NCBI GenBank assembly: GCA_021817125.1
Contig: JAKAWC010000004.1
Span: 1-57,627, forward strand
Direction of reading: 5' to 3'
Source: Microcaldota archaeon
GTDB lineage: Archaea; Micrarchaeota; Micrarchaeia; Micrarchaeales; CABMGC01
Length of the DNA stretch: 57,627 nt
Shown: piece by piece, positions 1 through 57,627 of the stretch
Layout of the letters: every line of letters begins with the position of its first letter
How positions within the stretch are numbered: position 1 is the stretch's first letter
Notes under the pieces: generated by a model
Told to the model about the DNA's origin: nothing
The model's database searches: none
What the model saw: only the letters and a program-made list of their open reading frames with translations
Position numbers and translations under genes: made by a program

Positions 1-147
1 AAAGTAAGATTGCTGCACCGCAGCCGATAGGAGATTGTCAATAGACCATGGAATGTATGAGTCCAATAGATTAGCGATGATACGTATGTAGTGCAATACA
101 CAGGAATCGACATAGGAGGTATTCCATGGCGCTCTGGAGTTTAGGAT

Positions 148-239
148 GAAACCCTTTCCCAAAGGGTTTCTCCATCGCCGACTGTGCTTTCTGATGGAAC
201 TCTTTTTCAAAGAGTTTCGCCGACTGGAGCCGGGCTCCA
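148..239. repeat. Cluster of three short perfect hairpins with 3-nt loops and a repeated flank
   Basis: GAAACCCTTT-CCC-AAAGGGTTTC (148-170), AACTCTTT-TTC-AAAGAGTT (198-216), TGGAGC-CGG-GCTCCA (225-239); CGCCGACTG follows hairpins 1 and 2. Confidence 0.75.
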
Positions 240-311
240 TGCCGGGTTCTCAATAGGGGCATGATATCATTACTCCCTCCTCAGAAAAAGGTTAAATGCA
301 TTTGGTTGCGC

Positions 312-833
312 CTACTTCACGCCGAGCTGCCCGAGTAGGGCGTTGACGAGTTGCGATATCGTCTCGGTGTCGCCGGCCGTGAGCAGGTTGCCGTCTATCT
401 CTACCGCATTCTCTGAGGGCATGCCCTTGTAGAGCTGCACCATCCGCTTCGTCTCCTCATCGTCAGGCGTTGAGATGTTCTTGTTGGCGACTATATTTGC
501 CCTCGCGAGTATCTTGATGCCGTTGCTTATGGCGACTATCAGCTTTTTCTCATCGTCGAAGTGCTTGACCATGTCCAACAGTGGCCTGAAATCATATAGT
601 TTGTACTTCTCTATTCCCACGCCGTCAGCCAGGATGAGCGCATCGAAGTCCTTCGTGAATACTTTTGCAGCGTTCAGGTCCGGCACGCATGTGGCGCCGT
701 GGTAGCCTATGCACTCTGCAGAGGTGTAGCTTGACACTGCCACATCCACGTCCCATTTCTTGAGCAGGAGCCGCAGCGTGGCTAGAGTCTCGTCCTTGAA
801 GTCCCTCGGGGCTATTATTATCGCTACTTTCAC
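312..833 (-). CDS. DJ-1/PfpI-family protein
   Basis: MKVAIIIAPRDFKDETLATL... Rossmann-like DJ-1/PfpI pattern. Confidence 0.75.
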   Translation of the reverse strand: MKVAIIIAPRDFKDETLATLRLLLKKWDVDVAVSSYTSAECIGYHGATCVPDLNAAKVFTKDFDALILADGVGIEKYKLYDFRPLLDMVKHFDDEKKLIVAISNGIKILARANIVANKNISTPDDEETKRMVQLYKGMPSENAVEIDGNLLTAGDTETISQLVNALLGQLGVK

Positions 834-914
834 GGCTACACGCCCATATTAGTGCTATTTATACTAGAATAAGTGCTAAAACCCTATCCCTCAGAGGCAG
901 ACGGGATGTCCTGA

Positions 915-1724
915 CTATCTGCCGAAGAATACTTTGCCCAGCTTCTCGAAGAAGCTCGGCTTCGTCGTCCTCTCGAACTCGGATTGTATACTGCCACTCC
1001 TGCGCTTCAGCGCATATGCACCAGCTACCTCGTCCATCGCCAGCGAGAAGTCGGATGTCCTGTCAATCAGGTACGCGGGCCTCCTCTTCGAGACACTCTC
1101 CTCAACTATCTTGTCCTCAGGTACGATCTGGAAAGCAAGGTCACCGTACATCTTCTCCACCTCGGCGCGCTCGAGGTCAAACTTGCTACTGCCGAACCGG
1201 TTGATTATGAGCCTGTGCTCAAGCTTATGCCTCTCGCAGTGTTCGGACATCTTCGAGCTGCCCTGCGCAGATATCCTGTCGGGGGTGGTGACTATCGCAA
1301 CGTCGTCGAAGTACCTTGCGACCTCGTCGGCGAAGAAGCCAGGCATGTTGTCGACTATGACGAAGTCGTAGTCGAGCCTTGCAAGCTTTGAGTGAAATCT
1401 TATGAAATCGTCGAGCTTCGGCTTGAATTTTTCAGTACTGGAGTTCGCCGGAATTATGTAGAGGTCTATCGGCTGGTAGACGAACATTGCCTGCTTCAAG
1501 TCGGTCTTGCCTGATATGACATCCTGGTATCCGCTGCCCTCTGCCTTTATGCCGAGTTGCTCGCTTATGCTCGCGGAGTCGGTGTCCTCATCCACGAGAA
1601 GGACGCGGAAATTCTGGTTGATGCGCAGTGCGACGGCAAGGTTAAGCGCAAGCGTAGTCTTACCGACACCGCCCTTCTGCGATGCCATCAGTATCATGAA
1701 CGGCTTCCTAGTATCCATCGGCAT
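915..1724 (-). CDS. ParA/MinD-family P-loop ATPase
   Basis: Deviant Walker A SQKGGVGKTTLALNLA; DYDFVIVDNMPG; C-terminal FFEKLGKVFFGR. Confidence 0.85.
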   Translation of the reverse strand: MPMDTRKPFMILMASQKGGVGKTTLALNLAVALRINQNFRVLLVDEDTDSASISEQLGIKAEGSGYQDVISGKTDLKQAMFVYQPIDLYIIPANSSTEKFKPKLDDFIRFHSKLARLDYDFVIVDNMPGFFADEVARYFDDVAIVTTPDRISAQGSSKMSEHCERHKLEHRLIINRFGSSKFDLERAEVEKMYGDLAFQIVPEDKIVEESVSKRRPAYLIDRTSDFSLAMDEVAGAYALKRRSGSIQSEFERTTKPSFFEKLGKVFFGR

Positions 1725-1793
1725 GTTGCCCCCTGTTCTTATCTGCTAACTAGAAGCATGTGCAGGAATAAAAATGTTCCTGGGGCGCCGGAG

Positions 1794-3542
1794 TTATCTC
1801 CTGACCCTGCCGGACGGCTGCATTTCACGCTTCCTGCCCAATAGGTACGCAGCACCCCCCAAGGCGACGATGATAGCTGTGCCACCTATGTCATAAAGTG
1901 ATGCGAACGTGGCTGCCTGCGCCACGCCAGCATTTGCGGTGACAGTCTGCTGCATCCCTAAGTACTGCAACTGGGCTTTGGCATAGCCGTAGGGAACATC
2001 GTTTATCACTATCGTGCCGGTGCTGCCTGTCGATATCCTGGAGACGGTCCCATTCGCGAACGCGATTGTGCCACTGGCATTCACGGGTATCCCAAACGGG
2101 TCAGTGGACTTTATGGTCACCGGATAAACCGGTAGCTGCACATACGCTATTTGCGGGCCAGTTACATTTAGCGCCTGGGATACATTCATCAGGACGCCAG
2201 AGTAGGTCGCAGATGTCACCTCGTACCTGCCACCAAAGAGCAGAGGTGTCGAGTTTGTCCGTACCCCGTTTATCGCGTATGCGGTTGCTTGCAGTGGATT
2301 GCCTTTTGAGTCCTTTCCGATGATTGTGACAGAGTACCTGAAGAGCGCGGAGATGTTGATGGGCGAATTGACCTTTGTCTTGAAGGTGGCATTCGCGTTC
2401 CCGTTCGACCAGGAGTAGAATGCTGCTCCGATGCCTTGCGGGGGAGACAGACTCAATGTGGCTATGGAGCTGCTGTTGTACCATCCGCTCCCCTGTGTGA
2501 TCCCATACTTGGAGGTCACGTTGACGAGATATTGGATCTGCCAGTTGGCGGTCTCCGAGATGTTGTTAAACAGCAAGGTCGTGACGTTGTCGAGCGGACC
2601 GGTATAAGAGTTCCTCCCAGCCCCAGTCCATCCGGTGAATATTGCACGCTCGTTTGCAGAGATTGGGTAGATCGGAGGGGCATAGAGTCGGGCACCTGTG
2701 TATGCAAGGTACTCTGTCGTGCCGTTTATCTCGCCGTATTGGGAGTTTACCCTGACATAATAGCCTAGAGCCCAGAGCTGCGTGCCGTTCTGCAGCTGCG
2801 GGAGGCCGGAGCCTATCTGGAAGTAATCGGTTCGGTTGCCGACCTCCCTGACTCCGTAGGGATCTGGCAGCGTCTTTGGGCTGGTCGCACCGTAACCGAT
2901 ATATGCAGTGCCTATAGACACCGGCAGGTAGCTGCCTGACTTGTATACTGAGAGATTTGCCAATGTGACCGGGCGTAGAGAAGTGTTTGCGTCGGAGGTG
3001 TTTGCCAGCTCACCGAAAGCCACTGGCACTTCGGGACCGGCTGATGCAACGCCAAGGTTTACGCTACCGACCTGCCGCCCGTCGATTACGAAGTACCAGA
3101 CATTGCCATTTGAGTAGAAGCTGTATGTGTGGAAGGTGCCATTGACGCCAGCCGAGCCGTCGGGGCCTATCGCTCCTAGAAATGAGTCGCTGTTGTTCGC
3201 CGGGAAATATTCGTAAAACCATTCGGCATCGCCTGCCTTGATGTATTCGTAGCCGGTGCATCCCGCTATGCTGCACGGGGTCGAGTAGCTCCCTGTCTCG
3301 TTCTCTACCACATAACCTACCTGGAGGAATGCCCCGTTCGGGAGGTCTTCGCCGACCCAGTAGCCGAGGGATCCAGTCTTGAGCATCTGGGGGGTGATGG
3401 TCTGGATCTGGATGCTTGCTCCGTTGTTGAAGTTCGCGCCGCTTCCCGCCTTTGCGCCGAACTGGAACCAGTATTGCGCGCCGACCTGCGATGCAAGGAT
3501 GGAAAACGCCAGAATCGCGAGTGCAAGCCTAAACCCTCTCAT
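1794..3542 (-). CDS. Secreted/surface protein with C-terminal TM anchor
   Basis: Signal peptide, many N-x-S/T sites, C-terminal TM followed by basic tail RKREMQPSGRVRR. Confidence 0.7.
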   Translation of the reverse strand: MRGFRLALAILAFSILASQVGAQYWFQFGAKAGSGANFNNGASIQIQTITPQMLKTGSLGYWVGEDLPNGAFLQVGYVVENETGSYSTPCSIAGCTGYEYIKAGDAEWFYEYFPANNSDSFLGAIGPDGSAGVNGTFHTYSFYSNGNVWYFVIDGRQVGSVNLGVASAGPEVPVAFGELANTSDANTSLRPVTLANLSVYKSGSYLPVSIGTAYIGYGATSPKTLPDPYGVREVGNRTDYFQIGSGLPQLQNGTQLWALGYYVRVNSQYGEINGTTEYLAYTGARLYAPPIYPISANERAIFTGWTGAGRNSYTGPLDNVTTLLFNNISETANWQIQYLVNVTSKYGITQGSGWYNSSSIATLSLSPPQGIGAAFYSWSNGNANATFKTKVNSPINISALFRYSVTIIGKDSKGNPLQATAYAINGVRTNSTPLLFGGRYEVTSATYSGVLMNVSQALNVTGPQIAYVQLPVYPVTIKSTDPFGIPVNASGTIAFANGTVSRISTGSTGTIVINDVPYGYAKAQLQYLGMQQTVTANAGVAQAATFASLYDIGGTAIIVALGGAAYLLGRKREMQPSGRVRR

Positions 3543-4368
3543 AGTCTAAACCTAAAGCATTCAATCTTTTAATTATAGATACCCTGACTGGCGAGCCCAT
3601 GCTCTTCCAGTCTATTACTGCTGCCTCCACCTTTTCTTGGGACCTCGATATCGCCTGATCGAGCATGTCGAGATTGTCCCCGTTAGCATTCGACACGCTG
3701 TGCTTCGGCATCATGTGACCGAATGCGTATCCTTTCTCAAGGGCAAGAGCAGTGAACTTCTGAGGGTAGTGGGTTCCGCCTATGCCTACGACCACCTTTG
3801 AGTGCTCGACCTTCTTGTCCAGGTAGTCGACCATCGAATCGTAGAATGCGTCGGCCGCGAGCATGGCACCTTTCTTGTCCTGTCTTGTCTTCTCATCACC
3901 GCCGAACTCGATGAAGAGGGAAGGTTTGTCAATGGTCGGGCCGTGGTGGGTGGCTTCATATACTCTGTCAGTGTTCGGGGCGTCAACCTTTGATATGTGC
4001 CGCAGTGCGCACAGCATCGCGAGCGGCGCGGCGGTTGATAACGTCTTTGGCTTTCCGCCCAGCATCGGGTTCGCTGTCCAGTTGCCTGTCGGGTGGGTCG
4101 TCATTGCAGGCTTCCCTGCCGCGCTGAAATGGCTGCATACGAAGTAGATGACGTCCTCCTTGAGCTCCTCGGCAAAGTCTGCGCGGACCAGCTCTGTCCC
4201 TGTTTCGTACATCCGCATCTTTCCTAGCTCGAAGACGCGCATCCCGTTGTGCTCCCCTTTTTCCTTGAAGCCCCGCTCCACTATCATGCGCTCCGCCATG
4301 TTCCGCGAGGGGGTGTTGTTTAGGTCATATATCAGGGCTATCGTAAGAGCACCTAATTCATTTGTCAA
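3529..4368 (-). CDS. dtdA: Archaeal D-aminoacyl-tRNA deacylase (DtdA/GEK1 type)
   Basis: DVIYFVCSHFSAAGKPAMTTHPTGNW, EATHHGPT, VVGIGGTHYPQKFT. Confidence 0.88.
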   Translation of the reverse strand: MTNELGALTIALIYDLNNTPSRNMAERMIVERGFKEKGEHNGMRVFELGKMRMYETGTELVRADFAEELKEDVIYFVCSHFSAAGKPAMTTHPTGNWTANPMLGGKPKTLSTAAPLAMLCALRHISKVDAPNTDRVYEATHHGPTIDKPSLFIEFGGDEKTRQDKKGAMLAADAFYDSMVDYLDKKVEHSKVVVGIGGTHYPQKFTALALEKGYAFGHMMPKHSVSNANGDNLDMLDQAISRSQEKVEAAVIDWKSMGSPVRVSIIKRLNALGLDYERV

Positions 4369-4499
4369 GCCCCTAATATAAGTTTTTGGTGTCAGGATGA
4401 GCTGCCATACGGGCTAAGATTGAGGTCGTAACTTGACGACATTATGCTTTAAATAGTATCGGTTCCATAATAGGTTACTATTACTAAGCGGGGATCAAC

Positions 4500-5243
4500 A
4501 TGCTAGAGATACGAATCGATAATGCAAAGTATTGGAGGGACTGCGTAGACTCAATAGTCAGCCTTGTGGATGAAGGCGCGTTCAACATAACCACAGAAGG
4601 GATAACGCTCAAGGCGATGGATCCCTCCGGGATAAGCATGGTCTCTTTCTTCATACCGAACAAAGCATTCTCGAAGTTCACTGTCGACAAGGGAGTGAGC
4701 GTAGGGCTCAACCTGGAGAATCTCAGCAAGATACTCTCAAGAACGAGGGATAACGAGGCTCTGGTGATGAAGGATGCCGAGAACAAGCTCTCGATGGAGT
4801 TCGTTGGGCAGGGGAGCAGGAGGAAATACAAGCTTCAGATGATAGACGTGAAGAAGTCTATCGACAAAGAACCAAACGTCGATTTCGACGCGAAGATAGA
4901 GATGATAGGAGACCCGCTCAAGGAGATAATCAAGGATGCCAGCCTCATCTCGTCATACATATCATTCAAGGCGCAGAAGGGCATGTTCGCCGTGGCGGCA
5001 CACGGCGACTCCGGAGAGCTTGAGGAGACGCATGACGCTGAGGGCGGAGTACTCAAAAAGCTTGATGCGGGCAAGAATGCAGAGGCAGTCTTCAATCTTG
5101 AGTTCCTAGAGAATATGGTCAAGTCGTGCCCGACAGGCAACCAGATAAACATCGGGCTCAAGTCGAACGAACCGCTCAAGCTGAATTATAAGATAGGGGA
5201 CGCATCGATCACCTACTTCCTTGCACCATACATGGAGGAGTGA
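4500..5243 (+). CDS. pcn: DNA polymerase sliding clamp (PCNA)
   Basis: Full-length PCNA pattern; C-terminal ITYFLAPYMEE. Confidence 0.93.
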   Translation: MLEIRIDNAKYWRDCVDSIVSLVDEGAFNITTEGITLKAMDPSGISMVSFFIPNKAFSKFTVDKGVSVGLNLENLSKILSRTRDNEALVMKDAENKLSMEFVGQGSRRKYKLQMIDVKKSIDKEPNVDFDAKIEMIGDPLKEIIKDASLISSYISFKAQKGMFAVAAHGDSGELEETHDAEGGVLKKLDAGKNAEAVFNLEFLENMVKSCPTGNQINIGLKSNEPLKLNYKIGDASITYFLAPYMEE

Positions 5244-5253
5244 CCTCATCTTT

Positions 5254-6186
5254 ATGGCAGTCGACACGGCGAAGCTGGACTTCGCTTACAAGTATCCCTT
5301 TACGAAGGAGGCGAAGGACGTCATCGAGCAGGAGGGCTCGGCGAAGCTTGACGAACGTTTTCTCAGAGCTGGTAGACTCAGGGTGCAGAGTGCGATAGAC
5401 GGCACCGGCGGCGCTTTCACGAGGACCAACGACATGGCGCTTAGGCACACCTACCTGATGAGCTATGTCTATGCCAGGATGTTGGTAAGTGCTACTTCCA
5501 ACCGCGGCGCGATAGAGAGTTTTGCTATGGCAGAGGCGAAACGGTCTGGTTTCGCGCTGACAGAGGACGATGACACAACGCTGTTCCTTGTGGCCAAGGA
5601 GATGGGAATAGACATAGGCGGCGATGGCGACGAATACAAGATAAGGTTTGACCGGTTCCTCGCGTTCTCCCCGAGGGCTGGCATATCGCTTGCCAAGCAG
5701 GGGCTTGAGAAGGGGGTTGTGTACGCTGACAGGAAGACGGTAATACGGCTGGTGGAGGAGGCGATGAGGCTTGAGGCGAGAAAGAATCTTCCAATACCCC
5801 GGTCAGCGCTCCCTAAGGAGGTGATCGCAGCCGCCAAAGAGATAAAGGTCCCCGAAGTCAAGATGACGGGAATCGTAGCCAATGATGGCAGGTATTCATG
5901 GATAGAGACCCTGCTTGCTACGCCCATAGCGGACGTGAGGCACAGGACGGTCAACCTCATACTTGCGCCATACCTGACTAATGTAAGAAAACTTGACGAG
6001 GACAAGGCGGCAGAAGTGATAATGGCATATATGGAGAAGTGCAAAACGCTTAACCCTGACACAAAAATCAACCAGACATACATAAAATACCAGTGCAAGT
6101 ATGCCAAGAGCAAGGGGATGAGACCCCTTTCGCGCGACAGGGCGAAGGAGCTGCTCGGGGGGATACTCGAGTTTGGGGGCAGGTGA
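5254..6186 (+). CDS. priL: DNA primase large subunit
   Basis: PriL family pattern; start re-set to MAVDTAKLDF. Confidence 0.85.
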   Translation: MAVDTAKLDFAYKYPFTKEAKDVIEQEGSAKLDERFLRAGRLRVQSAIDGTGGAFTRTNDMALRHTYLMSYVYARMLVSATSNRGAIESFAMAEAKRSGFALTEDDDTTLFLVAKEMGIDIGGDGDEYKIRFDRFLAFSPRAGISLAKQGLEKGVVYADRKTVIRLVEEAMRLEARKNLPIPRSALPKEVIAAAKEIKVPEVKMTGIVANDGRYSWIETLLATPIADVRHRTVNLILAPYLTNVRKLDEDKAAEVIMAYMEKCKTLNPDTKINQTYIKYQCKYAKSKGMRPLSRDRAKELLGGILEFGGR

Positions 6187-6190
6187 TATT

Positions 6191-6346
6191 ATGCCTGACG
6201 TAACCACATTGTGCAACGTGTGCGGCATGCCTGCGTCATCCAGGTGTAGGCTGTGCGGGAAGATGGTCTGCGAGATGCACTACGATGCCAGGAGCGGACT
6301 CTGCACCTCGTGCAAGGGCAGGGGCAGAAGCGTCTCGGCCAAGTAG
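6191..6346 (+). CDS. 51-aa zinc-finger microprotein (not in ORF track)
   Basis: ATG 6191 to TAG 6344-6346; CNVCGMPASSRCRLCGKMVCEMHYDARSGLCTSC. Confidence 0.8.
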   Translation: MPDVTTLCNVCGMPASSRCRLCGKMVCEMHYDARSGLCTSCKGRGRSVSAK

Positions 6347-6382
6347 CAATGCATAAAAACGTGACTTTCCATTTTAATAGGT

Positions 6383-6577
6383 GTGAACATGACAGGACCT
6401 AACATCTTCAAACCGGGAGGGCAGACGCATCCGCACTGCAACCTCTGTGGCAGGGAAGCGAAGCACAAGTGTGCTATCTGCGGGAGGGATGTCTGCGATG
6501 CGCACTATGATAACATAAAGCGCATGTGCCCGACATGCGCCGGCAAGCCAAGGCAGGGAACGAGGGGCCAGTTCTAG
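6383..6577 (+). CDS. Zinc-finger microprotein, paralogue of the preceding ORF
   Basis: CNLCGREAKHKCAICGRDVCDAHYDNIKRMCPTC, same ligand spacing as the 6191 ORF. Confidence 0.8.
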   Translation: MNMTGPNIFKPGGQTHPHCNLCGREAKHKCAICGRDVCDAHYDNIKRMCPTCAGKPRQGTRGQF

Positions 6578-6843
6578 AGCGAGGAGAAATCTGCGGCCGA
6601 GGTCCCCTTAGGGAATGCCCTGCCATTTTGCGCCTCTACGGGAAGTCCCAACTCGTTCGCCAGTCTTGAGAGTTCGCTAACATCTATCAACCGCTCGGTG
6701 AACAGCTCGGTGTAAGTGAGGTTCCCCAGCGATGTCCTTCTTACTTTGAACGTGAGCTGCTGGTGCATCCCACTTCTAACCACATTCAATTTTATGACGC
6801 CTGCCCGCAGTGCATCTTTTGCTTTCACGCTTAGTTCTATCAT
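6574..6843 (-). CDS. Hypothetical protein
   Basis: 89-aa ORF with balanced composition. Confidence 0.5.
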   Translation of the reverse strand: MIELSVKAKDALRAGVIKLNVVRSGMHQQLTFKVRRTSLGNLTYTELFTERLIDVSELSRLANELGLPVEAQNGRAFPKGTSAADFSSL

Positions 6844-6944
6844 GCTAAATCGTCTCAGTAAGATATGGCTGCGCCAATGCTTATATTAGTGCGGGTCACC
6901 GGTCGCAGTCCTCCGTTTTGGGATAGTATATGCCACTGTTGTCT

Positions 6945-7358
6945 TTAACTTTTCTTCTTTTGATGAGTAAACCCATAAAGCAAGAGCGACAACCCTATGA
7001 TTATAAGTGCTATGAGTATCACAACGTCGTCTGTTTGGCTGCCCCATACTCCCGGTTTTAAGCCCAACGGGGAATAAGTCCAAGGCCCGTAATGGGCCAG
7101 AGCAAGGATGCCAAGCGTTGCCAAGGCTAGCACAGTCACAACTGCGTCTAATGCACTATTCGGCTGTCTCTTGAATGCAACTCGGCTTGAAATAAGTTCG
7201 ATTATGCCTGCCACTACTAAAAAGCTGCCTGCGTCGAGGGCCAGTTGGGGGTAATTGAAAGCGTTATTGAAAATCGCAAGAGCCAGGCCGATAACCAAAG
7301 AGAATGCGCCGATCATTGCTAATTTTATAGAATATGGCGCATGCGTGATGAATACCAT
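6945..7358 (-). CDS. Small multi-TM membrane protein
   Basis: About four hydrophobic segments, KKKS tail. Confidence 0.6.
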   Translation of the reverse strand: MVFITHAPYSIKLAMIGAFSLVIGLALAIFNNAFNYPQLALDAGSFLVVAGIIELISSRVAFKRQPNSALDAVVTVLALATLGILALAHYGPWTYSPLGLKPGVWGSQTDDVVILIALIIIGLSLLLYGFTHQKKKS

Positions 7359-7393
7359 TTTGTTCCCTGCTCAAGCGTTATTTACATCGACCT

Positions 7394-7831
7394 TCAGCCC
7401 ACCGCTCTTTTCACAAGTGCTGTAATCTTCGCTTCCTCAGCGGGGGTAAACTTCATCAGCGCAAACGTGACGGGCCATATGTTGCCCTCATCGAGGTTCG
7501 CTTCGTCACTGAATCCCAAAGTCATGTACCTGACCTTGAACTTACTAGCCGGTTGGAAGAAGCATACCACCTTGTCGCCCTTGGAATATGCTGGCATCCC
7601 ATACCAGGTCCGGGGAACAAGATTCGGCGCGGCTGCCTTAATCAAAGCGTGTAGCCGCTTTGACATGCTACGATCTGGTTCGGGCATCTTGGCAATAGCC
7701 TCGAGTACGGCACTTTCGCCGTTGATCTTTGAGTTCTTCTCTTTGAGGTATTCTTTCATCGCGGCTATTTCCTCTTTGGACAATCCTTTCGCTGTCTTGG
7801 TTGCCTTTCCCTTCTCCAATTCGGTTGCCAT
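7394..7831 (-). CDS. DUF1801/YdhG-like protein
   Basis: [37 protein letters not shown]. Confidence 0.75.
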
Positions 7832-7870
7832 ACTATCACAAAATGTCCTAATTTAAAGTATAAAAAGAGA

Positions 7871-7943
7871 CGCCTTGACCGGGATTCGAACCCGGGTCGG
7901 AAACGTGACAGGCTTCCATCCTGGACCACTAGACGATCAAGGC
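7871..7943 (-). tRNA. tRNA-Asp(GTC)
   Basis: Acceptor GCCTTGA/TCAAGGC, anticodon loop CTGTCAC, discriminator G. Confidence 0.92.
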
Positions 7944-8011
7944 ATCAAACGTGAGAATCAGTGTCACGCAATATGCTATTGCTGTTGCTGGTTTAAATAA
8001 TTAATGTTTTG

Positions 8012-8581
8012 CTATCGCTTCTCTGCCAGCTTCTTTGCCATCGCCTTAAGGTCCTTGTCCTTCGCCCTTGGCCCCTGGAGGGTGTTGACATATCCCTCGT
8101 ACTTCGCAGAGAACTTCGTCTCGGGCGCAAGCATCTGGTCGTACTTTGACTTGAGCCCGTGCGCAGGGTAGAGCTTCCCGTGGAGGTGGTTTATGCCAGT
8201 CCCCTCCAAGACGAAGTGGACGCACTTTGCGCCCAACTTTCTCTCAAGCAGTCTTGCGACCTTCTTCGACGCGACCATGAGCTTCCTCAGGTCCCTGTTC
8301 CTAAGGTCGAAGGCGTAGCTCTCGTGATGGTGCTTTGGTATGACGAGCGTGACGCCTGGCGTGTTCGGGAAGATATCCAATATGGCTATGTATTCGTGAT
8401 CCTCCCATATCTTGTAAGCAGGCGCCCTGCCGGCGACTATGTCGCAGAAGATATCCGTCTTCTTCGGGGCGTTGCCGTAGAGGTCCTTCTTTGCCCCCTT
8501 CGACGCAGCTTTGACTGCCTTCCCCACTGGTTTCTGTGCCTTTGCGGTCTTCTTTTGGGCTTTCTTGGCTTTCTTTGCCAT
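8012..8581 (-). CDS. HIT-family protein with Lys/Ala-rich N-terminal tail
   Basis: TDIFCDIVAGRAPAYKIWEDHEYIAILDIFPNTPGVTLVIPKHHHE; NHLHGKLYPAHG. Confidence 0.8.
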   Translation of the reverse strand: MAKKAKKAQKKTAKAQKPVGKAVKAASKGAKKDLYGNAPKKTDIFCDIVAGRAPAYKIWEDHEYIAILDIFPNTPGVTLVIPKHHHESYAFDLRNRDLRKLMVASKKVARLLERKLGAKCVHFVLEGTGINHLHGKLYPAHGLKSKYDQMLAPETKFSAKYEGYVNTLQGPRAKDKDLKAMAKKLAEKR

Positions 8582-8585
8582 CACA

Positions 8586-8783
8586 TCACTCTTTCTCATC
8601 ACGCCTGATAAACGCCAATCCCCTGCTGCGCGCGGCGAGTTCTTTCTGTGTTCCGGCGATTATCAGAGCTTCGGGCGTTGTTACCATGCCTGGGTCCTTC
8701 CTTTTAAGTTCCAATATGCCATCATAGAGAACCTTTGGTATCTTGACATGGACTATGTTCCCTGTTCTTTGGCCTTTCACCAT
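8586..8783 (-). CDS. Small hypothetical protein
   Basis: Listed ORF overlaps tRNA-Tyr; start re-set to MVKGQRTGNIVHVKIP. Confidence 0.5.
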   Translation of the reverse strand: MVKGQRTGNIVHVKIPKVLYDGILELKRKDPGMVTTPEALIIAGTQKELAARSRGLAFIRRDEKE

Positions 8784-8798
8784 CCGATCACGAATATT

Positions 8799-8898
8799 TC
8801 CCGTTGGAGCGAGTCGAACGCCCAACCTGCCGGTTTCTAACATAAAATGTTAGGATTTCAGACTACAGCCGGCCGCTCTGCCATTGAGCTACAACGGG
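8799..8898 (-). tRNA. tRNA-Tyr(GTA) with 28-nt intron
   Basis: Acceptor CCCGTTG/CAACGGG, D arm GCTC/GAGC, anticodon stem GCCGG/CCGGC, GTA; inferred intron 8835-8862 after position 37. Confidence 0.88.
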
Positions 8899-8960
8899 GC
8901 TAAATCTACGAATATATAGGCATAAGCTATATTAATATACTTTGTTGGGGGAATAAATTC

Positions 8961-11864
8961 ATGCCTGAAAATGCGCCAGCTAGCGCCACTAGTGAGCCCA
9001 AAAAGGCTAAGGCGGCGAAGGCCCCTTCTCCTTCTGTTGCTGCGACCACAACCGACGCTGCGGCACAGGCAACCCCAGACAAGACAACGCCTGATGCGCG
9101 TGGCAAGACCGCCAAGGAAGCGAAGAACACGCTCGGGGCCACGGCCAGAATGAAGAAACAGGCAAAGTCCACGGGGAAGAGCAGGGCCACGCCGATGACC
9201 TATTACTGGCTCAAGGACTACATACGCGGTTTCGTCAGCCACAAGAACTTCCCCGATTCACTTGCGATAGTGTTCGCCCTGGCTAGCGTATCCCTCGCTT
9301 TCCCGTTCCTGCCGCCTACGGTCATCGTGCCGCTCCTGATAATCACATTTGCAATCTCGATGCTCCACCCTATGGCAGGACTTCTGGCGATGTTCGCCGA
9401 GACGCTGCCGATGCTCATCTACCAGACGCCACTGCTCGCCTGGATGTTCACGCTCTTCATGAGCGTGTCGCTGTTCATAGGCTACAAATACTACAGGACG
9501 ATAACCTTTGCATACATGCTGATAATGCTCCCGATGTCATCGCTTGGGGCCTTCCTTGAGATACCCGCTTTCCTGCTGTCCATCCTGGTCCTCGGATTCA
9601 AGAGAGGGGCAATAGTCGCCATGGTCGCGGTGCTGCTGGTAATAGTCTTCTCCGGGCTTACTGGCATCCAGAATACGGGGCCGATAGTCTTCAACGCCAC
9701 TGCTGCCCACTCTCTCATCGCTGCGCAACCCGCGACACAGTTCCTCGTGCCGTCAAAGCCTCCGGCTTACCTGACCGATTTTGGGACGGCGTGGGGCACT
9801 GCATGGTCTACGTTTGCAAGTTTTACTGTCGGCAGTGACCTATGGTATGGCTTCAGCTCGGCAGCGTATGTCTTCGGCTACGATGCGCCGATAAACATCA
9901 TGCAGATGGTCCTCTGGGTGGTCGTGGTCTTCGCAGTCAGCAGTTACGCCATCAAGAGCAGGTCCGGATTCAGGGGCGCAGAATCGTCAATGTTCGGCGC
10001 AATAATACCTGCGGCATATGTGGCGCTGTCGTTCCTGACGAATAGCCCTATTGGCATAATCCCGATCGCAAGCTTCGTCTCTACTCCGCTCGTGCTCCTC
10101 TACCTTGAATTCAACAATATAAGTGTCGTGAAGGCGCTGGAGGTGATGAAGCAGGATTTTCTTGGCAAGTTCGGCGAGGCGTTTGAAGACCTCTCCACTG
10201 GAGCGAAGGAGACTCTTGACGACGTGGCGAACTATGATGAGACCAAAAAGGAGCTCAGGGAAGCGCTCATTGCGCCGATAGAGCATAGGGAGATAGCTGG
10301 TGCGTACGGGGTGAAGCCTGCACGGGGCATACTCCTGTTCGGGCCGCCGGGAACCGGGAAGACTTTGATGATGCGAGCTCTTGCCAACGACCTTCGCGCA
10401 GGTTTCTTCTACGTCAAAACATCTTCTATACTGTCACCTTACGCTGGGGAGGCTGCCCAGGCGGTCTCTAGGGTCTTCGCGACAGCAAAGAAGCATCCGC
10501 CAGCAATACTCTTCTTTGATGAGATAGACAGCATAACCGGCAGCAGGGATCTCGGCGGCGAGAGCGAACAGGGAAGGCAGCTCCTCTCTACGCTGCTTGG
10601 GGAGATGGACGGCTTCCAGAAGACAGAGGGTGTGGTGATAGTCGGAACTACGAACGTCCCGCACATACTTGACCCGAGCATCCTGAGGCCAGGCAGGTTC
10701 GACAAGGTCATATACATGCCCCTACCAGACGCGAGCGGCAGGGCGAAGATATTCCAGTACTACCTCAAGAAGCTCCCTATAAGCCAGGACCTTGATTACG
10801 CCAAGCTCGGTGAGATATCAAACCGATTCTCAGGGGCAGACATAAAGAACGTCTCTGATGAAGTGGCGAGGCAGATAGCGGATGTTGCTGTCACGCGTGC
10901 GAGGGTCCTTGAGATAAACATGCAGGACATCGTCAGGGTGATAAAGCAGACGAAACCATCAACCTCTCTCGCACAGATAGACGAATACAACATGTTCAAG
11001 ATGGATTATGAACGCAGGGCTCATCCTGAGAAACTCGACCTCAAGGAGACGACGACCACGCTGGACGATGTGGTCGGGCTGAAGGAGGCGAAGAAGGCGC
11101 TCTACGAAGCGGTAGAGGTGCCCATACTGCACCCCGAGCTGATAAAGAAGTTCGATATCTCCAGCACGAAGGGAATACTCCTGTTCGGGCCGCCGGGGAC
11201 CGGGAAGACTATGCTGATGCGTGCGGTGGCGAACGAGCTTGGAGATGTCCACATTGTGACCGTCTCCGGTGCAGACATCGCGAAGGGAGGGCTAGAGCGC
11301 GCTGTGCTTACGATAAAGCAGGTCTTTGACAGGGCCAAGGAGAACGCGCCTGCGATATTATTCATAGACGAAATAGATGCCATAGTCGCGAGCAGGGAGA
11401 ACGCGACCCAGTTCAATGTACAGGTGACAGGAGAGTTCCTAGAGGAGCTTGACGGCATGAAGGATGCAACTGGGGTGGTGCTTGTCGGCACGAGCAACAG
11501 ACCCGACGCTCTCGACCCTGCGATACTCAGGGCGGGCAGGTTTGACAAGCTGATATTCATTCCGCCTCCGGAGAAGGAGGACAGACAGAGGATATTCGAG
11601 CAGAACCTCAAGAAGGCGCCTACATCGGATGACATAGACTACGCGAAGCTCGCGGATATGACTGTTGGATACACTGGTGCAGATATCGCCACGGTCTGCA
11701 AGCAGGCGAAACTTGGGGCACTGGAGAAGACGCTGGCTGCAGGACAGGAAGCGAAGATTGCACAGGCTGACATTGAGAAGGTCCTGCAGAAGGTCAGGCC
11801 GTCGGCTCCGAGCATAGTGATAGGCAGATACATGACATTCCTCTCAAGGTTCGGAAGTAGGTAG
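8961..11864 (+). CDS. Polytopic membrane protein with two C-terminal AAA+ (Cdc48-like) domains
   Basis: Ala/Lys-rich N-terminus, multiple hydrophobic segments, two GILLFGPPGTGKT Walker A motifs, ILFFDEIDSI and ILFIDEIDAI Walker B. Confidence 0.93.
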   Translation: MPENAPASATSEPKKAKAAKAPSPSVAATTTDAAAQATPDKTTPDARGKTAKEAKNTLGATARMKKQAKSTGKSRATPMTYYWLKDYIRGFVSHKNFPDSLAIVFALASVSLAFPFLPPTVIVPLLIITFAISMLHPMAGLLAMFAETLPMLIYQTPLLAWMFTLFMSVSLFIGYKYYRTITFAYMLIMLPMSSLGAFLEIPAFLLSILVLGFKRGAIVAMVAVLLVIVFSGLTGIQNTGPIVFNATAAHSLIAAQPATQFLVPSKPPAYLTDFGTAWGTAWSTFASFTVGSDLWYGFSSAAYVFGYDAPINIMQMVLWVVVVFAVSSYAIKSRSGFRGAESSMFGAIIPAAYVALSFLTNSPIGIIPIASFVSTPLVLLYLEFNNISVVKALEVMKQDFLGKFGEAFEDLSTGAKETLDDVANYDETKKELREALIAPIEHREIAGAYGVKPARGILLFGPPGTGKTLMMRALANDLRAGFFYVKTSSILSPYAGEAAQAVSRVFATAKKHPPAILFFDEIDSITGSRDLGGESEQGRQLLSTLLGEMDGFQKTEGVVIVGTTNVPHILDPSILRPGRFDKVIYMPLPDASGRAKIFQYYLKKLPISQDLDYAKLGEISNRFSGADIKNVSDEVARQIADVAVTRARVLEINMQDIVRVIKQTKPSTSLAQIDEYNMFKMDYERRAHPEKLDLKETTTTLDDVVGLKEAKKALYEAVEVPILHPELIKKFDISSTKGILLFGPPGTGKTMLMRAVANELGDVHIVTVSGADIAKGGLERAVLTIKQVFDRAKENAPAILFIDEIDAIVASRENATQFNVQVTGEFLEELDGMKDATGVVLVGTSNRPDALDPAILRAGRFDKLIFIPPPEKEDRQRIFEQNLKKAPTSDDIDYAKLADMTVGYTGADIATVCKQAKLGALEKTLAAGQEAKIAQADIEKVLQKVRPSAPSIVIGRYMTFLSRFGSR

Positions 11865-11868
11865 TCGC

Positions 11869-13284
11869 ATGCTCCCTATTCTGCCTCTGATAGTCCTCGT
11901 ACCTTATCTGTTCCTTGCCCCGACGCTGCTGCTGCGGAAGGAGGCATCGTGGAACATCGCGATACTGGCGTCGCTCTTAATGGCAGGTCTTGTCGGGGCA
12001 GCGGTGTACTATGCATCTGCACAGGGCCTGGGTTCCGTCTCGTTCGACATCGCTTACATCCCTGCATTCTCCATCAACCTTAACATGCAGCTGACCAACA
12101 TGAACCTGATTCTGGTGGTCATGACTGCGATAGTGTTCCTCGCGACTTCGATTGTAGGCAAGTATTTCATTGGCAAGGCGGAGCGGATATACAATGTCAT
12201 CTTCCTTCTGGCGGAGGGGTCGGCACTGGGCGTGTTTCTATCCGCAAACCTCTTCCTGTTCTACATCTTCTTTGAGATATGCGAGGTCGCGCTCTTCTTC
12301 ATAATCTTCATCTACGGCGGGTATGACAGGCGGTACGCGGCGGTAAAGTTCATCATCTATTCGATAGTGGCGACCCTGCTCCTGCTCATAGGTATAATCT
12401 TGCTCTACGCTTACACGACGCCGCACAGCTTCGACATTGCGTCGATAGCTCAGAATGCGGGAGATATACCTGCAAACATCCAGCTCCTGGTATTCGTACT
12501 GCTGCTGGTGGCGTTCATGATAAAGATGCCGGCGTTCCCGTTCCATTCGTGGCTCCCTGACGCACATACGGAAGCACCTGCCACGGGCAGCATGATACTT
12601 GCAGGCGTACTTCTGAAGTTCGGTGGATACGGCCTGCTGCTGCTGTTCTTCATGCTCCCGATATCAGCACACTATGCTGCATACCTGTCCATGATATTCG
12701 GCTTCTCTGCCATATACGGGGCTGTGGTCGCACTCAAGCAGCTTCACCTTAAGAGGATGATTGCCTACACTAGTGTCGCCGACATGGGCATAGTGGCTTT
12801 CGGACTCTCGTCATTCAGCGTCTACGGCACCGCAGGGAGCCTTTACCTGATGCTCAGCCATGGTCTGGCGATATCGATGCTCTTCATGCTTGCCGGCAGC
12901 ATAGATGAGGGTTTTGGCACTCTGATTATAAGCAGGATAAATGGCCTTGCGAGGAGCGTGCCGTCGGTGACCTACCTTTTCCTGATGGGCATATTCGTGA
13001 CCGTCGGCCTGCCGCTTACCGCAGGGTTCATAGGTGATCTGCTCATATTTATAGGGGCATACGGCACCTTCGGAACCGCCGGACTAGTCCCGCTCGGGGC
13101 GGTGTTCATAGTGGCGGCCTACCTATTCTGGGTGGTCGAGAAGGCGTTCTTCGGCTCGGCCAAACGGCCTGAGCCGCTCAATTCGATAAGCCCGAGCGTA
13201 ACCTACGCCGGGTTGCTGCTTGCGGCGTCAGCGATCATATTGGGAGTCGTCCCGGCACTGCTCCTCGGAGTATCTGGCTTCTGA
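11869..13284 (+). CDS. nuoM: NADH-quinone oxidoreductase subunit M-like
   Basis: Proton-conducting transporter pattern: KMPAFPFHSWLPDAHTEAPATGSMILAGVLLKFGGYGL. Confidence 0.9.
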   Translation: MLPILPLIVLVPYLFLAPTLLLRKEASWNIAILASLLMAGLVGAAVYYASAQGLGSVSFDIAYIPAFSINLNMQLTNMNLILVVMTAIVFLATSIVGKYFIGKAERIYNVIFLLAEGSALGVFLSANLFLFYIFFEICEVALFFIIFIYGGYDRRYAAVKFIIYSIVATLLLLIGIILLYAYTTPHSFDIASIAQNAGDIPANIQLLVFVLLLVAFMIKMPAFPFHSWLPDAHTEAPATGSMILAGVLLKFGGYGLLLLFFMLPISAHYAAYLSMIFGFSAIYGAVVALKQLHLKRMIAYTSVADMGIVAFGLSSFSVYGTAGSLYLMLSHGLAISMLFMLAGSIDEGFGTLIISRINGLARSVPSVTYLFLMGIFVTVGLPLTAGFIGDLLIFIGAYGTFGTAGLVPLGAVFIVAAYLFWVVEKAFFGSAKRPEPLNSISPSVTYAGLLLAASAIILGVVPALLLGVSGF

Positions 13285-13286
13285 GC

Positions 13287-14924
13287 TTACCCACTTTCTG
13301 GAAGGACGTGTATAGTTACAGTTACTTTTAGGATGGTAGTTGTCGATGCGCTTGTCGGCACGCTGCTTACGCTGCTCGTAGTGCTGGCGGTGGTCAGCGT
13401 GCTTACGGCAGGGACCGTTGAGGAGGAATTTGTCCGTGGGATTATGGTTACGTTCTGTGTTGCCACTATTGTGATAGTGCTGATTCTGGAGGTGTTATTA
13501 TAGGCTGTAGAATTGTTCTGGGCTACGACATTTCCTGAGGCCACATTCGCGTAAGGATGGCTCGTGAGGAATGCTCCTGCGTTGTCCGTGGCCTGAATCA
13601 TGAACTGTGGCACCACGCCGAGCATGATTGTCCCTATGAGGCATAGCAAGACCACAGCTGAGACAGACTTTTGCATCTTTATCTCCTTTGCCCCGACCTT
13701 TGTGGCATACATCGCCAGTATCACCTTGATGTAATAGTATATCGAGATGACGGTGTTGACGATCCCGACTATCGCGAGCCACGTGAGATTCGCAGATATG
13801 GCGCTTGTGAAAAGGAGGAACTTGCCAACGAAACCGGTGGTGAACGGGAGCCCTATGAATGAGAGCATGAATAGGCTGAGCGAGAAGGCTGCGAGCCTGT
13901 TCTCGTTATTGAGTCCGACGAAGTCATCTATGCTCTTCCTGTTGTGCCCTTCCATCCACGAAATTATGGCAAGAGCTCCTATGAACAGGAGCATGTGGGC
14001 AAATATCTGGAACATACTGGCGGAGACGCCAAGGGCCGAGGCAGTGGCTAAGCCTATCAGTATGTACCCGGCTTGGGATATGGAAGAGTATGCAAGCATC
14101 CTTTTTACGTTATATTGGGCTAGGGCAGCTATGTTGCCAAAGAACATCGTCAGCACTGCGAAAGCCGCTATCACCGTGAACAGGAAACTGTATGTTATGA
14201 ATAGTAGGATGACTACCTGGAGCAGAGCCGCGAATCCCACCTTCTTGCTTATTCCACCGAGCAGCGCCGTCACATGCCCTGGTGCACCCTGGTAGATATC
14301 CGGCACCAGTATATTAAACGGGAATATCGACGCCTCAAAGCCCAATGATGCCACGAATAGGACAGCGATGAATGCGAGTAAACTCGTCTGCGGATATCCC
14401 GACAATGCAAGGCTGTCTGAAGAGCCGTAGAATAGGACGATTGCAAAGGAGAGGATGGCGATCGCTATCGAGACCATTATGAAGAGTTTTGTCGAGGCTT
14501 CGAGCGCCCTTTTCTGCAGGAGGACTATGAAAACGACAGGGATTGCAGCGAGCTCCAGCCCGAGGAATATGGTTATGAGAGATTGTGCGAATGAGACCGA
14601 GTACATGCCCATCAGCGCAAAGCTGGAGAGCAGTGCAAAGTTGCCGTAATTCTCGAGGTTCTGGAACGCGAGGATGTCGACAAGGAGAACGCCTACCGTG
14701 AATATAAGCATGAAAAAGAGCGAGAACGGATTGATCGAGATGAGGTTGAGGCTTGACGATATGGTGTTGGTGTAGAGCAGGTAACCGTCCGCTCCCGCGA
14801 GAGTCAGGAGCATCAAAACATTAAATGCCAGGAATGCCTTTTTGTAGCTTGATGTGGACAGCGCCAGGTTGCCGAAGATTAGAATACCGAAGAGGGCGAC
14901 TAATATCTCGATTATGCTTATCAT
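13287..14924 (-). CDS. nuoN: NADH-quinone oxidoreductase subunit N-like
   Basis: FEASIFPFNILVPDIYQGAPGHVTALLGGISKKVGFAAL. Confidence 0.88.
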   Translation of the reverse strand: MISIIEILVALFGILIFGNLALSTSSYKKAFLAFNVLMLLTLAGADGYLLYTNTISSSLNLISINPFSLFFMLIFTVGVLLVDILAFQNLENYGNFALLSSFALMGMYSVSFAQSLITIFLGLELAAIPVVFIVLLQKRALEASTKLFIMVSIAIAILSFAIVLFYGSSDSLALSGYPQTSLLAFIAVLFVASLGFEASIFPFNILVPDIYQGAPGHVTALLGGISKKVGFAALLQVVILLFITYSFLFTVIAAFAVLTMFFGNIAALAQYNVKRMLAYSSISQAGYILIGLATASALGVSASMFQIFAHMLLFIGALAIISWMEGHNRKSIDDFVGLNNENRLAAFSLSLFMLSFIGLPFTTGFVGKFLLFTSAISANLTWLAIVGIVNTVISIYYYIKVILAMYATKVGAKEIKMQKSVSAVVLLCLIGTIMLGVVPQFMIQATDNAGAFLTSHPYANVASGNVVAQNNSTAYNNTSRISTITIVATQNVTIIPRTNSSSTVPAVSTLTTASTTSSVSSVPTSASTTTILKVTVTIHVLPESG

Positions 14925-14931
14925 TGTTTGC

Positions 14932-16707
14932 TCACATCACTACGGCGTACACGTATACGAATACTATGACAAGTGTCATTGCAACAACCAGGGCGTACTG
15001 GTTTATCCTACCGATTGCCATCTTCTTTACAACACTGCTCGAGAGCACAGTGCCTTTACCTAGGGAGTCGAACGCTCCGCTTAGGTAACTGTCAAACGTG
15101 GATACCCCATCGGCGAGGATATATGCGAAGGCTGCAACATGGTCGTATAGCCATCTGAATATCACGCTGCTGTATAGGAGGGTGTTCAGTGCTCCCGACT
15201 TTATGGCGGTCTTGCCTTTGGTGTATATCCAGTAGCCCGCACATGCACCGAGCGCTGTTAGGACTGTTTCTATGGCTAAGTCGACGAACGATATCCTGCT
15301 AGGGAAGACGTATGGGATTAGGTTGTAGCTGTTGTTGAAGAGCGTGGGTATATACAGAAACATAAACGATGCGACTAGGGTGAACGGGGCCAGTATCATG
15401 GCGCTATACAGCATCGGTCTTGGTGGCGCATTGAGGTTTACTGTAGTCAGGCTGTTTGTTGGCCTCTTTGAGAGGTATGTGGTCCACCTGAAGATGTAGA
15501 AGCTTGTGCCCATCCCTAACAGGGATATGACAGCGTACATTGCCAGGTTGTTTGCAAAGCCACCTGCGAGCGATGCGTTGGCGAAGAATCCGTCAAAAGG
15601 TATAAACCCAGCCAGTGCAAGCACCCCGAAGAGCGTCGTAAAGTATAGTTTCTTGTTGGACGCCAGCCCGGACATCTCACGTATGTCTTCACGCCCGGTG
15701 GCTTTCATCAGTGTGCCGGAGTTGAAGAACAGCAATGCCTTGTAGAATGACTGCGCAAAGAAGAAGTATATTGCCGCAGATATCGCACCGCCTCCCACAG
15801 CCACGAGCATCAACGATAGCTCCTGTATGGTCGAGTATGCCATCACTCTCTTTATCTGAAACTCACGGGTTGCATTGAACATGGCGATTATCGAGGTGAC
15901 CAAGCCTACCACAAAGAGTACCCAGACCGTTCCGGTGGCTATGAATATCGGGGAGAGCGCAATCGCCGCGAAGACGCCTGCCTTGACCATCGTGGTCGAG
16001 TGGAGGAATGCGGATACGGGCGTCGGGCCTTCCATGGCGTCTGCCAGCCATTCTTGGAACGGAAACTGTGCGGACTTTGTCATTATCGCGAGGACCAGTA
16101 GTGCGATCGCCAGGTTCGGGATGACTACTGCGTGGGCTGGTGCCCCTACTATCAAAGTTGTCAGGTCCAGCGTTCCGAGAGAGGTCAATATCACCACGAT
16201 TGCGCCTATCAGCGCCAGGTCGCCAAGCATGATTATGGTTATAGCCTCTCTGGCTGCTTTCGCCGGTTTCTCGTTGTACCAGAATCCTATGAGCAGATAG
16301 CTGGTCATGCTCAGGAATTCCCAGGCTATGAAGAACACGATGAGGTTCCCTGCCATTGCGAACGTGAGCATTGCTGCTTCGAAACCAAGAAGCTCGATGT
16401 AGTATCTCTTCTGCTCGCTTGGCTTGTCCATGTACCCTGAGGAATAATAAAATATCAGTGGTCCGATGCCCAAGACTATTGCGAGCAGCAATAGGTTGAT
16501 GGGCGTTACAATGGTGGTAATGGAAAATGCATACTTGCCTATCGAGAACCAGGGGATAGTATTGAGCCCATAAGAGACGAACGGGAGCAGAGCGAGGCTT
16601 ATCAGAGTGCCGCCAAGGGCGATGTATCTTATCCTCATGTGGTTTCTGACGGGTATTATGGCCAGTATCGCTGCGATTAGCGGGACCAGTAATATTAAAG
16701 GTAGCAT
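14932..16707 (-). CDS. nuoL: NADH-quinone oxidoreductase subunit L-like
   Basis: KSAQFPFQEWLADAMEGPTPVSAFLHSTTMVKAGVF. Confidence 0.92.
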   Translation of the reverse strand: MLPLILLVPLIAAILAIIPVRNHMRIRYIALGGTLISLALLPFVSYGLNTIPWFSIGKYAFSITTIVTPINLLLLAIVLGIGPLIFYYSSGYMDKPSEQKRYYIELLGFEAAMLTFAMAGNLIVFFIAWEFLSMTSYLLIGFWYNEKPAKAAREAITIIMLGDLALIGAIVVILTSLGTLDLTTLIVGAPAHAVVIPNLAIALLVLAIMTKSAQFPFQEWLADAMEGPTPVSAFLHSTTMVKAGVFAAIALSPIFIATGTVWVLFVVGLVTSIIAMFNATREFQIKRVMAYSTIQELSLMLVAVGGGAISAAIYFFFAQSFYKALLFFNSGTLMKATGREDIREMSGLASNKKLYFTTLFGVLALAGFIPFDGFFANASLAGGFANNLAMYAVISLLGMGTSFYIFRWTTYLSKRPTNSLTTVNLNAPPRPMLYSAMILAPFTLVASFMFLYIPTLFNNSYNLIPYVFPSRISFVDLAIETVLTALGACAGYWIYTKGKTAIKSGALNTLLYSSVIFRWLYDHVAAFAYILADGVSTFDSYLSGAFDSLGKGTVLSSSVVKKMAIGRINQYALVVAMTLVIVFVYVYAVVM

Positions 16708-16752
16708 GCGCCTCTATACACATTCTACTCTTCGTATTTTAACCTTTGCTGG

Positions 16753-18306
16753 TCAGTTGCGCCTGTATACAGTGACGTTCTGCGCCGATGCTATGGCGGT
16801 GTAGTTGTTTCGCATATAGGCATAGATACTGAAGTTTGAGTTATTTAGATATGCCCCGTAATCAACGAATGGTTTTGCAACGACTATGTACTGCGGAACG
16901 GCCCAGTAGAGCGACCCACCGTTTATCCAGTCTGCGGGGACGGGCAGAGGTATCATCGTACCGGGCGGTTCCTCGAGATTACTAACGTAATACAAGTGCG
17001 GCGTGATGGATGGCTGGACCATGACGACCGCATTTCCGGGTATGGTACTTAGCGTAGAGCTTATCTGCGAGAAGTTTAGCTGTGCTGCATTGGAGAACGT
17101 AAATACATTGAGGCTGCCGGAGAAACCGAGAAGCAGGAGGATTAGGGATAGCACCATTGAGAATGAGATTATGTTCAGGCTGAGGGACGTTGTCGACATA
17201 TTCTTGAACAACCATCGGATAGCCGGATGCGGCTTGCCCCCTTTCTGCTGCAGGATGAGCATGCCAATGGCGGCTGCGGCCACAGCACCGCCTAGTGCGT
17301 ATGAATAATATTGCAGGGTTAGCAACGCGAAGTTGTGGTTCTCGAGCACAGCGACTTCGAAGAGCCAGGGAGAGATGAAGGCTAAGGTTATCGGAAGGTT
17401 TGCTATTCCAGAGAGACCGAAGCCCAAGATAAGTATGGACAGCCCTATTATCAGGAAGAATACGGATGTCGCAAGGGTCGGACTGTGGACGTATATGTAT
17501 GGGCTCTTTCCGGATAAGATTGAAACTGACAGGAAGGGGATGACCCTCATGGATGGCGGTGTTGCAGCATAGGCGCCAGAGTACTGACCGGTGATGTACG
17601 CTGCCGTTAGAATGTAGACTGCTAGAAATGCAAACGTGAGCATGGCTCCAATAGCGATGGAGTTTATCCTCTTCCCCCTACGTAAGGCCTGGACGCCTCT
17701 CTCCTGCGTGCGGTACGTATACTCGTATATCAGAAGACCTGCCAGGAGTGCGACCCCCAACAGCGGCGCGGTGTCGATGACGCACAGAAGGAGCACAAGG
17801 CTGCAGAGGAATGCGGTTCGGTTCTCGCGCATGTAAAAATAGAACGCTAGCAGGAAGAAGAACGGCAGGAACGCCTCGTGGTGGTAGTCGTAGTACGCAA
17901 TGCCTCTTGTCCCTGCACTTACCAGAAATGCGAGCGCGAGGGCTGAGCCTGCAAACCTGTTATTTACGACATCCCTTCCTATGAAATAGGCGACCAGAGC
18001 AGCGCCAGCCAGGAATATGTATTGGAGTACGAAGATGGTGAGCGGATTGTTGAATATCGAGAGCACTGCGGTCACGAATAGAGCGAATATCGACAGGTGG
18101 TTGGCGAACACCAAGTACTGCAGGCCTGGCATCTCACCTGGATATAATATGTGCAGGTAGAACGAGTTCAGATTCACTCCGGCATCGTAATATGAGTACT
18201 GAAAAGTAGTGAAACGGAAGTTAGCCAGAGCCGACCAGTATATGACAAACACGAACGACATTATGAGTACTGCTAAAAGGTAGGGATCCTTTGCTCCATT
18301 GGCCAT
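16753..18306 (-). CDS. DUF2079-like polytopic membrane protein
   Basis: TM-rich; GIAYYDYHHEAFLPFFFLLAFYFY; start re-set to MANGAKDPYL. Confidence 0.7.
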   Translation of the reverse strand: MANGAKDPYLLAVLIMSFVFVIYWSALANFRFTTFQYSYYDAGVNLNSFYLHILYPGEMPGLQYLVFANHLSIFALFVTAVLSIFNNPLTIFVLQYIFLAGAALVAYFIGRDVVNNRFAGSALALAFLVSAGTRGIAYYDYHHEAFLPFFFLLAFYFYMRENRTAFLCSLVLLLCVIDTAPLLGVALLAGLLIYEYTYRTQERGVQALRRGKRINSIAIGAMLTFAFLAVYILTAAYITGQYSGAYAATPPSMRVIPFLSVSILSGKSPYIYVHSPTLATSVFFLIIGLSILILGFGLSGIANLPITLAFISPWLFEVAVLENHNFALLTLQYYSYALGGAVAAAAIGMLILQQKGGKPHPAIRWLFKNMSTTSLSLNIISFSMVLSLILLLLGFSGSLNVFTFSNAAQLNFSQISSTLSTIPGNAVVMVQPSITPHLYYVSNLEEPPGTMIPLPVPADWINGGSLYWAVPQYIVVAKPFVDYGAYLNNSNFSIYAYMRNNYTAIASAQNVTVYRRN

Positions 18307-18314
18307 TCGCGCAC

Positions 18315-18623
18315 CTACCACTTGAGCTTGGATAGTCTTGTCACGTCGAAGTCGTAGCCTATGTGCTTCATGTAGACGTAGAAAGCCACCAACGTTATTA
18401 TCTCGACCGCAGCGACGGACCATATGCTTATCAGCAGCACGATTCCTGTCCCTCCGGGGCTGACCAGATATGAGAAGTAGCTTACGGCTGCAATCATGCT
18501 GGCTACGAGTATGAGCTCTATGCTTAGCATTATGATGATGAAGTGCTTGTTCGTGGCTACCCCGGCTATGCCTATGGCGAATAGCGCCAGGCTTATTCCC
18601 ATTAGGACTAAGAAATCCAGCAT
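18315..18623 (-). CDS. nuoK: NADH-quinone oxidoreductase subunit K
   Basis: Three TM, HFIIIMLSIELILVASMIA. Confidence 0.9.
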   Translation of the reverse strand: MLDFLVLMGISLALFAIGIAGVATNKHFIIIMLSIELILVASMIAAVSYFSYLVSPGGTGIVLLISIWSVAAVEIITLVAFYVYMKHIGYDFDVTRLSKLKW

Positions 18624-19099
18624 TACGTCACCAATTTGACGACCCTCCTCGCCACTAAGGTGCTGCCTATCGCCCCTGCAAACAGGAGCAGCACTGCGAG
18701 GTAGAGGAAGGCGTAATCTGCCTGGAATACTGATGCTGCTACGCTCACGATGTCGTTGGACTGGGGGGGTATCGTGGCTGGCAGGTAGGTTAACAGGGTC
18801 GACGCACCTACAAAGAAGATTACCGAGAGCGCTATGAAGACTGGGGCGTTCTCCATCTTGTTTATGTGCTCCTCTGCGGCTATCGCCACTATTAGATACG
18901 TCGAGAGTCCCCCGACGAAGACCAGCAGCTGCAGAAGCGCAAGAAGTATCTGATTTAGGTAAAGGAATATCAACGCACTCTCCGTGAAGACCAGTGCGAG
19001 GGCGGCTACTGCGTGGAGGACACGCCTTGACGCCACCACGAACGCTGCGGAGGCCACTATGGAAGCGGCGAGTGCGATAGGTATGTAGGGTAGTGCCAT
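18623..19099 (-). CDS. nuoJ: NADH-quinone oxidoreductase subunit J
   Basis: VLHAVAALALVFTESALIFLYLNQILLALLQLLVFVGGL; start re-set to MALPYIP. Confidence 0.85.
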   Translation of the reverse strand: MALPYIPIALAASIVASAAFVVASRRVLHAVAALALVFTESALIFLYLNQILLALLQLLVFVGGLSTYLIVAIAAEEHINKMENAPVFIALSVIFFVGASTLLTYLPATIPPQSNDIVSVAASVFQADYAFLYLAVLLLFAGAIGSTLVARRVVKLVT

Positions 19100-19107
19100 G
19101 GTCACGC

Positions 19108-19476
19108 CTATTCCAGTTCCTCTGGCCTTTTCATCAGGAGCCTCTTGTCTATGACCTCGAAATCCTCGTAGTTCTTTGTCAGCGTGAGGCACTTCGGGGG
19201 GCAGACCTCCTCGCACAGTGCACAAAACAGGCACCGCTCATGGCCGACCATCGGCATGTCTTTCGACCCCCTATAGGTCAGGACCTCCACCATAGTTATT
19301 GTCTTGTTCGGGCATATCCTTTCGCACGCCGCGCAGCTTATGCACGTTGACATGTCGAGCCTGAGCATACCCCTGAAAGTGTCCGGGAGGGATTCCCTGC
19401 TCTCAGGATATTCGACAGTGGTCTGCTTGCTGGTCATGTTCTTTACTGCATCTACCAACGGTTCTAAGACGCTCAT
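19108..19476 (-). CDS. nuoI: NADH-quinone oxidoreductase subunit I (2x[4Fe-4S])
   Basis: CISCAACERICP and CLFCALCEEVCP; start re-set to MSVLEP. Confidence 0.92.
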   Translation of the reverse strand: MSVLEPLVDAVKNMTSKQTTVEYPESRESLPDTFRGMLRLDMSTCISCAACERICPNKTITMVEVLTYRGSKDMPMVGHERCLFCALCEEVCPPKCLTLTKNYEDFEVIDKRLLMKRPEELE

Positions 19477-20489
19477 TATGGCCCCTTGATGAAGACTATG
19501 TAAGTAATAACTAAATTGATTAGCGAGAGCGGAAGTAGGTATATCCACCCAAACCTGAGGAGGTTGTTGAGCCTCATCCTGACCGTAGTGACCCTCACTA
19601 TCACTATGAAGAACGCCACAACCACTGCTTTGATCAGTAGCCATGCGACTGGGGGTAGTATCGCGGGTCCAAGCCATCCGCCAAGGAATATGACGGATAT
19701 CAGGAGGCTGCCAAGCAGCATCCTTGTATAATCAAGAAAGAGCCCTAATGCGTAGTATGGGGAGCTGTAGTCAGTGAACCAGCCGGCAATTAGCTCAGAG
19801 TCTGCCTCACGGATGTCGAACGGGGGCCTCTCCATCTCTGCAAGCATCGTTATGAAGAATATCACGAAGCCCAGCGGCATTAGGATGATAAAGTACCAAG
19901 GAGACTGTGCGTTGACTATGTTGCTGAGGTTGAACCCGTTAGCCATCACCGCCACGGCCACGAGCACGAGTATGAGAGGGAGCTCATAGCTTATGAGCAT
20001 TATGACAGACCTCTGCGCGCTTATGTCGGCGAACTTGTTGCCTGTGGAGTGCCCAGCGAGGAATATCATGCTTGGGGCGAACGAGAGAAGGGTGAATATC
20101 ACCAGCACCCCGAGTCCGAGGTTGGTGGCCTGCAGGGTAGGTGAGAAAGGTATCAGAAACACTATGAATATCGACAGGGCCAACAGGGACGGCATCATGG
20201 TCATGAAGAATATCCGGTCTGCGTTCGCCGGGATCACGTTCTCCTTTGCCAAGAGCTTGATGAGGTCCGCCAGATTCTGCAGTATCCCATACTTTCCTAC
20301 ATAGGTGGGTCCGTGCCTGAGCTGCACCCTTGCGATGACCTTCCTCTCGAACCAGCCAAATAGGTAGTCAAAGACGCCGATTATTATCGCTATGAGTATC
20401 GCATATGCTATGACGGCTATGACACTGGTAGTGAGGTTGCCAGATTGCAGTGCCTGGCCGAGCATATCGAGCGGATTACCTGTCAACAT
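19476..20489 (-). CDS. nuoH: NADH-quinone oxidoreductase subunit H
   Basis: FERKVIARVQLRHGPTYVGKYGILQNLADLIKLLAKE. Confidence 0.94.
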   Translation of the reverse strand: MLTGNPLDMLGQALQSGNLTTSVIAVIAYAILIAIIIGVFDYLFGWFERKVIARVQLRHGPTYVGKYGILQNLADLIKLLAKENVIPANADRIFFMTMMPSLLALSIFIVFLIPFSPTLQATNLGLGVLVIFTLLSFAPSMIFLAGHSTGNKFADISAQRSVIMLISYELPLILVLVAVAVMANGFNLSNIVNAQSPWYFIILMPLGFVIFFITMLAEMERPPFDIREADSELIAGWFTDYSSPYYALGLFLDYTRMLLGSLLISVIFLGGWLGPAILPPVAWLLIKAVVVAFFIVIVRVTTVRMRLNNLLRFGWIYLLPLSLINLVITYIVFIKGP

Positions 20490-21567
20490 CTGCCATCACC
20501 GGATCAAGGCTCGCCAGAATCGCGAATAGATCTGCGAACCTGTGCCCTTTTGCAATATGATTGAGTACCGACAGGTTGATGAAGGACGGTGACCTTATGG
20601 ACAACCTGTACGGCCGCTGTGGGTCGGCGACCATATACATCATACCTTCGCCTCTTGGAGTCTCCCTGCTCACGGTCACGACCCTGTTCTTCGGGACCGG
20701 ATTTATCAGACGGATCTGCATCCCCAACGCGTCGCCTTCAGGCATTGACTTGAGCGCATTCCTGACTAGCTTTATGCTTTCCTTCATCTCAAGCATCCTG
20801 ACCTTGTATCTGGCGAATGCGTCGCCCTCTCCGCGGGTCTGTGGGCTGAAGTTCAGTTTCTTGTAAACGTAGTAGGGCTGGTTGCTTCGTGTGTCGTAGT
20901 CTACGCCAGATCCTCTGAGCGTCGGGCCGGTGACGCCGAAGCGGATGGCATCCTCCCTGTTCAGGACCCCTACCCCCTTCATCCTTTCCGTGAAGATGGG
21001 ATTCTTCTCTAGCACTTCCTGGAACTGGGCTATCCTCTGGTCCAAGTAATCGAGCAGCGGCGCGGCATGTTCTGCGAAGTCGGGAGGCTGGTCGCGGATA
21101 AGCCCGCCCATCCTTTGGTTGACGTAGAACATCCTTGTCCCTGCCGACTCCTCGAGGAGCCTGAGCACCTTGTCCCTATCGCTGAACGCCCACATGAATA
21201 TGGTGAAGAGCTGACCGACGTCGTTCGCCAGGGTGCCGAGCCATAGCAGGTGGCTCGCTATCCTCTGGAGCTCGAGCTGTATTAAGCGGATGTACTGGGC
21301 TCTTTCCTTTACCGGAATCCCCATCGCCGCTTCTACGGCGGACACGTAGAGCTCGTCGAACGCAAGGGGGGCGATGTAATCAAGCTTCTCCATGTAGACA
21401 GGGTTTTGCAGGTACATCCTGTTCTCTACGAGCTTCTCGACTCCTCTGTGAAGGAATCCGATGTGCGGCTCGACCTTCTTTATGGTGTCTCCATCAACAT
21501 CAACCAGTAACCGCAGAACCCCATGGGTGCCGGGGTGTATCGGGCCTACATTGATCCGGGTTATCAT
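20476..21567 (-). CDS. nuoD: NADH-quinone oxidoreductase subunit D
   Basis: VGPIHPGTHGVLRLLVDVDGD; HIGFLHRGVEKL. Confidence 0.95.
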   Translation of the reverse strand: MITRINVGPIHPGTHGVLRLLVDVDGDTIKKVEPHIGFLHRGVEKLVENRMYLQNPVYMEKLDYIAPLAFDELYVSAVEAAMGIPVKERAQYIRLIQLELQRIASHLLWLGTLANDVGQLFTIFMWAFSDRDKVLRLLEESAGTRMFYVNQRMGGLIRDQPPDFAEHAAPLLDYLDQRIAQFQEVLEKNPIFTERMKGVGVLNREDAIRFGVTGPTLRGSGVDYDTRSNQPYYVYKKLNFSPQTRGEGDAFARYKVRMLEMKESIKLVRNALKSMPEGDALGMQIRLINPVPKNRVVTVSRETPRGEGMMYMVADPQRPYRLSIRSPSFINLSVLNHIAKGHRFADLFAILASLDPVMADVDR

Positions 21568-21570
21568 GGT

Positions 21571-21954
21571 TTATTCCTCACTCTTGTATGTGGGCGACCC
21601 CCACCCAAAGCTTTTCCTTAACGGCGCCTCGACTCCATCCCATTTCTCTAGGAGTAGCCTCCGCACATGTCTCCCGCGTATGTCGACCCCGAACATCTCT
21701 GCCATCTCCCGCTCATACCAGTCGGCGGCGGCGTAGTACTTTGTGACGGTCGGGACCCAGGCGTCGGAGTACGGAATATCAACTTCGAGGAGCTCATCCT
21801 TGTTCTGCGCTATATTGCGCACAAAGTACAGCACCTGCAACGAGGCGATGTTGTCGACAGCGGTTATCTTGACCAGGTAGTCGAACCCCTGGGCCATCCC
21901 CTCTTCTATGGCGCTTGCCAGATTCGCACGGTCAATCTTCAACTTTACCACCAA
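21571..21954 (-). CDS. nuoC: NADH-quinone oxidoreductase subunit C
   Basis: AADWYEREMAEMFGVDIRGRHVRRLLLEKWDG. Confidence 0.9.
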   Translation of the reverse strand: MVVKLKIDRANLASAIEEGMAQGFDYLVKITAVDNIASLQVLYFVRNIAQNKDELLEVDIPYSDAWVPTVTKYYAAADWYEREMAEMFGVDIRGRHVRRLLLEKWDGVEAPLRKSFGWGSPTYKSEE

Positions 21955-22501
21955 TCTTCTCCTGCAGTTTCATCAGCGCACCGAACAGGTTCTCTGGCCG
22001 AGGAGGGCATCCCGCCACGAATATGTCAACGGGAAGCACCTGGTCTATGCCCTTGATGATGTTATAGCTCTCGAACCAAGGCCCTCCGCATGTCGCACAC
22101 TCACCGTAGGCAATCACATACTTCGGGCTCGGCATCTGCTCGTACATCCTCTTTATCTCCGGGATTACCGCCTTGGTGACCCATCCGGCTACAATCATGA
22201 CGTCGCACTGCCTCGGCGTGCCCCGAAACAGCAGGTAACCCTTTCGCTCCGCATCGACGCGAGATGTGCCAAAGTCCATGAGTTCCATAGCACAGCAGGC
22301 GAGGCCGAACTGGAGGGGCCACAGCGAGTTCATCCGGGACCAGTTTATCAGCCCTTCCGACATCGCCTTTGTGACATCGGATAATTTTGTGAAAAAGACG
22401 TTCTGCTTCTGCTCCCGTGACTTCAGAGACTCCTCTACGAGCTTGTCCATCTCCTTCTTGGCATTGAGGAACCTCTCGCTAGAGTAATACTCTTCATCCA
22501 T
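21932..22501 (-). CDS. nuoB: NADH-quinone oxidoreductase subunit B
   Basis: GLACCAMELMDF, RQCDVMIVAGWVT, GECATCGGPW, GCPPRPE. Confidence 0.94.
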   Translation of the reverse strand: MDEEYYSSERFLNAKKEMDKLVEESLKSREQKQNVFFTKLSDVTKAMSEGLINWSRMNSLWPLQFGLACCAMELMDFGTSRVDAERKGYLLFRGTPRQCDVMIVAGWVTKAVIPEIKRMYEQMPSPKYVIAYGECATCGGPWFESYNIIKGIDQVLPVDIFVAGCPPRPENLFGALMKLQEKIGGKVED

Positions 22502-22856
22502 TCTTCTCCCCTCCTTTGGCTATCATCATGACCATTATCTCAAGGAAGAACCCGAATACAGCGAGCGCAAGCACCACCATGCTGTCCACGAACGACAGTT
22601 GCTTGGCCACAACCGCCCAGATTAACAGGATCGCGGCTATTATCTCGAACGCCAGAAACATGGGGAAGTAGTAGATGTACTCCTTCATTATCGCCATCCG
22701 AGTTCCGATCGGCTCCTCTGCGCTCTCGTAGTTCATCCCCTTGGTGCGGGACATCACCGTAGTCCTTCTGAGGAATCTCGACCCCACGAGCATCGAAGCG
22801 GGGACGAACGCCGCAAACAGCAGGAATATGATCAGAGGCACGTAGGCAGAGACCAT
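22494..22856 (-). CDS. nuoA: NADH-quinone oxidoreductase subunit A
   Basis: NYESAEEPIGTRMAIMKEYIYYFPMFLAFEI, three TM. Confidence 0.9.
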   Translation of the reverse strand: MVSAYVPLIIFLLFAAFVPASMLVGSRFLRRTTVMSRTKGMNYESAEEPIGTRMAIMKEYIYYFPMFLAFEIIAAILLIWAVVAKQLSFVDSMVVLALAVFGFFLEIMVMMIAKGGEKNG

Positions 22857-22983
22857 GCCTTTACATTCTCATATAAGTTTAATAGTCCTTGTTATGCAGA
22901 CGACTGCCCGTTTTTATGGCAAGCTGGTTTAAATGGCGCGGATTCTGGCTCGTGTAGTGGCGTAAATGCAGGTCATTTATGCG

Positions 22984-23000
22984 CAGTAACTTTGTTACTG
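22984..23000. promoter_or_regulatory. Palindrome upstream of the CBS-domain gene
   Basis: CAGTAAC-TTT-GTTACTG immediately before TATTTTTAAA. Confidence 0.35.
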
Positions 23001-23045
23001 GGTCTATTTTTAAAGGTGCGACTACCATGATATAACGGTAAGGAG

Positions 23046-23504
23046 ATGTACAGCAACAATAGGAATATCGTTGTCAGGGAGATAATGAGTTCCCCAGTTG
23101 TAACAGGATCTCTGAAAGAGGGCGTAAAGGACATAGCCAAGAAGATGAAGCAGCATGATGTCGACTCGATCGTCATCGTCAACCAGGCCAACGAGCCAGT
23201 TGGGATAATAACCGAGGGCGACATGGTGAGAAGGCTTCTGGCCAGGACGCGAAACCTCCTCTTCTTCAAGGCGAAGGACATCATAAGCAAGCCGGTCCTT
23301 TCGGTGAGAGGAGATATGTCTATGGACGACGCGGCGCAGACCATGATGTCGAAGCGGGTGAAGAAACTGTGCGTGGTCGACGAGCAAGGCAAGCTCATCG
23401 GCTTGGTAACGCAGTTCGACATCATCAAGAACTCCACGGCTTTGATAGGCGTGTTGCGCGAGATGGTACAGGCCGGCTACGCAGAGGAAACGGAAACGGC
23501 CTGA
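23046..23504 (+). CDS. CBS-domain protein
   Basis: Two CBS repeats: VREIMSSPVVT..., AKDIISKPVLSV... Confidence 0.85.
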   Translation: MYSNNRNIVVREIMSSPVVTGSLKEGVKDIAKKMKQHDVDSIVIVNQANEPVGIITEGDMVRRLLARTRNLLFFKAKDIISKPVLSVRGDMSMDDAAQTMMSKRVKKLCVVDEQGKLIGLVTQFDIIKNSTALIGVLREMVQAGYAEETETA

Positions 23505-23519
23505 TGGCAGATGGTGTCT

Positions 23520-23825
23520 CTAAGACATCTCTATGCTCTCTTCGGAGTAGCCGAGCTGCAGGAGAGCCTTCCTTACTGCATCCTTGTGGTCACCCTGAAG
23601 CTCGATCGTGCCGTTCTTGTGGGTCCCACCGCACGCTAGGATATGCTTAAGCTCCTTTGCAGTCTTGTCGAGTTCCTCGCCAGTAAAGCCCTCGATCACA
23701 GTCATATATTTCCGGAACTTCTTTTTCTCGGTATAGACTTTGATGCGCCTATTGGTCTCTTTATCTAGTACGTCGCATACGCAGATTTCCTTGGGTAATC
23801 CGCACTTTACGCACATTTCAGCCAT
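23520..23825 (-). CDS. Translation initiation factor aIF1 (SUI1)
   Basis: CVKCGLPKEICVCD; ACGGTHKNGTIELQGDHKDAV. Confidence 0.92.
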   Translation of the reverse strand: MAEMCVKCGLPKEICVCDVLDKETNRRIKVYTEKKKFRKYMTVIEGFTGEELDKTAKELKHILACGGTHKNGTIELQGDHKDAVRKALLQLGYSEESIEMS

Positions 23826-24022
23826 TAGTTTTGCGCACCTCGCTCTTTGAGCAAAGTTAGAATTTGTGCGATGGTCCTCCTGATCTCCCGCGACTTTACC
23901 TTCTTGCTGGCGACCCCGGTAGAGGCGATCTTCCTCTTCTCTATGTTGAGGTCGAGCCTAAGTTCACCTAGCTTCGCGCCAAGCGCGTCGGTGGACAGTG
24001 CTCTTAAGTCGTTTACTCTTAT
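23825..24022 (-). CDS. rpl29: Ribosomal protein uL29, apparent ATA start
   Basis: RVNDLRALSTDALGAKLGELRLDLNIEKRKIASTGVASKKVKSREIRRTIAQILTLLKERGAQN between rps3 and aIF1; no ATG/GTG/TTG in frame; SD-like AGGTGAT before ATA 24022. Confidence 0.8.
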   Translation of the reverse strand: MRVNDLRALSTDALGAKLGELRLDLNIEKRKIASTGVASKKVKSREIRRTIAQILTLLKERGAQN

Positions 24023-24055
24023 GGAATCACCTATTGTATATGATATTTCTCCTAT

Positions 24056-24781
24056 TTAAGCTTTATTTACACTCGGTGTCGGTGCTGGTGCTGGTGTCGG
24101 TGCTGGTGTCGGTGCTGGTGCTGCCTCACGTGGTGCATCCCTGTCCCTCGGTGGGAACGGCTTTGCCTCCATCGCCTTCGGAAGAGCTATCTTTTTCATC
24201 TCCATGTCGGGGAACTTGGTTCCTGGCTGGACTATCCGTACGAGTATCCCGATCGCGCCATACTTTGGGTAAGCTGTGACGTGAGCCTCGTCCACTAACC
24301 TTGTGACCGCGCCAGCCTTCGGTATGTAGCCGAACCTGACCTTTATCGACTTGGCCCGTGCGCCTTTCGCGGCGAGCTTGCCTGCGGCGATTATTTCAGC
24401 GCCGAGGGCGCCGTTCTGCATTATGTCTCTGAGCGTCATGTGGAGGAGCGACCTTGCGTTCGACCCTCTCTCAAGCGAGTTGGCTATGTATCTACCGACA
24501 AGCCTTGGCTCAAGCTTCGGATTCCTTACCTCGGCCACGCTTATCTGTGGGTTGTCGATCTTGTATGTCTTCTTTATCGTGTCGGTGAGCGTGTCGATGG
24601 TGGAGCCTCCCCTTCCGATGACTCTTCCCGGGTTGGTCACGTAGACGGTGATCCTGGTGATCATTGGGGTCTTCTGGATGTCGACCCTTGAGAAGCCAGC
24701 CTTTGAGAGCTGCTTCTCGAGGTACTTGGTTATGCCAGCCTTTATGAGCGCATCGTCTATAAATTTTCTCTCAACTACCAT
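24056..24781 (-). CDS. rps3: Ribosomal protein uS3
   Basis: VYVTNPGRVIGRGGSTIDTLTD; P/A/T repeat tail. Confidence 0.95.
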   Translation of the reverse strand: MVVERKFIDDALIKAGITKYLEKQLSKAGFSRVDIQKTPMITRITVYVTNPGRVIGRGGSTIDTLTDTIKKTYKIDNPQISVAEVRNPKLEPRLVGRYIANSLERGSNARSLLHMTLRDIMQNGALGAEIIAAGKLAAKGARAKSIKVRFGYIPKAGAVTRLVDEAHVTAYPKYGAIGILVRIVQPGTKFPDMEMKKIALPKAMEAKPFPPRDRDAPREAAPAPTPAPTPAPAPTPSVNKA

Positions 24782-24785
24782 CGAT

Positions 24786-25511
24786 TCACGCCTTCTTTAC
24801 CTGCTCTGCAGGTTTCTCCTCCTTCTGCGCCGCCGGCTTCTGGGCGGCGGGCTTGACTTCGGGCTTTGGCGCGACGATCTGCTTGGGTGCATCTGCCTTC
24901 TTCGCCGCAGGTTTCTTATCTGGCGCCTGCTTTGGAACGAGTCCTTTTGCCATCGCCATTATCTTCTCCTTCTTTACGGCCCTTTCCTTTGCCTTGATGA
25001 AATATCGCATATTCTTCGAGAGCCCTTTCTCGTCGCCCTGACCGAGTCCGATCTCGATCTTTGCATATTCGAGATCCATATGCCTCATTGGCGTCGCCCC
25101 CATGTAACTGCCGTGGACTCCTGTTATCGAGCCTTTCGGGGGGTATCGCCTCTCGATGCGGGTCTTGTTCGCACAGGCATGGACCACATATAGGTCGTTG
25201 CCATCGAGACCGAAGTTCTTTGCATTGCCTATCGCATTTAGAAGCGTGAGTCTAATGTGCTTGGCTGCCCTGACTGGGTATGCGCCCTTCCTTCCGCCCA
25301 GTTCATGCCTTGCACCCATGTGCTTGTTGTGCGTCCTGAACGGTATCGGCTGCTCCATAGCAATCAGGCTGTCAATCAGATTGAGCGCCCTGTCGACCCG
25401 CATATACCTTATCGCATCGCAGACCGCCCCGAGGTGCTTGTAACTGGCGTTGATGTCGTACTTCTGGGCCATCACCACGCCCTGCCTTTCCCTGTTGAAC
25501 GAGTATTTCAT
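24786..25511 (-). CDS. rpl22: Ribosomal protein uL22
   Basis: Start re-set to MKYSFNRERQ; RRYPPKGSITGVHGSYMGATPMRHMDL; Lys/Ala/Pro-rich C-terminus. Confidence 0.92.
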   Translation of the reverse strand: MKYSFNRERQGVVMAQKYDINASYKHLGAVCDAIRYMRVDRALNLIDSLIAMEQPIPFRTHNKHMGARHELGGRKGAYPVRAAKHIRLTLLNAIGNAKNFGLDGNDLYVVHACANKTRIERRYPPKGSITGVHGSYMGATPMRHMDLEYAKIEIGLGQGDEKGLSKNMRYFIKAKERAVKKEKIMAMAKGLVPKQAPDKKPAAKKADAPKQIVAPKPEVKPAAQKPAAQKEEKPAEQVKKA

Positions 25512-25903
25512 TACTTCACCGCTAGGAACTTGCTGCCCCTTGTCGCCCTGATGCCAGGCGCAGAATGCATGACTCTCTTTGTGCTGAATACAAAATCGCC
25601 GAGCCTGTGCCCGAGCATCTCCGGCCCGATTGCGAGCTGCTTGTACTCCTTTCCGTTGTGGACAGCGATGTTCAGTCCGAGCCATGATGGCAGAATCACC
25701 GCCTCCCTTGTCCGGGTCTTAATCAGCTTTTTCGGGTCCTTCTTCTTGACCGCATCTATCTTCGCCTCGAGCTCCTTGACCTGGATCGAGTTGCGCTTGA
25801 GCGCTCTCCTCTGCCTCGATTCGAGAAGCTTTGCGAAGTCATCGACCTTCATCGCCTGAAGCTCTTCTACAGTCTTTCCCCTAAATAAGAATATCCTTGG
25901 CAT
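25511..25903 (-). CDS. rps19: Ribosomal protein uS19
   Basis: IAVHNGKEYKQLAIGPEMLGHRLGDFVFSTKRVMHSAPGIRATRGSK. Confidence 0.95.
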   Translation of the reverse strand: MPRIFLFRGKTVEELQAMKVDDFAKLLESRQRRALKRNSIQVKELEAKIDAVKKKDPKKLIKTRTREAVILPSWLGLNIAVHNGKEYKQLAIGPEMLGHRLGDFVFSTKRVMHSAPGIRATRGSKFLAVK

Positions 25904-25907
25904 CCAA

Positions 25908-26627
25908 CTAACCTCTCTTCCTTCTTCCTACCCTGCTGGCCGCAATGTGCCCGACCTTTGCGCCTGGAGGTGCGTTCCTCGAAGTCATTGAGGATGCTCC
26001 CTTGTGGTGCTGCTTTCCGCCGAATGGGTGGTCGACTGGGTTGGACTTGACTCCGCGGTTGAGCGGCCATCTTGTGTTTGTAGCGTGCTTTATGTAGAAG
26101 TTCTTTCCCGCCTTCATGAGCGGCATTGTCTCCTGCCCCCCACCTGCGACGGCTCCGATCTCTGCCCTGCAGTTTGCATTTATGTCGACAGTGCGCTTCG
26201 ATGGGAGGAGAATGCTTGCTGTCGTCTCGGTGTGCGCCACGACCGTTGCATAGCTGCCAGATGCCCTTGCCATCTTGCCGCCATCTCCGGGCGTGACCTC
26301 TATGTTGTAAATGACGGTCCCGTCGGGCACGCTTGCCAGAGGCAGTATGCTGCCTAGGGTCAGCTCTGCGTTGTTACCCTCCTGTATCTTGTCGCCTATC
26401 TTGATGCCCTCGGGGGCTAGAAGTATGTTCTCGGACTTGTCTTCGAACTGGATCCGCATGAGAGGCGCGGTGTGCATCGGGTCGTCGATGAACTCGACTA
26501 CCTCTCCATTAAGCCTTGTCTCGATCTGCTTTGAGCCGAACTTGACGTCAGCCTTCGCATGGTTCGGCAGCTTCATGTAAGCGTTGGTGCCGTTTCCGCG
26601 TCTTTGGTTGTGTAGTCGTTTCCCCAT
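25908..26627 (-). CDS. rpl2: Ribosomal protein uL2
   Basis: GVKSNPVDHPFGGKQHHKGASSMTSRNAPPGAKVGHIAASRVGRRKRG. Confidence 0.95.
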   Translation of the reverse strand: MGKRLHNQRRGNGTNAYMKLPNHAKADVKFGSKQIETRLNGEVVEFIDDPMHTAPLMRIQFEDKSENILLAPEGIKIGDKIQEGNNAELTLGSILPLASVPDGTVIYNIEVTPGDGGKMARASGSYATVVAHTETTASILLPSKRTVDINANCRAEIGAVAGGGQETMPLMKAGKNFYIKHATNTRWPLNRGVKSNPVDHPFGGKQHHKGASSMTSRNAPPGAKVGHIAASRVGRRKRG

Positions 26628-26636
26628 GTCCTCGCC

Positions 26637-26897
26637 TTATACCAGCTTTAGCTTGAGCGCTATGTCGCTGGCCTTGTATGCCTTGTTGAGTCTGATGTAA
26701 GCCTTCTTCTGGTTCTTCGCCGTCCTCATCATGTTGATCTTGCTAATCTTAACTTTAAATATTCCTTCGAACTCCTTCTTGACATCTGCCTTTGTCGACC
26801 TGAAGTCGACGACATACACTATGGTATTGTCGCGGTCGATCATGCCGACAGCCTTTTCCGTTGCGATTGGATAGAGTAAGCTTGTCATGGATATCAC
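26637..26897 (-). CDS. rpl23: Ribosomal protein uL23
   Basis: VVDFRSTKADVKKEFEGIFKVKISKINMMRTAKNQKKAYIRL. Confidence 0.94.
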   Translation of the reverse strand: MISMTSLLYPIATEKAVGMIDRDNTIVYVVDFRSTKADVKKEFEGIFKVKISKINMMRTAKNQKKAYIRLNKAYKASDIALKLKLV

Positions 26898-27691
26898 ATT
26901 GCCTTTGCTACTGCGACAGCCTTGTCGAGAGCTTTGAGCGCGCCTTCAGTCCATATTGCAAGCCTTGGCTTTGCCCCCGGTGCGAGCTCAGCTACACGGA
27001 GCTGGTTGACGCTGACCGCCTGGACGCCTGGGATGTTTCTTGCGGCCCTGCCCACCTTGTCGACGTTGGCTGCGATTATAAGGACCGAGTTCCTGAAATG
27101 CCTCCTCTGTGAAAGCCTTCTGAGCCCTTTCCTGACCTTGGGGTCGTGGGACCTCTCAAGGTCTGCACCTAGCCTTAGCGCCTCCAGGACCTTGACCAAT
27201 TCCTGTGACTTTGTTATTGATTCGATCTTGTCCTCGATGACCAGTGGCGCATGACCGTCGAACGTGTGCCTTGCCTTGATGAGTTCGGAGTTGGCGGTCC
27301 CCGCAATCGCTGACCCGAGCGCACTCCTGTACTCCTTTACGTTTATCTCCTCGACAAGTGACTTCTCTATCTTGTGCGGGTGGGCCCTCCTGCCCTTTAC
27401 CGCTGATGGTATCCTTCTGACGTCTCCCTTCGAGCCGCCCCCGAGCTTTTGCTTGGGCCTGATTGCCTGCCCCATGTGCCTTCCTGACCTCCACGTGTTC
27501 ATCCTTCCGACGTAGATTGCAGTAGTATTGAGTCCTGCGAGCAGGTAGTGCCCCTGCGGCTGGTATCGAGTAGACTGTTCGTGGAGGAGCGCCCTTCGCA
27601 CGAGGTCCTCTCTATACGGCGTGCTGAATACCGCGGGCAGAGCTACCTTTCTTGCAGACTTGCCATCAATTTGGTAAACTTCAGCTTCCAT
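26894..27691 (-). CDS. rpl4: Ribosomal protein uL4
   Basis: L4e pattern with PGVQAVSVNQLRVAELAPGAKPRLAIWTEGAL. Confidence 0.94.
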   Translation of the reverse strand: MEAEVYQIDGKSARKVALPAVFSTPYREDLVRRALLHEQSTRYQPQGHYLLAGLNTTAIYVGRMNTWRSGRHMGQAIRPKQKLGGGSKGDVRRIPSAVKGRRAHPHKIEKSLVEEINVKEYRSALGSAIAGTANSELIKARHTFDGHAPLVIEDKIESITKSQELVKVLEALRLGADLERSHDPKVRKGLRRLSQRRHFRNSVLIIAANVDKVGRAARNIPGVQAVSVNQLRVAELAPGAKPRLAIWTEGALKALDKAVAVAKAM

Positions 27692-27693
27692 TA

Positions 27694-28668
27694 TTATGCA
27701 CCCTGCTTGGATGAGGTCGAAACGAAGGTTACGTTGGGCACCTTTACAGCCCTGCCGTTCCTTATCGCCTTCCTTATCCTTACGAGCCTTCTTGCTGGCC
27801 CAGGTATTGAGCCATCGAGTATGATAAAGTCATTCTTCACGATGCCGTAGTTGACAAATCCGCCCTTTGCGTTGACTGTGCTGGCGTCGTTCGGCCCACC
27901 CATCTTCAGTACGCGCTTGTTGATCTCGGTTCGGTAGTTGTATCCCATATGACCTGCGTGGGGGACCGAGTAGAGCACTCTTGCAGGGTGCCATGCGCCG
28001 AGGACTCCTACATGTCTGACCTTTCCAGTTGCCTTTCTCGGCAGCCTCGACACGCCGAACCTCTTGATGACACCGGTCCATCCCTTTCCGGTAGATATTG
28101 TGGTTACATCGACGTATTCGCCCGGTGCAAGCACGTTGTTGAGCTTGAGTTCCTTTCCGAGCATCTGCTCGATAGTTGATACCTTTTCTGTGAGGTCTTT
28201 GCCACCTACTGGCATCTCGAACCTCATGACGCGCTTGTTGCCGAATCCGAGATTTGATTCGTCGCAGAATGCGAGAGCTGTGACATCATTGTACTTTGCA
28301 AGGTTCTGCTTTATCGTGGCGAGGTCGCCCTTTGAGTTCTTTATCCCAACCTTAGCCGCTAGCACCTTGTCGTGGGCCTCTGCCTGTGCGCCCTTGTAAA
28401 TCTTTGTGCCGTAGAAGCGTATTCCGTAGATGAAGACCTTTGGGATCTCTATTATCGTGGCGGGGCGGACTATCTCGCTGCCTTTGGAGGGAGCTTCTGA
28501 ATCGTCAATCATTGCTATTGAGGTCATGCCTGCCTTTACGCCGACAAGGCCGGCGAACTTGGGCTCAGCTAGTTGTGGCCAGTTCCTGACCCTCGGCATC
28601 TGCTTCTTGGCTCTCCTGTGAGGCCAGAATTCTAGTGACCCCTTATGAGGTCGTCTGGGCTTTCCCAT
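27694..28668 (-). CDS. rpl3: Ribosomal protein uL3
   Basis: MGKPRRPHKGSLEFWPHRRAKKQMPRVRNWP; YVDVTTISTGKGWTGVIKRFGV. Confidence 0.95.
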   Translation of the reverse strand: MGKPRRPHKGSLEFWPHRRAKKQMPRVRNWPQLAEPKFAGLVGVKAGMTSIAMIDDSEAPSKGSEIVRPATIIEIPKVFIYGIRFYGTKIYKGAQAEAHDKVLAAKVGIKNSKGDLATIKQNLAKYNDVTALAFCDESNLGFGNKRVMRFEMPVGGKDLTEKVSTIEQMLGKELKLNNVLAPGEYVDVTTISTGKGWTGVIKRFGVSRLPRKATGKVRHVGVLGAWHPARVLYSVPHAGHMGYNYRTEINKRVLKMGGPNDASTVNAKGGFVNYGIVKNDFIILDGSIPGPARRLVRIRKAIRNGRAVKVPNVTFVSTSSKQGA

Positions 28669-28735
28669 TTTGATTCACTTTCACGTCTGTAAAACGAGGC
28701 ACGAGCCTGATGTTTTACACATTTTTTCTGAATGT

Positions 28736-28993
28736 TTATATGCCTTTCTGCGCTGGTTTCCGGACCTTTTTCAGGGCGCTTTTCACGCCGCTGATGACCC
28801 GCATCTGCTTGAGCATCGAGTTCATCGATGCCACAAGGGCAGTCGCGTCATCCGCTTTAATCTTTATCAGTATCTTTCCGTTCGATGTCGATGTGGACAC
28901 GGAGCTTCTTTTGTACTCGATATCTTTGTCCATTATGCGAAGGTAGCGCGGGCCTTCCTTTCCGATGTCAATCTCTATCCGGGCCTCTGGCAC
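28736..28993 (-). CDS. KEOPS subunit Pcc1-like
   Basis: KILIKIKADDATALVASMNSMLKQMRVI. Confidence 0.75.
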   Translation of the reverse strand: MPEARIEIDIGKEGPRYLRIMDKDIEYKRSSVSTSTSNGKILIKIKADDATALVASMNSMLKQMRVISGVKSALKKVRKPAQKGI

Positions 28994-29000
28994 GACATCA

Positions 29001-29576
29001 CTATATCTTGATCTGCCTCTGTGCTGCCCTGACGCTAGGTCTTGCTATGTTGCTTCCGAAGCCCTTGGCCATTATGCCGCGGTGCCTTCTTCCGCCCACC
29101 GTCAGTCCGCGGTATACCCTTCCGCGCTGGGCGACTATCTTGCCGTAGTATGGATCGTTCTTTATCGACGGGTTTTCGCGGTCTGCGAGGATTGTCTCGA
29201 AGAACTTGTACTCGCCGTCTTCACCAATGTAATATGAGTTCACGACTTCGCAGTTGGAGAACCTTCTCTGCGCCCTCTCCTCTGCAATCGCCTGCATCGA
29301 CTTCCTGTAGGCAAAGAATCGCCCGTACTTCGATGGCTTTCTCCCTCTCGATGGCTTCTCTCTCTTGCTGAGCCCCCTTCGGACGCGTACGCGAACGATG
29401 ACGATGCCAGGCTTTGCCTTGTAGCCCAGGGACCTTGCACGTGGGAGATTTGTTGGATGGTCGACAGACACGACAGCATCGCTCTTCCTCCACTGGATAA
29501 TCTTTCCTCTGAGGACAGCATCACGAGTGTGGTACTCGTTCTGAATCGTCTCTCTTATGTACTTGTAAGCACCCAT
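29001..29576 (-). CDS. rpl15e: Ribosomal protein eL15
   Basis: MGAYKYIRETIQNEY; RSLGYKAKPGIVIVRVRVRRGLSKREKPSRGRKPS. Confidence 0.95.
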   Translation of the reverse strand: MGAYKYIRETIQNEYHTRDAVLRGKIIQWRKSDAVVSVDHPTNLPRARSLGYKAKPGIVIVRVRVRRGLSKREKPSRGRKPSKYGRFFAYRKSMQAIAEERAQRRFSNCEVVNSYYIGEDGEYKFFETILADRENPSIKNDPYYGKIVAQRGRVYRGLTVGGRRHRGIMAKGFGSNIARPSVRAAQRQIKI

Positions 29577-29703
29577 ATGTCACACCGCGCATGTATACTA
29601 TGCGAGATAAAAATAGAACCTAAAAAGGAGTCTATTTCGCTACCTATTAGTGAGGTAAGACTTTTAAATATAAGCATTTGTGCCAGAATAGTGGAACTTT
29701 GGC

Positions 29704-30435
29704 TCAGGAATGCCTTTTCTTCTTGATTACCACTATCTTGCCATTATCGTGGTTCTTTGAAGAGGCCATCGACACGGCCAGGCGGGCGATGTCCTCGGGG
29801 ACCAGGCAGCTCCCCTCCTTTGCATACTCCGGGAAGAACTTCTTGTAGCTCTCCGTCAGCGTGTCCGATGGGGAGATGCAGTTCACCTGGATCTGCCTCT
29901 CTTTCAGCTCATCGGCGAGGCCGATGGTCATGTCCTCAAGCGCCTTCTTTGATATGTAGTATGGTAGCCAGCCCTTTGCGCCGTTCTCGAATGTGCCTGA
30001 GATGTTGATTATCTTGTCTCCTCTCTGCATCACGGGCAGGAGCTCGTGGCAGAGGACTGCCGGCGCGGTTATGCCGACTTCGAAAGTCTCCATCACCTCT
30101 TCCAGAGTGTAGTCCGGATAGGCTATGTTGTAGTAAGCCTTATCTTCGCTGTGGTATATCCCTGCGACATTCACCAGCACATTGACCTTGCCGAACTTGT
30201 GCTTGACCTCTATTGCCATCTTGGATATCGCCTTTGTGTCTCTTAGGTCGAGCGGGAAGGCAATCGCCTTGCCTCCGGTGTATCTTATCAGCGAAAGGGT
30301 CTGGTCAAGCCGATCTTTGTTCCGCGAAATTATGACTACGGTGGCGCCAGCTTTGGCGAACTCGACGGCGATGGCCCTGCCTATGCCCGTGCTTGCACCT
30401 GTCACGACGACTACCTTGTTCTTGAATTCCATCAT
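29704..30435 (-). CDS. Short-chain dehydrogenase/reductase
   Basis: VVVTGASTGIGRAIAVEFAKAGATVVIISR; NVAGIYH; YYISK. Confidence 0.9.
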   Translation of the reverse strand: MMEFKNKVVVVTGASTGIGRAIAVEFAKAGATVVIISRNKDRLDQTLSLIRYTGGKAIAFPLDLRDTKAISKMAIEVKHKFGKVNVLVNVAGIYHSEDKAYYNIAYPDYTLEEVMETFEVGITAPAVLCHELLPVMQRGDKIINISGTFENGAKGWLPYYISKKALEDMTIGLADELKERQIQVNCISPSDTLTESYKKFFPEYAKEGSCLVPEDIARLAVSMASSKNHDNGKIVVIKKKRHS

Positions 30436-30527
30436 ACCACCTGGATTATGCCGTTGCTCATTTCGGATATAGCTAGATTTCTACGTAGAGCGATACTTTG
30501 ATACTGCTAGTCATCTGTGCCTCTTTT

Positions 30528-30989
30528 CTACGCTTTTTTCTGTGTCGTTCTCTGGGCGAACATCTCGCTCCCCTTCTTCGTCTCCATCAGGGCCGCTATG
30601 CGCTCGTCGAACGCACCGCCCATGTAGTCGCCGAGTATCCAGGTTATATTGCCGACCAGCAGTACTATGACGCCTCCCAATTCGTATGCTACGATATTGT
30701 ATAGATCTCCATAGAGCCAGATATCTGTGCCGATAAGCAGTAGCGCTATGCCCAGGATTATAAGAACTATCGAGATGTGTCTTATCTCAATCATCAGGTA
30801 TGCGGACACCAGCAGGATTATGGCGAAGATCCCTCCTATCGCCAGGAGTGGAGGGACGTTTGATGCTCCAACAGCGAGATGACCGGCGTACGTGAAGACA
30901 GATAATAAAAGGAGCATCGCGACGCTGATTATGAGCAGCGTGGCGGTGGTCGCCGAGGAAGTCATAGCTAGTAGATAATAACTGAGCAA
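30528..30989 (-). CDS. Small multi-TM membrane protein
   Basis: Several hydrophobic segments. Confidence 0.6.
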   Translation of the reverse strand: MLSYYLLAMTSSATTATLLIISVAMLLLLSVFTYAGHLAVGASNVPPLLAIGGIFAIILLVSAYLMIEIRHISIVLIILGIALLLIGTDIWLYGDLYNIVAYELGGVIVLLVGNITWILGDYMGGAFDERIAALMETKKGSEMFAQRTTQKKA

Positions 30990-31013
30990 TTAAATGTGTT
31001 GTGGTATGGCTGA

Positions 31014-32165
31014 CTAAACGACCTCCGTTATGTGAGCCGCGCCTTTTAGGTAGAGATACACTCCGACGTAAAGCGGCACCGTTGCCTCTGCGTTCCTGTA
31101 AGGTCCGAATGTCTCACCACCCATGATGACGGACTGCTTCGTGTCTGCCTTTATCTTCACTTCCTTGCCCTTGAAGGCTATGGCATCTTTCATCGGATCG
31201 AACTTATTCAAATAGTCGACCTTTGCAAGCTTCCTTACAACAAGCCCGCTGTTGCCGTTGATGGAGTTTGGAAGCCTTATGAGGTGCCCTGGGTCGTTCG
31301 TGACGTTCTTGTCTATCCTGTCGCTCTGCACCACTGTCTGGTTCGCGATTATGTACTTCCAGAACTCGGCCTTGTGCTTTATGTCAATCATGTCCCAGTT
31401 GCCGCGCTTTATGCCCTCTATCATGAAAGCCTTATTCTTGACTATACGGTTTGCGTTCACCTTGTCCATCCCGATCGCGAGGAGAGAGTCTGTGCCTCCC
31501 TCTATCGCCTTGATGAAGTTCTTGGCTATCTTGCCCTTCCAGCCCCTGTCGTCGGGATTTGGACCCATCAGAATGTGACCGCGCTGCCCGAGCGTGGGAA
31601 ACAACTCCTCTGGAGTTATGCCTGCGCCGGTTATGTAGTTAGATACTTCCCTCCTCGCTTCGGGACTGAGCGACAGCGCTGCATCCCCGCTTACATGGAT
31701 ATGGTAACCGCGGTTGCCGCTGAAATTCACAGCTATCTCGCTCTTGGAAAACCCGAAATCTGGGATGAGGAAATCTTCTATCAGCTTGAAAGCCTCTCGC
31801 TTAACCGCGTCAAAGCAGGTCGGACAGACCCATGATTTGCCGTGTGTCATCTGGCAGGCAAGCGCAAGATCAGACGAGTCGATATCGAATATGAGCTCCG
31901 CCCCCATGCTGCCCTTCATCTCCATGGGGCGGCCTGCGGGAAACCGGTAATAGGCCGGTGAGTAGGATATGAATGGCGGGCCGTTGAGCGCCAGATACTC
32001 TTTGAGTTCTGCGGGTGCCTTAAAGGCGACGTGCCTGAAGGCTATCTTTGTCTCCCAGTTCCCGATGCCAAACTCCCGCTGCTCTATCTTGTCCGGAGCA
32101 GGAGCTGCGGCTTTCCGGTAGTAATCTTTGATCAGGTTGTTGACCAGGAATCTCTCGTCGAACAT
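31014..32165 (-). CDS. priS: DNA primase small subunit
   Basis: AELIFDIDSSDL, CPTCFDAVKREAFKLIEDFL, VNFSGNRGYHIHVSGD. Confidence 0.94.
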   Translation of the reverse strand: MFDERFLVNNLIKDYYRKAAAPAPDKIEQREFGIGNWETKIAFRHVAFKAPAELKEYLALNGPPFISYSPAYYRFPAGRPMEMKGSMGAELIFDIDSSDLALACQMTHGKSWVCPTCFDAVKREAFKLIEDFLIPDFGFSKSEIAVNFSGNRGYHIHVSGDAALSLSPEARREVSNYITGAGITPEELFPTLGQRGHILMGPNPDDRGWKGKIAKNFIKAIEGGTDSLLAIGMDKVNANRIVKNKAFMIEGIKRGNWDMIDIKHKAEFWKYIIANQTVVQSDRIDKNVTNDPGHLIRLPNSINGNSGLVVRKLAKVDYLNKFDPMKDAIAFKGKEVKIKADTKQSVIMGGETFGPYRNAEATVPLYVGVYLYLKGAAHITEVV

Positions 32166-32229
32166 CAGCCCTACCTATCACTAAGACTTGCGCAATAAGG
32201 CATATAAGACTTGATTTGCAAGTAATCTC

Positions 32230-32586
32230 ATGCCAGGAGTGAAGCAAGTAATAATCGTAAGGAAGGACCTTGACATGGGCACGGGCAAGCTGTCTGCGCA
32301 GGTCGCACATGGCTCGGTCTCGAGCTATCTTGAAGCGGTTGTCAAGGACAAAGACATTGCAAAAGAGTGGCTTGACGAGGGGCAGAAGAAGATCGTGCTC
32401 AAGGTCGAGGATGAGGATGCGCTCAACAAGCTCTACAAGGCGTTCAAGTTCAAGCACATCCCGTGCGCCCTTATCAACGACGCGGGACTTACGCAGCTGC
32501 CGCCGGGAACGACCACAGTTCTGGGAGTGGGCCCATGGAAGAGCGACGAGATAGACATGTTCAGCAAAGGGCTGAAACTGCTCTGA
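32230..32586 (+). CDS. pth2: Peptidyl-tRNA hydrolase, archaeal/eukaryotic type
   Basis: VIIVRKDLDMGTGKLSAQVAHGSV; LPPGTTTVLGVGPWKSDEID. Confidence 0.94.
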   Translation: MPGVKQVIIVRKDLDMGTGKLSAQVAHGSVSSYLEAVVKDKDIAKEWLDEGQKKIVLKVEDEDALNKLYKAFKFKHIPCALINDAGLTQLPPGTTTVLGVGPWKSDEIDMFSKGLKLL

Positions 32587-32595
32587 GTGACGACC

Positions 32596-33453
32596 ATGAA
32601 GGTCTTGATATTAGGGGGCTCGCGCTTCGTTGGCCCGTACATCGTGGACGCACTCCTGAAGGGGGGACACGAGCTGACGCTGTTCAACAGGGGCAAAGTG
32701 CAGACCAAGTACGGCGAGGGCGTCAAGTTCGTGAAGGGAGACAGAGACAAGGGATTCGACGTCAAGGGTCACTTTGACGCTGTGATAGACAACTGTGCAT
32801 ACACCGGCGCCCAGACCAAAAGCGCGTTGACGGATCTGGACTTCGGTTTCTTCCTCCATTTCGGCACAGCCGCAGCGTACAAGAGGTCAGGTATGTTCCC
32901 TCTTACCGAAGAGTCTCCGCTCGGAGACTGGCCGGCGTGGGGTGATTACAACAAAGGCAAGGCGGAGTGCGAGGCGGTACTTAAAGAGAGCGGAGTGAAA
33001 TATGCCTCGATAAGGCCGGTCTATATCCTAGGCCCTAAGAATTACATTGATAGGGAGAATTTCATCTACTCCAGAATCGCCAAAGGCACACCGCTGAGGA
33101 TTCCAGGTAATGGAGAAGCGGTGATTCAGTTCGTCTTCGCAAAGGACGTTGCCGCAGCAATAACACTACTCACCACAAAGAGGATTGCCGGTGCATTCAA
33201 CTGCGCGGCAGACGGTGGGATAACGCTGAACGGGCTCGTTGATGAGATGGGTAAGTTGGTTGGGAAGCGACCCGTTGTCGAACATGCCCCTGACAGGGAC
33301 GGCGCGCTCTGGAACGACGAGGAGTTCCCTTTCGGAAACGAGAACTTCTTCTGCAAAAACGATAAGCTGAAAGGGCTTGGGGTGGAGTTTACGCCTCTCC
33401 TTGAAGGGCTAAGGGAGGACTACAAAGGTTATTACAAGAAACTGATCGCCTGA
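32596..33453 (+). CDS. NAD-dependent epimerase/dehydratase-like
   Basis: MKVLILGGSRFVGPYIVDALLKGGHELTLFNRG. Confidence 0.85.
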   Translation: MKVLILGGSRFVGPYIVDALLKGGHELTLFNRGKVQTKYGEGVKFVKGDRDKGFDVKGHFDAVIDNCAYTGAQTKSALTDLDFGFFLHFGTAAAYKRSGMFPLTEESPLGDWPAWGDYNKGKAECEAVLKESGVKYASIRPVYILGPKNYIDRENFIYSRIAKGTPLRIPGNGEAVIQFVFAKDVAAAITLLTTKRIAGAFNCAADGGITLNGLVDEMGKLVGKRPVVEHAPDRDGALWNDEEFPFGNENFFCKNDKLKGLGVEFTPLLEGLREDYKGYYKKLIA

Positions 33454-33454
33454 G

Positions 33455-34366
33455 TCAGACGTAGGTCAGCCACTTTTCGTACTCCTTCTTCTGGCCGCGC
33501 AACGCCTGCGAGTAAGTGTCCGAAAGCCTCTTCGTGATCGGACCTATCTTGCCGTCTCCAGTCTTTCTCTTGTCTATTGAGACTATAGGCTCAAGTTCTA
33601 CCGCGGTGCCGGTGAAGAACGCCTCATCGCAGGTGTAAAGTTCCTCGCGGTGTATATTTCTCTCCTCGACTGCGAAGCCGAGATCCTTTGCAATTCGGAT
33701 GATGCTGTCCCTGGTTATGCCCATGAGTATGTTTGCGGAGCTTGGCGGGGTCACAACCGTGCCTTCGCTTACCATGAATATGTTCTCCGCTGGCCCCTCG
33801 GTGACGTGCCCGCTTTCAGAGAGCAGAATCGCTTCGTCATAGCCCGCGTCCTTCGCTTCCAGCGATGCGAGCAGAGAGCCCATATAGTTGGCGCTGAGCT
33901 TTGCGCGCGGAGAGAGCATGGATGAACTGACCTTCCTATAAGAGGATATCTTGCAGCGCAGGCCTCCCTTCTTCTCCAGATACCTTGCAAAATAGAATGC
34001 GGCTATGGCGACGCTTACTTTCGGGTACTTGACCGGATTCGTGAGCCCTACTCCCTTTACCCCATAATAGCCGAACGGCCGTATGTAGCTGTCACCGAGC
34101 TTGTTCTTCCGCACCACTTCTATGGTGGCTGTGTTGATCTGTTGCTCGGTGAACGGAAGGGTCATGTGCGCTATTTTCGCTGTGTTGAAGAACCTGTGCG
34201 TGTGCTCCTTTAGTCTGAATATCGCTGTGCCTTTCTTTGCTGTGAAAGAACGCGTGCCCTCGAATATCCCGCTCGCGTACTGCAGGGAATGTGTCAGGAC
34301 GTGCACGTTGGCATCCTGCTCCTTGACCATCTTTCCATCCATCCAGATGTATTGTTGATCTGACAT
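33455..34366 (-). CDS. ilvE: Branched-chain amino acid aminotransferase
   Basis: IWMDGKMVKEQDANVHVLTHSLQYASGIFEGTRSF; NYMGSLLASLEAKDAGYDEAILL. Confidence 0.92.
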   Translation of the reverse strand: MSDQQYIWMDGKMVKEQDANVHVLTHSLQYASGIFEGTRSFTAKKGTAIFRLKEHTHRFFNTAKIAHMTLPFTEQQINTATIEVVRKNKLGDSYIRPFGYYGVKGVGLTNPVKYPKVSVAIAAFYFARYLEKKGGLRCKISSYRKVSSSMLSPRAKLSANYMGSLLASLEAKDAGYDEAILLSESGHVTEGPAENIFMVSEGTVVTPPSSANILMGITRDSIIRIAKDLGFAVEERNIHREELYTCDEAFFTGTAVELEPIVSIDKRKTGDGKIGPITKRLSDTYSQALRGQKKEYEKWLTYV

Positions 34367-34567
34367 GCAGGATTATTGCATGTGGTAATTTATAACGCTT
34401 TTGTGGGGTCAGGATGCCTGCTGCTCCGCCAGACAATCTCTTTCGGCAACAGGGGCACCGTTTCCTTGGGATACCGCACTTTGTCAGGGCGCAGCCGGTG
34501 GCGTTTCACTTTGCGACACTGTTCGGGGCGGTTGGGCGGCAGCTCGCTGGAACCGCCACCCTCCCGT

Positions 34568-34921
34568 CTACCAGGTTGCCGTTGGCCGCGATAGCATTGG
34601 CGACACTAGCCCATGGCTGTGGGTCCTGGTTCGGTTGATGGTTGACCTGAGACTGTCCAACCCCTCCTTCGTAAGGCAGAGGGGCCTCTGTTCCTCCCCC
34701 TTCTCGGTAAACTCGAGCAGCCCCTTCTTCTTGAGTTTCTTCAGGTTATACCACACACCAGACTTCGAGAACCCGTACTTCTCGTGTATGTAGTCTACGA
34801 ACGGCGTGGCTGAGAACATCTCGTCCAGCCCTATCTCAGATAGGATGATGCCCTCCTTGCTGAGAGCCGAGGAACTGGAAACTTCTCCACTATATAGTTG
34901 TAGCATGCGCATAAGAAACAC
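34568..34921 (-). CDS. Winged-helix transcriptional regulator-like protein
   Basis: FVDYIHEKYGFSKSGVWYNLKKLKKKGLLEFTEKGEEQRPLCLTKEGL. Confidence 0.6.
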   Translation of the reverse strand: MFLMRMLQLYSGEVSSSSALSKEGIILSEIGLDEMFSATPFVDYIHEKYGFSKSGVWYNLKKLKKKGLLEFTEKGEEQRPLCLTKEGLDSLRSTINRTRTHSHGLVSPMLSRPTATW

Positions 34922-34942
34922 CTAGAAACTTTTACGTTTCCT
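34914..34942. promoter_or_regulatory. Candidate operator at the start of the winged-helix gene
   Basis: AGAAACAcctAGAAACttttacGTTTCct: one direct and one inverted AGAAAC half-site. Confidence 0.35.
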
Positions 34943-35124
34943 TACGCGATGCCCTTCCACATGAGTGGCAGGTCATTTGCATTGACAGGCGAGCAATGGG
35001 TTTGCACTACCGTAGAGAAAGCGCTGTACTTCGTGTGCAATTCCGCTCGCATTTCAAACACTGTGATTAGAAGAATCCTTAGCAGGTATTTAAATCTTTT
35101 CTACGAAACCAGAATGTTGATCTG

Positions 35125-35994
35125 ATGGTGACGACCACTGTAGAGATTAGGCTGATAACACTATTGCTGATAACCTTAGTATACGCCATCTATGATGTGT
35201 TCAACAAGAGAAACGTCCCGAACTGGTTCGCCTACATCGCTCTTGTCATCGGAGTGGTGGTGCTCATTGTGACAAACAACGCCAGGGATATCGTGTACGG
35301 AGGGCTTATTGCGCTGCTGATAGGCTCGCTCAGCTATCTACTTTATAGGTCGGGATTCCTTGGAGGGGGCGACTTTTTCGAGTTCGTCACAATCGCATTG
35401 ATCCTTCCGGTGCAGGCTACGCCTCTCCTTGGAGGGATAATGCAATTCAATCTTCCTTTCATACTATCTGTGTTCATAGCCACAGGTTACGTCACCGTCT
35501 GGGCGATACCACTCTACTATCTGGTGTTCGCAAAGAAGACTGAGCCGAAGAAGGTGGGGGTCGACAGGGGCTCTCTAGCAGCGGGTCTGGCGCTCCTGAT
35601 AGCGTATGTGGTGCTTTATCTTATCATAGATTACTACCTGGGCTTCAACGCGACGGGATTCTTTCTGATGCTGATAATTGCTGTTCCGAGCGCGCTCATA
35701 CTGGCGTACGAGAGGCTCATCAACTTTAGGATGGTGAGCTACATCTATCCGAAGGACCTTGAGGAAGGAGATATCATCGCAATCAACCTGATGACGAAGA
35801 GGGAGACCCAGGTCTTCTCCAAGAGGGCGAAGCACTTCGAGAGGCTTGCAACCGAGATTGTGATGAAAGAGATGTCGCACATAAAGAGGAAGCTTCCGGT
35901 CTATAGGAACTCCGCCCCACTTGCGGCGTTCACTTTTGTGGGTGTGGTCATCTCGCTCCTGGTCGGCAATCTACTGCTCTACATCGTCTTCTGA
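35125..35994 (+). CDS. Archaeal A24-type prepilin/preflagellin peptidase
   Basis: Multi-TM with GGGDFFEFVTIALILP (GxGD aspartate). Confidence 0.85.
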   Translation: MVTTTVEIRLITLLLITLVYAIYDVFNKRNVPNWFAYIALVIGVVVLIVTNNARDIVYGGLIALLIGSLSYLLYRSGFLGGGDFFEFVTIALILPVQATPLLGGIMQFNLPFILSVFIATGYVTVWAIPLYYLVFAKKTEPKKVGVDRGSLAAGLALLIAYVVLYLIIDYYLGFNATGFFLMLIIAVPSALILAYERLINFRMVSYIYPKDLEEGDIIAINLMTKRETQVFSKRAKHFERLATEIVMKEMSHIKRKLPVYRNSAPLAAFTFVGVVISLLVGNLLLYIVF

Positions 35995-36045
35995 GAAGCA
36001 ATATAAACGTTCGCAGACCTAATTGCTTACTAATCCTGTGATTGC

Positions 36046-36939
36046 ATGGCAGTAACACGAATGGAACTTAAGAACCCGATAGCACGCGCCGCAGCTATAG
36101 AGAAACTTGCTGGCAATATACTCGAGGGGCTCGCGGAGAGACGCGTGGTGCAGACCAAAGATGGGCCGAAGACCATGAGCATGATATCCACATGGCTCAG
36201 GGACAAGCCTGAAGGCTGGATTCTGGCAGACGGAAAGACCTGGGCGCCGGTGTACGTAAATCTTAGACCACTCGCCAGCGCTGCGCCGTATCTCTATAGG
36301 GGACCGACTACTGATGCCCTGATACTGCTTCTCAGGGACATGGATTTCATTGATATTGAGGGAAGACCAAGGCCGCATCACAAGATAGTAGGCCTAGCAA
36401 TGGCTGGCATACCGCTTGGAGCCGCATTGACAGTTGAAACGGGAATTCCTTCGCTCTATACCCGGAAAGTGAATGACGAAGTCAAGACCGATAAGGCGTT
36501 CGAGGAAGCGGTGAAGGCGTGGGGAGGGCATTCTCTGGTCGAGGGAGTCATGGAAGATGGGGACGTACTCGCAATTGTTGACGACCTGACTACGAAGTTC
36601 TTTAGCAAAAGGATTGGCCTGCGACAGATCTCGCTGCAGGCAGAGAGGAGTGGTGTCAGGGTCGAGGTGCCGTTTGTTTTGACTGTGCTGGACAGGGAGC
36701 AGGGCGCCGCGGCGGAGGCAGCTGAGGACGGCATAGAGATACGCTCAGCCATCAAGTTCGTGTCAAAGGGGTTGAAGCAGCTGGAGGAGTTGGATGTGTG
36801 GAGCGCCCAAGAAACCGCTACGATAAGAGATTACTTCGCAGACCCGTCTAAGTTCCAGGCTCCAGAAGTTCGCGAAGAGCTGAAGAACCTGGCACTGAAT
36901 GCGCGTAGGGTGGATGCGGCAATATCCGCCGCCGTGTGA
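36046..36939 (+). CDS. Phosphoribosyltransferase (orotate PRTase-like)
   Basis: IVGLAMAGIPLGAALTVETGIPSLYTRKV; DGDVLAIVDDLTTKFFSK. Confidence 0.75.
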   Translation: MAVTRMELKNPIARAAAIEKLAGNILEGLAERRVVQTKDGPKTMSMISTWLRDKPEGWILADGKTWAPVYVNLRPLASAAPYLYRGPTTDALILLLRDMDFIDIEGRPRPHHKIVGLAMAGIPLGAALTVETGIPSLYTRKVNDEVKTDKAFEEAVKAWGGHSLVEGVMEDGDVLAIVDDLTTKFFSKRIGLRQISLQAERSGVRVEVPFVLTVLDREQGAAAEAAEDGIEIRSAIKFVSKGLKQLEELDVWSAQETATIRDYFADPSKFQAPEVREELKNLALNARRVDAAISAAV

Positions 36940-36943
36940 GCTA

Positions 36944-37819
36944 TTAGTAGGTCAACTCTTCCAGAAGCTCGTGCTCTGAGCTTATCCTCTTCAGGTCTTT
37001 CTTGTTTAGCACCGGCACCCCGTGCAGCCTGCCCTTCTTGTTCTTGCTCAGGAAGAAGGGATAGTTGTCCTCGAACGACTCCCTTACTGTCTTGAAGAAC
37101 TCTGCCCTCTTGACCATGGTGCGGATATTGGCGTCGCCGCTTATCTCATAGTAGTTTGATGACTTTGCGATTATGTCAAACGGTGCATTGGAGAGCTTTA
37201 TCGCCTTTATGCCGGTGTTTGCTAACTTTGTGGCGCCGACCTTGGCCGTTGACCTGACGTTCTGCTCGCTTGCCGTTATGGTCCCGTTCAGGACGCGCTC
37301 TATCTGCTCAATCGTCCTTATTGCAGCGTATCCTCCTTGTGACTCGTGCATATAGATGGTATCTTTCGATATCTTTGCTGACCTGGACAGCTTCGATCTT
37401 GTCATGTTATTGAGCTTTCGAAGATACCTGAGCTTTGCCCCGTCGACCAGCGCAGTCACGCCTATGGATTTTGAAGCGGTGAGGGACGGGAGGTTTGATG
37501 CTATCCTGTCCATCGAGTTGATTGAGACGCACCTAACCGAGAAACGGTTGTAGTCAACGCCTTCCGCAAGCTTGTTCCTCTTCGATACACTGCCCACTAT
37601 TAGCGGCTCGGCATCCATGAAAGAAGCTACCTTGTTGAGCGTGTCTGCCTCCTCCCTGCTGGCCGAGTCGACATTGTAGACCACCTTTATAACGAACTTG
37701 CGGTCCAGCCTCTTGGCAAGTATATCCATGCACGTGTGCATGTTCCGGATTATGACCAGAGAGTATCCGCTGTCTTCCAGAAGTTCGGCTACCTGCTTCA
37801 TGGCCCGGTCTTTCTTCAT
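36944..37819 (-). CDS. Archaeal HTH-type regulator
   Basis: HTH segment ALVDGAKLRYLRKLNNMTRSKLSRSAKISKDTIYMHESQ in the conserved archaeal architecture. Confidence 0.8.
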   Translation of the reverse strand: MKKDRAMKQVAELLEDSGYSLVIIRNMHTCMDILAKRLDRKFVIKVVYNVDSASREEADTLNKVASFMDAEPLIVGSVSKRNKLAEGVDYNRFSVRCVSINSMDRIASNLPSLTASKSIGVTALVDGAKLRYLRKLNNMTRSKLSRSAKISKDTIYMHESQGGYAAIRTIEQIERVLNGTITASEQNVRSTAKVGATKLANTGIKAIKLSNAPFDIIAKSSNYYEISGDANIRTMVKRAEFFKTVRESFEDNYPFFLSKNKKGRLHGVPVLNKKDLKRISSEHELLEELTY

Positions 37820-37857
37820 GAGCTACTATCGGCTTTGGAGTTATAAAAAGGTTGGTT

Positions 37858-38655
37858 TTAGGACACGGTGCTGCCGCCTCTTCGGGCCGACTTGAGCTGC
37901 TGCTCCCGGAGTTCTGCTCTTACACGGATGGACTCGAAGTCCGCTCTAACACCAAGTAACCACTGTTTCGCGGCTTCGGGATCATTATCCTCGATGAGCA
38001 TGTCTAATGCGCGCCTTACCCAGCTGCCTCTCTCCTTATAGAGCGCATCCGGTTTTGACGTGAGGTAGTCTAGCTCCATCTTGGTGCTTTCTATAGCACC
38101 CGCGCTTAAGTTGCATAAAACAATATTTATTGTGGCTATCTCTTTCCTGTAGAACTCTGCGGTCTCTTCTTGCAGAGCCACTTTTAATGTGGCTGGGCGT
38201 CGAAGTTCCTTTGCATTGTGGCGTTCTGCGGATGCCGGGAGATTCAGCTGGGCTTTCATGTCTGCTTCTATACCTTCCAGTATGTCACATGCATCCTTTA
38301 GGTCTTTGCTCTGCAGTGCCAATTGTAGCTTGTATAGCGGGTCTTCGCGCAGGTATGGGAGCGAGTCCTTTAGGAGTATCTTTTCGTGAGCTTTTAGGTA
38401 TGACTTTACTGCGGCATCTGCCTTCTCGAAGTCTACAGGCTTCTCCTGCTCCGCCTCTGTGCCGGCCTGCCCTAGATACGCATTTACGAGCCTTACGAGC
38501 TCCAGCCTCACTCCAGGGTGGCCGAGGTATAAGTTTGCTGGCTTGCCCTCCTGCACTTCTATCAGTGGTCTCGGAGGTTCTGGGGGCCTGATTGGGGGTT
38601 TGGGGCCATCGAACGGGCCTGTCGGGAATCCACTAGGGGACTTTATTGCACCCAT
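37858..38655 (-). CDS. Hypothetical protein (ORFan-like)
   Basis: 265-aa ORF with Pro-rich N-terminus, helical remainder. Confidence 0.65.
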   Translation of the reverse strand: MGAIKSPSGFPTGPFDGPKPPIRPPEPPRPLIEVQEGKPANLYLGHPGVRLELVRLVNAYLGQAGTEAEQEKPVDFEKADAAVKSYLKAHEKILLKDSLPYLREDPLYKLQLALQSKDLKDACDILEGIEADMKAQLNLPASAERHNAKELRRPATLKVALQEETAEFYRKEIATINIVLCNLSAGAIESTKMELDYLTSKPDALYKERGSWVRRALDMLIEDNDPEAAKQWLLGVRADFESIRVRAELREQQLKSARRGGSTVS

Positions 38656-38772
38656 GATTTCACACTTAGATTAGCTCATTTTAGGGACTAATATATGCAG
38701 TTTGGTGAATTGAAGATCGGAAAAACGGAACGATCAAAATTGAGCTTTTTCTTGGTCTTTGTTTAATGCCAG

Positions 38773-39015
38773 CTAATACTCGCCATTGCGCACAGGGGCG
38801 GATTCCGTTTGTTCGGGCTTGGCCGTCGCCGGTCTGAGGTCTTGCCATCCTGGCATCAGATCCGTCCCATCGCTTTCCCCATACTGCGGGGCACTGGCAG
38901 CTTTCCTGACAGGTTTTGGGGGTAGGTTCGTATCCATGCCCTGCCTTTCCACAGGCCTCGCGGCTAACTTTAATGCTGCATCCTTCGCTTGCGCGGGAGC
39001 TATTATTTGTCCCAT
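38773..39015 (-). CDS. Small hypothetical, likely disordered
   Basis: MGQIIAPAQAKDAALKLAARPVERQ... behind GAGGAG. Confidence 0.55.
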   Translation of the reverse strand: MGQIIAPAQAKDAALKLAARPVERQGMDTNLPPKPVRKAASAPQYGESDGTDLMPGWQDLRPATAKPEQTESAPVRNGEY

Positions 39016-39083
39016 GAAATCTCCTCGATTATTATATAATCCCTCGTTTAAATACATTCTTTTGAGAACGTTTAATGCCGTTG

Positions 39084-39410
39084 TCACTGGGAGCCGACGT
39101 TGTTCAGCATGTCCAGCTCAGCCTGCCTTATCCACGCCACGTCTGCAACTATGATTATTGCCTTTGGTATGTCTTTGCTGCATATTGCATTTATGGCGTC
39201 AGAGAACCATCCTGCCTTCTTTGCTATCCGGTCAGCTTCGGATAGCCTCCTCTCCTTCAGCGACTTTAGTGCCAACTCGTGCATGCCTGCATCAAGGTCC
39301 ATCTTGACGAGCTTTGCCAGCCGTAGGTCCTTGACTATCGTGGCAAGCTGTGAGCTGCCTACGCTTATCCTCTGCGGAATATTTTTCCCGGCGTTCTTGC
39401 TGGCACCCAT
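39084..39410 (-). CDS. Hypothetical helical-repeat-like protein
   Basis: DLDAGMHELALKSLKERRLSEADRIAKKAGWFSDAINAIC. Confidence 0.6.
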   Translation of the reverse strand: MGASKNAGKNIPQRISVGSSQLATIVKDLRLAKLVKMDLDAGMHELALKSLKERRLSEADRIAKKAGWFSDAINAICSKDIPKAIIIVADVAWIRQAELDMLNNVGSQ

Positions 39411-39571
39411 ATCTGCACCATATAAATTAGGTACTTTGCGGGATTAATATATTCAGAACAGCACGTCGGGGATTGCCGGAACGGAGAGGAGCTTTTCCAT
39501 GTACTTTTGCACCTCCGTTTAGAGGTATGGATTATATACGTTGACACGCCAATCGGATAGAGGGTGCTAGA

Positions 39572-40936
39572 GTGGAGGTCGAGGTTAGAACGGAGTGGCT
39601 TTCTGAACTTAAGAAGACTGATCCGGAGATGTTTGATGCTATAAAGAAGGAGCTAGACAGACAGAGAACGGGACTGGAGATGATTCCGTCAGAGAACTTC
39701 ACAAGCGTGGCGGTGATGCAGGCCTCAGGTTCGGTCCTTACCAATAAATACTCCGAAGGTTACCCTGGAAAACGATACTACGGAGGCAACCAGTTCATAG
39801 ACCTGGTCGAGAAGGCGGCGATTGAAAGGGCGAAGAGGCTCTTCGGCGTGGTGCACGCGAACGTGCAGCCTTATTCGGGCTCCCCGGCAAACATGGCGGT
39901 GTTGCTTGCGTTGTGCAAACCCGGAGACGTGATTAGCGGGCTCAACCTTACTGACGGCGGACACCTGACTCACGGCTGGAAGACGAGCGAGACCGGGCAG
40001 CTGTTCGAGAGCGTACCTTACCATGTAAAGCCAGACGGGTATATAGATATCGATGAGGTCAGGAGGATAGCGATGGAGAGGAAGCCGAGAGTCATATGGG
40101 TCGGGGCTACCGCTTACACTAGGGAGTTCCCGTTCGAGGAGCTTGGGAAAATCGCTGATGAATCAGGTGCATACCTTGTCGCAGATATAGCGCACATTGC
40201 AGGCCTCATTGCGGGAGGGGCGCACAAGAGCCCGTCGCCTTACGTTCACGTCATAACCACGACTACGCACAAGACCCTCAGGGGCCCAAGAGGTGCCATG
40301 ATAATGGTCACTGAGAAGGGCATGAAGAAAGACCCTGAACTTGCGGAAAAGATTGACAAGACCATCTTCCCTGGCCTGCAGGGCGGACCTCACGACCACA
40401 CTACCGCAGGCATAGCGATAGCGCTTCTTGAGGCGTCAAAGCCAGAGTTCAGGCAGTACGCTCAGCAGATAGTGAAGAACGCTAGGGCCCTGGCCGATGA
40501 GCTGATGAAGAACGGCATAAAGCTGGTTACTGACGGCACCGATAACCACATGCTCTTGGTGGACCTGACGCAATTTGGCAAAGGCAAAGGGGTATTCGTG
40601 CAGGACGCGCTTGACGTCGCTGGAATAACTGTGAACAAGAACACCATCCCGAACGACCCTGCTTCCCCGTTCTATCCTAGCGGCATAAGGATGGGCACCC
40701 CTGCGATAACGACAAGAGGGATGAAGGAGGCTGAGATGCGAACCATAGGCAAGCTTATTGCAGAAGTCATAAATGAAGTCAAGGGCTATGAGCTTCCTGG
40801 TGATAAAGAGGCACGGCAGGAATATCTGAAAAAGTTCAAGGCGGAGGTCGCTGAGAACAAGAAACTCATTGAGATACGCCAGAAAGTGAGCGAGCTTTGC
40901 TCTCATTTCCAGCTCTACCCCGATATAAACCCTTAA
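39572..40936 (+). CDS. glyA: Serine hydroxymethyltransferase
   Basis: EMIPSENFTSVAVMQASGSVLTNKYSEGYPGKRYYGG; VITTTTHKTLRGPRGAMI; GTG start. Confidence 0.96.
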   Translation: MEVEVRTEWLSELKKTDPEMFDAIKKELDRQRTGLEMIPSENFTSVAVMQASGSVLTNKYSEGYPGKRYYGGNQFIDLVEKAAIERAKRLFGVVHANVQPYSGSPANMAVLLALCKPGDVISGLNLTDGGHLTHGWKTSETGQLFESVPYHVKPDGYIDIDEVRRIAMERKPRVIWVGATAYTREFPFEELGKIADESGAYLVADIAHIAGLIAGGAHKSPSPYVHVITTTTHKTLRGPRGAMIMVTEKGMKKDPELAEKIDKTIFPGLQGGPHDHTTAGIAIALLEASKPEFRQYAQQIVKNARALADELMKNGIKLVTDGTDNHMLLVDLTQFGKGKGVFVQDALDVAGITVNKNTIPNDPASPFYPSGIRMGTPAITTRGMKEAEMRTIGKLIAEVINEVKGYELPGDKEARQEYLKKFKAEVAENKKLIEIRQKVSELCSHFQLYPDINP

Positions 40937-40987
40937 GCCCAGCCCCCTGCGTTTTAAGCCTGCCTTTGAATACGTCGGTCTATGGCG

Positions 40988-41518
40988 TCAGGATTTCTTC
41001 AGGTCGATGTACATCTTATCCTCTGCGAAGTATCTGCCGTTGCGTTTTAATGCGTTTTTGAGCGATGCGTACCGCTTGAAGCCAAGTTTCTCATATACGT
41101 GGATCGCCCCTAGGTTGTTGGCAAAGACCGACAGCACGACTATCTCGAACCTCTTCTTGCATCTTTTCAGAATTTCCTTGATCAACGCCTGACCTATGCC
41201 GAGCGACCTGTAATCCTTCTGTATGGCTATGCCCAAGGCGCCTATGTGGCCTTGCTGGCTGCCGCCTCGTACCACCTCACATGCGCCGACGACCTTCCCG
41301 TCTGCGACGGCGACGAGCATGATTCGGTCCTTGTCGAGCACCGATTTGTACGTGTTTGCGAACCAGAGCGCCTCCTCCTGCCAGGTCGGCTTCTTCTCCA
41401 TCAGGGTCAGACCGAAGTCGGGGTCCGCGTCCACCTCTTCGTAGTAGCTGAAGAAGTTCGTGGCTATGTCGTGGAAGTCTTCCCATTTGAGATCTCTGAT
41501 TATGAATCCTTTAGGCAT
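40988..41518 (-). CDS. GNAT N-acetyltransferase (RimI-like)
   Basis: GALGIAIQKDYRSLGIGQALIKEIL; NNLGAIHVYEKLGFKRYA. Confidence 0.9.
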   Translation of the reverse strand: MPKGFIIRDLKWEDFHDIATNFFSYYEEVDADPDFGLTLMEKKPTWQEEALWFANTYKSVLDKDRIMLVAVADGKVVGACEVVRGGSQQGHIGALGIAIQKDYRSLGIGQALIKEILKRCKKRFEIVVLSVFANNLGAIHVYEKLGFKRYASLKNALKRNGRYFAEDKMYIDLKKS

Positions 41519-41619
41519 GGTCTCACATTAGACCATCTCTCAAGGGGGCTATAAAAGCGTTTTCTGCAAGGCATATAGATTTTATCCTACAGATATACTT
41601 GGGGGCAAGTAGTGATTCT

Positions 41620-42183
41620 ATGATACTCTCAGACAAGGATATCAAGACCCAGTTGACAGCTGGAAGGATAAAGGTGTCACCATGCAACCTGGACAAGCAG
41701 CTCGGCGCTGTTGGCATAGATCTTAGGCTCAGCAATGCGTTTCGGATATTCAAGACTACCCATAAGCCATTCATCGACCTTACCGAGGAGATGTTCGACG
41801 TGGATACCGAGCTCCTTGAACTCCCGGAGGGGGAGAAGTTCATCGTGCACCCTGGGGAGTTCGTCCTAGGCATGACCATGGAGACTGTGGAGCTTCCGGA
41901 TAACATCGGGGGCAGGCTTGACGGCAGGTCCAGCCTTGGAAGGGTCGGGATAATCGTCCACTCGACAGCAGGGAGGGTAGAACCCGGGTGGAAAGGCAGG
42001 CTCACGCTTGAGATAAGCAACATAGGGAAGCTGCCGATCGCACTCATCCCTGGAATGAGGTTCTGCTGCCTAATGTTCGAGCAGATATCGACTCCGGTTG
42101 AGAAGGTTTACAAGGGGAAGTATCAGGGGACGATAATGCCTACCGCCTCAAAGATAAGCGAGGACTTCGCCGGAAAGAAGTAG
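41620..42183 (+). CDS. dcd: dCTP deaminase
   Basis: MILSDKDIKTQLTAGRIKV; GRLDGRSSLGRVGIIVHSTAGRVEPGWKGRLTLEISN. Confidence 0.93.
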   Translation: MILSDKDIKTQLTAGRIKVSPCNLDKQLGAVGIDLRLSNAFRIFKTTHKPFIDLTEEMFDVDTELLELPEGEKFIVHPGEFVLGMTMETVELPDNIGGRLDGRSSLGRVGIIVHSTAGRVEPGWKGRLTLEISNIGKLPIALIPGMRFCCLMFEQISTPVEKVYKGKYQGTIMPTASKISEDFAGKK

Positions 42184-42185
42184 TC

Positions 42186-42755
42186 CTATACCTGTTTTTC
42201 TTTTCCCCCAGTGGCAACTCGGCCTCCCTTCCACTGGCCCTCGTATGCCCTGAAGATGTCACCTAGCACCTGCACGAAGACTATGTTCGCTATCCTGGCG
42301 CCCAGTTCAAGCCTGAAAGACTTTGGGCCAAGGTTCGCAAGCGCGAATGTGAGCTCGCCGAAGTATCCGGGATCGGTCTTCGTAGCCATCAGGTATACCC
42401 CGCATCTCTGGAGAGTTGAGCGTGGATGCACGTCGAGCATTAGGTACGTAGGCTCTCCACCGTCTATCGATATCTTCTCGCCTGGCAGATTAACCTTTTC
42501 CATAGTCTTTACCAAGATGTATTCCTGTGGTTTGAGCACTATCTCTTTGTCGCCATTCTTTATGTCTGCGATCTTCTCTATGTCAGAGCTCTTCCTGTCG
42601 ACTGCACCGAGGAATCCTTCACCGGTGATCCGGTATACCTCGCCTACTCTGATGTCAATCCCGACGCCCTCCGGATTTGCTTCTCTGGCGTCGAGGTTCT
42701 CTAGCAGCTTGTACTTCTCATTTAGCTCAAGAATCTTCTTTGTCGAAATTATCAT
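42186..42755 (-). CDS. dUTPase/dCTP deaminase-family protein
   Basis: GVGIDIRVGEVYRI; HPRSTLQRCGVYLMATKTDPGYFGELTFALANLG. Confidence 0.85.
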   Translation of the reverse strand: MIISTKKILELNEKYKLLENLDAREANPEGVGIDIRVGEVYRITGEGFLGAVDRKSSDIEKIADIKNGDKEIVLKPQEYILVKTMEKVNLPGEKISIDGGEPTYLMLDVHPRSTLQRCGVYLMATKTDPGYFGELTFALANLGPKSFRLELGARIANIVFVQVLGDIFRAYEGQWKGGRVATGGKEKQV

Positions 42756-42781
42756 GCCATTGCCTCAGTTCTAAGTGGTAC

Positions 42782-44422
42782 TCATTTCTTATCCTGCTCC
42801 TGCTGCATCTTGGCGTTCAGCTTCGCCATCTTCTCGTCGATCCTCTTCTCGCTCTCTATCCTTGCGAGGGCGTAGTCGTTCATGTCGACCTGCATGTACT
42901 CGGTGAGAGTCGGGTGCTGTTCTGCCACGAGGCGCTTCATGTTCTGTGCGAGTTTCCTGTAGTCAGGATGACCCTGCCGCTGCGACCTCAGCTCGGTAAG
43001 GTGGTGAATCTCCCTCAGGTTCATCTTTATGTACCATCGCAGATGGAATGACCGTGGCACAACGTACTGCGCCTCTACCGGCATCTCGGCGGCGATGGCT
43101 TTGTAAGCCCGTTTGCAGTCCTCCATGAGGGTCTTGTACTCCTTATCGAGCCCTATGTCTGCCAGTTCCACAGGTAGGTCGTAGCCGAGGTTGGCCGTGA
43201 GCGCCTGCCTTTCTGTGCTCAGGACCCTGTGCCGGTGGATGTCCCTGAAAATCCCGTAGTTCGCACACATCTCAAACGTGTAGAACAGGTTCTCCAGCGC
43301 CCTGCCAGCCTTGTCCCTCCTGTTTCTGCGCTTGGAGAGGTATGCCTTTGCGAGCTCTCTTCTCTTTTCTTGGGGCATGGCTCTTATCTCAGCCCTGAGC
43401 TGGGCGAGTGGCTTGGAGGAGTAGGGGTAGAGCATCGCAGCGAGAACCTTCTCTTCTCCGTCAGGCTCGAAGTCCATGAGTTTCAGATACGGTTGCTCCT
43501 CCTGCTGCGCTGGAGAGGCTCCGATCGTGCCTGCGAATGCCTGCATCTCGGCGCGGGTGCCGGTTATGTACTCTGAAAGCTGTGCCCTCTTCACGAATGA
43601 TGGAAGCGCTTTCCTCAACTCTGCGTGGAGTTCGCTGGCGATATTCTGCGCCTCTGTGAGATTCGATGAATATAACTTAGTAAGCAGGTACTCGAATGAC
43701 CTTCCGTTCCCGAAGAGCCCTATGTTGGTCAGCCTTCCTGCGGTCAGCATGTTCTTTAGTATGTCGCACGCTTGTGCCCTGCATGCCGTCTCATACGCCC
43801 TGTCGGTCGCGGTCGGATCCTTTGGCGTGACCGCCTTGACGTGTGCATTCACCCTTGGCATCCACTCGACATATTGGTCGAATATCCTATCCATGAGTTC
43901 GGTGTACATCGGCTCGAACTTGGACTCCATTATCTTAGGCTCCCTGTACCAGAGGTACTTACCATTGACCTTCTTGTCGAACAGTACATACCTCGCCGAC
44001 TTTTCCAGAGGGGATATCCCAATCCTCGAGTCGGTGAGCTGGTCCGCTGCCAGGCTGGAGACGCTCTCGCATGCAACGTGCACTCCGGCAAGCTCTGCTA
44101 CCGAATCGTCGCCATAACCAACAAGCACACGCTCGTAGAACTGCTCTGCCTTTTCCTGGTTAAGTATGAAGGACGCGGCTCCTGCAGTTGTGCCACCTTC
44201 CTTCTGCTCGAATATGTCCTTGTTCGCCATGAACTCGTCAAGCAGTATCTTCCTGACGCTCTTGTCGGTCCTGCTGTATCTGGAGAATAGAGTGCCCTTT
44301 ATGACCTCAGGGAGGTTGGTCAGGACGAAGATGGACTTGTCCATGTTGGAGAAGAACGGGCCGAGCATGCGCTGTTCTGCATCGGAGAAAGTCTCTGATG
44401 AGGAATAGTTGCCCCCCGTCAT
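42782..44422 (-). CDS. ThyX-like protein, apparent two-domain form
   Basis: VGYGDDSVAELAGVHVACESVSSLAADQLTDSRIGISPLEKSARYV; C-terminal half FRDIHRHRVLSTERQALTANLGYD (RHR). Confidence 0.75.
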   Translation of the reverse strand: MTGGNYSSSETFSDAEQRMLGPFFSNMDKSIFVLTNLPEVIKGTLFSRYSRTDKSVRKILLDEFMANKDIFEQKEGGTTAGAASFILNQEKAEQFYERVLVGYGDDSVAELAGVHVACESVSSLAADQLTDSRIGISPLEKSARYVLFDKKVNGKYLWYREPKIMESKFEPMYTELMDRIFDQYVEWMPRVNAHVKAVTPKDPTATDRAYETACRAQACDILKNMLTAGRLTNIGLFGNGRSFEYLLTKLYSSNLTEAQNIASELHAELRKALPSFVKRAQLSEYITGTRAEMQAFAGTIGASPAQQEEQPYLKLMDFEPDGEEKVLAAMLYPYSSKPLAQLRAEIRAMPQEKRRELAKAYLSKRRNRRDKAGRALENLFYTFEMCANYGIFRDIHRHRVLSTERQALTANLGYDLPVELADIGLDKEYKTLMEDCKRAYKAIAAEMPVEAQYVVPRSFHLRWYIKMNLREIHHLTELRSQRQGHPDYRKLAQNMKRLVAEQHPTLTEYMQVDMNDYALARIESEKRIDEKMAKLNAKMQQEQDKK

Positions 44423-44602
44423 AGAATCACAGGATTAATAGTCTCGCCCAAGGTATAAAAACCTGCTATCGGCTGACGTGTATCTGGGAGAGAATGTCAG
44501 ATTTGCGGTGCTGTAGAGGTTGTAGTCGTATCCTGGCGTGAAGTTGGCGATCTGTGAGATATTTGCACTGAGTATTCCGGCCGACCCCAGCGCGGCCTGC
44601 TT

Positions 44603-44797
44603 CTACGCATTGCTGATTATATTTGAGTTGGTGCGCGTCTGCGGCACCCCTGGCTTGTTGAAGTTTGGGTTTCCGGGAGAGTACATCTGCTCTATTCTTG
44701 TCTGGACAGTGTCGCCAGTGCATGCACAGGTGCAGTCTATCCTCTTGCCCACTATGCCTAGGAAACCGGTCCTCTTCGTTGCGCATTTTTCACACAT
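44603..44797 (-). CDS. Small Cys-rich protein ending at an in-frame TAG
   Basis: MCEKCATKRTGFLGIVGKRIDCTCACTGDTVQTRIEQMY... Confidence 0.5.
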   Translation of the reverse strand: MCEKCATKRTGFLGIVGKRIDCTCACTGDTVQTRIEQMYSPGNPNFNKPGVPQTRTNSNIISNA

Positions 44798-44928
44798 CTT
44801 ATTCCCTTGATTGTGTTTTACCAGCTTGGAATGCTCCCTTCGTTCTATAGGCATGATTTACCTGTGCCTGAATGATATCGATTGATATGTTTTATTGTAT
44901 GCGGTTACCATTCTCGGAATCTGAACAC

Positions 44929-45414
44929 TCAAATGTCCTTGACCATCTCAAAATCAACGTCTCTATATCCGAACTTTTTATAGAAATTATGAGCACCCTC
45001 ATTCGGCGTAAATACCTCTATGAATATTTTCTTGCACCCACTCTGTTTCAGGTACCCCTCGCCTGCTTTCATCAGTAATGCCCCAACGCCCTGCCCTCTA
45101 TGGTCCTTACCCAGATAGAGTTCTGATATCCTTCCCCTTAGACCAGATTTGGCACCAGGATCGCTGCTCTTTGGTAGTACAATGGCTACTATAAGCCCGA
45201 TCATATCTGCGCCCCTAAGAGCAACAAACATCTTGCCTTTATTTTTTGATATGTTTTTCAGCGTCAATTCGGTGTATTTCTTACCAAAACCATCTGGCCT
45301 CTTTAGGATATCGAAAGAGTCCATAGCTACAAGATAATCTTGGAAATCGTCGAAAAGCTTCGCTACCGCTTTATTGTCAGAGATACTGTACTCTCTTATT
45401 TCCATTTTTACCAT
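44929..45414 (-). CDS. GNAT N-acetyltransferase
   Basis: RISELYLGKDHRGQGVGALLMKAGEGYLKQSGCKKIFIEVF; start re-set to MVKMEIREY, outside tRNA-Glu. Confidence 0.9.
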   Translation of the reverse strand: MVKMEIREYSISDNKAVAKLFDDFQDYLVAMDSFDILKRPDGFGKKYTELTLKNISKNKGKMFVALRGADMIGLIVAIVLPKSSDPGAKSGLRGRISELYLGKDHRGQGVGALLMKAGEGYLKQSGCKKIFIEVFTPNEGAHNFYKKFGYRDVDFEMVKDI

Positions 45415-45419
45415 CAAAG

Positions 45420-45494
45420 TGCTCCCATCGGGATTTGAACCCGAGTTGCGGGGTTGAAAGCCCCGCGTCCTTGGCCGGACTAGACGATAGGAGC
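45420..45494 (-). tRNA. tRNA-Glu(TTC)
   Basis: Acceptor GCTCCTA/TGGGAGC, anticodon loop CTTTCAA. Confidence 0.93.
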
Positions 45495-45532
45495 GTGGTA
45501 TAAATCGGTTACTCGTGCTTATATATTTTCCC

Positions 45533-45968
45533 TTAGCTCCAAACATTGTTGAGCAGTATCAGCGCGTAGGCGGAGGAGTTCATGATGTCGAGCAGCGTGT
45601 CTTCGGTCTTCTCGGCAAGCGCCTTTGGTACGACCTTCTTCACCTCGAGGATATGAAGGTTTTCCCCCTTTACCGCTTGTCGTTTATACACGCCCTAATT
45701 CCGATGACGTCGTATTATAGGATGTTAATTGTGCCAGTCTTAATTGTGCCAGTCTGGTTCTTCCGCACGCCGAGGTCTTATGCCCCCTTGAGCATCTCCT
45801 GGTCGTCTTTGCCGAGCAGGTGCAGAGCGAGGGACCAGGTCTGTCTGAAGATCCTCCCGCCTCTGCGGTGCCATGTGTGTGAATTATTATTTTCTCGAAC
45901 GACGTGGGGAGTTTATCCGGTATTAGCTTGACGTGCTTTACCCTGTCGCCGTTCCTGAAGCCGACGTC
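45533..45968 (-). pseudogene. Decayed gene remnant(s), at least two fragments
   Basis: EDVGFRNGDRVKHVKLIPDKLPTSFEKIIIHTHGTAEAGG, frameshift to RQTWSLALHLLGKDDQEMLKGA*, then VYKRQAVKGENLHILEVKKVVPKALAEKTEDTLLDIMNSSAYALILLNNVWS*. Confidence 0.55.
45725..45754. repeat. 15-bp perfect tandem duplication
   Basis: ttaattgtgccagtc x2. Confidence 0.9.
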
Positions 45969-46146
45969 CTCTCCCTCTTAGGTGCTTATAACCCGAATAT
46001 GCCAAGTAGGCTAGACCAGACAACAGGAGGGTCACAACCAAACTCACTATTGCAGAACCGAGTAGGGACACCCCAGAACCCGTCCCTGCTCTCGTTAGAA
46101 TCCCCCATAAACCAAACATCCCCCACATCCAATTCCAATTTACCAT
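45913..46146 (-). CDS. Small single-TM protein, C-terminus overlapping the remnant
   Basis: MVNWNWMWGMFGLWGIL...VSLVVTLLLSGLAYLAY; Arg-rich tail. Confidence 0.45.
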   Translation of the reverse strand: MVNWNWMWGMFGLWGILTRAGTGSGVSLLGSAIVSLVVTLLLSGLAYLAYSGYKHLRGRGRRLQERRQGKARQANTG

Positions 46147-46279
46147 ACTTTACACCTCAGTACCTAGCGCAATGGGCTTCTAATATACCACCCTATTTCG
46201 CTTCAGGTATAAATACCTTGGACAAACACCGTATCCTCAGTCGAATCACAGAAAAAGAACCTAAAAAAGAAAAATGAAC

Positions 46280-46567
46280 TTATCTTGAAAGGTCGTTGAC
46301 CTCCTCCTTCGTCGCTGGCTCGCCAGGAATCGATGTCGGGGTCGGGGCGGATATCAGGACCACATCTCCGACGTTCTTCACATTCTTGTACAGAATGGAT
46401 TTCGCCTTGAGCGCTCCTTTTACGTCTCCCCTTACGTTCTTCCACTTGGTGAGTAGAAGTCTGCTCACTTCGCCCTTCTCGAGGTCAAGTATAAGATCCT
46501 GCACCTCTCCAAGGCGTGAGCCCGCGTCGCTGTATATATCCATGTTGTAGATGTCTGTAAGCTTCAT
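46280..46567 (-). CDS. PRC-barrel domain protein
   Basis: MDIYSDAGSRLGEVQDLILDLEKGEVSRLLL. Confidence 0.82.
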   Translation of the reverse strand: MKLTDIYNMDIYSDAGSRLGEVQDLILDLEKGEVSRLLLTKWKNVRGDVKGALKAKSILYKNVKNVGDVVLISAPTPTSIPGEPATKEEVNDLSR

Positions 46568-46653
46568 TCCATCGCCTCTGCTATCATATACTCTGGAAGG
46601 TTTAAAAATCTTCGAGGTGTCGCCGTATAGTGGAATCTATGGGAGATACGGAG

Positions 46654-47115
46654 TCAGTGACTGGTTCTGCCCTTTGCTGCATCAAATTCCGCGCGGAGTT
46701 CCCGTGCCCTTTTTGGCAGCTCTTCGATGCTGTAATGTATGGGCCTTGCGCCAGGGTTCGCCATAAGAATACCGAACTTTTCATCGTTGCGGTCAGCGCT
46801 TGTGACGCCGATGACGTGCATATGATAATGTGCTATTGTAGAGCCAGACTCAGCCCCGACCATAGATATTAGCCGGTACGATGCAATGCCCCTGCGCTCT
46901 GCCACATGCCGGATTAGGCTTAGAGCTTCATTGAAGTCAGCTGTCTCCTGGCCAGTAAACTCATCTATGTGATCTCTGTGCTCCATGGGTATGACCATGA
47001 AATGAGTAGACGTCACGCCATCCTTAGCGAGCACGATGCGCATCGTGCCCACGGTAGTGATGGTAGAACTCCCGATTATCCCCTCATTACAGAATATATC
47101 TGATTGCTCTGCCAT
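46654..47115 (-). CDS. HIT-family protein
   Basis: THFMVIPMEHRDHIDEF; SGSTIAHYHMHVIGV. Confidence 0.85.
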   Translation of the reverse strand: MAEQSDIFCNEGIIGSSTITTVGTMRIVLAKDGVTSTHFMVIPMEHRDHIDEFTGQETADFNEALSLIRHVAERRGIASYRLISMVGAESGSTIAHYHMHVIGVTSADRNDEKFGILMANPGARPIHYSIEELPKRARELRAEFDAAKGRTSH

Positions 47116-47145
47116 GATTGTAATCCGCTTGACACGTATAAGAAG

Positions 47146-48303
47146 CTATGGCTGCATCCAGTCTATCTCATAGTACTCGTGCTTGCTCCGCGGCAGGGCT
47201 ATCTGTCTGACTTTGTAGTATGTAACTGCGGTCTCCCGGTCGACGATTGCGAGTATCAGATCGAGTCTCTTTGACTTCGCCGACTTTATCGCTCCCGATA
47301 ACTCCTTCCCGCCTATGTATTCTTCCTCACCGAGAGAGAGCATGGCATATCTTGGCGGGCTCGATATGGGATTGTCGGCTTCACCGCCCTTTCGGTGATA
47401 CAGGATGTAGTCGGGGAGTGTCTTCTGCCCTCCGGTCTTGCCGGGCACCGCAAGTATGAATGTCTTTTTCACCGAGTGCGCAACCCTTATCGCCCTCGCC
47501 CACTCCGAGATAAGCAGCCTTGACTCCTTTGGGAATACGTGCACCACGTGCTTTGAGTGCACCCAGCCGTCCGAGTTCGCCTGTATCGGCTTCGCCCCAG
47601 GGAAGTAGAGCCTAAAGTGGGCGCCGAACTTGAATCCGGTCTTTATCACGTACCCCCTCTCGCGCCAGTCCTTATACACCTCATAGAGACCTGCTATGTC
47701 TGGCCTTCTTGACGCTGCGAGCGAGAGGATGTCTTTCTTGGACACATTGCCAGGTTTGAGCATTCCCTTCTCAATCAGAAAGAGGGTCTCGTATATGTCG
47801 AACTTGTTAAGCCTGCCCCTGTCAGCTGCCTTATATGTGCCAAACTGCCCGAGCCAATAGTTGTCGTACAGCTCCTTGCCCTTCTCTGCATCTTCTATCA
47901 CTGTGGTCAGGTCTGTCCTAAAGAAGACGCCGTCGAGTCTGCACCGCGGCAGCCTCAGCCTTACAGATGGGTACCTCTTGACCGGCGTTTTGTCGGGGGC
48001 TGCGTGCGCGAACCCGGGATCCTTGATGACAAGACCGCGGTCCCTCCAATCCTTGTACGTGAAATAACGCGCTATGAACTTCCCATCAGCCGAATGCGGT
48101 CTTGATAGCTCATTGAACGACAATTTCTTTCCCTTGGCGTCGACGCAGGTTGCGTTACGCGAGTCCATTAGGTACAGCGCTTCCACTACCGTTAGCACTA
48201 GTTCGCCATCGACCACTTTTCCGAAGTATCCTTTCTTGAGGATGTCTTTTGTAGATTGGTCTGCGGCGACTAGCTTGCCCCTGGCGTATTTTATCTCGAG
48301 CAT
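47146..48303 (-). CDS. endA: tRNA-splicing endonuclease, long multi-unit form
   Basis: EALYLMDSRNA and DIYETLFLIEKG units; VYKDWRERGYVIKTGFKFGAHFRLYF...HVVHVFP...WARAIRVAHSVKKTFILAV catalytic region. Confidence 0.9.
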   Translation of the reverse strand: MLEIKYARGKLVAADQSTKDILKKGYFGKVVDGELVLTVVEALYLMDSRNATCVDAKGKKLSFNELSRPHSADGKFIARYFTYKDWRDRGLVIKDPGFAHAAPDKTPVKRYPSVRLRLPRCRLDGVFFRTDLTTVIEDAEKGKELYDNYWLGQFGTYKAADRGRLNKFDIYETLFLIEKGMLKPGNVSKKDILSLAASRRPDIAGLYEVYKDWRERGYVIKTGFKFGAHFRLYFPGAKPIQANSDGWVHSKHVVHVFPKESRLLISEWARAIRVAHSVKKTFILAVPGKTGGQKTLPDYILYHRKGGEADNPISSPPRYAMLSLGEEEYIGGKELSGAIKSAKSKRLDLILAIVDRETAVTYYKVRQIALPRSKHEYYEIDWMQP

Positions 48304-48374
48304 AGGACAAGCCCTATCAGGAAGATAAGGCTTAAGAAGATAAATATCTATGTCTCAGCGTACGGGGCGACGCA

Positions 48375-49418
48375 TTGGCAAGGACGAATGATGGTACAAG
48401 CTACCTGAAGGAGGTCGGCAAGATAAAGAAGGAGGTCGACTTCAGGAAACGGGTTGACAAGCTTAAGCTGGTGCTCATATCTTTCCTGGCATTCAGCTTC
48501 GTGGTCTTCCTGGTAATAGCGGGGCTTGCGGTGCTGAACGAGGGGGTAGGCACTTTCGTTTCGACTCTCGAGTCGATCAATCTCTTCTATTTCTTCCTGG
48601 CGCTTGTCGTGATACTACTTGCAGACCTGATGATGTTCCCGAAGTGGCAGTTCTTCACGAGAAGGCTCGGGGTCAGGATCTCGTGGAAGAAGAACCTCCT
48701 AGTCTACCTGTCAATGTTTGCTATGGAGCTCACTCCCGGCAGGTGGGGGAGGGCTGTCGTTTCGTTTACATTGAATAGGATAACGGGCAAGGACTTCGGA
48801 GCGACATTCCCTGCGGTGGTCGCTGACGTTTTCACGGACTTCCTCGGCTTCGCGCTGCTGTCGCTCATAGCGATATTCTTCGTAGGTAGCAAGTACATCA
48901 TATCGTCGCTCGTGATAATGATCTTACTGCTGATACCGTTTGCATTCATGTTCCACAAGACACCGTTCAGGCTCTTCAAGAGGGCCCTCAGCAGAGTCTC
49001 GTTTATGAAGACATTCTTCGAAGTCGGGGAGATGTACTTCGAGAACAACACAAAGCTAGGGGGAGGGATATATGCGTATTCGCTGCTTTACACCCTACCG
49101 GCGATGTTCATGAACAGCGTGGCATTCTACCTTATCGTCTACAGTTTCGGCATACCGCTGAACATACTTTACCTGCCCGTGATAGTATTCATCTACACGT
49201 CATCCGCACTGTTCGGGATGATAACGGGAGTTCCGGGCAGCATCGGTGCTACAGAGACTGCGCTTATAGCGTATCTTGTCGCTTTCCTTGGGGGGCTCGG
49301 GGTGACATTCGGAATAGCAGCAGCGATAACCATCTTCACCAGGATAGCGAACCTCTGGTTCGTGGAGGCATTCGGGTTCGCAGCGATGGCTTACACGTTC
49401 AGGTACTGGAAGAAGTAG
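48375..49418 (+). CDS. UPF0104/lysylphosphatidylglycerol synthase TM region-like protein
   Basis: FAMELTPGRWGRAVVSFTLNRITGKDFGATFPAVVADVFTDFLGFALL; TTG start. Confidence 0.8.
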   Translation: MARTNDGTSYLKEVGKIKKEVDFRKRVDKLKLVLISFLAFSFVVFLVIAGLAVLNEGVGTFVSTLESINLFYFFLALVVILLADLMMFPKWQFFTRRLGVRISWKKNLLVYLSMFAMELTPGRWGRAVVSFTLNRITGKDFGATFPAVVADVFTDFLGFALLSLIAIFFVGSKYIISSLVIMILLLIPFAFMFHKTPFRLFKRALSRVSFMKTFFEVGEMYFENNTKLGGGIYAYSLLYTLPAMFMNSVAFYLIVYSFGIPLNILYLPVIVFIYTSSALFGMITGVPGSIGATETALIAYLVAFLGGLGVTFGIAAAITIFTRIANLWFVEAFGFAAMAYTFRYWKK

Positions 49419-49852
49419 TCGGACGCCTTTAGCGTCTGCACCATGTCTGATGTTGGTACCCGAAGCTCTCTTGAGGTCGGATTCTTGCCACGTGACCTCG
49501 GGTTAGAGGTCACTGTCAGCTCTACCTCCTGACCATCCCCGCTTGCACGCGAAAGGACGATGTCAATGCTACGCACGTTTGGGAAACGTGACCTAGGCAG
49601 CAGGAGCACCCACCCAATGTGGTCATCTCGGAAGGAGAACCGTACGTGCATCTCAGCCGCAAGCTCCTGGAGCGATGATATGACACGGTTCGTCAGTTTG
49701 GCGAGAACGTTGGCCCTCCCATCTTTTCCATCATCCAGTTCGTGCCACGCTATGAGTTCTCGCCTCTGCATGGCCTTTAGCGCCTGTGCCGCAGCGTTGG
49801 CTGGAGGGGCTGCAACGCTCACTGTCGGCGCTATTGCTATGGTCTCGTTCAT
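49391..49852 (-). CDS. Hypothetical protein
   Basis: 153-aa ORF, convergent 28-bp overlap with upstream gene. Confidence 0.6.
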   Translation of the reverse strand: MNETIAIAPTVSVAAPPANAAAQALKAMQRRELIAWHELDDGKDGRANVLAKLTNRVISSLQELAAEMHVRFSFRDDHIGWVLLLPRSRFPNVRSIDIVLSRASGDGQEVELTVTSNPRSRGKNPTSRELRVPTSDMVQTLKASDYFFQYLNV

Positions 49853-49891
49853 ACTTCCACTCAGGACTAGGATTAATATTAGGGCAAGCTA

Positions 49892-50650
49892 TTATTTAAG
49901 GCTATTTGCCCGGAGGGATTCCTCTTCTGCAAAGTTGAGCCTTGCGGGGATTATCAACGCCGTTGCCTTCGCCCTATCCGATGTCGCCTTGCCGATGGTG
50001 GTATAGTCTATCGCCTGGATGTTCCTGCCGATGTCGCATAGGACTATGACTCTGGTGTCTGGGGTCAGGACCCCGTAGCCCTTCTCCTCCTCGGCTTTCA
50101 GGAGCAGTGCTACGGCTTCGGAGGCGTTCATGTGCCTGCCCTCGGCCGCATCTATATCCAGCAGGACAAGCGTGTGCTGCCCATTGGACTGATTCTTCAT
50201 TATGACATCCAAGAACGAAGTTGGCTTGTACTTCGCACTCCAGAAGGGCACTGTTGTGGTGGGCCCGAACCGGTAGATATCGAGCCCGCTTACACCTATC
50301 GCTGCGGAAAAGATGGATGACGAGTGGAACACCTCGACGCTTGCACCGACCTTTTTGGCGGCGTCGGCGACAATATGGTGTGTTGTTGCGACCAGTGGGT
50401 CCCCGGGGATCAGCAGCGCGATGTTCTTTGTCTTGGAGTCCTTGATGGTCGCATCCACATTCTCTTCCAGGTCGGATCTCTTGATGAACTGGATCCTCTT
50501 TCCAGTCTCCTTCTCCAGGAAGTCGATATACCCCCCTGGCAGTATGGTAGTATATTGCTCCGCGAGGACGCGATCGGCGCTCTTAAGCGCTTCGAGCGCC
50601 CTTACAGAGAGGTCCTTGGTCTCCAGGCCAAGGCCGATGAGCATTAGCAT
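49892..50650 (-). CDS. dph5: Diphthine synthase
   Basis: MLMLIGLGLETKDLSVRALEALKSADRVLAEQYT; ALLIPGDPLVATTH. Confidence 0.94.
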   Translation of the reverse strand: MLMLIGLGLETKDLSVRALEALKSADRVLAEQYTTILPGGYIDFLEKETGKRIQFIKRSDLEENVDATIKDSKTKNIALLIPGDPLVATTHHIVADAAKKVGASVEVFHSSSIFSAAIGVSGLDIYRFGPTTTVPFWSAKYKPTSFLDVIMKNQSNGQHTLVLLDIDAAEGRHMNASEAVALLLKAEEEKGYGVLTPDTRVIVLCDIGRNIQAIDYTTIGKATSDRAKATALIIPARLNFAEEESLRANSLK

Positions 50651-50654
50651 ACGT

Positions 50655-51617
50655 TCAATCCTTTATTCCATCGAGGGAGATCTTGATGACCGCTTCTCCT
50701 TCAGGCTGGCTTGGCGAGTCCACGAGCCGGACTATCCGCTTCTCCTCCTTTGATTTCCGCATGTAGAGCCGTGTGGTGGCTGCGTGCGCGACTATGTTGC
50801 CACCGACAGGCGTCGTCGGGTCCCCGAACATTATGCCCGGGTTGTCCATGACCTGGTTCGTTATGTAGACGGCTAGGCCGTGTGCGTCGGCCAGCTGCTG
50901 CAGTTTGTGGATGTGCGTATTGAGCTTCTGCTGCCTCTCTCCGAGAGCCCCCCTCCCGAGGTACTCAGACCTGAAGAGAGACATGAGCGAATCGACCACT
51001 ATGAGCCTGATGTTGTTCTCCCGGATGAGCTTGTCTGCGCGGTCGAGAGTGAGCATCTGCTGCTCTGTGTTCTCGGCGCGGACTACGAATATGCCATTTA
51101 GGGCCTCTTTCGGATCCATTCCCTTTGCCTTCGCTATCGACTCGATCCGCTCGGGCCTGAAAGTGCCCTCCGTGTCGAGGAAGAGAACCTTCCCGCCTAG
51201 CCCTCCCTTGTCCGTCGGGAGTTGAACGTCGACGCATAGCTGGAACCCAAGCTGGGTCTTTCCAGAGGCGAACCTGCCATACGTCTCGGTTATCCCCTGT
51301 GCCTCTACGCCCCCTCCGAGAAGCTCGTCGAGCTCCTTCGAATTTGTCGATATCCGCCCGAGAGATTTCCTCTTCTCGTAGACGTCAGATGCTGAAGAAT
51401 AATTGAGCGTTGTTGCCTGCTTTGCCGCCTCTACCGCCTTCTTCGCGGCGTCGACACTTATGTCTGCGATATCAGATAGATCGTGCGGCGATGAGGTCGC
51501 CACCTTCTCTAGGGTGGATATGTCTGCTGCCCTGAGCTTCTCTGCCGATGCGGGCCCTATGCCCGGCAGATCCTCTAGCTCTTTTACAACTACAGTCTTC
51601 TCTTTTTCCTTTGGCAC
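50655..51617 (-). CDS. radA: DNA repair/recombination protein RadA
   Basis: LEDLPGIGPASAEKLRAA HhH; GRFASGKTQLGFQL; LFLDTEGTFRPERI. Confidence 0.96.
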   Translation of the reverse strand: MPKEKEKTVVVKELEDLPGIGPASAEKLRAADISTLEKVATSSPHDLSDIADISVDAAKKAVEAAKQATTLNYSSASDVYEKRKSLGRISTNSKELDELLGGGVEAQGITETYGRFASGKTQLGFQLCVDVQLPTDKGGLGGKVLFLDTEGTFRPERIESIAKAKGMDPKEALNGIFVVRAENTEQQMLTLDRADKLIRENNIRLIVVDSLMSLFRSEYLGRGALGERQQKLNTHIHKLQQLADAHGLAVYITNQVMDNPGIMFGDPTTPVGGNIVAHAATTRLYMRKSKEEKRIVRLVDSPSQPEGEAVIKISLDGIKD

Positions 51618-51695
51618 CCTCCCACCATTTATATCGACAAAAAGTATACAGAATAGATTAACCTTTCAAAGATATATACCTTTGCCTGGAGCTGC

Positions 51696-52061
51696 TTACT
51701 GCCTGTGTGCGTCGGCTAGGGGCTTCTTCGTGGAGGCGACGTTCACCTGAGTGGGGGAGACGTTCTGCGGGCTCCTGTTGCCTGCACCCTGCTCGGATGG
51801 GCTGGCCGTAGCTTGGAGCGTGTCGACCAGCACCCACGTCTTGAACGGTTCTCCGACTGCGGGCTTGGAGGTGCTGGTGTAGTGTCTGACCCCGTTGAAC
51901 TCGGTGTAGGTGAATCCGGGATATCGGGGGTCTATACTGGGCTGCGGCTCTTCCGCCTCCTCTTTTTCCCATTGGGGCATGGTCATCGGAGAAGACCCGT
52001 CGTCGGTATTGGGCACAAGGCTGAGGGCATCGCGTTGCGCGACTGGCTGAGCTGTTTTCAT
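51696..52061 (-). CDS. Hypothetical, likely disordered
   Basis: 121-aa Pro/Ser/Thr-rich ORF. Confidence 0.55.
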   Translation of the reverse strand: MKTAQPVAQRDALSLVPNTDDGSSPMTMPQWEKEEAEEPQPSIDPRYPGFTYTEFNGVRHYTSTSKPAVGEPFKTWVLVDTLQATASPSEQGAGNRSPQNVSPTQVNVASTKKPLADAHRQ

Positions 52062-52210
52062 GTTGAAACCTTAGGTAAATTTATTTGAGGGACATATAAA
52101 CTTTTGCTTTGTTTTGTCCACAACAAAGGTTTTAAACGTTGGTAGCGTATTAGTGTATAAACATATTTCAGGGCTCCGCCAGGAGGGGTAGCTGTCGTCG
52201 GAAAATAAAA

Positions 52211-52267
52211 AGGAAGAGGCCAGCACGTTCGCACGCGCTGGCAAGGCGACCAGTTTCTCTTCCTACA
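52211..52267 (+). ncRNA. Candidate structured RNA, weakly H/ACA-like
   Basis: AGGAAGAG (52211-52218)/CTCTTCCT (52257-52264) stem enclosing GCCAGCACG-TTCGCA-CGCGCTGGC, followed by ACA (52265-52267). Confidence 0.4.
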
Positions 52268-52351
52268 GTAGAGAACCCGTGATTATAATAAGGAAAAGCA
52301 GTTTTAAAAAGCTTGCGAAATAGTGGAATATATCATAAAGATGGAATCAAA

Positions 52352-53026
52352 ATGCGGACTTTTCTGACGTTAGACGCCAAGGGAGTATTGCTGGCCCTCT
52401 TGCTGGGACTGGGGGTGCTCTACCTGGGCGGCAATGAGGGGGTCTTCTTCCTACTTGTGCTCTTCGGCTTCCTGATTTTGTCGGCGATAGTGACCCGGAT
52501 AGGGGAACGCGGCAAGAAGGCGATAAAGGTATACGAGCGCGCCAGGGGCTGGAAGAACGTCCTGGCGAACGGCTTGATGCCGCTTGTCGTCGCTGGGTTG
52601 TACTACTTTAATCAGTACGGCAACCAGTTCGTGCGCCCCGAGGTGCTAGTCCTTTCTTACGTGGCGACAGTGGCTGCCATAACTGCAGACAAGTTCTCTA
52701 GTGAAATAGGGGTCCTGAATGGAGACCCGCTCATACTTGCGACGTTAAAGATGGGTGTGAAGGGCAAGTCTGGGGGCGTATCCGCCCTGGGGCTCGTGGC
52801 AGGTCTGTTCGGCTCCTTCGTCATAAGCTTGTCGATATTCGCGATTTCCCTGCCGTGGACCTTCATGATTCCATTGATATTCGTTGGTTTCTTCGGCAAC
52901 ATAATCGACTCGCTGCTGGGTTACTTTGAGGATCAGGGGTATGGGAACAAGTTCTCAACGAATTTTATGTGCAGCCTCTCGGCATGGGTGCTCATAATGA
53001 CGATACTAGTGTTCGCAAAAGTATAA
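52352..53026 (+). CDS. DUF92 family membrane protein
   Basis: ATVAAITADKFSSEIGVLNGDPLILATLKMGVKGKSGGVSALGLVAGLFGS; GNIIDSLLGYFEDQGYGNKFSTNFMCSL. Confidence 0.85.
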   Translation: MRTFLTLDAKGVLLALLLGLGVLYLGGNEGVFFLLVLFGFLILSAIVTRIGERGKKAIKVYERARGWKNVLANGLMPLVVAGLYYFNQYGNQFVRPEVLVLSYVATVAAITADKFSSEIGVLNGDPLILATLKMGVKGKSGGVSALGLVAGLFGSFVISLSIFAISLPWTFMIPLIFVGFFGNIIDSLLGYFEDQGYGNKFSTNFMCSLSAWVLIMTILVFAKV

Positions 53027-53126
53027 TTTGGCCGATTTGGTGGGCGTAACCCTTCGGGGTTGGAACGTGAAGTAAACATAGGTATTTAAATAAAAAAACC
53101 CATAATTGTATGCTGATGTTGATAAA

Positions 53127-53849
53127 ATGACCAAGACCCCCCACAAGAACGGCGTTAGGAAGGCAGCCCCCTATGCTCAGGCTAAGAAGAAGGCCAACAA
53201 GAAGGTGCTGAAGCTCACGGCGAGACGGGCCAAGCACGATAGGATGCCTAGGAAGGCGGTTGGATCGACCGGGAAGAACGCTGTTCATGTTTCTAAGACG
53301 CGGAAGCCGAAGGCAATGGCATTCGTTGCGCCTGAAATGGTCGTTTCGCCCCACCAAGTACGCTCCGAGGAGGTCATGAGGGACCCGAAGTTCGCAGAGT
53401 ACCTCGGAAGGAAGGTCGGAAAGAGGGCTGTAGAAGTGGTTACCATACTCGCAACGCCGCAGACGGATGAGAAGGTTGCCGAGGTCATGGCGGTCAAGGT
53501 CAACGAGGTCAGGAGGATGCTTAACGTACTCAACAGTTACAGCCTTGTGAGGTATGATGTTAATAAGGACAACAAGGGCTGGCTTACGTTCAAGTGGTAT
53601 CTGGATAGGGAGAAGATCGCTGAGTTCGGTGACAACGTCATAGCTAAGGAGGGTAGGACGGAGTATTCGCTGCCACAGGGCTGCAATGACTTCTTTGTGT
53701 GTGACACCTGCTACAAGGACCAGAAGCTTGTGCTTCCATTCGACAACGCATTTGAGTCAGCGTTCAAGTGTGAGTGTGGGAGCAAACTGCGTATGATTTC
53801 CAGGCAGGAGACAGAGGCACTCTTCGCCCAAGACGGAAAGGTATTATAA
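53127..53849 (+). CDS. tfe: Transcription factor E-like protein with basic N-terminal extension
   Basis: TDEKVAEVMAVKVNEVRRMLNVLNSYSLVRYDVNKDNKGWLTFKWYLDR; zinc ribbon CDTCYKDQ...FKCECGSKL. Confidence 0.85.
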   Translation: MTKTPHKNGVRKAAPYAQAKKKANKKVLKLTARRAKHDRMPRKAVGSTGKNAVHVSKTRKPKAMAFVAPEMVVSPHQVRSEEVMRDPKFAEYLGRKVGKRAVEVVTILATPQTDEKVAEVMAVKVNEVRRMLNVLNSYSLVRYDVNKDNKGWLTFKWYLDREKIAEFGDNVIAKEGRTEYSLPQGCNDFFVCDTCYKDQKLVLPFDNAFESAFKCECGSKLRMISRQETEALFAQDGKVL

Positions 53850-53878
53850 CTCTTTCAGGTTAATCTTTTGTGTTCTGT

Positions 53879-53953
53879 AGCGGGGTAGAGTAGCCTGGAG
53901 TGCTCGTCGGGCTCATAACCCGAAGATCGTTGGTTCAAATCCAGCCCCCGCTA
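53879..53953 (+). tRNA. Initiator tRNA-Met(CAT)
   Basis: A1-T72 with AGCGGGG/CCCCGCT; anticodon arm TCGGG-CTCATAA-CCCGA. Confidence 0.92.
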
Positions 53954-53974
53954 TCCCGTTTATGACTGCCACCA

Positions 53975-54084
53975 CCCCACAATTCCACAAATCGGTCATC
54001 TTTATATTATATTAGCAATTAATAGATCATCAAAACAAAGTAATGATGGGGTCTTTGTTTGTATTTTTTAATGGAAGTGTGGGG
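53975..54084. repeat. Imperfect inverted repeat flanking an AT-rich intergenic segment
   Basis: CCCCACAATTCCA (53975-53987) vs reverse complement of TGGAAGTGTGGGG (54072-54084), 12/13; nested AACAAAG/CTTTGTT. Confidence 0.6.
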
Positions 54085-54092
54085 TTAGGGAA

Positions 54093-54569
54093 ATGGTAAA
54101 CGAGACATCTGCTGAAGACATTTTCAAGAAACTGCAAGAAGAGAAGAAGACCGGCGAGCTGCTCCCACTCAACAAAGATTTCTACCATCTGATAGGGTCA
54201 CACAAAGCGGTCAGCAGCCAAGACATGCAAATGATTCAAGAACAGGAAAACATAGTGCGGCTCGTCAAGAACCTGAAGGAGAAGCGCATCCAGAAGATAC
54301 TCATTTACCTTGCTTACAGCAAACCACTCCCATCGCAGATCCCGCCAGAAGAAGAAGATTTATATAGAGAAATGCAGAAGATACTAAACAGAACATCAAC
54401 CCCCAGCAATAGGAACCAAAAGATAAGGATCCTCGCAGACATCCCGGAAGTGATCACGACAAAGGGAAACAAGATCGGGCCATTCAAGCAAGGACAGGTC
54501 ATCGAGACAGACAACCGAAATGATATTGAGTTTATTGTCAACAACAAACTCGGAGAAATAACAAACTGA
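54093..54569 (+). CDS. GINS-like replication protein
   Basis: LLPLNKDFYHLIG...KRIQKILIYLAYSKPLPSQIPPEEEDLYREM; C-terminal beta-like domain. Confidence 0.65.
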   Translation: MVNETSAEDIFKKLQEEKKTGELLPLNKDFYHLIGSHKAVSSQDMQMIQEQENIVRLVKNLKEKRIQKILIYLAYSKPLPSQIPPEEEDLYREMQKILNRTSTPSNRNQKIRILADIPEVITTKGNKIGPFKQGQVIETDNRNDIEFIVNNKLGEITN

Positions 54570-54577
54570 GTGATTTT

Positions 54578-54859
54578 ATGAAAGTACAGAAGGAGATGAA
54601 TGTTTATTGCCCATACTGCAACAAACACACGAAGCACAGCGCAAAGCTCTACAGTAGCAAGCCTGAGAGATGGATGAACGTCGGAAGGAGAAGGCACGAG
54701 AGGGCGATCCGTGGTTACGTAGGCAAGGTAGAGCCCGTGGCTCACTCAAAGAAGCCAGGCAAGAGGCAGAAGCTCATGCTCGAATGTTCGGTCTGCAAAA
54801 AGTATGTGGAGAGAGTCATCCACGGCAGGACAAAAAAGAAGCTCGAGATAGCTCGCTGA
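54578..54859 (+). CDS. rpl44e: Ribosomal protein eL42 (L44e)
   Basis: MNVYCPYCNKHTKHSAKLYS...MLECSVCKKYVERV. Confidence 0.95.
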   Translation: MKVQKEMNVYCPYCNKHTKHSAKLYSSKPERWMNVGRRRHERAIRGYVGKVEPVAHSKKPGKRQKLMLECSVCKKYVERVIHGRTKKKLEIAR

Positions 54860-54863
54860 GTAG

Positions 54864-55619
54864 ATGATAATACCAAAGAAGCTCCCAGACAAGGGAGACA
54901 TTGTCCTGATAAAAATCAACAAGGTCATGCGCTACGGTGCATACTGCGAGCTTGTCGAATACAAGATGGATGCATACCTCCCGATAGGCGAAGTGGCGTC
55001 AGGATGGATCAAGAACATCCACGAATTCATAAGGGAGGGGCAGAAGGACGCGGCAAAAGTCTCGTTCATCGATCCGGTGAAGAACACTGTAGACATATCT
55101 TTGAAAAAGGTCACTACGAAAGAGAAGAAAGACAAAATAAACGACCACAACCTCGAGAAGAGGGCCGAGAAAATATTTAACAACGCGATAGTCGCTTCAA
55201 AACTCGAGGCGAAGAAGCAGGAGATGCTCGCGGCAATCGCGCAGAAAGTGCCGACATACACCGAACTGATAACTCTGATCCACGAGAACAAAGAGGTCCT
55301 GCCGAAAGGCACCGATCCAAAGTTCAAGAAAATCCTCGAGGAGCTTGTCGAGAAGTCAATCCGACCAAGGATCTATCAGGTGTCCTACACAGTCGACCTC
55401 CAATCGTTTGACATGAAGAGGGGGATATCTCTGATAAAGAGTGTGTTGGCTGAAGTGGAAAAGGCAGGAGTCGCAGTGCTGTACATCGGCGCGCCGCACT
55501 ACCAGTTCACATCAGAAGGAAGCGATTATCCTACAGCGGAAAGCAAAATAAAGGCGGCAGAGAAGATCCTCGAAGCGCATAGAGAACTGAGCTTCAGCAT
55601 GAAATCAAACAAGGTTTGA
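54864..55619 (+). CDS. Translation initiation factor aIF2 alpha
   Basis: S1 domain GDIVLIKINKVMRYGAYCELVEYKMDAYLPIGEVASGWIKNIHEFIREGQ. Confidence 0.95.
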   Translation: MIIPKKLPDKGDIVLIKINKVMRYGAYCELVEYKMDAYLPIGEVASGWIKNIHEFIREGQKDAAKVSFIDPVKNTVDISLKKVTTKEKKDKINDHNLEKRAEKIFNNAIVASKLEAKKQEMLAAIAQKVPTYTELITLIHENKEVLPKGTDPKFKKILEELVEKSIRPRIYQVSYTVDLQSFDMKRGISLIKSVLAEVEKAGVAVLYIGAPHYQFTSEGSDYPTAESKIKAAEKILEAHRELSFSMKSNKV

Positions 55620-55621
55620 AG

Positions 55622-56425
55622 ATGGACAAGACCAAGATCTACTACAACAAGAAGGTGAAGCTCACCGATGCGGTGATGATAGTCGGACTTCCGGGGATAG
55701 GAAACGTCGGCAGCCTTGTCGGGAGGTATCTGAAGACAGAGTTCAACGCGGAGAAATTCGGTACGCTATACTCACCACACTTCCCCCACCAGGTAATCAT
55801 GACGAAGAAAGGAGGCATGAGGCTGGTCAGCAACAGGTTCTACCGCTTTAAGAACAAGGCACACGGCAAGGGGGGCAAAGGAGGCAAGAACCACAACGGC
55901 GACATAGTGCTGCTGGTAGGTGATACTCAGGCTGCGTCCCCAGAAGGGCAGTATGAAGTCAACGAGAAGATAATCCAGTTCTTTAAGCACATCGGCGGCA
56001 AGACTGTCTACACCATCGGCGGCTACAACATCAACAACCAGTATGTGCACACTCCACGCGTGTTCGGCGTGGCATCGAACAAAACGCTCAGGGCAACGCT
56101 TTCAAAGAGCGGCATCATATTCGGAAAGGCATCCGGCATGATCTGGGGGTCGGCGGGTCTCCTGCCAGCGTTTGCCAAGAAGCACAACCTCAATTCTGCC
56201 TGCATCATGGGTGAGACCGGTCTCCTGGAGATGGATGCAAACTCCGCGAAGAGCGTGCTCGAAGTCCTATCAAAGGTGCTCGGGATGAAGATCAACCTTG
56301 AAAACATCGACAAAATAAAGCAGGAGACCGAGAAGATGCTCAAGAACCTCGAGGACCTTGCTAAGCATGGGGAAGGGGGAACGGACAACAAGCCCAGCAG
56401 CGAAGGCATGACTTATATAAGATAA
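55622..56425 (+). CDS. PAC2-family (proteasome assembly chaperone-like) protein
   Basis: DAVMIVGLPGIGNVGSLVGRYLKTEF; GSAGLLPAFAKKHNLNSACIMGET. Confidence 0.9.
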   Translation: MDKTKIYYNKKVKLTDAVMIVGLPGIGNVGSLVGRYLKTEFNAEKFGTLYSPHFPHQVIMTKKGGMRLVSNRFYRFKNKAHGKGGKGGKNHNGDIVLLVGDTQAASPEGQYEVNEKIIQFFKHIGGKTVYTIGGYNINNQYVHTPRVFGVASNKTLRATLSKSGIIFGKASGMIWGSAGLLPAFAKKHNLNSACIMGETGLLEMDANSAKSVLEVLSKVLGMKINLENIDKIKQETEKMLKNLEDLAKHGEGGTDNKPSSEGMTYIR

Positions 56426-56442
56426 CGGATTATCCTAACCGT

Positions 56443-56515
56443 GCGATCTTAGTCTAGCCTGGTAGGACTTTGGCTTCCCAAGCCAACAACCCGGGTTCAA
56501 ATCCCGGAGGTCGCA
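56443..56515 (+). tRNA. tRNA-Gly(CCC)
   Basis: Acceptor GCGATCT/AGGTCGC, D stem GTCT/GGAC, anticodon arm TTGGC-TTCCCAA-GCCAA, T arm CCGGG/CCCGG. Confidence 0.9.
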
Positions 56516-56557
56516 CCTTGTATTTTGTCACCAATTGATTCTAATTGCCAATGAGTT

Positions 56558-56737
56558 TTGCCAGCTGGGGCCCAGATCCCTTCCTACGAAGTTCAAATCC
56601 CACCCCTTCCACCTGGAAGTCTTACACCGGACGGAAGATCGAAAATGGTTTTGGTGCCAAAGAACCGAATCACAGTGTCTGCGCCGTTCGAAGTGAAGGA
56701 TAGGCGCCAAAAGAACGAAATCAGAAAGAAGCTATAA
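56558..56737 (+). CDS. Possible 59-aa basic small protein (TTG start; not in ORF track)
   Basis: MPAGAQIPSYEVQIPPLPPGSLTPDGRSKMVLVPKNRITVSAPFEVKDRRQKNEIRKKL. Confidence 0.4.
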   Translation: MPAGAQIPSYEVQIPPLPPGSLTPDGRSKMVLVPKNRITVSAPFEVKDRRQKNEIRKKL

Positions 56738-56761
56738 ATACAGCAGAACAACAATAATCTA

Positions 56762-57403
56762 GTGATTATGATGACAGTAGCATTACAACCCAGAAGATCA
56801 AGTCAGGAGACCAAGACTCCCTGCCCAAGGGTGCCAGACGGGCAGGCTCTCACACCGGTCAGGGATGCGTTCCAGACTGCGAAGTCGCTGGGCGGACCCC
56901 TTTGGACTGCAACCGAAGCGATTGGAGATGTAGGCGAACTGGCAAAGGCGAAGGAAGGTGGGTACATACTGGCTGTAGATCCGAAAGATCTGCCAAGAAC
57001 TGAGGGCTGGTATATCATCACGCGCAAGGACGGAAAAGTGACTTATGAATTTATAAAACCCAAGAGGGGCGAGGACATCCCCGAGAAAATAGGGATGCTC
57101 TTATCAAAGGGACGCTACAACGAAGTATTATATATAACTGAAAGAGCAATAAAAGCCGCTGAGAAAGGGGGTGCCGTGGCGCTAAGCATCGACTACTACT
57201 GCTACGGCAGGATTAGGAGGCGCCTCTACATCAATGACAGGCCGAACGTCGGTGCTCGGGTGGGGCTGTCAGGCAAAGCCCGCGAAGCTGGTGCGCTGCT
57301 TGGCGAAATCACAGCCGATATGGAATCCCTGAAAACAGGTCTGTCCGCCTTGCAGGAAAAGGTTACGGCGCTGCAAAACGCCCTTAGGGATACAAAGCAA
57401 TAA
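56762..57403 (+). CDS. Hypothetical with C-terminal coiled coil
   Basis: C-terminal heptad-like LLGEITADMESLKTGLSALQEKVTALQNALRDTKQ. Confidence 0.65.
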   Translation: MIMMTVALQPRRSSQETKTPCPRVPDGQALTPVRDAFQTAKSLGGPLWTATEAIGDVGELAKAKEGGYILAVDPKDLPRTEGWYIITRKDGKVTYEFIKPKRGEDIPEKIGMLLSKGRYNEVLYITERAIKAAEKGGAVALSIDYYCYGRIRRRLYINDRPNVGARVGLSGKAREAGALLGEITADMESLKTGLSALQEKVTALQNALRDTKQ

Positions 57404-57521
57404 ATAATCCCGTTTCATATTCCCTTTGCTTAGGTTTGCACGAGCGAAGTTTTTAGATAGTTTCAAGATATATTAAGCACTCTCATTTGCGCATCGCCGT
57501 TTATAGCTTCCCTTGAAAGTT

Positions 57522-57627
57522 TTACAACACTTTCGGTGCAGAAAGTAGCGTCTCTATAGGTATCAACGGTGCGATTCTCCTTATCGTTTCGGACGCCATA
57601 GACTTTACGAACCGGTCGATTGCAAAC
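57522..57627 (-). CDS. Possible C-terminus of an ORF entering from the right edge
   Basis: FAIDRFVKSMASETIRRIAPLIPIETLLSAPKVL*, truncated. Confidence 0.3.
   Translation of the reverse strand, partial: FAIDRFVKSMASETIRRIAPLIPIETLLSAPKVL

Follow-up and report, generated by a model that had tools for sequence, protein, structure and literature searches.

The known systems closest to the protein reported here are chiefly membrane-anchored or tandem ATPases of the classical AAA group. In Msp1, FtsH and Cdc48, substrates enter from the N-terminal face of the ring, and Bcs1 consists of a single transmembrane helix, a Bcs1-specific domain and a single AAA module. Msp1 likewise combines a lone transmembrane helix with one AAA module, and its double aromatic W187-Y188, together with the double-aromatic pore loop of Cdc48, is described as the grip for pulling proteins from membranes (PMC7018516). 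The example of Bcs1 shows that folded protein can be carried across a membrane by a membrane-anchored AAA protein (PMC11143374). Among prokaryotes, Cdc48 is the only tandem type recorded in a family survey (PMC5070193).

The window analyzed here, a stretch of 57,627 nucleotides from a Micrarchaeota genome (contig JAKAWC010000004.1), encodes a protein (hereafter membrane AAA) that appears to represent a second, widespread tandem-AAA type beside Cdc48, with a membrane domain that has no known family or solved fold. No description of the membrane AAA of Micrarchaeota was found in the literature, in agreement with a preliminary description of this DNA that had presented it as a candidate undescribed system, and the passages searched in PMC8975820 and PMC5498576 make no mention of it.

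Domain layout and motifs

The gene, its subdivisions and its immediate downstream neighbor are located in the window as follows.

8961..11864, + strand: membrane-embedded tandem AAA+ ATPase, 967 aa, ATG start (Pfam, orthologues, AlphaFold2 model)
8961..9191, + strand: N-terminal Ala/Lys/Thr-rich tail (residues 1-77), poorly conserved
9192..10166, + strand: polytopic membrane domain (residues 78-402; AlphaFold2, hydrophobicity)
9420..9443, + strand: motif Y-Q-x-P-x-x-x-W (residues 154-161), shared across the class and placed between membrane helices three and four
9663..9884, + strand: predicted extracytoplasmic loop (residues 235-308) with short helices and one Lys/Arg in 74 residues
10149..10211, + strand: conserved cytosolic linker KQDxxxKFGEAFEDL from the membrane domain to D1 (orthologue comparison)
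10329..10724, + strand: AAA+ module D1 (residues 457-588; Pfam, motifs), with Walker A GPPGTGKT 461-468, Walker B ILFFDE 516-521 and Arg-finger region RPGR 576-579
10440..10448, + strand: D1 pore loop 1 (residues 494-496), Y-A-G in the window protein
11172..11570, + strand: AAA+ module D2 (residues 738-870; Pfam, motifs), with Walker A GPPGTGKT 743-750, Walker B 799-804 and Arg-finger region RAGR 857-860
11262..11312, + strand: degenerate D2 pore-loop region lacking an aromatic-hydrophobic-Gly motif
11869..13284, + strand: nuoM-like Proton_antipo_M subunit, 4 bp downstream of the membrane AAA gene; a neighbor, not a conserved partner

The reading frame and its Ala/Lys/Thr-rich N-terminus are exactly as the preliminary description had given them, and the succession of a hydrophobic region and two AAA+ modules that it outlined is borne out by hydrophobic windows, AlphaFold2 helices and a double match to Pfam AAA (PF00004; E 2.2e-76, best stretch 457-588). 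A C-terminal AAA_lid_3 match covers residues 891-929. The N-terminal tail is disordered in the model (pLDDT <50 over residues 1-70) and predicted to be cytosolic, with nine Lys/Arg residues in positions 60-96.

Hydrophobic stretches of the membrane domain lie at residues 97-146, 156-240, 308-332 and 362-384 (19-residue windows) and are covered by long helices with pLDDT values of about 90-95 in AlphaFold2 models, which are monomers built from a 76-sequence alignment. Mean pLDDT was 83.3 for the full chain and 89.5 for the membrane domain modeled alone (pTM 0.86). An interfacial helix (79-92) is followed by helices at 97-113, 119-135, 137-155, 157-192, 196-211, 213-234, 309-332, 338-360 and 366-384. 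In the model these would form about ten membrane-crossing or hairpin segments, one pair of which is probably a short hairpin, and both ends of the domain are predicted to be cytosolic from the helices and the Lys/Arg distribution under the positive-inside rule. The Y, Q and W residues of the Y-Q-x-P-x-x-x-W motif are invariant across the class (35 sequences). The domain matched nothing in Pfam and nothing in the PDB by sequence, and fold searches with its model returned no relative in the PDB (best E 0.55) and nothing in BFVD; the helices and the lack of Pfam or PDB matches agree with the earlier view that a polytopic membrane domain takes the place of the Cdc48 N-domain. The BioY S-component (4dve) was considered as a fold relative and rejected as not significant (E 5.9, TM-score 0.40 by target).

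Within the motor, the Walker A, Walker B and Arg-finger regions of both D1 and D2 are conserved throughout the class. Pore loop 1 of D1 reads W-Y-G in 14 of the 20 loci outside the window's order; within that order its first residue is Tyr or Phe in 35 of 40 members and the second aromatic is mostly replaced by Pro or Ser, so that the window protein itself retains the first aromatic only. The zinc protease motif HExxH is absent from all 76 sequences (the window protein and 75 orthologues), which upholds the earlier exclusion of FtsH, and a C-terminal HbYX motif occurred in 0/60 and 0/76 membrane AAA sequences. Long intein-like insertions, mostly of about 500 aa, interrupt the D1 pore loop exactly (WYGES/...FAHN/SE) in four homologues outside the window's order (L130, L134, L140 and, in shortened form, L135), and L130 bears a second such insertion just before the D1 Walker B.

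These features bear on the possibility that the protein uses ATP to transport or scramble lipids, peptides or other small molecules, its AAA rings serving as a conformational engine rather than a threading motor. An anchor would need far fewer than the roughly ten membrane segments of each chain, the membrane domain conserves Tyr, Gln and Trp, and the D2 pore loop is degenerate. However, neither the sequence nor the fold of the membrane domain resembles a transporter, D1 still has a pore loop of the kind that grips substrate, and classical AAA rings are not known to power solute transport. Such a function is considered quite improbable.

Distribution and ancestry

The fusion occurs at full length in almost all genomes of the window's order, nearly always as a single copy, with 40-68% identity, and its architecture is kept across about 20 families, even where the membrane domains share only about 20% identity. 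A first profile search of 302 Micrarchaeota genomes found the membrane domain in 243 of them, and a class-wide profile raised this number to 251. The preliminary description had called for a search for the same fusion in Micrarchaeota, and the full-length orthologues across the window's order together with these phylum-wide profile matches exclude a fusion or assembly artefact. Seven families (f22-f28) have no profile match to the membrane domain in any of their 29 genomes, and what matches there covers the AAA part alone, as Cdc48 would; outside these families it was present in 251 of 273 genomes, which are mostly incomplete. The class-wide profile found no membrane domain in 92 other archaea, and the two with the top full-length scores (G320 and G380) proved to encode ordinary Cdc48 proteins with N-domains. 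Unfused membrane domains were not found, as the candidate matches (a short one, L106, and L266-L268) all end at contig ends. The named records belong to Micrarchaeota, among them Ca. Micrarchaeum sp. A_DKE, which is in culture (L231; NZ_CP060530.1, about 183445-186195, - strand). One genome has two paralogues about 30 kb apart (L074 and L075 on contig C5 of G039). Close homologues also occur in records titled Candidatus Marsarchaeota (L170, L193, L212 and others), whose titles are probably attached to mislabeled Micrarchaeota MAGs.

The preliminary description had assigned the motor to the Cdc48/VAT type. This assignment holds for the tandem AAA arrangement and for the best PDB matches, which are VCP-like ATPase and p97/Cdc48/VAT by sequence (up to E 5e-106 over the AAA part) and p97/Cdc48 by fold, but may not hold for ancestry. 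Against the curated CDC48 model (NCBIfam TIGR01243) the protein scored 444.9 bits, the cut-off being 802.65; it reached 392 bits over the AAA part with the curated FtsH model (cut-off 600) and also matched the curated PAN model below its cut-off. In trees, D1 and D2 of membrane AAA stand apart from Cdc48 D1, Cdc48 D2 and PAN, and they pair with each other once long branches are removed. A grouping with Cdc48 D1 and D2 received AU p values of 0.052 and 0.105, and of 0.042 and 0.0595 after removal of long branches. Because the AU test rejects that grouping only marginally (p 0.042) or not at all (p 0.052 to 0.105), an independent tandem duplication is tentatively favored, and a history as a Cdc48 with a new N-domain appears less likely.

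Genomic neighborhood

Upstream of the gene, a TATA-like element, TATATTAATATA, was recognized by eye at window positions 8928-8939 (22-33 bp 5' of the ATG), which suggests that membrane AAA has its own promoter with a very short leader. A tRNA-Lys gene lies further upstream (8799-8872, - strand); the start of the reading frame at 8586-8843 (- strand) falls within it and is therefore probably wrong.

On the downstream side, measurement confirmed the 4-bp gap to the nuoM-like gene from which the preliminary description had derived a possible role in membrane-complex assembly. An assembly or remodeling factor for respiratory membrane complexes would account for this spacing, for the co-directional nuo genes at -4 to -1 bp in L144, L157 and L163, and for other nuo genes near membrane AAA in further genomes of family f1. 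Co-directional nuo genes with gaps of -4 to +4 bp are, however, confined to these three loci and the window; in several more f1 genomes nuo genes adjoin on the opposite strand, the prevailing orientation in that family, or are distant. No nuo gene lies beside membrane AAA in the compared neighborhoods of f2 or other orders, where the protein is nevertheless conserved. The nuo-linked role is not supported and is the least probable of the explanations considered.

The most widespread neighbor outside the window's order is an S-layer protein gene (PF05124), found in seven families against four for the next. It lies downstream on the same strand in 10 of the 17 loci outside that order whose downstream sequence extends for 1.8 kb or more, and three further checked loci bring the total to eight families. 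The gap is usually 217-675 bp, and 1.4-2.3 kb in two loci. In four of these neighborhoods (L125:13751-16316, L137, L138 and L131), the S-layer gene is followed by genes for a predicted membrane-anchored protein of about 690 aa and for a protein of about 155 aa that is related to the C-terminal portion of the larger one and matches FtsH_ext below the threshold (E 0.0038). Twelve loci of the window's order (among L071-L089, L149 and L151) encode a protein of about 230-370 aa (cluster c2) downstream of membrane AAA and convergent to it, mostly within 13 bp, and two members tested matched no Pfam family.

The S-layer neighbor is a hint that membrane AAA acts on envelope proteins or serves them, and it could equally point to outward assembly as to extraction. 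In the former case, the membrane domain would form a channel and the AAA rings would drive folded or unfolded envelope proteins, such as S-layer precursors or anchors, across the membrane or into it, much as Bcs1 moves folded protein across a membrane (PMC11143374). Against an outward translocase or insertase, a canonical D1 pore loop 1 and a membrane domain on the N-terminal face fit pulling into the cytosol, and gaps of 200-700 bp suggest that the S-layer gene is transcribed separately. The S-layer match of the window's genome lies on contig C22, away from the membrane AAA gene, and families f22-f28 have S-layer proteins without any membrane AAA gene. This last observation, which also counts against the dislocase reading given below, rules out strict S-layer dependence. 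Outward translocation is regarded as unlikely.

A candidate dislocase and its relation to known systems

The preferred interpretation is a membrane-embedded hexameric AAA+ dislocase that takes membrane or envelope proteins into the cytosol, in line with the protein extraction suggested in the preliminary description; confidence in this function is evenly balanced. The interpretation derives from the lack of a protease, the attachment of the membrane domain to the side of D1 where substrate enters, the gripping D1 pore loop, and the proteasome and HbYX-tailed AAA partners in the cell. The membrane domain is conserved and confidently folded, and lies on the N-terminal face of D1. Near-universal presence outside the seven families suggests housekeeping quality control of the membrane or envelope.

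In such a machine, six copies would surround the mouth of the pore with about 60 membrane helices. Membrane or envelope proteins that are misfolded, orphaned or misplaced would pass from the bilayer into the vestibule of the membrane domains, be seized by the D1 pore loops, be threaded through D1 and then D2, starting at the membrane side, and be released unfolded into the cytosol. With neither HExxH nor HbYX in membrane AAA, another machine must therefore degrade the released substrate. The window's genome (G000) encodes 20S proteasome subunits and a separate Cdc48 (719 aa from the first Met) that ends in NMYR, an HbYX motif; this Cdc48, or an AAA protein of about 500 aa that is also HbYX-tailed, could hand the substrate to the 20S proteasome. 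Two single-AAA proteins of about 500 aa are encoded in this genome, on contigs C22 (L003) and C2 (L004), with unfamiliar N-domains, W-Y-G pore loops and the C-termini IYS (HbYX) and SYA, respectively, and no canonical PAN was recognized there.

Several observations count against the dislocase. Its degenerate D2 pore loop may mean that D2 does not thread substrate at all, and the second D1 aromatic is mostly lost in the window's order. There is also no obvious gap for membrane AAA to fill, since Lon is present throughout: Lon_C was detected in 297 of 302 Micrarchaeota genomes, including a separate gene in the window's genome, which rules out replacement of a missing Lon. Families f22-f28 (G273-G301) mostly have three to five Lon_C matches, compared with one or two elsewhere, an excess that may reflect one lineage split only. 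A bolder version of the dislocase reading is held tentatively, with more doubt than belief: a second, independently formed prokaryotic tandem-AAA lineage, specific to Micrarchaeota and linked to the S-layer, which joins channel and motor in one polypeptide and uses a new membrane fold as the conduit of an ERAD-like, single-chain dislocation. Membrane AAA opens two questions to experiment: in what way a reduced archaeon that depends on a host disposes of, or assembles, the proteins of its membrane and S-layer, and whether nature has a single polypeptide that unites channel and motor for extracting membrane proteins.

Compared with known systems, membrane AAA shares with FtsH and the i-AAA and m-AAA proteases a membrane domain N-terminal to a classical AAA module, but has tandem AAA modules, lacks HExxH and a peptidase domain, and scores below the FtsH cut-off. 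Archaeal LonB is also a membrane-associated AAA+ machine, although Lon has its own protease domain. Bcs1 resembles membrane AAA as a membrane-anchored classical AAA protein without a protease, and it moves protein across a membrane. The likeness to Cdc48/p97/VAT lies in two classical AAA modules in tandem with Walker A, Walker B and Arg finger, whereas the N-domain of those proteins (double-psi barrel and beta-clam) is absent and a helical membrane domain is found in residues 1-410; archaeal Cdc48 further differs in its HbYX tail and coexists with membrane AAA in the window's genome. Msp1/ATAD1 likewise has a membrane segment N-terminal to the AAA ring and no protease, and its Trp-Tyr pore loop 1 recurs in many members outside the window's order; membrane AAA differs from it in having about ten segments and two AAA modules. 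If membrane AAA is a dislocase, a single chain would combine the tasks that eukaryotes divide between Hrd1/Derlin and Cdc48, or perform the task that Msp1 accomplishes with a single helix.
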